A model generated the notes under the pieces. That model was not told the DNA's origin, did no database searches, and was given only the letters and a program-made list of their open reading frames with translations. Positions 1-32,156 of a stretch of DNA of 32,156 nt are shown one piece after another. Source of the stretch: a virus. The position numbers were made by a program, and so were the translations under genes. How positions within the stretch are numbered: position 1 is the first letter of the stretch; the number at the start of each line of letters is the position of its first letter. The stretch covers positions 1 to 32,156 of the IMG/VR virus record IMGVR_UViG_3300030406_001500, one strand, 5' to 3'.

Positions 1-507
1 TCGGCACTCGATCACAAGACGCTGGGCCATGTTGAGCAGCCGTCCCTTCCAACGGGGCAGGCCCGTCCTCTTGTCGATAGCATTGACATGAGTAGTATGC
101 TTGGAACGGTAGACACCCAGAGGCGAATGAACCATACCATTACTACAGACAAACGTCCGGTGGCCCCCGCCCAACTGAAGGCTATGCTTCTTGTTGTGGC
201 TATTGATGAGGAACGCTTCCCACTGGAAGCCCCGTGTAGCGGGGAGATCCTTGTGGGCAATGCCCCAGCCAGCGAACATATTGCTTCGGAAGTCGTCGTT
301 AGTGAGGTAGATAGTCGGCGCACTAAGAACGAATCCCATACGGGACAGGGTATCCTGCACGTATTCGATGGGCTCGTAGTGTGGGATGGGCTGGTGAGAA
401 CGGGTGGCCTGAGGCACGATGCGGTGGCGTCGTACCTGATCCTCCGTCACGAGTGTGCCCCAGTTCTTTGAATCGAAAGGCGTGGGGGATTCTGGTGTTG
501 CGATCAT
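1..507 (-). CDS. DUF932-like phage early protein (3' end beyond window)
   Basis: An open frame starts with ATG at 507 and runs off the left edge, giving 169 visible residues. The start follows a strong AAGGAGAC Shine-Dalgarno and lies one base past the stop of the upstream gene. The product begins MIATPESPTPFDSKNWG. Around residues 100-145 it has NSHNKKHSLQLGGGHRTFVC, then CSNGM and RSKHTTH. This matches the pattern I know from DUF932 proteins of phages and plasmids (NSHD..., VFVCxN, RKHT). The biochemical function of that family is not established, and I infer none. Its place at the end of the early block suggests expression soon after infection. The length is incomplete and the C-terminus is not visible. 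Confidence 0.75.
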   Translation of the reverse strand, partial: MIATPESPTPFDSKNWGTLVTEDQVRRHRIVPQATRSHQPIPHYEPIEYVQDTLSRMGFVLSAPTIYLTNDDFRSNMFAGWGIAHKDLPATRGFQWEAFLINSHNKKHSLQLGGGHRTFVCSNGMVHSPLGVYRSKHTTHVNAIDKRTGLPRWKGRLLNMAQRLVIECR

Positions 508-508
508 T

Positions 509-1285
509 TTAGTCTCCTTGTCGCAAGTTATTCGCTGCTATATTGCCAAAGTGTACAGCACCTCGGCCATGAACAACGATAGAAACACTAGGAATCTTTC
601 TTTTTTTATTGGCGAATCTACCGGCACAGAGCAGGCAGTTATCGCAGGTAGTACGCTTGCCGCCCTCGTCAGACGCAGGGCACATGATCTCCTGATGCAT
701 GAGCGGCTCGTCTGCTGAGCGGCACCTGAATGTCCTCCACCCCATGGCCTGTGCCTGCTCGGCTTCCTCTTGAGTATCGACCGAAGCCATGCACAGGTCC
801 ATCAGGTTGTGGTCACAGGTACGCCATTGGTGTGTATATCCAGTCCAACCAGAAGCATGACGCTTGAGGTAGAGCCAGACATGCGAGGGCACAGCCGCCG
901 GGTCACCATAGGCACCGAAGCGGATACGCCTGCCTTCTGTTATCGCAGATAGTTCGGGTAACCTAGGGTACTTGCCTGCCCGGTAGGACTTCCACACCTG
1001 AAGAGGTGCCTGACCTACATTGACATAGCAAGTACGCTTGCCGTCTACCTTACGGTGAGGACAGTCGCCGCAGATAGACTTATCGTCTCCACTATCCACG
1101 GCATCAGTAGGCCTCATGTTCTGGGGGAGTATCCATGTCTGGATCATGTCCCCCGTTTTCCTGTTGGATGTCTTGAGAGTTGCAATAGCAACGATAGGCT
1201 CACCGTTCAGCAACGATGGGCCTTCCCACAGTAGCGTGCCCCGTAACTTGGGGAGTTGTTTGAGTTCAATCAATAGTCCCTCCAT
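509..1285 (-). CDS. Cys-rich conserved phage early protein, 258 aa
   Basis: The N-terminal part has a conserved-looking block near residues 34-75 (SNRKTGDMIQTWIL, then CGDCPHR and CYVNVGQAP). The C-terminal part has a second Cys cluster near residues 202-221 (MCPAS, TTCDNCLLCAGR). The two clusters suggest metal-binding sites (inference). I recognise it as a phage family of unknown function, which I recall as DUF7227, a label I could not check. The start is ambiguous. ATG 1285 has only an AAAGG abutting it, whereas a GGAGGG sits about 4 bases before an in-frame TTG at 1273. A TTG start would shorten the protein by 4 residues and reduce the overlap with the upstream gene, which ends at 1266. 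Confidence 0.75.
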   Translation of the reverse strand: MEGLLIELKQLPKLRGTLLWEGPSLLNGEPIVAIATLKTSNRKTGDMIQTWILPQNMRPTDAVDSGDDKSICGDCPHRKVDGKRTCYVNVGQAPLQVWKSYRAGKYPRLPELSAITEGRRIRFGAYGDPAAVPSHVWLYLKRHASGWTGYTHQWRTCDHNLMDLCMASVDTQEEAEQAQAMGWRTFRCRSADEPLMHQEIMCPASDEGGKRTTCDNCLLCAGRFANKKRKIPSVSIVVHGRGAVHFGNIAANNLRQGD

Positions 1286-1484
1286 CCTTTATCCGAAAGA
1301 TAGCCGCGGCCTGCTTGTAGTCAGTGCAGTCCGTGAGTCGCAACTCGAACAGGGGACTGTCAAGTTCGGACGGACAAAGCCCATCGTTCAGGTGTTCAAG
1401 GTCCTCGTCAGTGATGATACAGATAGAAGACCCATCTACACCACTCCAAGTTGTTCCGTCATTCAGCACAAGTATCGCTGGCAT
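1266..1484 (-). CDS. small acidic early protein, 72 aa
   Basis: The product starts MPAILVLNDGTTWSGVDGS. Its middle is acidic (ITDEDLEHLNDG), and it ends CTDYKQAAAIFRIKDGGTID. The ATG at 1484 is preceded by a near-perfect AAGGAGGT at good spacing, which decides this start over upstream in-frame codons. The start lies inside the last 26 bases of the upstream gene, and the end overlaps the start of the 258-aa gene, so all three are probably translationally linked. I do not recognise a family. Small acidic early proteins of T7-like phages are often host-takeover factors, but nothing specific here shows that. Confidence 0.7.
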   Translation of the reverse strand: MPAILVLNDGTTWSGVDGSSICIITDEDLEHLNDGLCPSELDSPLFELRLTDCTDYKQAAAIFRIKDGGTID

Positions 1485-1884
1485 TGGGCACCTCCTTCCA
1501 ATCAACAACAACATACGCCTCATCGGGAAGGCCGTAGATGACCACGCTGCTGTAGTCGCCAAAGAACTCGACGATAATGTCGTAGTCGCGGTACTTGGGC
1601 TTGAGTATGTACCTCTCCTGAATAACCGGGAGGTCTGAGTTGTGGTTGGTATACCCCTCCTCGTTGTAGAGCCCGTGTACTGGAGCGTGGTACAGTGGGA
1701 AGTGATCGAGCGAAAGCATTGTGCCATCACCCATGATGTCAATGCTGAACTCGTAGTAGCCATCGACCTCCCACATGGCGGGCTTGTCCTTGATATCGGG
1801 GTCACTGTGCACCCTGATCGACTGAATAGTCGTATCAAAGGCAGAGAACTGTCTCCGCCGGGACTTGATGTTGTACGTCTGCAT
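1459..1884 (-). CDS. hypothetical early protein, 141 aa
   Basis: The product begins MQTYNIKSRRRQFSAFDTTI and is rich in Tyr and Asp, with alternating hydrophobic stretches (YEFSIDIMGDG, YDIIVEFFGDYSSVVIYGL, AYVVVDWKEV) that suggest a mostly beta fold. ATG 1884 follows CAGGAGAC at 6 bases and lies 13 bases after the stop of the preceding gene. An in-frame extension to 1926 would run back through that stop region and lacks a ribosome site, so I reject it. The C-terminus overlaps the next gene by 26 bases. I recognise no family. Confidence 0.7.
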   Translation of the reverse strand: MQTYNIKSRRRQFSAFDTTIQSIRVHSDPDIKDKPAMWEVDGYYEFSIDIMGDGTMLSLDHFPLYHAPVHGLYNEEGYTNHNSDLPVIQERYILKPKYRDYDIIVEFFGDYSSVVIYGLPDEAYVVVDWKEVPNASDTCAE

Positions 1885-1897
1885 GGTGTGTCTCCTG

Positions 1898-2119
1898 TCA
1901 CCTGTAGTCTTCGATCCGTCGGACATTGCCCTTCCTGTCAGTCACGACCATAACGTCACGGGCAAGCGACCCGTCGGCGTTGAGGTATCGTGAAGGGATT
2001 GCGTCCCTCTGGGCTAGGTTGTCCTGATATGCACGGCTACGAGCGTACATCTCCGGTCTGATGGGCATGGCCTCCCGCTCCTCTGGAGTCGGAAGGTACG
2101 GCGGGTTCTGGCTGGGCAT
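1898..2119 (-). CDS. hypothetical early protein, 73 aa
   Basis: This small soluble protein begins MPSQNPPYLPTPEEREAMPI. It is Pro-rich at the N-terminus and charged at the C-terminus (DRKGNVRRIEDYR). ATG 2119 follows AAAGGAGACTACT, a strong Shine-Dalgarno. That site and the first 83 bases of the gene lie inside the end of the upstream 94-aa frame, an unusually long overlap. No motif is recognised. Confidence 0.65.
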   Translation of the reverse strand: MPSQNPPYLPTPEEREAMPIRPEMYARSRAYQDNLAQRDAIPSRYLNADGSLARDVMVVTDRKGNVRRIEDYR

Positions 2120-2321
2120 AGTAGTCTCCTTTGTGAATCCAATGTCCCCGGCGGTCAATCCATGTGACCCAGTCACTGACAGACCAATCCTGACAGTATA
2201 CGCCGGGGTTGTTGCAGAAGTATGAGAAGTATTCAGACTCGCCACTCACTGCGGCTGCCTTCTCGGAGTAGGTGAGGTCGAACTGTACGACATCATGCCT
2301 ACGGGCTATGAGTTTAGTCAT
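2037..2321 (-). CDS. hypothetical early protein, 94 aa
   Basis: ATG 2321 has GGAGGA at good spacing and overlaps the stop of the preceding gene by 8 bases. The first 65 or so residues look like an ordinary folded protein rich in Trp and Tyr (SVSDWVTWIDRRGHWIHKGDYY). The last 25 residues are low-complexity (PSDSRGAGGHAHQTGDVRS) and coincide with the 83-base overlap with the next gene. The tail may be a by-product of encoding two frames, or an old frameshift may have moved the stop downstream. No family is recognised. Confidence 0.6.
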   Translation of the reverse strand: MTKLIARRHDVVQFDLTYSEKAAAVSGESEYFSYFCNNPGVYCQDWSVSDWVTWIDRRGHWIHKGDYYAQPEPAVPSDSRGAGGHAHQTGDVRS

Positions 2322-2562
2322 CGAGATCCTCCTGTGTCATCAGGTAGGTGCATCGGGTGGTGATCTGGCAAGGGGTAGGCACCCCTTCGTCGGCGCCGGC
2401 ACGAAGACTGTCGATCACTCTGCCTCGACGGTCAGCCAGATCCATGTAGTATTCGCAGGACTCAGCGAGCCCGCGAAGAACCTCCATCTCCTGCTGAAGG
2501 GCGGCGATAGCCTTGCCCATCTGCTCAATGGCGGTCGTCAGTCTTGGGGGTTGTCCTCCCAC
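2314..2562 (-). CDS. hypothetical early protein with coiled-coil, GTG start, 82 aa
   Basis: Translation most likely starts at GTG 2562, because AAGGAG lies 7 bases upstream while the first in-frame ATG (2511) has no good ribosome site. A competing ATG 5 bases before the GTG opens only a 9-codon frame. The sequence begins VGGQPPRLTTAIEQMGKAIA. Residues around 12-35 form a likely helix or coiled coil (IEQMGKAIAALQQEMEVLRG), and an acidic tail ends TQEDLDD. The start overlaps the upstream gene by 38 bases and the end overlaps the next by 8. Function unknown. Confidence 0.6.
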   Translation of the reverse strand: MGGQPPRLTTAIEQMGKAIAALQQEMEVLRGLAESCEYYMDLADRRGRVIDSLRAGADEGVPTPCQITTRCTYLMTQEDLDD

Positions 2563-2761
2563 GGCATTTCTCCTTGTAAATGGTTGTGTAGTTTCCGTCA
2601 CTATCCCACTCCCTAACATGAACCTCGTGGTCGGTAGTAATGTACTCGACCCAGATGTCACGCACCGCCTCTACAGCATTGGCGGATGAGATGGGATCTG
2701 AAGACGCAACGAGTTCCCCGCTATCACTGAGAAGAACTACGGTGCAGATCGTCGTGCTCAT
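2525..2761 (-). CDS. hypothetical early protein, 78 aa
   Basis: The product begins MSTTICTVVLLSDSGELVAS and continues with a predicted alpha/beta pattern (AVEAVRDIWVEYITTDHEVHVREWDSDG). A basic tail ends TPKTDDRH. ATG 2761 follows TAGGAGAC at good spacing, while the longer in-frame form from 2818 has no such site. The end overlaps the GTG-started downstream gene. I see no recognisable domain, and the function is unknown. Confidence 0.65.
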   Translation of the reverse strand: MSTTICTVVLLSDSGELVASSDPISSANAVEAVRDIWVEYITTDHEVHVREWDSDGNYTTIYKEKCRGRTTPKTDDRH

Positions 2762-2781
2762 CGCAAGTCTCCTATCTGGGG

Positions 2782-2838
2782 TTACTTCGAGAAGAACAGC
2801 CGCCGAAAGTACGGCCACCTGTAGCGTTCGGTATTCAT
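2782..2838 (-). CDS. possible 18-residue peptide
   Basis: A very short frame, MNTERYRWPYFRRLFFSK, starts one base after the stop of the zinc-ribbon gene. It has AGGGAG 7 bases before its ATG and fills a gap otherwise too wide for this compact region. The peptide is basic and aromatic. A frame this short could arise by chance, and the gap could equally be leader for the next gene. Confidence 0.3.
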   Translation of the reverse strand: MNTERYRWPYFRRLFFSK

Positions 2839-2839
2839 A

Positions 2840-3037
2840 TCAATACTCCCTATCTGATGGGGTTCCTTTCTTACAACTGCACGGTCCTCCCCACTGCCCG
2901 CACCGAATGCAACTCCTTGCCGCGTTCGTTATTGGCTTGAGCATCGGCTTCCACTGACACTCAACGCACAGGTCGATGGCGAGGATCTTACTGATGGGTG
3001 CCCCGCACTTTGCGCAGGGTCTGGGGTCTGAACGCAT
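2840..3037 (-). CDS. small zinc-ribbon-like early protein, 65 aa
   Basis: Four Cys pairs are spread over 65 residues: CAKC near residues 8-11, CVEC near 24-27, CIRC near 43-46 and CSC near 53-55. This pattern fits one or two structural zinc sites. The sequence begins MRSDPRPCAKCGAPISKILA. ATG 3037 follows AGGAGC. The neighbours are small early genes. In T7-like phages, early zinc-ribbon proteins may bind host RNA polymerase or nucleic acid, but no specific family is identified and that role is only a possibility. Confidence 0.7.
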   Translation of the reverse strand: MRSDPRPCAKCGAPISKILAIDLCVECQWKPMLKPITNAARSCIRCGQWGGPCSCKKGTPSDREY

Positions 3038-3052
3038 GGTGTTGCTCCTGTG

Positions 3053-3391
3053 TCAGTTGGCGGCGATGATCCGGTACGATCCGTTCGCGTCGATGGCCTC
3101 GATCTCGACCCCATCGGGAAGGGACTCCGAAGGGATGCAGTTGAGGTGGCACGGGATGGTAGCACTCCTGTCCCTGTCGGGGAAAGCCGTCAGGTGCCAC
3201 TCGCACAGAGAGTCGTGCCCGTGCTTCGCCCTGACGGGACCCTTCTTGCTGTCCACGGTATTATCGTGGAAGGTAAGACGAATGTCCTCCGTGCGGAGGC
3301 CGAAGTGCTGGACGCAAGCATTCCGGACACGCCGGGCCAGCCGGGCCGACAGGTTCGTGTCCTTATAACTCAACATCTTCTTCTTTGCCAT
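3053..3391 (-). CDS. hypothetical early protein, 112 aa (153 aa if GTG start)
   Basis: The favoured start is ATG 3391 (MAKKKMLSYKDTNLSARLAR), 8 bases after GGAG. The N-terminus is strongly basic, which could suit nucleic-acid binding. The middle (IRLTFHDNTVDSKKGP) and the C-terminal half (LPDGVEIEAIDANGSYRII) look like beta strands. An in-frame GTG at 3514 also has AAGGAG close upstream and would add 41 residues, but that extension has random-looking composition, so I prefer the shorter form. No family is recognised. Confidence 0.65.
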   Translation of the reverse strand: MAKKKMLSYKDTNLSARLARRVRNACVQHFGLRTEDIRLTFHDNTVDSKKGPVRAKHGHDSLCEWHLTAFPDRDRSATIPCHLNCIPSESLPDGVEIEAIDANGSYRIIAAN

Positions 3392-3571
3392 TGGATTGTC
3401 TCCGTGAATACTGACGGTCACCATTGACCAGACAGACGAGGGGGCAGCCGGGAAGGCAGGGCGGTCCACGTTCGGGAGGAACAACGAGTCCCTTGATCCC
3501 GACGGCGGTCGCACCTTACTCCTTACCGGCCACCCCCTTGACTGTGTGGACAGACAGAGGGAGAGACACCC
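3392..3571. other. 180-bp gap without a supported gene
   Basis: Between the micropeptide and the 112-aa gene the minus strand has only the optional GTG-started extension described for that gene. Frames on the plus strand here lack ribosome sites and run against all neighbours. No terminator hairpin with a T-tract and no clear promoter was seen. Confidence 0.4.
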
Positions 3572-3664
3572 CTACTCCCAGTCAAAGAACAGGGGAGCAA
3601 GCGTAGCCACCAGCCCGAAGCCGATGAGAAGAACGAGAACAATATATCCGTAAATCTCAGCCAT
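3572..3664 (-). CDS. 30-residue membrane micropeptide
   Basis: The whole product is a short N-terminus (MAEIYGY), one hydrophobic span (IVLVLLIGFGLVATLAPLFF) and a DWE tail, so it should sit in the inner membrane as a single helix. Its ATG shares one base with the TGA of the upstream 70-aa gene (TGATG), and the Shine-Dalgarno-like AAGGGGGAC lies in the end of that gene, indicating translational coupling. It is followed by about 180 bases without an obvious gene. Small early membrane peptides occur in T7-like phages as modulators of the host envelope. No homologue is recognised. Confidence 0.6.
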   Translation of the reverse strand: MAEIYGYIVLVLLIGFGLVATLAPLFFDWE

Positions 3665-3876
3665 CACTTGTCCCCCTTCTGAGCATCCACCAAGGCCACG
3701 GTAACCGAAGCCTTGACAAGCGAGTCGATCTCGCCCATCAGGAACTCGTTGCTGAACTCCTGCCCATCGTTGATCTTGTGGATACGATCCTCAATGAGCC
3801 TTCGCAATGTCTGCGCGGCAAACCTGAGACCTTCCAGCGCGAGCGATTCCTGATTGTTCACGGTACTATCAGCCAT
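3664..3876 (-). CDS. small helical early protein, 70 aa
   Basis: The product begins MADSTVNNQESLALEGLRFA and looks wholly helical and charged (LRRLIEDRIHKINDG, then SLVKASVTVALVDAQKGDK). ATG 3876 is preceded by AAGGAGG at good spacing. An in-frame codon at 3894 has no such site and falls on the terminator T-tract. A terminator-like hairpin lies directly upstream (3893-3931), so this gene needs either readthrough or a local promoter. It is coupled to the 30-residue membrane peptide by a TGATG overlap. Function unknown. Confidence 0.7.
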   Translation of the reverse strand: MADSTVNNQESLALEGLRFAAQTLRRLIEDRIHKINDGQEFSNEFLMGEIDSLVKASVTVALVDAQKGDK

Positions 3877-3892
3877 TGTTGGCCTCCTTATC

Positions 3893-3931
3893 AAAAGAAA
3901 AACCCCCCAGTACCTTTCGATACTGAGGGGT
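3893..3931 (-). terminator. intrinsic terminator, downstream copy of a duplicated hairpin
   Basis: On the minus strand a 12-bp stem (CCCCTCAGTATC with GGTACTGGGGGG, two G-U pairs) closes a GAAA tetraloop and is followed by TTTTTCTTTT. The 33-base hairpin core is identical to that at 3991-4023. The T-tract ends only a few bases before the ribosome site of the 70-aa gene, so the hairpin could also act as an mRNA processing or stabilising element. Confidence 0.8.
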
Positions 3932-3990
3932 CTAGAGCCTCACTTCCGGCGGATCGGACATAACTGCCACTGCCTGAGTTATTACTCTAT
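3932..3990. other. spacer between the two identical terminators
   Basis: The 59 bases between the two hairpin copies hold no gene. A promoter for the downstream early genes could lie here, since both flanking hairpins read as minus-strand terminators. I see no convincing sigma70 pair. Confidence 0.3.
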
Positions 3991-4023
3991 AAAACCCCCC
4001 AGTACCTTTCGATACTGAGGGGT
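3991..4023 (-). terminator. intrinsic terminator, upstream copy of a duplicated hairpin
   Basis: This copy has the same 12-bp GAAA-loop hairpin as 3893-3931. It is followed on the minus strand by TTTTATAG, a shorter T-tract. It lies 28 bases after the stop of the 129-aa gene, so it closes a single-gene transcription unit driven by the promoter near 5030. Confidence 0.8.
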
Positions 4024-4051
4024 GGGGTAGTGTGCCGAAGCACGCCCAACG

Positions 4052-4441
4052 TCAGCCCTTGAGCAGGGCCTTGACGCGGACGCGGGCTTCGGAAGCGGTG
4101 ACACGTGCCCCGAGATTGGGGTCGCATTCACCACCATAACGGAGGAAGACATCCTGGCGCGTGACCCCACCCTTGGCCGTGGTGCCCGCAGGCATGGCAC
4201 GGAGGGTGGACCGAAGGTGACGCAGGAAGTGGACGTACTTCAGGAAAGCAGCGGTACACTTCTTGTCGGAAACCTTCGAGTCGATGTCAGAACGCACGAC
4301 CATACGGTTGAACGCCTTCCACTGCTTCTCCACCGTCTCCGCCTCGTGAGCCAGAGCCGTCAGCGCGAGAGCATCCGACGGAGTGGCATCGTTGGAGGGA
4401 ACGGCGAGAATGTCCGAAACGGTAGTTGTGGTGTTAGCCAT
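4052..4441 (-). CDS. first early gene, hypothetical protein, 129 aa
   Basis: The product begins MANTTTTVSDILAVPSNDAT. It has a Thr/Ala-rich flexible N-terminus of about 25 residues, then a helical, basic body (VEKQWKAFNRMVVRS, AAFLKYVHFLRHLRSTLRAM) ending RVRVKALLKG. ATG 4441 has GGAGAC about 9 bases upstream. It is the first gene after the sigma70-type promoter and long leader and is closed by a terminator 28 bases past its stop, so host polymerase probably transcribes it strongly and alone. That is the slot of T7 0.3 (the Ocr anti-restriction protein), but this protein is basic and not an Ocr look-alike. It could be an immediate-early anti-host or antitermination factor. Both are guesses. 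Confidence 0.7.
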   Translation of the reverse strand: MANTTTTVSDILAVPSNDATPSDALALTALAHEAETVEKQWKAFNRMVVRSDIDSKVSDKKCTAAFLKYVHFLRHLRSTLRAMPAGTTAKGGVTRQDVFLRYGGECDPNLGARVTASEARVRVKALLKG

Positions 4442-5015
4442 TGGCTTGTGTCTCCAAGTATTGCAGGGGACAATCCCCCTACGAAGACCCCCGGCTACCA
4501 GTAGGCAGCCGGGGGGTTACACACTTGAATAGTCCCAGCGATCAGAGCAGCATCCCCTAGCCGGACCGTTGGATGCCGGGGGGTGCTACTCTAGACACCT
4601 GATCCCCGGACTAGTCCCTACCCTTGAACAAGGGCGTACTCTTACGTCCGTGGGGGTCCCCGGCTTGACACAGATACCGTTTCCAGTACCCCGCTATCCC
4701 GGGATAGAGCCACCGACCTTGATACCTCGTTTCGTCCCGGTCCTAGTAGACCGCTGGAGGGATACCCTTTAGGCTTCCGATTCCCGAAGGCCGACACGCT
4801 GCTACACGCGAAGACCCCCGTCCTCATGACCCGGTCCAGTACCCCCCTCGCTTGTTTGGCCGAGGGTTTCACCGCAAGGGAGGGTATAACGAGGTGCCGA
4901 GTCTCGATGCCTCCCTGTTCTAGACCCCTGTCCTGCTATTCTCAACAGGGGTTGGAGCACTGGTGGCTTGCTACGCTGGGTTGTCGGTTCCGGGTTCCTT
5001 TCATGACCCGTTGCC
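4442..5015 (-). other. long GC-rich hairpin-forming early leader
   Basis: About 570 bases separate the promoter near 5030 from the first early gene, with no gene in between. The stretch is full of short inverted repeats: a 12-bp stem at 4488-4515, CCCTTGAACAAGGG at 4621-4634, TATCCCGGGATA at 4695-4706, and ACCCCTGT/ACAGGGGT arms near 4923-4951. It also has direct repeats: CGAAGACCCCCG at 4482 and 4809, TCCAGTACCCC at 4682 and 4835, TCATGACCCG at 4824 and 5001. It could be a structured RNA, processing sites, or part of the terminal repeat or packaging region. None of these is proven. Confidence 0.5.
4488..4515 (-). other. strong leader hairpin before the first early gene
   Basis: CCCCCGGCTACC and GGCAGCCGGGGG form a 12-bp stem around a 4-base loop, about 50-75 bases before the ATG of the 129-aa gene. 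There is no T-tract in either direction, so a processing or structural role is likelier than termination. Confidence 0.6.
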
Positions 5016-5044
5016 AATGTATATATCGGCTGGACGCCTGTCAA
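5016..5044 (-). promoter_or_regulatory. early sigma70-type promoter
   Basis: The minus strand carries a perfect TTGACA (5044-5039), a 17-base spacer, and TACATT (5021-5016), which matches four of six -10 positions. An overlapping TATATACA run gives alternative -10 registers. It points at the long leader and the first early gene, and lies just downstream of the dyad array. This is where a T7-like phage would need host-polymerase promoters. Confidence 0.65.
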
Positions 5045-5083
5045 TACTTTAGGGGGTATCGGTGAGAATATGATGTCGATTGA

Positions 5084-5112
5084 TGTAAGTCCTTTGGTGA
5101 CAAGGGTTTACA
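5084..5112. repeat. 29-bp dyad repeat, copy A
   Basis: TGTAAGTCCTT and AAGGGTTTACA flank a 7-base centre (TGGTGAC). It matches copy C at 26 of 29 positions, with the left arm degenerate. It lies about 40 bases upstream of the -35 box of the early promoter, a place for an activator or repressor site. Confidence 0.75.
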
Positions 5113-5145
5113 AGCGGAATATTTATTTATATTGTCCTAAACTAA

Positions 5146-5174
5146 TGTAAGTCGTTTGGTACCAAGGGTTTATA
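5146..5174. repeat. 29-bp dyad repeat, copy B
   Basis: The sequence runs TGTAAGTCGTT, TGGTACC, AAGGGTTTATA and matches copy C at 23 of 29 positions. The stretch to copy A (5113-5145) is very AT-rich (AATATTTATTTATATT), and an A-run follows copy B. This resembles a duplex-unwinding stretch or upstream promoter element. Confidence 0.7.
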
Positions 5175-5195
5175 AAAAAAACACCGGGGGCCACG

Positions 5196-5224
5196 TGTAA
5201 ACCCTTTGGTGTCAAGGGTTTACA
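5196..5224. repeat. 29-bp dyad repeat, copy C (perfect arms)
   Basis: TGTAAACCCTT and AAGGGTTTACA are perfect 11-base inverted arms around TGGTGTC. All three copies have the same orientation and share the TTTGGT centre, so the element has a direction despite its dyad. A CCACGTG hexamer core overlaps its left edge. It could be a protein-binding operator, replication origin iteron or phage-specific regulatory site. Confidence 0.8.
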
Positions 5225-5513
5225 GGCATTCGGTGCTCGTGGGGTGACGAGGGGCATTCACCCGTGTATCCGGATGGATGGATGAAAGGTAGGGGGCCCA
5301 TTGTTCCACGTGGAACCACCCCCGGCCCCCCGGCAGACCCAGGATATCCTCGCGTTGCGATTGAGTCTCAGTCTCAAGTACCCCCCATGGGGGTCCCTGC
5401 GGGGCCCCGCGGCGATTTCAGGGTTTCAGATTTTTTCTTCTAAAAAGTCCCAAGGGCACACAGAGCCATACGGGGGATTTCCAACAGGATGTAGAGACGG
5501 GGCCAGAAGAGCA
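5225..5513. other. gene-free GC-rich stretch after the last late gene
   Basis: This stretch holds no supported gene. It contains a GGATGGATGGATG short tandem repeat near 5272, the parS-like palindrome at 5303-5316, AGGATATCCT near 5341, CCCCCATGGGGG near 5382-5393 and GCGGGGCCCCGC near 5399-5410. The last two could form hairpins on either strand but lack adjacent T-tracts. This is the likeliest place for the physical genome end or packaging signal (inference from gene order). Confidence 0.45.
5303..5316. promoter_or_regulatory. parS-like palindrome
   Basis: GTTCCACGTGGAAC is a perfect 14-base palindrome. It keeps the CACGTG core and the outer GTT/AAC of the bacterial chromosomal parS consensus TGTTTCACGTGAAACA, differing by a symmetrical T-to-C/A-to-G pair; the flanking T at 5302 also matches. 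It might bind host ParB or another CACGTG-recognising protein. No parA or parB gene is visible in the window. Confidence 0.4.
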
Positions 5514-5810
5514 TCACCATTTAGTCTTATTTGCCCAGTAGGCAGCAGACATCTTCCCCTTGGCGATATTCTTGCGGTGCCGGGCCTTGAAGGATTTCCG
5601 CTTGGCCTTCATCTTGGCTCCCTCACCGGCCTTAGGTTTCCCAGCGGTCTTAGCCCCCTGCTCTCCGAATCTAATCATCTTAAGTTTATGTCCAACCTGA
5701 GCCAAGACCATGTGGGACTTCTTGGGGTGGTTCGGAGTCCGCTTGGGCTTATTGACGCCCTTGAGCCTATGCTTCTTGATTAGACGCTTCCGTCTCTTTT
5801 CGTGGGCCAT
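5514..5810 (-). CDS. conserved basic phage protein, 98 aa
   Basis: This is a very Lys/Arg-rich protein (MAHEKRRKRLIKKHRLKGVN at the start). Its conserved-looking C-terminal half has IRFGEQGAKTAGKPKAGEGA, then KRKSFKARHRKNIAKGK, ending MSAAYWANKTKW. I know that ending from a widespread phage family of unknown function in T7-like and larger tailed phages. ATG 5810 follows GGAAGGA. A short stem (CCTCTGA/TCAGAGG, 5843-5870) lies in the leader. It is the last gene before the gene-free region. Its charge suggests contact with DNA or RNA (inference). Confidence 0.8.
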   Translation of the reverse strand: MAHEKRRKRLIKKHRLKGVNKPKRTPNHPKKSHMVLAQVGHKLKMIRFGEQGAKTAGKPKAGEGAKMKAKRKSFKARHRKNIAKGKMSAAYWANKTKW

Positions 5811-5876
5811 AATGGTCCTTCCTCTCAGGAGCCCTAGAATCGCCTCTGAGCCACTTTCGGTTTTCAGAGGGTAATC

Positions 5877-6185
5877 TTACGCATTCAGGCAGAAATCCCC
5901 TGAGGGGCCGTCTACGGGCCTCTTAACGATCTCTGAGATAGCATTCCGTGGGATAGCATTGACATTGCCCACCAGATCCTCGGAGGAGTCCATGGTAGAG
6001 ACAACAACAATATAATTTTCTTCTGACCGGATAATCCAGCCAAGGGTTTCCATCTGGGCGGGCTTAAGGGCCTTAGCCTCTTCGAGCCCCATCCAAGAAC
6101 CATCGTAGGAGGTAATGTCCGTCCAGCGGACCAGCACGCACTGGCAATCTCCCTGACGGCGGCAGGTACCAAGAAGACAGGTCAT
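5877..6185 (-). CDS. hypothetical late protein, 102 aa
   Basis: The N-terminus has two clustered Cys (CRRQGDCQC). The body begins VLVRWTDITSYDGSWMGLEE and contains ALKPAQMETLGWIIRSEENY followed by hydrophobic strands (YIVVVSTMDSS). The W-D-I-T...G-W-I pattern resembles small conserved phage proteins of unknown function. Its ATG shares one base with the stop of the 75-aa gene (TAATG), suggesting coupled translation. Confidence 0.7.
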   Translation of the reverse strand: MTCLLGTCRRQGDCQCVLVRWTDITSYDGSWMGLEEAKALKPAQMETLGWIIRSEENYIVVVSTMDSSEDLVGNVNAIPRNAISEIVKRPVDGPSGDFCLNA

Positions 6186-6412
6186 TAGAGGACGCCTCCC
6201 ATCATCAGGGCTTCCATGAGGGTCGGAGCGGATGCGCTTTTGCCGCGACGGCGGCGACCTCTTCGGCCAGATGCGTCGGTAACGGTAAATCGGTTTTCTC
6301 GCTTCATCGGAGAGTTAACAGGGGTGTTCTTGCCAGCACGACGGGCAGTGCGTTGGGAACCCCGCTGATCGTGGGCCGTCGTCTTTGTGCGTCCCGGTCG
6401 GATGATAGGCAT
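6185..6412 (-). CDS. very basic late protein, 75 aa
   Basis: The sequence begins MPIIRPGRTKTTAHDQRGSQ and is dominated by Arg, Lys, Ser and Thr, with an RRGRRRRGK run near residues 51-59. It ends in a hydrophobic tail (LMEALMMGGVL). ATG 6412 follows AAGGAT. The lack of hydrophobic core residues suggests a mostly disordered nucleic-acid-binding protein (inference). It belongs to the run of basic genes after the large terminase. Family not recognised. Confidence 0.65.
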   Translation of the reverse strand: MPIIRPGRTKTTAHDQRGSQRTARRAGKNTPVNSPMKRENRFTVTDASGRRGRRRRGKSASAPTLMEALMMGGVL

Positions 6413-6413
6413 A

Positions 6414-6599
6414 TCATTTATCCTTTTTATTGTGATTAATAGTTGGAATATTTTCTAGGTCCCAGAGGAGACCCATAGTCTCCTCCTGTTGCCTTTTCTT
6501 TTTATTTCTATTTCTTCGGTCCCTTCCAGTACGAGCGGATTGGCCGGAGAGGGAATTATTAGTGGGATCGTGTTTTGAGGATACCGGACCTCCGGACAT
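6414..6599 (-). CDS. basic low-complexity late protein, 61 aa
   Basis: The first 40 residues are polar and basic (SARTGRDRRNRNKKKRQQEE), and the end is MGLLWDLENIPTINHNKKDK. AAGGAGAT at good spacing before ATG 6599 supports the full length over an internal Met near residue 42. It is followed after one base by the 75-aa gene. Function unknown. Confidence 0.6.
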   Translation of the reverse strand: MSGGPVSSKHDPTNNSLSGQSARTGRDRRNRNKKKRQQEETMGLLWDLENIPTINHNKKDK

Positions 6600-6618
6600 G
6601 GTTATCTCCTTCGAGACC

Positions 6619-6801
6619 TTAGGGCCCCTTCTTAAACTCAGCCAATTGAATTTCCTCGATTACGGACTCAGGAAGGCTGTATAGTAATTCTCGCATATTC
6701 TCCGCCAGTGAGTGCTTGTCCCGTAGTTCCAGCAGGTATTCGCAGTAACTAAGGATGACCTCCTTGGCGGCTTCAATGACATCATCGTTATTTAAATCCA
6801 T
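6619..6801 (-). CDS. small acidic helical late protein, 60 aa
   Basis: The product begins MDLNNDDVIEAAKEVILSYC and is helical and acidic throughout (EYLLELRDKHSLAENMRELL). Its start overlaps the last 10 bases of the large terminase gene, and only a weak GGAAAC precedes ATG 6801, so it probably depends on terminase translation. No family recognised. Confidence 0.65.
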   Translation of the reverse strand: MDLNNDDVIEAAKEVILSYCEYLLELRDKHSLAENMRELLYSLPESVIEEIQLAEFKKGP

Positions 6802-8450
6802 GTGTTTCCACGGGGCTTTCTGCCTACCGTATGCTCCATGAAGTTCTCTAAGGCTCGATCCATGAGATGGTCCTTCCGGCTTTTGATCTTGTCGTCAGCA
6901 TTCTGGGCCATCTGCTCCACCCAATAGTTTACCCCAATAGCCAAGACATCAAGCCTGTCGTCGTGGGCTAGGGACCCCTTCTGCCTAGTGATACGAGTCA
7001 TCTGGTAGAAGAGTTGGTACTGGAGGGCCTTTTCTGGTGTGAGATGCTGAGTAGACCGATAATCCTTCTCAACTAGAGACTCGTCAATAACCAACTTGTG
7101 CTGGTTCATCAGGGGCTCTAGGGTGTCGATTATCCGTTTCTCTTTCTGAATAGAGTGTCTAACCTCTTCCATACTCACAGGATAAACCTTAGTCATAATG
7201 GGTTTAAGCAGTTCGGTAAACATGCCATCCCCAAAGTTGCTCTCAATAATGACCGCATTAACCTTCTGGTTCTTAGCGACCTTAGCCAGAGACTCCAGCG
7301 TCTCCTGACTGTAGCCCCCGGGTATCCCCCCGATGTCGGTGACATACAGGAAGCCATTAAGCATCTTAATAACACAATAAGCAGTTTCGTCCTGTCCCCG
7401 GCCCGAGGGGTCTACCGCGAGGACACTACCCGTGTATGAGACCCAGTCACCAGTGACAGCCATGGGGCGATAGAAGCGGTCACCCGAGAAGCCGACATTG
7501 GGTAGTTCCTTATGGGCGAGGCTAGGCTCTGCGGCCCACACTACCTTCTCCGGGGCATTCTCCGGATTAAGGTTCATAACCACGAGGTCTGACAGTTTAA
7601 GCGGGTAACGACCAGCATCACTGAGAGATGTGTCTAGCATGAACTGGAGGTCAAAGCCTGACCGGCCATAGGAGGCCTCACGCTCTAGGAGATCGAACTC
7701 GTCAAACCGTCCGGGGTCAGTCGGGTCCCCCTGCTTCTCCTCTTCCCAATTGTCCTCAATAATGGGGGCTAGTTTGTCTCCGTACAGGATCTTCTGCTTT
7801 TCCTTTGGATACCTAGCAGGCCAGATGCGGATATCGTAGCCGCGTTGGGGGAGAGCGTTGTAGATCGACTGCTCAGTCTGAGGGGTGCCCAGATACAGCA
7901 CGTGGCCTCCGGGCTTCAAGACAGCATCGAACTCCTTGATGGTCTCGCTGAGTTTGTCTCTCATTGCCTGCGTGGCTGAGTTGTTCCAACTTTCCACATC
8001 GTCCGCTACGATCAGGTCCGCACGGCTGCCGGTAATTGCACTGGTTATTCCCTTGGATGTTACCGAGGGTGCGTGGGCGTTGGGAGCCGGGCCTACGTCG
8101 AAAGCGATCTTTGAATTCCGCTGGTGATCTCCGGGTCTCAAGTGTTGGAGCAGGGGCATTTCCGAGATTAATCGCAAAGTAAAAGTAGAGAAATCATCTG
8201 CTCGCTGCTTGGACGCGGAGACCACCAGAATGTTTTTGTCAGGCTGTAGCAGCAACTGATGGCATACATAGGCCGACGTAATCCATGACTTACCGACCCC
8301 ACGGAATGCCTGCACACACCGACGCTTGGGGCCGTTCTGGACATAGTCCGCAATATCATACTGGACCGTAGTCGGCTCTGGAAGTCCGAGTTGGTCCCAC
8401 GCAAGATACAGGAAGTTGCGGAAGTCTTTAAGTCTTGGATCTATTTCCAT
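6792..8450 (-). CDS. terL: large terminase subunit (T7 gp19-like)
   Basis: This is the ATP-driven DNA packaging motor and end-cutting nuclease, docking on the portal. The ATPase has Walker A GVGKS at residues 51-55 (FRGVGKSW) and Walker B DLIVADDVE near 145-153. A coupling motif follows (LYLGTPQTE, about 186-194). The RNase H-like nuclease part has its first Asp in VLAVDPSGRGQDETAY (D347), an acidic residue in AVIIESNFGDG (about E403), and HDDRLDVLAIG near 496-506. The 552 residues are close to T7 gp19 (586). It starts at ATG 8450, inside the end of the 40-residue gene. Synteny TerS-small gene-TerL matches T7 18-18.5-19. Confidence 0.96.
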   Translation of the reverse strand: MEIDPRLKDFRNFLYLAWDQLGLPEPTTVQYDIADYVQNGPKRRCVQAFRGVGKSWITSAYVCHQLLLQPDKNILVVSASKQRADDFSTFTLRLISEMPLLQHLRPGDHQRNSKIAFDVGPAPNAHAPSVTSKGITSAITGSRADLIVADDVESWNNSATQAMRDKLSETIKEFDAVLKPGGHVLYLGTPQTEQSIYNALPQRGYDIRIWPARYPKEKQKILYGDKLAPIIEDNWEEEKQGDPTDPGRFDEFDLLEREASYGRSGFDLQFMLDTSLSDAGRYPLKLSDLVVMNLNPENAPEKVVWAAEPSLAHKELPNVGFSGDRFYRPMAVTGDWVSYTGSVLAVDPSGRGQDETAYCVIKMLNGFLYVTDIGGIPGGYSQETLESLAKVAKNQKVNAVIIESNFGDGMFTELLKPIMTKVYPVSMEEVRHSIQKEKRIIDTLEPLMNQHKLVIDESLVEKDYRSTQHLTPEKALQYQLFYQMTRITRQKGSLAHDDRLDVLAIGVNYWVEQMAQNADDKIKSRKDHLMDRALENFMEHTVGRKPRGNTWI

Positions 8451-8563
8451 TTAATCTTTTTCCAGAGGATCTTGAAGGGCTTGACCAAACAAGCGGCCTT
8501 GCTTAGTATAGTCATAATAGCCCCGAGAACCGAGGTATTTGTTGTCTTCTTTAGGAAAATCAT
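8441..8563 (-). CDS. 40-residue basic, one-span peptide in the spanin slot
   Basis: The product begins MIFLKKTTNTSVLGAIMTIL. A hydrophobic stretch covers roughly residues 11-27, and the C-terminus is strongly basic (KPFKILWKKIKWK). The ATG overlaps the TGA of the small terminase (ATGA) with GGAGGA 7 bases upstream, and the end overlaps the large terminase start by 10 bases. In T7 this slot holds 18.5/18.7 (Rz/Rz1 spanins), but the peptide is too short and lacks a lipobox, so it is not a standard spanin. It could be a small lysis or membrane-active peptide (inference). Confidence 0.65.
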   Translation of the reverse strand: MIFLKKTTNTSVLGAIMTILSKAACLVKPFKILWKKIKWK

Positions 8564-8784
8564 CCGGCTTCCTCCATTGGTTCTTCCGGATCAAAAGGGA
8601 GAACCTTGGCTAGATTAAGAAGGGGTTCACTTTGGTTGGCCGAAGCGTCGATGCCGTTGTCCTTTAGGAACTGGCGAGCAACACTGAGGTCAGCCGATGT
8701 GGCCTCTCCAGTTTGAATTCGACGGAGTAGTTCTTCACCAATGCCGTGATGGAGAGTCTCCATAAGTTTCTTCATGTCAACCAA
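8560..8784 (-). CDS. small terminase subunit (T7 gp18-like), TTG start
   Basis: At 74 residues it is close to T7 gp18 (89). Its core LLRRIQTGEATSADLSVARQ followed by FLKDNGIDA is the pattern I know from small terminases of T7-like phages (helix-turn of the oligomerising, DNA-recognising subunit). It lies two genes upstream of the large terminase. TTG 8784 is 7 bases after AAGGAG, whereas the first in-frame ATG (8775) is 16 bases away, so TTG is the better start. The stop overlaps the next ATG. It partners the large subunit in selecting concatemeric phage DNA. Confidence 0.85.
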   Translation of the reverse strand: MVDMKKLMETLHHGIGEELLRRIQTGEATSADLSVARQFLKDNGIDASANQSEPLLNLAKVLPFDPEEPMEEAG

Positions 8785-8795
8785 AAGGTTACTCC

Positions 8796-9221
8796 TTAAG
8801 TAGCCGAAACAGCGTACTTGAACTGGACCTTGCCTGAGGTCCCTACGCTAAGCCCGCCGGTATTAAAGTGAAACCGAATATAAGGAATGTTTACGTAGTC
8901 AGTCAAGTCAGCCACAAATACCTTAGGCCCAGTGACGTTAGGGGTAGTATCAGACGAAAGGGTGGCCAGAGTAGCCCAAGAGTACGACGCTCCGGGGTTG
9001 CTCAACGCTCCCTCGACAACAAGGTCTGCGTTTACGTCCGAAAACCCAGTAGTTACATTCATTTCGACAACAACTTTCTTTCCAGAAATGTCATCGGAAA
9101 GGTTGACGCTAGCAAGGCTGTTAGTCGCTGCGCCAAGAACATCAGACTCTGCTGAGGTTTTGACTGAAAAGGTTCCTACGCTAGCCGCAGAAAATGATTT
9201 AGATTGAATTTCAGTAGCCAT
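8796..9221 (-). CDS. putative virion/tail-fibre accessory protein, 141 aa
   Basis: The protein is almost all beta strand and rich in Ser, Thr, Val and Ala (starting MATEIQSKSFSAASVGTFSV). It has no Cys and no charged clusters, which is typical of small phage surface or tail-associated proteins. ATG 9221 follows AGGA. It lies between the holin candidate and the small terminase, near the unusually short tail fibre, so it may be a separate receptor-binding or fibre-tip component (inference). I recognise similar small structural proteins from marine podoviruses but cannot name a family. Confidence 0.65.
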   Translation of the reverse strand: MATEIQSKSFSAASVGTFSVKTSAESDVLGAATNSLASVNLSDDISGKKVVVEMNVTTGFSDVNADLVVEGALSNPGASYSWATLATLSSDTTPNVTGPKVFVADLTDYVNIPYIRFHFNTGGLSVGTSGKVQFKYAVSAT

Positions 9222-9233
9222 TGTTTTTCCTAA

Positions 9234-9452
9234 TTAAGACCAAGATTCAAAGATCCAAGAAACAACTGTCGCGGCAACCGAGCCAACGACCATAGCCCCT
9301 CCCAGAAGGGCCGCTCTCCCCTGCTCAAGGACGCGAATGCGACCATCCATGTTATCCAGAGTTTCGGCATGGCTGTGTTGCATATGCAATAGGGATTCTA
9401 CTTTCCCCTCAAGTCTCCCTAGTGCCAGCAATATGTCACGTTCGCTATCCAT
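9234..9452 (-). CDS. candidate holin, XhlA-like (coiled coil plus C-terminal membrane span)
   Basis: Residues 1-45 form a charged heptad-like helix (ALGRLEGKVESLLHMQHSHA, then DNMDGRIRVLEQGR). Residues 48-68 are a single hydrophobic span (ALLGGAMVVGSVAATVVSWI), with a short tail. This layout matches small haemolysin XhlA-type proteins. The position right after the tail fibre and before the terminase genes is that of T7 gp17.5, the 67-residue holin, and the length is similar. GGGAGC precedes ATG 9452. The role would be inner-membrane permeabilisation at lysis. No direct sequence match to gp17.5 is claimed. Confidence 0.7.
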   Translation of the reverse strand: MDSERDILLALGRLEGKVESLLHMQHSHAETLDNMDGRIRVLEQGRAALLGGAMVVGSVAATVVSWIFESWS

Positions 9453-9466
9453 TGGTGTGCTCCCTG

Positions 9467-10294
9467 TTATGCGATTTCGATTGCGTGAAGAAGAGATTTA
9501 GTGACATCGCCGTAAACTGTAAAGTTTTCACCGGCACCCGAGATTAACTTGCCCGCAGCGTTGAGTTTAAACTGGGTTCTGTTCGAGGTAGTCAGTGTAA
9601 GACACACAGGGAACAGGAGGTAGGTGTTTTTGTTATTTTCATCGTTACGGTCGGTCTGACGATACGTAGGCTCAAGAGCGGTTCCGTCTGCGTTTCCACC
9701 AACGGCAACCGTAGAATCCTTGTACATTTTCAGTGTAATGCCTGAGTTTTCAGTTCCACTGTCTGGGGAGTGAACAAGAACCCCAACGGTGCCAATAACC
9801 AGCCAAGTAGAAGACCAAGCCTTGGGTGTGGCCACAATCTGGCAGGAACTCTTAATGTAGTTGCCGGTGCTAGAAGAAGCGGACATATCTGCCGATCCCT
9901 CTTGCGTACTGGAGACAATCTGGCGGATACCTCCAATAGGCAGGGCACCCTCGTAGTCCTTGGTAGACTCTGCCTTCTCCTGAGAGACGAACAGAAGGTA
10001 CCGCTGGATGTCGTCGAGGTCAAGTGCCTTGAGGACAGAACCGTCGGTAAAGTCCTTGTACAACACACTGGAGACATCGGTATCCCGATAAATCTTTACT
10101 TTGTCCGATCCACTTGTATTAGGATCGAGTGCAACGGTGGCTTGAGAATAAGGATACGAACCAACGGGGGTTACCGTCACTCCAGATGACCTTAGAGTTC
10201 CGTTTACTTCTGCCTTAACGTCGGTAGCCCGGAGGAAAGGTTTTGTAAAACTAAACGGTCCTGCGCCTGTAAATAGTTGAAATGAATCTGCCAT
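9467..10294 (-). CDS. short tail fibre (T7 gp17 N-terminal domain)
   Basis: Residues 1-115 show the tail-attachment domain of T7-type fibres: SFQLFTGAGPFSFTKPFLRA at the start, then VKIYRDTDVSSVLYKDFTDG, SVLKALDLDDIQRYLLFVSQ and EKAES. The remaining 160 residues are a beta-rich, Ser/Thr-rich region (VLVHSPDSGTENSGITLKMY). At 275 residues it is half the length of T7 gp17 (553), with no long collagen-like or coiled shaft. It should attach at the tail and contact the host, directly or through an adaptor such as the 141-aa protein two genes on. ATG 10294 lies just after the gp16 stop with AAGAGAT upstream. Confidence 0.88.
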   Translation of the reverse strand: MADSFQLFTGAGPFSFTKPFLRATDVKAEVNGTLRSSGVTVTPVGSYPYSQATVALDPNTSGSDKVKIYRDTDVSSVLYKDFTDGSVLKALDLDDIQRYLLFVSQEKAESTKDYEGALPIGGIRQIVSSTQEGSADMSASSSTGNYIKSSCQIVATPKAWSSTWLVIGTVGVLVHSPDSGTENSGITLKMYKDSTVAVGGNADGTALEPTYRQTDRNDENNKNTYLLFPVCLTLTTSNRTQFKLNAAGKLISGAGENFTVYGDVTKSLLHAIEIA

Positions 10295-10297
10295 GGT

Positions 10298-13200
10298 TTA
10301 ATCTCTTACTGGGAGTCCTGAGTTTTGAATCATACGATTAAGAGCCTGATGAATAAACATCATGTTCTGTAGGGGAATAATTTCCTTAAGTTTCTTTAGA
10401 TCCTGCTGGGTAATCGGCTCGCCTGCGGTTATGTTTCTAATCAATGATTTAGCGAACTCTCCGCCACTATTAAGCATACTACCAACAGGGTTGCCATCAA
10501 TAAGGCCTTCTCCCAGCCCAGAGGCATAGGACCCATATCCCGTGAATACTCCCTCGCCGGAGGGGCTAACAAGATATGCAAGACTATCAATCCAGTTAGG
10601 AAGAACCGATGTCCACCCTGCCCTAAGGAATCCAGACGCAACAATACGTTCGTTAGTAAGGGCGTTTTCTAGGTATTCCTCCCGGTGGCTCTCTTCCATT
10701 CCTAGGGCTCTGAGGTGTGTCTGAGCGTAGTAGGCAAGGCTTCCCATAGCCAAAGACCCCGTAAAGTAGTGTAGGGACTGGTGGTCTAGCCTGCGAAGGT
10801 TGTAGCCTAACTGCTCTGTAGAGGCTGCGATTGCAAAGGTCTTAAACTGAAATATAACCCTTCCAACTGGGTTGTCCAGCCAAACAGGGATAGTCCCCTG
10901 TCCTGTTCGCTGTACCAGTTTATTGCAGTGTCTATATAGAGCAAAAGAAAACCTATCAGCAAGGGCCTGATCGTCCCAATCATCAAGGCTTAACTGCCGT
11001 ACTTTCCGCCCACCCCGATAGTTTCGGCCATACTTTACTGTCCCCGGCTTTTTGAACTGGGCAATCAGTTTAGTAATATCTTCGTCGCTAAGGCCAAGGT
11101 CCCGAAGCCGCCGGACTACTCCAGACTCGTGGCCCTCCTTGAACACTCCTATTCCTCCCTTTTTACTGATCTTCCAGAAAAGGTTAACGAAGTGCTGCAA
11201 GGAAGAATCCATGGCTGCCCTACTCAAGACGGTATCAATAGGTCCAATACCTGCCCCTGCTCCCGTGTAGGTTACCGCACGCATTTTTTCCATAGACCTA
11301 GACGCAAGGGCTTTGAGAGATTCCTTTCTTCTTTGGGAGAACATTCCCCCAGAAGGAGCCCCTTCACTTCTCGGTGCATCTGCGGCAAACCCGCTAAAGT
11401 CCATTGAGTCTTCCATTCGTGACCTGTGGGCTCGCCGAAGGTAAGTAGTGCCCCGCCCAACTGCGGCTTCCAACTCAGACAAAAGGTCATGCTTAAGTCG
11501 GCCCTTGCCAGTTACGCCGCCCTTCATCTCTCTCTTTAGATTAGTAATCGCAGTGCCAAACGCCTCTACTCCGTGGAGACCGTTAAAGGCAATCAACTGG
11601 TAGAACTCGACTGCCTGAGCAAAACCTCCGGATGCCATCTTTGCGACATACCCTAGATCCTGAGCACGCCTTAAAACCTTGTTCCACTCCCCCTTTCCCA
11701 TTACTACGTTAGGGACAGAGTTCATATGAGCATGTGCGTACCTAATGCTTTTTTCTTCCCGCGATTTAAGTTTCTTTCTTTGGCCGCTATTCATCCACGC
11801 AATGACTTCATCAGGAGTATACCCCGGAGCGGCCTCCCCTTCTTCAGCAAGATTGTCAACAACTTTACGCCAGTAAACATTCCCAATAATGCTTCTTTCA
11901 TACCTCTCTACCGCTTCATCAATGTTCCCGTCCAACAGGTCAGAAAACGTAAGCCCGTCCTGAGAATAATTCTCATCAAACTGCAATCGGCCTTTGCCCA
12001 TTCTAACTGGGGATGTGTTGCCCTTTACTGGCGAAATGACATCCATAAACTCATCGAATAGACTCTGGTCCATTTTGATGCCGTCTACCCCGTCCTTCAC
12101 CAACTCTTGTTCTAGATTATTTTTAAGGGCATTCCAAGCCTTTGTATTGGCAATTCGGCCCGACTTATAGTCCATAGGATTAATAGCCATCTCAATCCAA
12201 CGGTTAGCCAGAATTTTAGCCTGACGGTCGCTAAGGTTATTAGATCCGCTAATTAGAGCGTTAGCCACAAAATCCGTTAGAGCGTCGGTGTTCCCGTCCC
12301 GCTTAAGGGCCTCGTCGTACAAGACACGCATATACGGGGAATTAGGAGTTCGGGGAAAGTAATGTGGGTTTGCAATAATGCTTTCATCAAGCGTACCTTC
12401 TTTGATCCCCCTTAGTCTTCCTTCTTCAAATACTGACCTGAGATAAGTCACTGCATCTTTAAGTGCTCCCTCTTCTAGTTCTTGGTCAGACCTAAGTGCG
12501 GTAAGAATTCTAGAGTTTACTGTCCCTACCCACCCTGTTTTCGCGGGCAGGTTTGCCTCTTGTCTGATCTTTTCTCTCAGGAGGTCCATCTTTCTGTAGT
12601 ATGCCCCTACTTTCTTCCTGATCTCCCAGTCAGCCATGGTGGAAAGTGGCATACGGGTTCGGCGAAGACCGTCTTCCATAACTAGAGTAGCAAACCGCCT
12701 TACCTTTAGATTGGCAGACGCAAGGAGTTGGCTGGTGGGCTGCCCAATGACAGGAAGAGCAAACACAAAGTCAACAGTCTTGGCCAGTAGAGTTCGGTCC
12801 TCCTTGTTGGGATCGTATGTTTCTATCCGTGCCAATGCATCATCAATGCTTTCGCCGGTTTCCTCTTGGAAGTTACGAGCAACCTCTCTCGACGCATCAT
12901 CTTCGATCCAGTTAGACTCAAGTTGATCCCTTTGCCTCTGAAGGGCCATTCCCTCTGCTTCGGCCAACTCGTTAGCAACCTGCGTTTCTACTTCAATAAT
13001 ATCATCTCTAATATCCTGAACCGTTCGGCCTTCCCCTCGACCAATAACTCCGGTTTCTTCCGCTGCTTCGTCAAGTTTTTTGCCTGTAAGTTTGTTAACT
13101 CTTTCTCGAATAGCGGCCACGTTAGCGTTGATCTGTTCTACGGTAAGTTCAATTTCACCGTCAATTCTATCTAGTTCGATTGCATACCCATTAGGAGTGT

Positions 13201-14221
13201 TGGTTGTGGGGACAAGACTTTCTCCCTGAAGAGCAACATAGCCATCTGGCGTCTGCCTTGCGAGTCCCGATTGGACTGCCTCTAGAAGTTCAGATCGAAC
13301 AATTTCGTTAGACAATGCCTGAGGATCGTGGTAAACCTTCTGTCCTAGTTTGTTATACCCAAGACGCCCCTGCCTAGAAGCCCACACTTCAGCAAGCCCT
13401 CGGGCCACGCCCTCGGACATATCTCCAGTTTCCATCAGGGCAACCGTTCTCTGATCGACAAGCCTTCGGGTGTAGTCATCAGCGTACTTGCCGGGGACAG
13501 TCAACTGGGGCCAGCGGGCACCGATTGCTCCTCCGAATACTGCCGACGAACCGATAGCCAGCGGGATGTCTTCCATTGAGTAGGTGTCGGAGATGCCAGC
13601 ACGCAAGAACTCCACGGGCGTATCCGCTGTTGCAGAGAGAAGTCCACCTCGAATAGCACCCTGAGTACGAGACAGGCGGCCCAACTGAATAGCCGTGCCT
13701 CCAACCTGAGTAGCCTTTGTGCCCAGACCAATTGGTGCCGCCATGCCCCAAGTAGCGGCGGTTGCTCCCAGATATACTGGATCAATTAGACCCGCAGCAA
13801 TCAGGGCGACCGTTCCTCCAGAAGTGTTCTGAAGTTTACCTAGGTGCTTTTGATACTCCCTGATGTGATCCATTCTATAAATCAACTCAGACCTACTGCC
13901 TGCACTGATTAAGTCATCGTGATAATCAGACAAATCAGGGGCAAGCCTTTCTAGCATTCCGCTGGTTACTAGAAAATCTTCTTCATCCTCGTGCTCCATG
14001 ACGCTGCCAATCCACCTGCCAAGATCCCCGGTAAGGGTGTTGTAGTAGGTTGACTCCCCAAAGGCCTCGAAGAAACCTGAGTATCCTTCTTCCTCCGCAC
14101 GGGCTACATCAATTGCTTTCATTCGTGCGGTAACACTAGTATCCACATCAGAAATATAACCAATACCGCTTCGATTAATCTGATCTTCTTCTAGTCGGTT
14201 TGCGCCAAAAGGATCAATCAT
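10298..14221 (-). CDS. internal virion protein D (T7 gp16-like ejectosome component)
   Basis: At 1307 residues it nearly equals T7 gp16 (1318) and holds the same place between gp15 and the fibre. It would be ejected at infection to help form the DNA conduit across the envelope. Hydrophobic segments occur near residues 145-175 (GGTVALIAAGLIDPVYLGAT) and near 1160-1175 (TGSLAMGSLAYYAQTHL). A region near 1090-1140 has the FQFKTFAIAASTEQLGYNLR pattern common to these proteins. T7 gp16 has an N-terminal lytic transglycosylase, but here the first 150 residues show no such ExxxxxGxxQ/SxxxA motif set. The ATG overlaps the gp15 TGA (ATGA), so the two are translationally coupled. Confidence 0.88.
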   Translation of the reverse strand: MIDPFGANRLEEDQINRSGIGYISDVDTSVTARMKAIDVARAEEEGYSGFFEAFGESTYYNTLTGDLGRWIGSVMEHEDEEDFLVTSGMLERLAPDLSDYHDDLISAGSRSELIYRMDHIREYQKHLGKLQNTSGGTVALIAAGLIDPVYLGATAATWGMAAPIGLGTKATQVGGTAIQLGRLSRTQGAIRGGLLSATADTPVEFLRAGISDTYSMEDIPLAIGSSAVFGGAIGARWPQLTVPGKYADDYTRRLVDQRTVALMETGDMSEGVARGLAEVWASRQGRLGYNKLGQKVYHDPQALSNEIVRSELLEAVQSGLARQTPDGYVALQGESLVPTTNTPNGYAIELDRIDGEIELTVEQINANVAAIRERVNKLTGKKLDEAAEETGVIGRGEGRTVQDIRDDIIEVETQVANELAEAEGMALQRQRDQLESNWIEDDASREVARNFQEETGESIDDALARIETYDPNKEDRTLLAKTVDFVFALPVIGQPTSQLLASANLKVRRFATLVMEDGLRRTRMPLSTMADWEIRKKVGAYYRKMDLLREKIRQEANLPAKTGWVGTVNSRILTALRSDQELEEGALKDAVTYLRSVFEEGRLRGIKEGTLDESIIANPHYFPRTPNSPYMRVLYDEALKRDGNTDALTDFVANALISGSNNLSDRQAKILANRWIEMAINPMDYKSGRIANTKAWNALKNNLEQELVKDGVDGIKMDQSLFDEFMDVISPVKGNTSPVRMGKGRLQFDENYSQDGLTFSDLLDGNIDEAVERYERSIIGNVYWRKVVDNLAEEGEAAPGYTPDEVIAWMNSGQRKKLKSREEKSIRYAHAHMNSVPNVVMGKGEWNKVLRRAQDLGYVAKMASGGFAQAVEFYQLIAFNGLHGVEAFGTAITNLKREMKGGVTGKGRLKHDLLSELEAAVGRGTTYLRRAHRSRMEDSMDFSGFAADAPRSEGAPSGGMFSQRRKESLKALASRSMEKMRAVTYTGAGAGIGPIDTVLSRAAMDSSLQHFVNLFWKISKKGGIGVFKEGHESGVVRRLRDLGLSDEDITKLIAQFKKPGTVKYGRNYRGGRKVRQLSLDDWDDQALADRFSFALYRHCNKLVQRTGQGTIPVWLDNPVGRVIFQFKTFAIAASTEQLGYNLRRLDHQSLHYFTGSLAMGSLAYYAQTHLRALGMEESHREEYLENALTNERIVASGFLRAGWTSVLPNWIDSLAYLVSPSGEGVFTGYGSYASGLGEGLIDGNPVGSMLNSGGEFAKSLIRNITAGEPITQQDLKKLKEIIPLQNMMFIHQALNRMIQNSGLPVRD

Positions 14222-17200
14222 TTAATAAGCCCCATTTTCTTTATTTGCTCAGGCCCAAGGAAGTCAAGCCAGTAAGCCTGTTCTTCTGGCGGGAGATAAT
14301 CATAATACTCTTTAAACATTTCCGGGCCCGGAAGGGAGTCTCGGTTCATCGCACTATTGAGGCCGCGAATAACCTCTTCTTTATCCGCCCCCTTTTGTCC
14401 TTCCCAGTAATTCTCTAACTCACTGTCCTTTTCCTGTGCCGTCCGGATTTCGTCGGAGTCGAGAGCCCAGAGTTCCAAAGCAGAGTTCATGTCGATAGGG
14501 GTGCCAATGACTGCCGAACCCCGCTCGGACACGATCCGGTACTGAGTCGGTACCTGACCTTCAATCCCTCCAGCATTATAGGGCTCAAGTATAAGGGTTT
14601 CTCCGCGTAGTTCGGGGTACTTTTCCAGAATAAACTCTTTAGCATTTCCCCATTTAAGCCCATAATTTACGGACGTTATAAACTCTTGAAACGTGGGGCT
14701 CATTAGGTTTGCGTTTTTGGCGACCCCTCTATCAGTATCTTCGTTAACAGTATACCTTAGCCTCTGGGTTGCAAGACTCTTTTTAATCCAAACTCCTCCC
14801 TCAAGAGTCCAGTGTTTGCGGATAGATGCTTCGATTGCGTCTTTTCTCTGCTGAAGGGTACCTGCACGAGACATAGATGCGAGCCTAGTTGCCCACCCAG
14901 AGACAGCACTATAGTTAGCCCCACGTGCAATAAACACAACACCCAAATCTTCTTTACTTGGAGTGTGTGTAATTTCAAGCCTATCGAGGGAAGTTGTGTC
15001 AGCAGCGTGAATAAGATCAAGGGCAGCCAAGTGAACCGACGACCGGGAGAGTTGATTTGGGGTTACTCTTCCTCCAGTTCCGTGGAATATTTCTGGGTTT
15101 TCGGCAATAAAGGTTGCCCTTTCCAGATACGCCAACTCCTCTCCCTGAAAGATAGCACCTTCGTTTCCGTTCTTACGGGCAGACAGGTAGACCTCTCTCA
15201 TTTGGTCAAACTCTGTCAAGTAGGTAACGTACTTAGCGAGTTCGGGGTTCTCGGCCAGAAGTTCTGCGTTACGGTTTGACCTCTCTGTTGCCTCTTCGGA
15301 ATTAGGGTCAATCAAAATCTGATCTATGTTTTCGGCGTACTCGCCAATCACTGACCTAGCAGAAGAAGGGAGTGCTCTGTATTGGGTTACCCCAAGGCTG
15401 AACGTCTCCATTTCTGCCTTAAATTCTGAGGGCAACTGCCCTGTTTCCACTGCAATTCTTGCGATTCTTTGTCCTCGCCAAGCCCGTGCTGTGTCAAAGT
15501 TAAGGCCCTCAAGTCCGGGCTCCGCCTCTACAGCAACCTTTCTTTGTGCGAGGCGGGCCTCACTAAACGAATCGGGGACCCCATCTCCGTCGGAATCTAC
15601 GTCAGGACGCAGGGAAGATAGGTACATTCCATAAGCAGAGTCTGGGGTATTAGAGATAAGTTTATACTGTTCGTCTGCGATTCCCTGCTGCGCTTGCTCC
15701 CACATTTCTTTGTAACCAATAGTGATGTCTTGGTTCCCACCCTTTAGTGTGATCTTCCCGTCCTCTTCCGTTGCTTCAAATCGTTGGCCGTTATTAGAGT
15801 AGCCGTCATTGTAAGTTTGGCTTATAACTTTGTAATATTCGTCATAAGTTCCCCCCTGAGTTGCCATTGTAGTAGCAAGGGTGGATGCATTTTCTTGGAC
15901 CATGTCTTCGTGAATACGAGAGACTTCCGTAGGAGTCGGATACAGCCCGTCTTGGAATGACAACATTTCTCTAACGAGGGCTCGTTCGGTCGCGGTATCC
16001 TTGATCTTCTCGTCCCTGTCGGCTCCCCGTATGTTTAGAAGAATATCTCTTTCGGTCAGTCGAATGCCCATATCATTAAAGGCTCTAATTCCATCTCTAA
16101 TATTGAGGTACTCTTCAGTTTCAATGGAATCTACAGGAGGGCGGACAGAGCCAAGAACTCGAATTATGCTGCCGAGATTAGTGTTATGCAGGTCAGTATC
16201 TACCGCAAGTTCGAGGCCTACCAGATCCCGCGAAATGTCTTCAGCCGTAGGGATAGGGCCTCCCCTAAGAATTTGATCCCTGTATTGCTCTTGCAAACGG
16301 TAGATTTCAATTTTCTGGGAAGTCTTAAGGCTGCCCTTCCAATACTGTCCGCCCCATCGGTCAAAGAAAGACCGCTTTCTCATCTCTGAGGCAAGAACCG
16401 GGTTGTCTCCCGCTATATTCTCAATAAGACCAGAAGAAAGGTAGTCTTCGTAGGAATGGGGTTTATTGGTATAGAAGTAATTGTGGAGGTCTTGGTTGTC
16501 CTCGTGGCTTAACTTGTCAGTCCAATTATTGTGCTGTGCACGCAGGGCTGAATAACTGTTCCGAGCACGGTTAATAGCCTCAGGATGATTAGAAACAGAG
16601 TAACTATACCAGTTAACAAACTCATCTTCAGTCATGTCGGGGTGGCTCCGCATGACTTCCCCAATATTCAGAAGGTCTCTTCGGGTTTCTGTCTGAGAGG
16701 CGATTTCAATTACATCTCTAGCGTCGCTCCATGCAGCCTGCCACGCCTGCGAGTTGAAGAGTTTGGCCCCGCTTCCGCCTTCAAGATTCTTATAAGCAAG
16801 TTCCAAAGCCCGGCTGTATGTCTCGGGGTTGCTGAGATCCTTAATAATTCGATCTCTCATATTGGCAACCGCACGTGTCATGCCGATTGTTTCCGCTTCT
16901 AGTTCAAGCGTGCTTTCGAGGTCAACCATTAGCCTATCGACATGGTTCCTCATTACAAGTTGAGCGGCAAGAGATTCTTCTGGCTCTAGGGTAAACCCGT
17001 TAATAGACATTTCTGCTTCAGGATTTACCTGAAGGTCGTCTCCTAGGGACATTGCAGAAACATCTTCGCGGAAAGAATCTTCCCTATCTCCGGCAGCCGT
17101 TCGAGCAAACCCATAGGATGTATTGACGGCTTCGTTTGTCAAGTACATCCGATGCTCGTGTGCTGCTTGGACTATCTTGGCGTCTGTACGCTGCTTGGAC

Positions 17201-17793
17201 GCACGGGACATTGAGTGAAAGACCTGCATTTCAAACGGATCGGTCATTCCCCTTGTGCTGACAAACTCCGCCTGCATGTCTCTGTACGCTTGATCCCACT
17301 GGAGTTCGGTCATAGCAGGATCTTTAGTAATCATCTCGTTATACTTGATGTTTACATGCCGCTCCCACGCTCCAGCCGCGAGGTACCCGCTGGCCTTTCG
17401 GGCTCCGTAGATAAACCAAGGGTTGTCCTCTGGGCCGATCTCTCCGTCGGCAACCAACTGAGCCATCGTCTTCTGAGAGTTCATTACCATGGCTTCGCCC
17501 GCAGCGGCAGCCTGTTCGTTCCTCTGTTCAATAATAGGATTAAATGCTTCTTGTAGCCCCTTCTGAAGAACATCAAGCCTAGGGCTAAAGGAAGCCAATT
17601 GATCTCCATAACGGGTCAAAGCAGAGGCCAACTGTTGATTTGCGTTGGGTCCCGACGGAGGGGGAGCAGGTCCCGGCATAGCGGTGGGTGCCGCAGGTGC
17701 TTGGTTACCCGGCCTAACGAAGGTACTAACAGGAGAAGCCGTGGGATTCAACTGAATGTTCGCCGGTTCTTCTACTCGTTTCTGCTTAGCCAT
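14218..17793 (-). CDS. internal virion protein C (T7 gp15-like), enlarged
   Basis: The order gp14-gp15-gp16, a mostly helical acidic composition and a Pro/Ala-rich flexible N-terminus (AAPTAMPGPAPPPSGPNANQ near residues 32-51) support this call. The start is MAKQKRVEEPANIQLNPTAS. The protein has 1191 residues against 747 in T7, so several hundred residues are added. A DVDSDGDGVPDSFSEARLAQ segment near residues 715-734 looks like a calcium-binding thrombospondin type 3-like loop. It should line the internal core and be ejected with gp14 and gp16. AGGA precedes ATG 17793. The gp15 call rests more on synteny than on motifs. Confidence 0.82.
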   Translation of the reverse strand: MAKQKRVEEPANIQLNPTASPVSTFVRPGNQAPAAPTAMPGPAPPPSGPNANQQLASALTRYGDQLASFSPRLDVLQKGLQEAFNPIIEQRNEQAAAAGEAMVMNSQKTMAQLVADGEIGPEDNPWFIYGARKASGYLAAGAWERHVNIKYNEMITKDPAMTELQWDQAYRDMQAEFVSTRGMTDPFEMQVFHSMSRASKQRTDAKIVQAAHEHRMYLTNEAVNTSYGFARTAAGDREDSFREDVSAMSLGDDLQVNPEAEMSINGFTLEPEESLAAQLVMRNHVDRLMVDLESTLELEAETIGMTRAVANMRDRIIKDLSNPETYSRALELAYKNLEGGSGAKLFNSQAWQAAWSDARDVIEIASQTETRRDLLNIGEVMRSHPDMTEDEFVNWYSYSVSNHPEAINRARNSYSALRAQHNNWTDKLSHEDNQDLHNYFYTNKPHSYEDYLSSGLIENIAGDNPVLASEMRKRSFFDRWGGQYWKGSLKTSQKIEIYRLQEQYRDQILRGGPIPTAEDISRDLVGLELAVDTDLHNTNLGSIIRVLGSVRPPVDSIETEEYLNIRDGIRAFNDMGIRLTERDILLNIRGADRDEKIKDTATERALVREMLSFQDGLYPTPTEVSRIHEDMVQENASTLATTMATQGGTYDEYYKVISQTYNDGYSNNGQRFEATEEDGKITLKGGNQDITIGYKEMWEQAQQGIADEQYKLISNTPDSAYGMYLSSLRPDVDSDGDGVPDSFSEARLAQRKVAVEAEPGLEGLNFDTARAWRGQRIARIAVETGQLPSEFKAEMETFSLGVTQYRALPSSARSVIGEYAENIDQILIDPNSEEATERSNRNAELLAENPELAKYVTYLTEFDQMREVYLSARKNGNEGAIFQGEELAYLERATFIAENPEIFHGTGGRVTPNQLSRSSVHLAALDLIHAADTTSLDRLEITHTPSKEDLGVVFIARGANYSAVSGWATRLASMSRAGTLQQRKDAIEASIRKHWTLEGGVWIKKSLATQRLRYTVNEDTDRGVAKNANLMSPTFQEFITSVNYGLKWGNAKEFILEKYPELRGETLILEPYNAGGIEGQVPTQYRIVSERGSAVIGTPIDMNSALELWALDSDEIRTAQEKDSELENYWEGQKGADKEEVIRGLNSAMNRDSLPGPEMFKEYYDYLPPEEQAYWLDFLGPEQIKKMGLIK

Positions 17794-17811
17794 TGCTTAA
17801 TCCTGATTACA

Positions 17812-18609
17812 TCAAAAGTTAAAAGTGTAAGTCGGTGCCGGTGGGGTGCTTTGCTGATAATATTGACCGAAACTGCCAAGCCCTCCGCTGATGCCGCCCA
17901 GAATAGAGTTGTAAGCGGTATTCATTCCTTGCGTTGCTCCGGCCTGAGCCTGAATAGCGTAAGGAGCCCAAGTGGGGGCATTAACCATACCCGCCGGTGA
18001 CGGAATAGCAACACCCGGCTGCGGAGTGGGGGCTGCCTGATTAATAGTTGATTGTGCAGCAGCCTGAAGGCCTTCGGCTCTCCTTTGGGCTGCGTTTGCA
18101 TTCCACTCTAGATTAGTGAGGGCCGTCTCTTCTTTGACGTACATGGCTCTCAAAGCCTCTCGCTGCTCTGCCTCTACAGAAGCACCCTCTACTCCTCGGG
18201 CAGCAGCGTTTATGGTTCGCGTGCCCGATGCCCGATTAAACGTCAACCACACATCCTGAAGGGAAGCCATGGTAGCCTGCCTAAGTTGCAAGAGCCCCGT
18301 CTGCAAGTCAGAGATTTGTCCGCTGTAGTCCTTGCTGACAGAAGCAATGGTTTCTTCCCACCGATTCTGCTGGAAATCAATAAGTTCCTGTCGATACTCT
18401 ACGTTCCGCTGGTACTCATTCCACTTCCACTCTTCTTGCCTATTAAGGAAATCTACCTGCTGGTTGTACTCCTGCATTGCGCCCTGATAACCAGCGACAG
18501 CCGCTTGATTTGCGTAGGCTGCTTGGGCTTGGCCGTTCTGGTACCCCATGTATGCCTGAGCACCGGCAAGACCAAGGCCTCCAACCAGCATTGTAGTAGG
18601 TTCGCACAT
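17812..18609 (-). CDS. internal virion protein B (T7 gp14-like)
   Basis: The N-terminus MCEPTTMLVGGLGLAGAQAY followed by a long Gln/Ala/Asn-rich helix (QAQAAYANQAAVAGYQGAMQ) is typical of gp14-type core proteins, which start MC..., insert in a membrane and form the outer-membrane part of the ejection channel. Residues about 55-185 are a long charged helical region. The C-terminal 70 residues are Pro/Gly/Ala-rich and disordered. Its 265 residues compare with 196 in T7. AAGGA lies before ATG 18609, directly after the gp13 stop. Confidence 0.85.
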   Translation of the reverse strand: MCEPTTMLVGGLGLAGAQAYMGYQNGQAQAAYANQAAVAGYQGAMQEYNQQVDFLNRQEEWKWNEYQRNVEYRQELIDFQQNRWEETIASVSKDYSGQISDLQTGLLQLRQATMASLQDVWLTFNRASGTRTINAAARGVEGASVEAEQREALRAMYVKEETALTNLEWNANAAQRRAEGLQAAAQSTINQAAPTPQPGVAIPSPAGMVNAPTWAPYAIQAQAGATQGMNTAYNSILGGISGGLGSFGQYYQQSTPPAPTYTFNF

Positions 18610-19089
18610 TTAAATAATCCTTACAAATTCCAAGAAGGGACGCTGCTCGTAACCGTGGTCTGGTATTTCACGAACAAACGAAAACCCAAGCCACTTCAGC
18701 CATCTTATGTGTAGTTTATTTCTTTTATCTATAGTATTATACACAACGTCATAGCCCCTAGTCGCCGTGCGTATCCAGTGAGAACACTCCCTTAGAAACT
18801 GAACTCTTACGTCTTTAATACCGGGAGTTCCTAGGAGCCATATTCTACCCCTATTTAATCCCTCGTCAAACTCAGGGACAACCCCCCACATAGCCACGGG
18901 TATATCGGGGTTTTGTATTACAGTAAACGGGGGCTCTGAGTATATAAACCCAGCCTGCATTGCTTCAATAGGAGACCAATTATGGCTGGCCCTGATTTCC
19001 TCAACGTCAGCCTGCCGCATATTGTCTGCAATTATTTGACAGTCTTCCGGTAAAGACTCTCTTACGTAACCCTGTGTACCCTGTGGCAT
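18610..19089 (-). CDS. internal virion protein A (T7 gp13-like, GNAT-type fold)
   Basis: The 159 residues resemble the gp13/DUF2833 family. The start is MPQGTQGYVRESLPEDCQII, followed by IPVAMWGVVPEFDE and RGRIWLLGTPGI, then a C-terminal block (RNKLHIRWLKWLGFSFVREI) that looks like the N-acetyltransferase fold. In T7, gp13 is needed for correct internal core formation rather than acetylation. T7 gp13 has 138 residues. I chose ATG 19089, 4 bases after the gp12 stop with AAGAGA upstream, over a longer in-frame start at 19158 that would overlap gp12 by 65 bases. Confidence 0.85.
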   Translation of the reverse strand: MPQGTQGYVRESLPEDCQIIADNMRQADVEEIRASHNWSPIEAMQAGFIYSEPPFTVIQNPDIPVAMWGVVPEFDEGLNRGRIWLLGTPGIKDVRVQFLRECSHWIRTATRGYDVVYNTIDKRNKLHIRWLKWLGFSFVREIPDHGYEQRPFLEFVRII

Positions 19090-19093
19090 TCTC

Positions 19094-22000
19094 TTACATC
19101 TTTCTGCTTCTAGTTGAGAAGTTAGCCTCAAACTCCGCGGACTCCAAACGAGGGCCAATCGGTGAGGATGATGATGCCTGTATTGTAACAGACTCGCTTT
19201 CCGAAAAGATTGGGAATTTAAACTCGCCGGTTCCCAAGGTCATTGTACCCAAGGTTGTATCAGGTGACCCAAGAATTTTACCGCTAAATGAATGGGAGTA
19301 TTTAGTTCCGTCGGCCTGAGTAACCGAGATATCAAAGGGCCCACTATTGCTGTAAATAAGGCTGCCGTATCTCAACTGGTGGCGGCCCTCAATAGCAGGG
19401 GATTTTCCTCCGGTGTTGGAACTAGGCTTGAATAGTGGCTTGGAGAAGGTGTAGGACATATCAAAGGATTCGCCTATGCACCATGTTCTCTTGTCTACAT
19501 CAGGAGAAGTTGAGGACCAATCTCCCTTAAATCCTATTTGGTCTCCCGCGGTAAAAGCAACAGGAACCCCTATCTCTACATTATTCTTAGAGACAATTCG
19601 GTATTGATTCCTAGGTTCAGGGTTGGTTTGATCGGTGTCCCCAATTGCGACATCGTCTTTGAGCGTAAACTCGTGTGGAAGAACAACATACGTTATATCC
19701 GTGGATGCCGAGTAAGCAGCCGCAACGACATCATCGTTAGTGAGTTTTCTATCCAGACGAATAAGATACTCCTGCCCGTCTTCTGTTCGGTTGGGCTGGA
19801 AATTAATTTTAGATAAGAACAGCCGGTAAGAAACATTTCCGCCTATAGTTTTGTTTGAGTGAGTAATGTAGGCAGTTTCGCCTATAAATTCTACGTTGTG
19901 AATTATGCTACCGGGAAATTGGTACTTACTCCACGCAAACTGCTCTCTGCCCTGCCCTGTTTCAAAGTAGTTAAAGCAATACAAGGTATCTTTGTTCTGG
20001 TCAGCCAAGCACAGAATGACGTTTTCCTGAGACGCTGACGCCATCTTGGTGATATTGCCCTTAATATACGTTGGGATATGAGCGGTAATATCGTTAGAAG
20101 AAAATGTCAGGTTGCTCTCTCTGTTGGAGTACCACTCTCTGAGGCCGCTTGAATCTCCACGTTTAAACGGGAAGAAGACTGACCCTCCCTGAGTAATGGG
20201 AATAGCCTCTTTACTTGTTTCAAATGAGGTAATCGGAGAAATAGCAATAGTGGATGGGGCTAGAACAGGCTCTCCGTAGGCTAAGAACTGAGTCTGGTCA
20301 GCAAGGAGAAGGAGCCGATCTTCAAACGGTAGGAGATTTCTAAGAACGGAAACTTGGGCTGACGTTGATGCTACATCAATGGGGTCTGAATCCAAAAGAG
20401 TTGTAACCGTAGTCCGATAGAAATTCCAAATATCCCCGCTTTCTGACATACACACGTTTTCGTCTGTAGCAAACACAAGACGGTTATTGTGGAACGTCAT
20501 GGCATTAATCGTGTTTACCCTTTCGCCACTCTTGTTAATAAATGTAGGCCTAGGGTTTGTATCCTCATCCCCCGCTCGTCTATATTTCCACATATATGCG
20601 GAGTAGGCATTGGGATCTTCAGGTGCTGTGTAGGCAGGCTGTCCGTAAGCCGCGTCGGCGGACTCCGGTGTCTTTCCATTTGCGGTTTTAACTAGCCAAG
20701 TTCCGTCAGCCTGTCTGATGAGGATAAGAGGCATTCCGTACTCGTGGTAAATTCCGTAATTTGTAAAGGGTTTCGGGCACTCTGCCCAGCGACCTTCGTA
20801 TAGAGTCACGGGCTTATCAGGAGCAGCCCCGTAGGGGGGAGAATCAGAGTAATATAAAATCCTTTTAGTGCCAAGAAACTCTACCCAATAATCGTCTTCC
20901 TCAGACGACGGGGAAGAGGTGACTTCGACTTTGCGGCCCCCAAACCAAGGCCAGCCGTATTGAAATGACATATCGGGAGCCCAATCGCCCGTCACGGGTT
21001 GGCTATTAACGTCATATCCAAGGAACTGAACAGGAGCACCCAAAGTAGTAACAGCGTCTTTATTGGACAGTTTAGAAAACGAATCAACAGAAGATTGCGA
21101 AAAAACCATAGAATCTTCTGTAGGTCCCTCTACAACAAGCGTATAGTCTCGGGGTTCATAGACACCATCCGTTGAGGGGAGAACGATTATGGTGTCCCCT
21201 AGGGCAGTTACTGTTATCCCTGTGGTTGACCAGAGAATTATTTGTTGAGAGATCGAAGCCAACTTTTCCGCAATAAACCCACAACTAAGATCGTCGGCTT
21301 CAGGATCGTAACTAACTGTTGTAGTCGTTTCAGACCCAACAACGCTAGAGGTTTGTCCGGTAGAAAGATTAGAGGGGGTAGTATATATTAGCGAGTACCC
21401 ATACGAACCTGATTGTTTAAATGTAATTTTGTAGGTCGCGTTATGCACTGCCTTTCTAATTTGAATAGTAGAGTGCTTACCTAGTTTTTCTTCTGCACCA
21501 AATGGTGGTCCACCCTTCCAGTCGTAGATGGGGTGCTCCTCGGGATACTTTTTAGTGTTCAACATTAGGGTAACATCCCCAACAGTTGAAAATTTAATAT
21601 CCGGCTCACGTTCGTCGCCTGCTGGAATTGCTTCTTCGGGCGGGAGGGGCCAATACGTACTATAGTCTATCGGTGCTAGGTACGACAGTAGCCTCTTTCT
21701 GTTGTTGTCTTCAATCGCCCCGTAATAGGAAGGGTCCCAATAGACTGTCTGAGGGTTTCCGTCAATATCGTGGACAAGAACTTCGGGCCTATACAGGTCG
21801 TCTGTGTACCCATGGTTATTCTGCTTTTGTACTACAGTTACAACGTATCGCTCGTTTGTGTCCCTATTGATAGTGTGGGTGTGGACTTTGTAGGGAGAAG
21901 AGACAGCGTCAATCCGGTTTCCTGAGGAATCCTTGAGTTCTGCAACGTGCTCAGAAGGTGCTCTTTTTTCTAGACCCCGAGTAACCGAAGGGTTAGCGTT

Positions 22001-22096
22001 GATCTGTTCTGTGCACTGGTTGTCAAACCTTAGGCTGTCAGATTGCTGAGTAACCCCGCCTACAAGATTAGGAACTGTAGTGTTGATTAGAGCCAT
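19094..22096 (-). CDS. tail tubular protein B / nozzle (T7 gp12-like)
   Basis: The N-terminus MALINTTVPNLVGGVTQQSD followed by SLRFDNQCTEQINANPSVTR is diagnostic of gp12-type nozzle proteins. The body is beta-rich. A region near residues 540-620 (FHNNRLVFATDENVCMSESG, then PFEDRLLLLADQTQFLAYGE) fits the beta-propeller that forms the tail tip. The protein has 1000 residues against 794 in T7, so insertions are likely. Its ATG shares a base with the gp11 stop (TAATG). Confidence 0.93.
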   Translation of the reverse strand: MALINTTVPNLVGGVTQQSDSLRFDNQCTEQINANPSVTRGLEKRAPSEHVAELKDSSGNRIDAVSSPYKVHTHTINRDTNERYVVTVVQKQNNHGYTDDLYRPEVLVHDIDGNPQTVYWDPSYYGAIEDNNRKRLLSYLAPIDYSTYWPLPPEEAIPAGDEREPDIKFSTVGDVTLMLNTKKYPEEHPIYDWKGGPPFGAEEKLGKHSTIQIRKAVHNATYKITFKQSGSYGYSLIYTTPSNLSTGQTSSVVGSETTTTVSYDPEADDLSCGFIAEKLASISQQIILWSTTGITVTALGDTIIVLPSTDGVYEPRDYTLVVEGPTEDSMVFSQSSVDSFSKLSNKDAVTTLGAPVQFLGYDVNSQPVTGDWAPDMSFQYGWPWFGGRKVEVTSSPSSEEDDYWVEFLGTKRILYYSDSPPYGAAPDKPVTLYEGRWAECPKPFTNYGIYHEYGMPLILIRQADGTWLVKTANGKTPESADAAYGQPAYTAPEDPNAYSAYMWKYRRAGDEDTNPRPTFINKSGERVNTINAMTFHNNRLVFATDENVCMSESGDIWNFYRTTVTTLLDSDPIDVASTSAQVSVLRNLLPFEDRLLLLADQTQFLAYGEPVLAPSTIAISPITSFETSKEAIPITQGGSVFFPFKRGDSSGLREWYSNRESNLTFSSNDITAHIPTYIKGNITKMASASQENVILCLADQNKDTLYCFNYFETGQGREQFAWSKYQFPGSIIHNVEFIGETAYITHSNKTIGGNVSYRLFLSKINFQPNRTEDGQEYLIRLDRKLTNDDVVAAAYSASTDITYVVLPHEFTLKDDVAIGDTDQTNPEPRNQYRIVSKNNVEIGVPVAFTAGDQIGFKGDWSSTSPDVDKRTWCIGESFDMSYTFSKPLFKPSSNTGGKSPAIEGRHQLRYGSLIYSNSGPFDISVTQADGTKYSHSFSGKILGSPDTTLGTMTLGTGEFKFPIFSESESVTIQASSSSPIGPRLESAEFEANFSTRSRKM

Positions 22097-22707
22097 TATC
22101 GTCCCACCCTGTTAATAACTGAATTTCTGTCGATAACACGGTATACATCGTAGTTATCAAAGATACTGTGCCCACTGGTGTTGCTCTCGAATTCCTTGAG
22201 GACTGCTAGGGCTCTGAACTCATCCATAGTGTTGAAACTATGGTGGTCGCCAGATCCCACGAATCGGTCCTGAAAGATTCTAGATGCTCGAATGGTAATG
22301 TACCTACGAGCGGGCTCCGGAAGTTCGTCCCACTCCAGTACATACATGACAGTTGCCTTGAGGGTGCCAGAGAAGGCATCTGTTTGTCCCTTTCGGTCGT
22401 AGAGATATGCTCCTCGTTGAACAATGTCATACGACCCAGTATGTTGAGGCTCAAGGTCAACCCTAACAACATTATCTGCCACTTTAATCCGATTACCATC
22501 GGCACCATCTGGAGTAAGAACAACCTCTCGAACCGTGTTAAAATGCCAACCCTGAGTCTGGACCTCCCGTGAAACTTCGGTCAGAGTATTCTGTGCGATT
22601 GAAGCGTCGGACTGGAGGGCGTCGTCTAGGGTAGACACCGGCGGTTCACCCACGGTACTAAGGATGGTGTTAACCGCGTCGATCTCAAGCGTTCTACTGG
22701 CAGCCAT
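22096..22707 (-). CDS. tail tubular protein A / head-tail adaptor (T7 gp11-like)
   Basis: The 203 residues begin MAASRTLEIDAVNTILSTVG and EPPVSTLDDALQSDASIAQN, then the WHFNTVREVVLTPDG block and the C-terminal LPEPARRYITIRASRIFQDR followed by FVGS. These are all typical of gp11 adaptors, which form a ring under the portal. The length matches T7 (196). ATG 22707 follows AAGGA. An in-frame extension to 22809 would read through the terminator hairpin and is rejected. It is coupled to gp12 by TAATG. Confidence 0.93.
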   Translation of the reverse strand: MAASRTLEIDAVNTILSTVGEPPVSTLDDALQSDASIAQNTLTEVSREVQTQGWHFNTVREVVLTPDGADGNRIKVADNVVRVDLEPQHTGSYDIVQRGAYLYDRKGQTDAFSGTLKATVMYVLEWDELPEPARRYITIRASRIFQDRFVGSGDHHSFNTMDEFRALAVLKEFESNTSGHSIFDNYDVYRVIDRNSVINRVGR

Positions 22708-22722
22708 TTGGATTTCCTTTTT

Positions 22723-22758
22723 AAAAAAGGGGGCAACCCGCCGAAACGGGCTACCCCC
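22723..22758 (-). terminator. intrinsic terminator after the capsid gene
   Basis: On the minus strand GGGGGTAGCCCG and CGGGTTGCCCCC form a 12-bp stem with two G-U pairs and a 6-base loop, followed by TTTTTT. It lies 27 bases past the capsid stop, the position of T7 T-phi, which lowers transcription of the tail genes relative to capsid. The T-tract ends about 15 bases before the gp11 start. Confidence 0.9.
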
Positions 22759-22784
22759 GGTCACAGGGAGACTAGACCTGTAAG

Positions 22785-23900
22785 TTACACGATGATGCGG
22801 TAGCAGCACTCTTCGCGGAGAACGCCATGACCCATGGCATACTTGGCCACAAGGAGGTCGCCCTGCCGTTCAACAGAGTAGTCAGTCTCGACAGCAAGGT
22901 CCATCAACTTGACAGTACCAACGCCTTCGCTCTGGAAGACAATAGCCTTGGTATTCTGGTAGTTGACTCCCGAGTAGCCGGAACCCGCAGCATAACCTGC
23001 ACCAGTACCCGCCAGATCGTTCATCACCGAAGCACTTCCCAGAGTTGCGTCCGGGGTGCCCGTTCCCGACTCATCGCCGGTAGGAATGTGATTGGACTTC
23101 ATAACCTTGATGCCTGCGACGGAAATCATTTCACCGGGGAATGCGATGGAAGGATTGGTGTCGTTACCGTAGTCACGGTTGATGGCATCAGTGTTCTGGC
23201 TAATGATCTTGTAATACTGCTCAGGCGGCATCAGACAATAGCGGTCGGTCGAAGGCACGTTCTTTTCGTCCATCTTCTGGGCGACATGGAACAGTGCGTT
23301 AATGAGTTCCGTACCTTCGTCTGCACCAGCATCACCCATGTCATGGACTTCACCCAGATACTTGTCGGAAGTAGCACGGGCAGTCCCGAAGCGATCCGTA
23401 TCAGTGAGGGAAGCACCAATGACAGTGCGGATAAGTGCCTTGTCTGCCGAATACGCCAGCGCCCGTCCGATTTCGGTGGAATAGATCGACCGGACATCGT
23501 AGTGGTTCTTGGCTTCGTCAATATTGGCAATGAAGACCGAAGACACCAGCATGTCATCAATGTAGATAACACGCTCGGCAGCCGCAGGCTTGCTCAGGTA
23601 CTTGCTTGAGTCGGCAACACCGTCCGAACCAGCGTCAACACCGTCCGTAAGAATGCTCTCACCCGGCGTGTGATAGTGTGCCGAAGCAACGCCACTGGTC
23701 GGGAACTGTGCACTCTTGCCACTTGCGATTGTGCGAACACGCGTAAGCGGAAGCATCTGATTCATTTCCTCGAAGGTGGTGATGACTTCACCGGCAAAAA
23801 CCTTCAGGAAAAGTTCATTAGTCTTTCCGCTCGGAAATGCGAGATCGGATGCAGAATCGTCACCCATTCGGGCCGGATCTGCTCCATAATAAAGGGCCAT
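22785..23900 (-). CDS. major capsid protein (T7 gp10-like)
   Basis: The 371 residues begin MALYYGADPARMGDDSASDL. The HK97-fold features I recognise are the N-arm and E-loop region (LFLKVFAGEVITTFEEMNQM), SGKSAQFPTSGVASAHYHTP, and ERVIYIDDMLVSSVFIANID near residues 109-128. T7 gp10A has 345. It forms the icosahedral shell. TAGGAGGCC before ATG 23900 is the strongest ribosome site in the late region. A 133-base leader precedes the gene and a terminator follows, which suits high expression. I saw no sign of a T7-like 10A/10B frameshift product. Confidence 0.95.
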   Translation of the reverse strand: MALYYGADPARMGDDSASDLAFPSGKTNELFLKVFAGEVITTFEEMNQMLPLTRVRTIASGKSAQFPTSGVASAHYHTPGESILTDGVDAGSDGVADSSKYLSKPAAAERVIYIDDMLVSSVFIANIDEAKNHYDVRSIYSTEIGRALAYSADKALIRTVIGASLTDTDRFGTARATSDKYLGEVHDMGDAGADEGTELINALFHVAQKMDEKNVPSTDRYCLMPPEQYYKIISQNTDAINRDYGNDTNPSIAFPGEMISVAGIKVMKSNHIPTGDESGTGTPDATLGSASVMNDLAGTGAGYAAGSGYSGVNYQNTKAIVFQSEGVGTVKLMDLAVETDYSVERQGDLLVAKYAMGHGVLREECCYRIIV

Positions 23901-24033
23901 GATTAGGCCTCCTATATAGTAATTAAATGAAACTAAACAAACTAATATCTTTGGGTCTTAGCCGGAAGTTATCCCACCGCAGTGGGGCCGCCTTTTATTC
24001 GCCGCTGATAAATATTGGCATTACTGGTTCACA
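23901..24033 (-). promoter_or_regulatory. capsid gene leader, probable late promoter region
   Basis: This is the longest gap inside the late genes. The minus strand carries an imperfect hairpin (CCCCACTGCGGTGGG) followed by an AT-rich stretch (TTTCATTTAATTACTATATA) and the TAGGAGGCC ribosome site. T7 has its strongest late promoter (phi10) here. ACTATATAGGAG faintly resembles the start-site part of the T7 promoter, but without a second copy of the motif I cannot define a promoter. Confidence 0.35.
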
Positions 24034-24513
24034 TTAGGTTTCCGCAGAAACGTGATTGCCAGCCTTCATGCCTGCGTTGAACGACTTTTCTTTTTCCTTT
24101 GCCATCTTGTTTGCTGTACCCGGCTTGTTAAGAAACAAACCAGCGGTCAACGAGAGGCCAGTCAGCAGGAAGGTACCGCCCGGCAAAGCCGAAAGGGGTC
24201 CTTGGGCTGACTCAGCCCCCAAGTTAACCGCAGAAGCAAGACTGCTCCAGACAAAGTTAGAACGATCAATACTGTCTTGAAATCTTGTAGTGTTCCCCTC
24301 GACAAACTCGACCCATTGGTTCCACGTATATTCAGAGTCATTAAGTGACACCTGAGAGGGGGCCGCAAGGGAGCGTTGGATTCCGGGGGGAACGTTTACT
24401 TTAACCATGTCGCCCAGCGAGCAGCCAGAGGCGGCCAAAAGGCCTACCCCCAGTGCTCCAAGGATTGCGACAAGGATCATACCTGTCTTGTTCTCTTTAA
24501 TCCAGTCAATCAT
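24034..24513 (-). CDS. membrane protein between scaffold and capsid, 159 aa
   Basis: A signal- or anchor-like span (residues 12-30, MILVAILGALGVGLLAASG) follows a charged start (MIDWIKENKTG). It ends in AASGC, an imperfect lipobox with Cys at residue 31. A second hydrophobic span lies near 110-130 (GGTFLLTGLSLTAGLFLNKP), with a basic tail. T7 has no gene between 9 and 10. It may be a lipoprotein, a virion membrane-associated protein or an additional holin-type protein. I recognise no family. GAGGT precedes ATG 24513. Confidence 0.7.
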   Translation of the reverse strand: MIDWIKENKTGMILVAILGALGVGLLAASGCSLGDMVKVNVPPGIQRSLAAPSQVSLNDSEYTWNQWVEFVEGNTTRFQDSIDRSNFVWSSLASAVNLGAESAQGPLSALPGGTFLLTGLSLTAGLFLNKPGTANKMAKEKEKSFNAGMKAGNHVSAET

Positions 24514-24520
24514 ATTAACC

Positions 24521-25309
24521 TCAAATTACGTTAGAGGAATCAAGACGACGCTGAACGTCTGCTCGATACGCTGGGTCTTTCTTGTATCGCGGGTCCTTCA
24601 TTGCCGCCGTAATTTCAGCGATAGACTGGAAGGAATTGTTTGTGTTTGAGGGGGTACTGCCCTGAATAAGGCGGCCCCTAGAGCCTCGTGCCTGCTGCAT
24701 CCGGGCCCATACCCCAGACACTGCGAGTTTAATTTTGTCAATATCGCCTTCTGCAATGGTCGAGTCAAAGGTTTGCTGTTCTTCTTCTGAGAAGTTGTTC
24801 TGACCCCACTGGATCATTTCAGAATAATTTTCTGGCCCACCGACTGTTCCCATTACATCTGAAATCATTTGCTGTTGAATAGCCTTTTGGCCCTCAACGT
24901 ATGCTTCTGCAATATCACGGGGCACGCCAAATTTAGATGAAATTTCTTCGTAAGACTCGTCGGAAATGCCGCCTGTTTCTGAGAACTCTTGGCTATAAGG
25001 CGCAAGGGCTTCGTCACTCATGTCCGCAAAGTATTCGCCCTGATCGCTGTCTTCTTTTCCCCCTTCTTCGACAACGTCTACCCCATCCTCCTGCTCATAC
25101 TCTTCCTCGATATTGCCCTGCGAAATCTTCCGCTCAGCCTCGGCGTATGCGTTGGCCATTTCCTCTGGGGAATTGAACTTCTCTGGAAGCCAATCGGGTC
25201 GCTCTTCGGCAGCCCCCTGCTCATCGTCCGTAATAATTTCGTTAACGATGTTCTCGTCCTGAGGCCCCTCGGGGCCCGTCTCGCCTGATCGGATTTCAAC
25301 CCTGTCCAT
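24521..25309 (-). CDS. scaffolding / capsid assembly protein (T7 gp9-like)
   Basis: The 262 residues are highly acidic and mostly helical. The N-terminal half holds RPDWLPEKFNSPEEMANAYA followed by EAERKIS, the signature N-terminal motif of gp9 scaffolds, then a long Glu/Asp-rich stretch (EEEYEQEDGVDVVEEGGKED). The C-terminal region is more basic and ends in a probable capsid-binding helix (YKKDPAYRADVQRRLDSSNV). It lies between portal and capsid as in T7 (307 residues). The scaffold directs procapsid assembly and is lost on maturation. GGAAGG precedes ATG 25309. Confidence 0.9.
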   Translation of the reverse strand: MDRVEIRSGETGPEGPQDENIVNEIITDDEQGAAEERPDWLPEKFNSPEEMANAYAEAERKISQGNIEEEYEQEDGVDVVEEGGKEDSDQGEYFADMSDEALAPYSQEFSETGGISDESYEEISSKFGVPRDIAEAYVEGQKAIQQQMISDVMGTVGGPENYSEMIQWGQNNFSEEEQQTFDSTIAEGDIDKIKLAVSGVWARMQQARGSRGRLIQGSTPSNTNNSFQSIAEITAAMKDPRYKKDPAYRADVQRRLDSSNVI

Positions 25310-25312
25310 GTA

Positions 25313-26872
25313 TTAACCTTCCTGTGGTGGTTGTTCTTGCATCTGTTGGTTTTGCATACCGCCCTGCACGGCAGCGTCAACTACTTGTGGACCATATTGC
25401 TGGACCATTTGCATCATCATAGCCTGTTGTTGCTCTTGTGCGATCTGTTCTTCAGTTTTAATTAGGCCATCAGTATCAATACCCAGAGAAGCAGCACGGC
25501 GATCCATGTACTCTCTCATGTTCATAAACTGACCAAGTGCTTCGACGCCCATAACCTGAGCCACTCCCTGAAGGAAGATATCAAGGCGATTAAGGTCGTT
25601 TCCGCGGCCAAGAGCGTCAATGCCCGTAACAATCGCGGGGGTAACAAGGTCCTTAGGAATCTTGGGCAGACGACCTGAGTCAAGCATCCGGTCCATAAAT
25701 CGGTTAACAATGGGCAACTGAGCCTCTTGACTAAGAAGGGAGTAGACTCCGCCCAACTGACGCTCGATAGACTGAGTGACCAGCCGCACTTCTTCTGCTG
25801 TTACACGATCCGCATTACGAATAGTTGATTCAGTAAGGAGGAATGCATACGATAGACGCTCTTGAATGGTCTGCATCGTACTGAGTGCAACACCGAAATC
25901 CGCTTGTTTGTTGACCTGTAGAACTGAAACATCTGCCGCACTTCCTTCCCGAATGCCCCCGTTAGGGCTTTGAGCCAAGGTCCGGGCACGAGTAGTGCCA
26001 TTGGGATTAACGAGGAAAAGAACTTTGGCGGCTGCCGCAGAGCCCTCAACAATAGCCTGTGAAAGAGCCTCAAGAGACTTAAGGTCTCCCATGTACTGCT
26101 CGACGTAGCCCCTGCCCCAGTCCTCTCCATCAATCTGAATCATCCGAAGAGCGAGGAACGGAGACTTACCCTTGGGGTACGTGGCTTCAGTACCGGGCAC
26201 GAGAACTCCACTTGTCTCTTGGTAAACTTTTACCTTGCCGTCCTTGTCTACATGGACACAAGTGTAGATATCTACAGTCTTCATTGTGCCCGTCATTGCA
26301 GCCTTAGCGTGCTCCTGTAGTTCCTCGGGCAGAGTATCGGGAGTCACCGATTCTTTAACAATGATCTTCCTTACATTTCCAGACGGGTCTCTTACTACCG
26401 TATAACGGTCCATCGGGAACACACGTACTCGGCCATCGTCTGGAATGTGTAGTAGTACGTTGCCCCCTACGATCAGATGCTTAAGAGCGGAGAATAGTGC
26501 CGTTCTTAGCCCAGATACTTCGACCTCCCGCATAATAGACCGTTCAATTTCCGACATCGTGTGGTCGATCTCGTTTTTAATTGTTGGGTCTATTTGCTCA
26601 AGATCACGCTTTGCCTTCTCGTCCAGCACCAGACGAAAGAAAGGGGCGTTTGGGGGGAGCAGGGAAAGCAGAAGCGCGCTAGCCAAGTTGTTCACACCGC
26701 GTGCGCCGACGGACTGAAAGGGTGTGCTATAGGTAGACGCGGCGTTATTCCCCTCATCAGGGATGAGCATTGGAATAGTTAGTTTGGCTGCGTCTCGTGC
26801 TCTATCAAGATAAATATCTCTGTTAGTGCAGAGTTTCGTATAGAGCCCCTCAATTGATTGCGGGTTCTGCAT
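25313..26872 (-). CDS. portal / head-tail connector protein (T7 gp8-like)
   Basis: At 519 residues it is near T7 gp8 (536). The N-terminus matches T7-type portals (RDAAKLTIPMLIPDEGNNAA, then TPFQSVGARGVNNLASALLL and SLLPPNAPFFRL). A middle region has LTESTIRNADRVTAEEVRLV near residues 345-364, conserved in the stem of these portals. The C-terminus is a Gln/Met-rich tail. It forms the dodecameric ring through which TerL packages and on which gp11 docks. AAAGGGA precedes ATG 26872. Confidence 0.95.
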   Translation of the reverse strand: MQNPQSIEGLYTKLCTNRDIYLDRARDAAKLTIPMLIPDEGNNAASTYSTPFQSVGARGVNNLASALLLSLLPPNAPFFRLVLDEKAKRDLEQIDPTIKNEIDHTMSEIERSIMREVEVSGLRTALFSALKHLIVGGNVLLHIPDDGRVRVFPMDRYTVVRDPSGNVRKIIVKESVTPDTLPEELQEHAKAAMTGTMKTVDIYTCVHVDKDGKVKVYQETSGVLVPGTEATYPKGKSPFLALRMIQIDGEDWGRGYVEQYMGDLKSLEALSQAIVEGSAAAAKVLFLVNPNGTTRARTLAQSPNGGIREGSAADVSVLQVNKQADFGVALSTMQTIQERLSYAFLLTESTIRNADRVTAEEVRLVTQSIERQLGGVYSLLSQEAQLPIVNRFMDRMLDSGRLPKIPKDLVTPAIVTGIDALGRGNDLNRLDIFLQGVAQVMGVEALGQFMNMREYMDRRAASLGIDTDGLIKTEEQIAQEQQQAMMMQMVQQYGPQVVDAAVQGGMQNQQMQEQPPQEG

Positions 26873-26883
26873 TTAGATTCCCT

Positions 26884-27273
26884 TTAATACTTAGGAAGAC
26901 GAGGGCCGCCTGATCGGCGATTGCCTGAAGGAGCGTTTGTGGTTGGCGATCCGCCGGGAACATTCACCCCGCCGCTGGTCCTTTGGGCTTTCCGACGAAT
27001 ACGGAGCGATTTACGTCCGCGCTTACCTCGGCGTGCTTCAGCCGCATCGCCCATACTCTGGGTATCCGGAGCGGTCTGCTGCTGCTGCATAATTTCGTCG
27101 TTCATTGTGGGGGGGTCTTGTACAATGTTTTGTGTCATGCCCTGCTGCATTTCGTTCAGTTGGTCTTGCAGGCTTTGATTCTGCATTGCAAGAGCGTTCA
27201 ACTGGGCAGAGTTGTCGGGCTGAGCCGGGGGCATAATAACCTGAGGCGGGGGCGCGGGTGCTGATCCACACAT
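26884..27273 (-). CDS. gp7.3-like virion/tail assembly protein
   Basis: The 129 residues begin MCGSAPAPPPQVIMPPAQPD with Pro/Gln-rich, disordered sequence. A short helix follows (NALAMQNQSLQDQLNEMQQG), then a basic segment GKRGRKSLRIRRKAQ and TSGGVNV. The end pattern (G-x-K-S-L plus basic residues plus S-G-G-V/I-N-V/I) parallels the C-terminus of T7 gp7.3 (GGKKSLSVARSSGGGINI), and the gene lies directly upstream of the portal gene, as 7.3 does. T7 gp7.3 is a small virion protein needed for adsorption. GGAG lies 8 bases before ATG 27273. Confidence 0.72.
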   Translation of the reverse strand: MCGSAPAPPPQVIMPPAQPDNSAQLNALAMQNQSLQDQLNEMQQGMTQNIVQDPPTMNDEIMQQQQTAPDTQSMGDAAEARRGKRGRKSLRIRRKAQRTSGGVNVPGGSPTTNAPSGNRRSGGPRLPKY

Positions 27274-27275
27274 TT

Positions 27276-27473
27276 TTATTCTCCGTTTGGAAATAGGGTT
27301 TCATTTTGTCTTTTATGCATCTCAATAAGAAAGTCTACCACGGCACGAGAACCTGCGGCAAACCAAATCATTCGGTCAATTTCGTCTAATTTAGGACACT
27401 GATCTGGAAACCTTTTATCGAGAGCCTCTATAAGGTTAGGAGGCACGGGAGGAAATCTGTCGTTATCAATCAC
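27276..27473 (-). CDS. small conserved phage protein, GTG start, 65 aa
   Basis: The frame is open from ATG 27494, but that codon has no ribosome site. GTG 27473 lies 7 bases after AAGGAG, and the protein from there (VIDNDRFPPVPPNLIEALDK, then RFPDQCPKL) starts exactly where a conserved-looking block begins. The middle has IDRMIWFAAGSRAVVDFLIE. I know similar short proteins before the portal module of marine T7-like podoviruses, with unknown function. The start lies within the last codons of the 88-aa gene. Confidence 0.7.
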   Translation of the reverse strand: MIDNDRFPPVPPNLIEALDKRFPDQCPKLDEIDRMIWFAAGSRAVVDFLIEMHKRQNETLFPNGE

Positions 27474-27732
27474 TGTCGTACTCCTTAACCTCATCGAATG
27501 GGGTTTTTAGGGCATTAAACTCGCTAGGCCGTAGGTGTTCTTGCACGAGTTCTCGGCTTTCGGGGTCCTTAACGAGTGCGTTTAGGATCTTGTCTAGTGC
27601 CCTAGTACACACGGTCCTAGCGTAAGACTCCGTAATCTCCTCATTATTCTCGTAATTAAAAATGTTAACGACAGCAGGCCACGGCCTCAACTGCATCTCT
27701 TTCTCCTGAGATTGTGGTCGTTTTTGTCCCAT
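27466..27732 (-). CDS. hypothetical protein, 88 aa
   Basis: The product begins MGQKRPQSQEKEMQLRPWPA, followed by helical acidic sequence (CTRALDKILNALVKDPESRE) and ending EVKEYDSD. ATG 27732 follows AAGGGAGAC, whereas the longer in-frame form from 27975 lies wholly within the DUF1599-type gene and has no ribosome site. It overlaps that gene by 68 bases and carries the ribosome site for the GTG-started gene in its last codons. No family recognised. Confidence 0.65.
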   Translation of the reverse strand: MGQKRPQSQEKEMQLRPWPAVVNIFNYENNEEITESYARTVCTRALDKILNALVKDPESRELVQEHLRPSEFNALKTPFDEVKEYDSD

Positions 27733-28057
27733 CAGTAGTCTCCCTTTTTGACTGGATGTACCCGTAAAACAGGATAACATAATTAATGATGTCCAAAATA
27801 GTGTCTTCAATAGACTCGTCGGCCACCTTGAGTACCCCTCCCTCACAGAAGGTAGACAGGCGAGACATCTTGTCTGTAAGTCGTACCCCAAAGCCCTGCT
27901 CGGTGGTGCTAAACCCCATGGCTTCACATCTAGTAAAGTTAGCAAACGGCATCGAACGGTCTTGGCCGCCCGCATAATCGTGGTTTTTTCTCTTCATCAA
28001 CTCAAAGGCCTTGTGCGACATTGCGTTGTGAAGTCCAAGCAGTTCATCCCTGTTCAT
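27665..28057 (-). CDS. DUF1599-type protein (nucleotide-modification-associated domain)
   Basis: The 130 residues contain KRKNHDYAGGQDRSMPFANF, then GVRLTDKMSRLSTF and SIEDTILDIINYVILFYGYI. The KNHDYG...F-N-F...K-x-S-R...D-T-x-x-D-x-x-N-Y layout is what I know from DUF1599 phage proteins, named in some databases as nucleotide-modification-associated; its biochemistry is not established. The last 25 residues after the conserved part look variable. The start overlaps the end of the exonuclease gene by 14 bases, with AAGGAG inside that gene. Its place among replication genes fits a role in nucleotide supply or modification. Confidence 0.78.
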   Translation of the reverse strand: MNRDELLGLHNAMSHKAFELMKRKNHDYAGGQDRSMPFANFTRCEAMGFSTTEQGFGVRLTDKMSRLSTFCEGGVLKVADESIEDTILDIINYVILFYGYIQSKRETTDGTKTTTISGERDAVEAVACCR

Positions 28058-28811
28058 TTGCGTACTCCTTAGGTGTCCACAGGATCACCTCTTCGTTGTC
28101 TAAGTTATATTCACCATACCTCAAGATACGAGCGACCCTCGCCTGTACCAGTGCCTCTTCTTCGCATAGCCCGGCGTTCTCGTAGGCCTGAACCACTACG
28201 TCCCACGTTGGGGTAGACAACAGCCTAGCGGCTCTCTTGGGTCCGATACCGGGACAGCCGGAGTACCCGTCGGTAGCATCCCCCATTAACGACTGGAGCA
28301 GGTGGTTGTAGTCGGCTTCCTTGTCGTCCACCTCCACCACTCCCTCCTCTGGTTTCTGTGGGTTGTAGTGCAAGCCGGGGATTGTACGCAGGTCCTTGTC
28401 AATAGTAACAACAATCTTGTCGCCCTCAATGTCCTGCCACCCACCAGCCAGCAGCCCAAGTACGTCATCTCCCTCTAGGTTGTCGAAGTAGTAGGTCTCA
28501 AAATTGTCCATAATGTGGTTACGCATGGGCAGGAAGGCAAGAGGTTTCCTATGGACTTTTCTATGAAGTTTGTAGGTAGGGAGAATGTCTTTACGCCAGT
28601 TGTTCGGGCCTGACAAAGTCATAACTACCCTGTCTCCTCCTGTGTGCTCCTTGATGTTTCTTATCCAAGCATTGAGAATTGTCTTAGCCTCACCCGCGTC
28701 AGACACCAAAGACCACAGGTCATTGCCCCAGTGATACTCTTCTTCTACCGCCTTTGTGCAGTGATAAAGGGCAACGTCTCCGTCAATTAGTAGTGTAGGT
28801 TTACTAGTCAT
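28044..28811 (-). CDS. 5'-3' exonuclease (T7 gp6-like)
   Basis: The 255 residues show the FEN/5'-nuclease pattern. Acidic residues lie in TLLIDGDVALY (D10, D12), in YFDNLEGDDVLGLLAGG near residues 107-123 and in VTIDKDLRTIPG near 133-145. A helix-hairpin-helix-like segment (SGCPGIGPKRAARLLS) lies near 195-210. T7 gp6 has 300 residues. Its role is RNA primer removal, host DNA degradation and recombination during phage replication. It follows the polymerase and homing endonuclease. Its start overlaps the end of the 73-aa gene by 8 bases. Confidence 0.92.
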   Translation of the reverse strand: MTSKPTLLIDGDVALYHCTKAVEEEYHWGNDLWSLVSDAGEAKTILNAWIRNIKEHTGGDRVVMTLSGPNNWRKDILPTYKLHRKVHRKPLAFLPMRNHIMDNFETYYFDNLEGDDVLGLLAGGWQDIEGDKIVVTIDKDLRTIPGLHYNPQKPEEGVVEVDDKEADYNHLLQSLMGDATDGYSGCPGIGPKRAARLLSTPTWDVVVQAYENAGLCEEEALVQARVARILRYGEYNLDNEEVILWTPKEYANEQG

Positions 28812-29025
28812 CTATTCCTCCCGATCCCCCATCTAGGGACAATCTTGCAATAGAAAGTAGGCCAAACACACCATGAAGAGACCCCCCAAAACAAACAGTT
28901 ATTCCGTCCATTGTGTCTGTCTTGTGCTGTGCTGCCAACAAAACAAAGTCATCGTGACGCCTCTGTAGTTCCTTAATCATTGCGTCAGTTGACTCATATT
29001 CCAGAGGGTTGTTCGTATCCGTCAT
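28804..29025 (-). CDS. hypothetical protein, 73 aa
   Basis: The product begins MTDTNNPLEYESTDAMIKEL. A charged helix of about 40 residues is followed by a Gly-rich hydrophobic half (CFGGSLHGVFGLLSIARLSL) and an acidic end (GGIDD). Only a weak AAGAG precedes ATG 29025. It overlaps the homing endonuclease by 32 bases at its start and the exonuclease by 8 at its end. No family recognised. The hydrophobic half could associate with membrane, but is short. Confidence 0.6.
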   Translation of the reverse strand: MTDTNNPLEYESTDAMIKELQRRHDDFVLLAAQHKTDTMDGITVCFGGSLHGVFGLLSIARLSLDGGSGGIDD

Positions 29026-29407
29026 AGACTACTCTTTTCAATTGCTTGAGTTTCTTTTTCATATCCGAACGCTCTGGCGACGATGCTTTGTGGTTTAGTA
29101 TATCAAGATTAATCAGTGCCTGTTCTTTTTTCTCTATCAAATAAGGCATCATTTTTCTTAAGGCATTTCTAGCAGTATCCCCGTAAGCAACCCACCTGTA
29201 CCCTGCTCTATTGTTAGGTCTAGCAGGACTCTTAAGATATATCCTACCCCCGCCGAACGCAATGAGATACTTTTCTAGAATATACGGGTTAGTGTTATCG
29301 ACCATTATACGGTCATACAGTACACACCCCTCTCCGTCAAAGAAACCAGCGAGGTATGATAACTCAATGTGTTTCGGCCCAGTTATTTCCAATGGAATAC
29401 TCCCCAT
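28994..29407 (-). CDS. LAGLIDADG-type homing endonuclease, single-motif
   Basis: The motif YLAGFFDGEG lies at residues 18-27. It is followed by the family's usual layout: VDNTNPYILEKYLIAFGGGR, then GYRWVAYGDTARNALRKMMP and YLIEKKEQAL. One motif in 137 residues implies a homodimer. This is a selfish DNA-cleaving enzyme that usually targets a conserved site near its own insertion point. It starts inside the last 44 bases of the DNA polymerase gene in another frame, and ATG 29407 lacks a good ribosome site, so translation may depend on the polymerase. Its codons look more AT-rich than those of its neighbours, consistent with transfer. Confidence 0.88.
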   Translation of the reverse strand: MGSIPLEITGPKHIELSYLAGFFDGEGCVLYDRIMVDNTNPYILEKYLIAFGGGRIYLKSPARPNNRAGYRWVAYGDTARNALRKMMPYLIEKKEQALINLDILNHKASSPERSDMKKKLKQLKRVVYDGYEQPSGI

Positions 29408-31187
29408 CTAGAGGACAACGGAAGTTGAAGAAGTCGCCCGCTCGTTGGATACAGGTAACGGCAATCTTTCCTACCATCTCTGCATCCTCTGGGTTGCATT
29501 CAAACTGAATCTCATCGTGTATATGGGCTACCTGTTTGAAGTCAATACCGGAGGCGGCAAGTTGTCTGTTCATGTAGACTGTAGCCTTTTTAACCACGAC
29601 TGCTCCGGCTGATTGTAACAGAGTATTGAGGGCAGAGTGCTGTGATCTTATTTTTAATACCCTACCGTCTATGCCCAGAAGGTAACCCTTGGACTCCACT
29701 CGCATATCAATGGCTGCCTTGAGCCTTGCGAGAGCCGGAGTCTTAGCGAGGAACTGACGCCTGAGCCTGCGTCCTGCTTCGGCACCCTTGCCAATTACAG
29801 ACCCAAGTTTTGTATCCCCGGCACCGTATAGAAAGGCGTAGATAAATACCTTTGAATCGTTCCTTTCGTCTAGCCCTGCCGCCAACTGATTAGCGGTATG
29901 GATATCTCCTTCAAGTATCTCTCGGGCATAGGCTCCGCCGTCGTACTTCGCCATATAGTGAGCCAAGCAACGTAACTCTAGGCCTGACAGGTCAACGCCT
30001 ACAAGAGCCTTACCTCTAGGCACAGTAAACAGGGCACGACACTCTTTGCCCCAAGGGGCTGACACACTCGGCACTTGTGCTAGGTTCGGGCCAGCATGGG
30101 TACACCGGCCAGTCACGGCACCGCAGGGGTTGACCCTACCGTGGATGCGTCCGTTCTTGGACAAGCGTAGCCAAGCCTCCTTGCCCTCGGCTAACTGGCC
30201 TAGCCTCTTGCCCAGCATAAGGTACTCAGCCAACGGCTTAGCCTCGGGGTAGTCAAGAGAACGAAGCACAGTCTCGTCAACCTTGGGCCTGCCGTCAGGG
30301 GTAAACTGATTGGGCTTCCAGTCGTACTTCTCAATAAATGCATTAGCAATCATTACCCTAGAGCCGGGGTTAAACGGAGTCTTCTTGATCCGGAATGGGC
30401 CGGGCTTTAGTAGGGTTCCTTTCTCCCCTGCCTCCACCGCCGCCTTCTTAGTCTTATACGTCTTACCTGAGTCAGCAACCCAGTAGGCCCTTGTCTTCAT
30501 GGGCTCTTCCTTAGGCGGGAAGATAACCTGAAGTTCTTCTTCGATAGCCAAGTGACAAGCGACAAGTTGTTCGTGAAGCCGGGCTGCTGCCTGCTCGTCA
30601 AACTCCATGCCGTTACGCCACTGGTCTCTGATAGCCTCGGCGAAGTCGTGCTCTAGTATTACGGCCTCGCCACTTAGGTTCATGTGAGTATTAGCGTGCT
30701 TGTACAGGGCTGCTGTAACCCGCACATCCTGCTCACAGTAGGCACGCATTTTTTCTGTGTATTTACTCCAGTCCTCTGGGTCATCGCCGAACGCTGCCTT
30801 CTCCTCGTTAAGCCTGAGGCCCCAAGCCTTGAGACTATGGGAGCCGCTGAGCCTTGAGGGAAAGTCGGGCCAGATCGCATCCTGCTGCCTAAGATCGGTC
30901 CACCCAAGACGCGAGAGAACGAGGGTGTCGAGGATACGACCCTGCGGCTTCCACTCTGGGTAAACCTTTTGTATTGCTGGGATGTCAAAGTTGATAATAT
31001 TATGTCCAACAATAACATCAGCAAATTGCAGGATATCCAGTGCCTCAGAAAGGTCACCGTGATAGGTGGTCACTTCGCCTGAGGGGTAGGACATAAGCGA
31101 AATACAGAGGATCTTCTCAAGACCATCCAGAGAACAGAAGTCCTCAATAGCGGTGGTTTCGATGTCGAAGATAATTGTCTGCATCAT
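29364..31187 (-). CDS. family A DNA polymerase (T7 gp5-like)
   Basis: The 3'-5' exonuclease domain has FDIETT (D8, E10), GHNIINFDIP near residues 61-70 and YCEQDVRVT (D154), so proofreading residues are intact. The polymerase has motif A VGVDLSGLELRCLAH (D399), motif B RNDSKVFIYAFLYGAG (K446, Y450, the T7 Tyr526 equivalent) and motif C HIHDEI (557-559). It ends NNWAETH, like T7 NWAICH. It has 607 residues against 704 in T7. The insert that binds host thioredoxin in T7 (before the FNPGSR block) is only about half as long here. Its ATG shares one base with the helicase stop (TAATG), with GGAGGC upstream. Confidence 0.96.
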   Translation of the reverse strand: MMQTIIFDIETTAIEDFCSLDGLEKILCISLMSYPSGEVTTYHGDLSEALDILQFADVIVGHNIINFDIPAIQKVYPEWKPQGRILDTLVLSRLGWTDLRQQDAIWPDFPSRLSGSHSLKAWGLRLNEEKAAFGDDPEDWSKYTEKMRAYCEQDVRVTAALYKHANTHMNLSGEAVILEHDFAEAIRDQWRNGMEFDEQAAARLHEQLVACHLAIEEELQVIFPPKEEPMKTRAYWVADSGKTYKTKKAAVEAGEKGTLLKPGPFRIKKTPFNPGSRVMIANAFIEKYDWKPNQFTPDGRPKVDETVLRSLDYPEAKPLAEYLMLGKRLGQLAEGKEAWLRLSKNGRIHGRVNPCGAVTGRCTHAGPNLAQVPSVSAPWGKECRALFTVPRGKALVGVDLSGLELRCLAHYMAKYDGGAYAREILEGDIHTANQLAAGLDERNDSKVFIYAFLYGAGDTKLGSVIGKGAEAGRRLRRQFLAKTPALARLKAAIDMRVESKGYLLGIDGRVLKIRSQHSALNTLLQSAGAVVVKKATVYMNRQLAASGIDFKQVAHIHDEIQFECNPEDAEMVGKIAVTCIQRAGDFFNFRCPLDGEYSIGNNWAETH

Positions 31188-32156
31188 TAGCCTCCCTGTG
31201 CGTTAGGTACCTCTACAGTATCGGGTGCCGTCCACTCGGACAGGCGGCCCGTCTCCTTGCAGTATTCCAACTGACAAGCCAAGCCAGTGTCCCCGCTGTA
31301 CCTGTTCTTGAGTACACGCAGAGTCAGTACGTTGGCTTGGATCTCGTCCTGCTGGTTACGCTCCATGCCGATGACACCGTCAGACAACTGTGCAATAGCA
31401 TGGCTGCCACGCAGTTGGCTAAGGCTAGTCTGTGCTCCCTCCTCGTGGCCCCTACCATCGGGACGCTTGAGGTGAGACACCAGAATAAGTGCGATGCCAA
31501 GTTCCTCCACAAGACTGCGGAGTTTCGTCATGGTGTTGTCGATGATCCGACGCTCGTCGCCCTCACCCATGCCGCTGACCACAATACTCAGGTGGTCAAG
31601 GAAGATGTGACTGCATCCCATGGACCTGTTCATGTACCGGATCTGGTGCAACAGGTTCTCTGGGTCCTGACTACCGAAGTGGTCATAGAGAACCATGCGG
31701 CCTGAGCCTACCGAATACTCGAACGCTTCCCTCTTCTGCTCCTCCGTCACCTCTCGCTTGTCCCACAGATGGGGCGGGCAGTTCATGGCAATACCCATGA
31801 CACCCTCGGCTGACCGCTTGACACTCTCCTCAAGTGCAATGTAGCCGACCTTGTGGCCCTGCACAATAAGGTAGTGACACAGTTCCCTGCATACTGACGA
31901 CTTTCCGATGCCTGTGCCGGAGGTCAGGGTAAGCAGTTCACCTTGCCGAATACCGAAGAGTTTCTCGTTCATGCCGTTCCACGGGTAGTCCACGGACATG
32001 ACCGTGTTCTCCTCCATGATGACATCCCACAAGTCCTCGCCAGCAACGACACCATCGGGACGGTACACACGTGCACCCCAGATAGCATTGATAACTTCCT
32101 GACCTTTGCCGTCAACAAGAGCCTCGTTGGGGTCCTTGGCAGGCAGGCTGTGGACA
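31187..32156 (-). CDS. replicative helicase-primase, helicase domain (T7 gp4-like; 5' end beyond window)
   Basis: About 323 codons are visible, starting inside the gene at the right edge. The first residues (LPAKDPNEALVDGKGQEVIN) match the linker before the T7 helicase domain. Walker A is TSGTGIGKSS, Walker B region CSHIFLDHLSIVVSG, followed by DERRIIDNTMTKLR, LVSHLKRPDGRGHEEG, LRGSHAIAQLSD and LKNRYSGDTG, the last giving the arginine-finger-type region of RecA-like hexameric helicases. It ends without the long acidic T7 tail, which there contacts polymerase. It unwinds DNA 5'-3' ahead of the polymerase. The primase part, if present, lies outside. Confidence 0.95.
   Translation of the reverse strand, partial: VHSLPAKDPNEALVDGKGQEVINAIWGARVYRPDGVVAGEDLWDVIMEENTVMSVDYPWNGMNEKLFGIRQGELLTLTSGTGIGKSSVCRELCHYLIVQGHKVGYIALEESVKRSAEGVMGIAMNCPPHLWDKREVTEEQKREAFEYSVGSGRMVLYDHFGSQDPENLLHQIRYMNRSMGCSHIFLDHLSIVVSGMGEGDERRIIDNTMTKLRSLVEELGIALILVSHLKRPDGRGHEEGAQTSLSQLRGSHAIAQLSDGVIGMERNQQDEIQANVLTLRVLKNRYSGDTGLACQLEYCKETGRLSEWTAPDTVEVPNAQGG

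Follow-up and report, generated by a model that had tools for sequence, protein, structure and literature searches.

We found that the window, the whole stretch of 32,156 nucleotides that was analysed (positions 1 to 32,156 of the IMG/VR virus record IMGVR_UViG_3300030406_001500), contains three 29-bp dyads upstream of a predicted early promoter. These dyads belong to a family of elements found upstream of predicted early promoters in uncultured phages, and in the window phage they are joined to a predicted terminator. On balance, we consider it probable that the array is the control region of the junction between late and early genes, in which the distal dyad (C) would act as a terminator and the middle (B) and promoter-proximal (A) dyads would be bound by a dimeric protein that most likely activates early transcription in the class I manner.

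All three dyads were assigned to the minus strand, with A at 5084-5112, B at 5146-5174 and C at 5196-5224 and steps of 62 and 50 bp, and the order of transcription on this strand is C, B, A and then the promoter. The initial annotation had described three copies in the same orientation that shared 23 to 26 of 29 positions with a perfect copy, and this was borne out by the mismatch counts: C is a perfect palindrome with no mismatch (29 of 29), and A and B contained 3 and 6 mismatches, respectively (26 and 23 of 29). The TTTGGT centre was present in all three copies and the arms of A and B were unequal, with an ACCC arm upstream and a GTC arm downstream; therefore, the copies are directional, as had been proposed. 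The linker flanked by A and B (5113-5145) was AT-rich, in agreement with the same annotation. The predicted early promoter (5016-5044, minus strand) consisted of TTGACA at 5044-5039, a 17-bp spacer and TACATT at 5021-5016, with 10 of 12 matches, and its spacer contained GCCGATA at 5030-5024, which was kept in relatives. Dyad A ended 39 bp before the -35 box, close to the distance of about 40 bp from a perfect TTGACA that had been noted, and the array lies upstream of the promoter because the minus strand carries this TTGACA. A model of the half-sites, derived from other phages, detected exactly dyads A, B and C in the window and zero sites in 60 dinucleotide shuffles. Likewise, none of 60 dinucleotide shuffles contained a pair of 29-mers matching at at least 23 of 29 positions within 130 bp. 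The description as a three-copy array was thus correct in that the copies are real, but A, B and C are not equivalent sites because C is part of a terminator-like hairpin.

As judged from its protein families, the window belongs to a T7-like phage with late genes on the minus strand; these late families included primase/helicase, DNA polymerase, exonuclease, head-tail adaptor, capsid, tail proteins, internal virion proteins and large terminase. The large terminase gene ended at 6792, and the next gene, beside the array, encoded a small basic protein (5810-5514, minus strand; phrog_7595), weak relatives of which (approximately 30% identity over 77 amino acids) were observed in the large phages G419, G410 and G404. 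The early side of the window extended from approximately 5044 down to 1, and the genes predicted to be read from the early promoter occupied 1-4441 on the minus strand, with the first likely ORF at 4441-4052 and a phrog_2554 gene at 1285-509. Since the late end, with the terminase and the small basic protein, meets the early side, the record seems to join both ends of a linear T7-like genome; the stretch expected to carry the RNA polymerase is missing from the record. No clear gene was found in the approximately 560 bases that separate the first likely ORF from the predicted early promoter (4442-5008, minus strand), and Rfam searched at the gathering threshold gave no entry within this region. 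Additionally, a terminator-like sequence, CCCCTCAGTATCGAAAGGTACTGGGGGGTTTT, was present twice in tandem at 3898-4022 on the minus strand.

The search of related phage genomes recommended with the initial annotation located the array in relatives and dyads in large phages as well. The closest long relative (G392, 36.7 kb), whose maturase B was 98% identical, contained A and B at a 62-bp step, as in the window. Across five relatives, A matched at 26-28 of 29 positions and B at 22-29 of 29 (28-29 in four relatives and 22 in L006), and the corresponding values in the same relatives were 9-31 of 33 for the A-B linker, 20-39 of 41 for the spacer and 13-27 of 28-29 for the promoter. Based on these identities, the conservation of A and B exceeds that of the adjoining sequence; the difference is clearest in L014 and L051 and, in the case of A, also in L006. 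We looked in these close relatives for arms that were lost amid conserved flanking DNA and found the opposite, as A and B were kept and the flanks had mostly drifted. A relative with 69% maturase identity contained one dyad before a similar promoter core.

Dyad C lay inside a longer inverted repeat ending in eight T. The minus-strand RNA of this hairpin (5174-5238) folded with -30.2 kcal/mol (z -6.2), which no shuffle equalled, and was followed by a T8 tail that corresponds to the A-run at 5174-5181 on the plus strand; the hairpin faces late transcription. Dyad C matched at 21-24 of 29 positions in the four relatives covering it, and the C hairpins of four relatives folded with -24 to -31 kcal/mol despite outer stems that differed in sequence. 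The terminator-like fold with its T tail was present in five phages. RNA folding revealed no structure for B (z +0.7) and a weak one for A (z -2.05), and the characteristics of an intrinsic terminator, namely a stable hairpin, a U tract and retention in relatives, were found for copy C alone. Most simply, the C hairpin would terminate late transcription.

When IMG/VR was scanned with one half of the dyad motif, 47 stretches were obtained, which came from close relatives and from unrelated large phages. The motif of the large phages was CGTAANNNNTT-N7-AANNNNTTACG; it was often paired at a distance of 53 bp, and a scan for such pairs identified at least 120 viral stretches. Dyad half-sites paired at this distance were found in more than 100 stretches of viral contigs, mainly from a large uncultured myovirus lineage, and a dataset of 235 distinct pairs at 116 loci was compiled from the matches listed. 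In six large-phage records, 50 of the 55 adjacent spacings below 150 bp were exactly 53 bp. The dyads were restricted to one early-type block of 5-20 kb in each of these six records, which spanned 20 of 231 kb in G419, 18.5 of 200 kb in G410, 17 of the 160 kb examined in G404, 17 of 76 kb in G401, 12 of the 40 kb examined in G417 and 5 of the 40 kb examined in G403. Each large-phage record contained dyads at 4 to 17 places, mostly as pairs before promoters. The blocks were composed of short operons with every promoter on one strand, and in a stretch that we inspected visually every pair lay in the gap between two short operons, behind the first and ahead of the promoter of the second. The stretches between pairs contained short SD-led ORFs, which ruled out a non-coding reading of these regions. 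The GC content of the dyad block was 5 to 10 points above that of the rest (G419, G410, G404, G401, G417 and G403; L410-L447), and in this respect the block resembles an acquired or separately evolving island.

The large-phage records had capsid, sheath and terminase proteins in common where these were compared, and they were far from named phages, with a terminase identity of 20-32%. BLAST comparison of the array and two pair elements with named phages gave nothing or short weak matches, and the examined parts of HTVC109P, LUZ100, CRP-171, S2B, jiawei, CRP-403 and MaeS contained no dyads. No description of the dyad element was found in the literature searched. Among the three options offered in the initial annotation, a regulatory element fits best, but it is not phage-specific, as the dyads are common to many other phages.

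A scan for pairs 58 bp apart, which was meant as an out-of-phase control, identified a second phage set (L482-L513 and L524), in which a GACCCC-GGGGTC hairpin followed by a T run lies between the two dyads. This dyad-hairpin-dyad element was present as tandem copies in some records, such as L513 and L487, and 14 of 23 elements had TTGTCA at 20-49 bp downstream; the GCCGATA core was not found in this set. The terminase of the second set showed approximately 26% identity to that of the first lineage. A 6.7-kb contig from a Flavobacteriales MAG (L153) contained a terminator followed by three dyads, spaced at 59 and 50 bp and immediately preceding TTGACA, and encoded a phrog_1221 (DUF932-type) protein; it looks like a phage early-region contig misplaced in this bin. 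The dyad-to-dyad spacings across phages were 53, 58, 62/50 and 59/50 bp; the 58-bp and 62/50 steps indicate that this spacing is not universal, and the 58-bp set that it is not universally phased.

Outward of the pairs, we observed a recurrent order of TTGACA, GCCGATA in the spacer and TA(G/T)AAT. CGATA was found near 206 of the 235 listed pairs (280 occurrences, compared with 41 for the reverse complement control) and was absent nearby in 29, and GCCGATA was frequent at the promoters of other dyad-bearing phages. The spacer GCCGATA of the window (5024-5030) and of the large-phage promoters resembles the -10 element of flagellar sigma-28 promoters. The gaps from dyad to TTGAC clustered at 18, 28-29, 39 and approximately 50 bp. 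After near-duplicates were removed, these gaps were phased with R(10.5) = 0.57 and a best period of 10.7 (n = 110, p = 3e-16), where the p-value is too small because related promoters, which were treated as independent, are not; the peaks were plain and recurred within single records. Reversed motifs showed no gap phasing. The gap of 39 bp in the window falls on a phasing peak. The best -35 candidates of L014 and L051 started 34 bp from dyad A, which is off the favoured spacing, and no clear -35 box was found near dyad A in L006. Of the features that characterize class I activator sites, the position upstream of the -35 box was observed in the window and the helical phasing in other phages, L014 and L051 excepted.

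The inner arm bases of the large-phage dyads paired less than arms shuffled among sites (z -3.5 for the distal and -4.7 for the proximal dyad), although with other positions and another filter this deficit was significant for the proximal dyad alone (-4.4). Within an element, no covariation was observed between opposed arms of its two dyads (dL-pR, z -1.4; dR-pL, z -0.2). Because the arms under-pair and do not covary, hairpins, cruciforms and folded recombination sites are disfavoured, and the arm statistics speak for a protein that would read double-stranded half-sites. The fixed TAA, TT, AA and TTA positions are a product of the search pattern and have no evidential value.

The nearest alternative is that the dyads are repressor operators that shut off early genes by looping between dyads on the same helix face. 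Activator and repressor are indistinguishable from sequence, and the paired sites, the exact 53-bp spacing of approximately five turns and the helical phasing would fit a looping repressor equally well. The dyads are, however, located upstream of the -35 box, with gaps of 18-50 bp, and not over the core promoter, the usual place of repressor binding, and we regard repression as rather unlikely. We assign a lower probability, and consider it improbable, that the dyads are recombination sites (attC-like or the core of a tyrosine recombinase site) through which early-gene cassettes are swapped between phages. The 11-7-11 layout, the cassettes of approximately 1 kb within one GC-richer block, the tandem elements of L513 and L487 and the comparable palindromes that some bacteria have close to tRNA genes would agree with such exchange. 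Against it, no member of the tyrosine recombinase family PF00589 was detected in the window, in G392 or in the 21 large-phage records that were searched, although a host enzyme could take its place, and helical phasing to a promoter is not predicted by recombination. An integron attC or tyrosine-recombinase site was set aside for want of an encoded PF00589 recombinase and of covariation between the opposed arms.

A replication origin, one of the options of the initial annotation, or a genome-end packaging signal, in which an initiator or the terminase would recognise the dyads, would suit the location at the junction of the late end with the early genes, which is the terminal-repeat position in T7-like phages, and also the AT-rich A-B linker. 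The dyads nevertheless track promoters, and the 4 to 17 places per record in other phages, mostly before promoters, make an origin unlikely; up to 17 dyad clusters in one block of large phages disfavour a single origin or packaging site. We consider this explanation very improbable. The least probable reading, to which we give hardly any weight, is that A, B and C are all RNA hairpins serving as terminators or processing sites, as the strong fold of C with its T8 tail might suggest; B did not fold and A folded weakly, and the inner arm bases of the large-phage dyads paired less than shuffled arms.

The regulator would more likely come from the host or be carried in the virion, and so be in place at the entry of the phage DNA, than be made anew by the phage, since the site serves a promoter that the host polymerase must read first. 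Protein comparison of the window and the large-phage sets revealed no shared phage-encoded regulator. The window and the large phages showed weak protein matches only, the best being the small basic protein (approximately 30% identity), and the early gene common to two large-phage sets was not recognisable as a DNA-binding protein. Single dyads were found in 28 of 129 Planctomycetota genomes (three with the reversed control), 9 of 125 Verrucomicrobiota genomes and 1 of 114 Gammaproteobacteria genomes. The Planctomycetota dyads were not tied to the promoter motif (10 sites versus 13 in the control), the pair pattern was present in 0 of 289 Alphaproteobacteria, and no bacterial group with a matching dyad regulon was found among the groups scanned. 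Palindromes like TAAGTCGTTGATACTCAACGACTTA were observed in intergenic regions of Akkermansia, Planctomycetota and Spirochaetes (L309, L455, L122, L128 and L295-L304); several adjoin tRNA genes, they were not linked to the promoter motif, and they may be integration sites.

An actinobacterial host, an idea derived from the TAGAAT -10 boxes, was weakened by the lack of WhiB in 46 records. Two known operators were compared with the dyads and rejected. The BirA operator has the consensus TTGTAAACC-N14/15-GGTTTACAA (PMC545781). The corresponding arrangement in copy C, TGTAAACC-N13-GGTTTACA, is one or two bases short, A and B each contain one such half-site, and the consensus of the dyad family is GTAAGTC. 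The TyrR box is TGTAAA-N6-TTTACA, whereas the gap in copy C is 17 and not 6.

In the mechanism that we propose, dyad C would be the heart of an intrinsic terminator that halts late transcripts, and B and A would be bound as double-stranded sites by a dimeric protein. This protein, held on a fixed helix face upstream of the -35 box in the style of a class I activator, would help the host RNA polymerase to start the early genes. The same dyad-plus-promoter module would head the short operons of the early-type block in the large uncultured myovirus lineage. Phages of different families usually have their own control sites; if the reading is true, a promoter-phased dyad common to a T7-like phage and a myovirus lineage would point to a common regulator that switches on the first genes. 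A bolder and tentative extension, which we hold to be possible but doubtful, is that of a shared early-gene enhancer, whereby one conserved regulator, probably a host protein present at infection, is used across phage families and promoter types and its sites mark host-takeover blocks. The dyad also provides a sequence signature by which likely host-takeover blocks of uncultured phages can be recognised, and it could serve as bait in the search for its binding protein and for the host.

Comparison with known systems revealed both similarities and differences. In T7, the A1-A3 promoters at the left end of the early region are read by host RNA polymerase, and the window phage likewise has a predicted early promoter for host RNA polymerase; T7 is not known to contain a comparable dyad array. 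In mycobacteriophage L5, the repressor binds stoperators, which are short, asymmetric and distributed across the genome. Like the stoperators, the dyads are repeated phage sites with a conserved direction; unlike them, they are 29-bp dyads limited to one block and located upstream of promoters. The Bacillus phage SPO1 contains a host-takeover module with many strong early promoters, and the dyad phages similarly have a single block in which small genes are arranged in short operons and every operon has a promoter. They differ from the SPO1 module in that a dyad pair heads each operon and in that early expression is presumed for the dyad phages. The class I sites of CRP lie upstream of the -35 box and act via the alpha subunit of the polymerase (PMC2859248). 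As in CRP-type class I sites at sigma-70 promoters, the dyads are situated upstream of the -35 box at helix-phased distances; in contrast to the CRP site, whose consensus (TGTGA-N6-TCACA) is dissimilar, the element is a 29-bp dyad with 11-bp half-sites 7 bp apart and is usually present in two or three copies.
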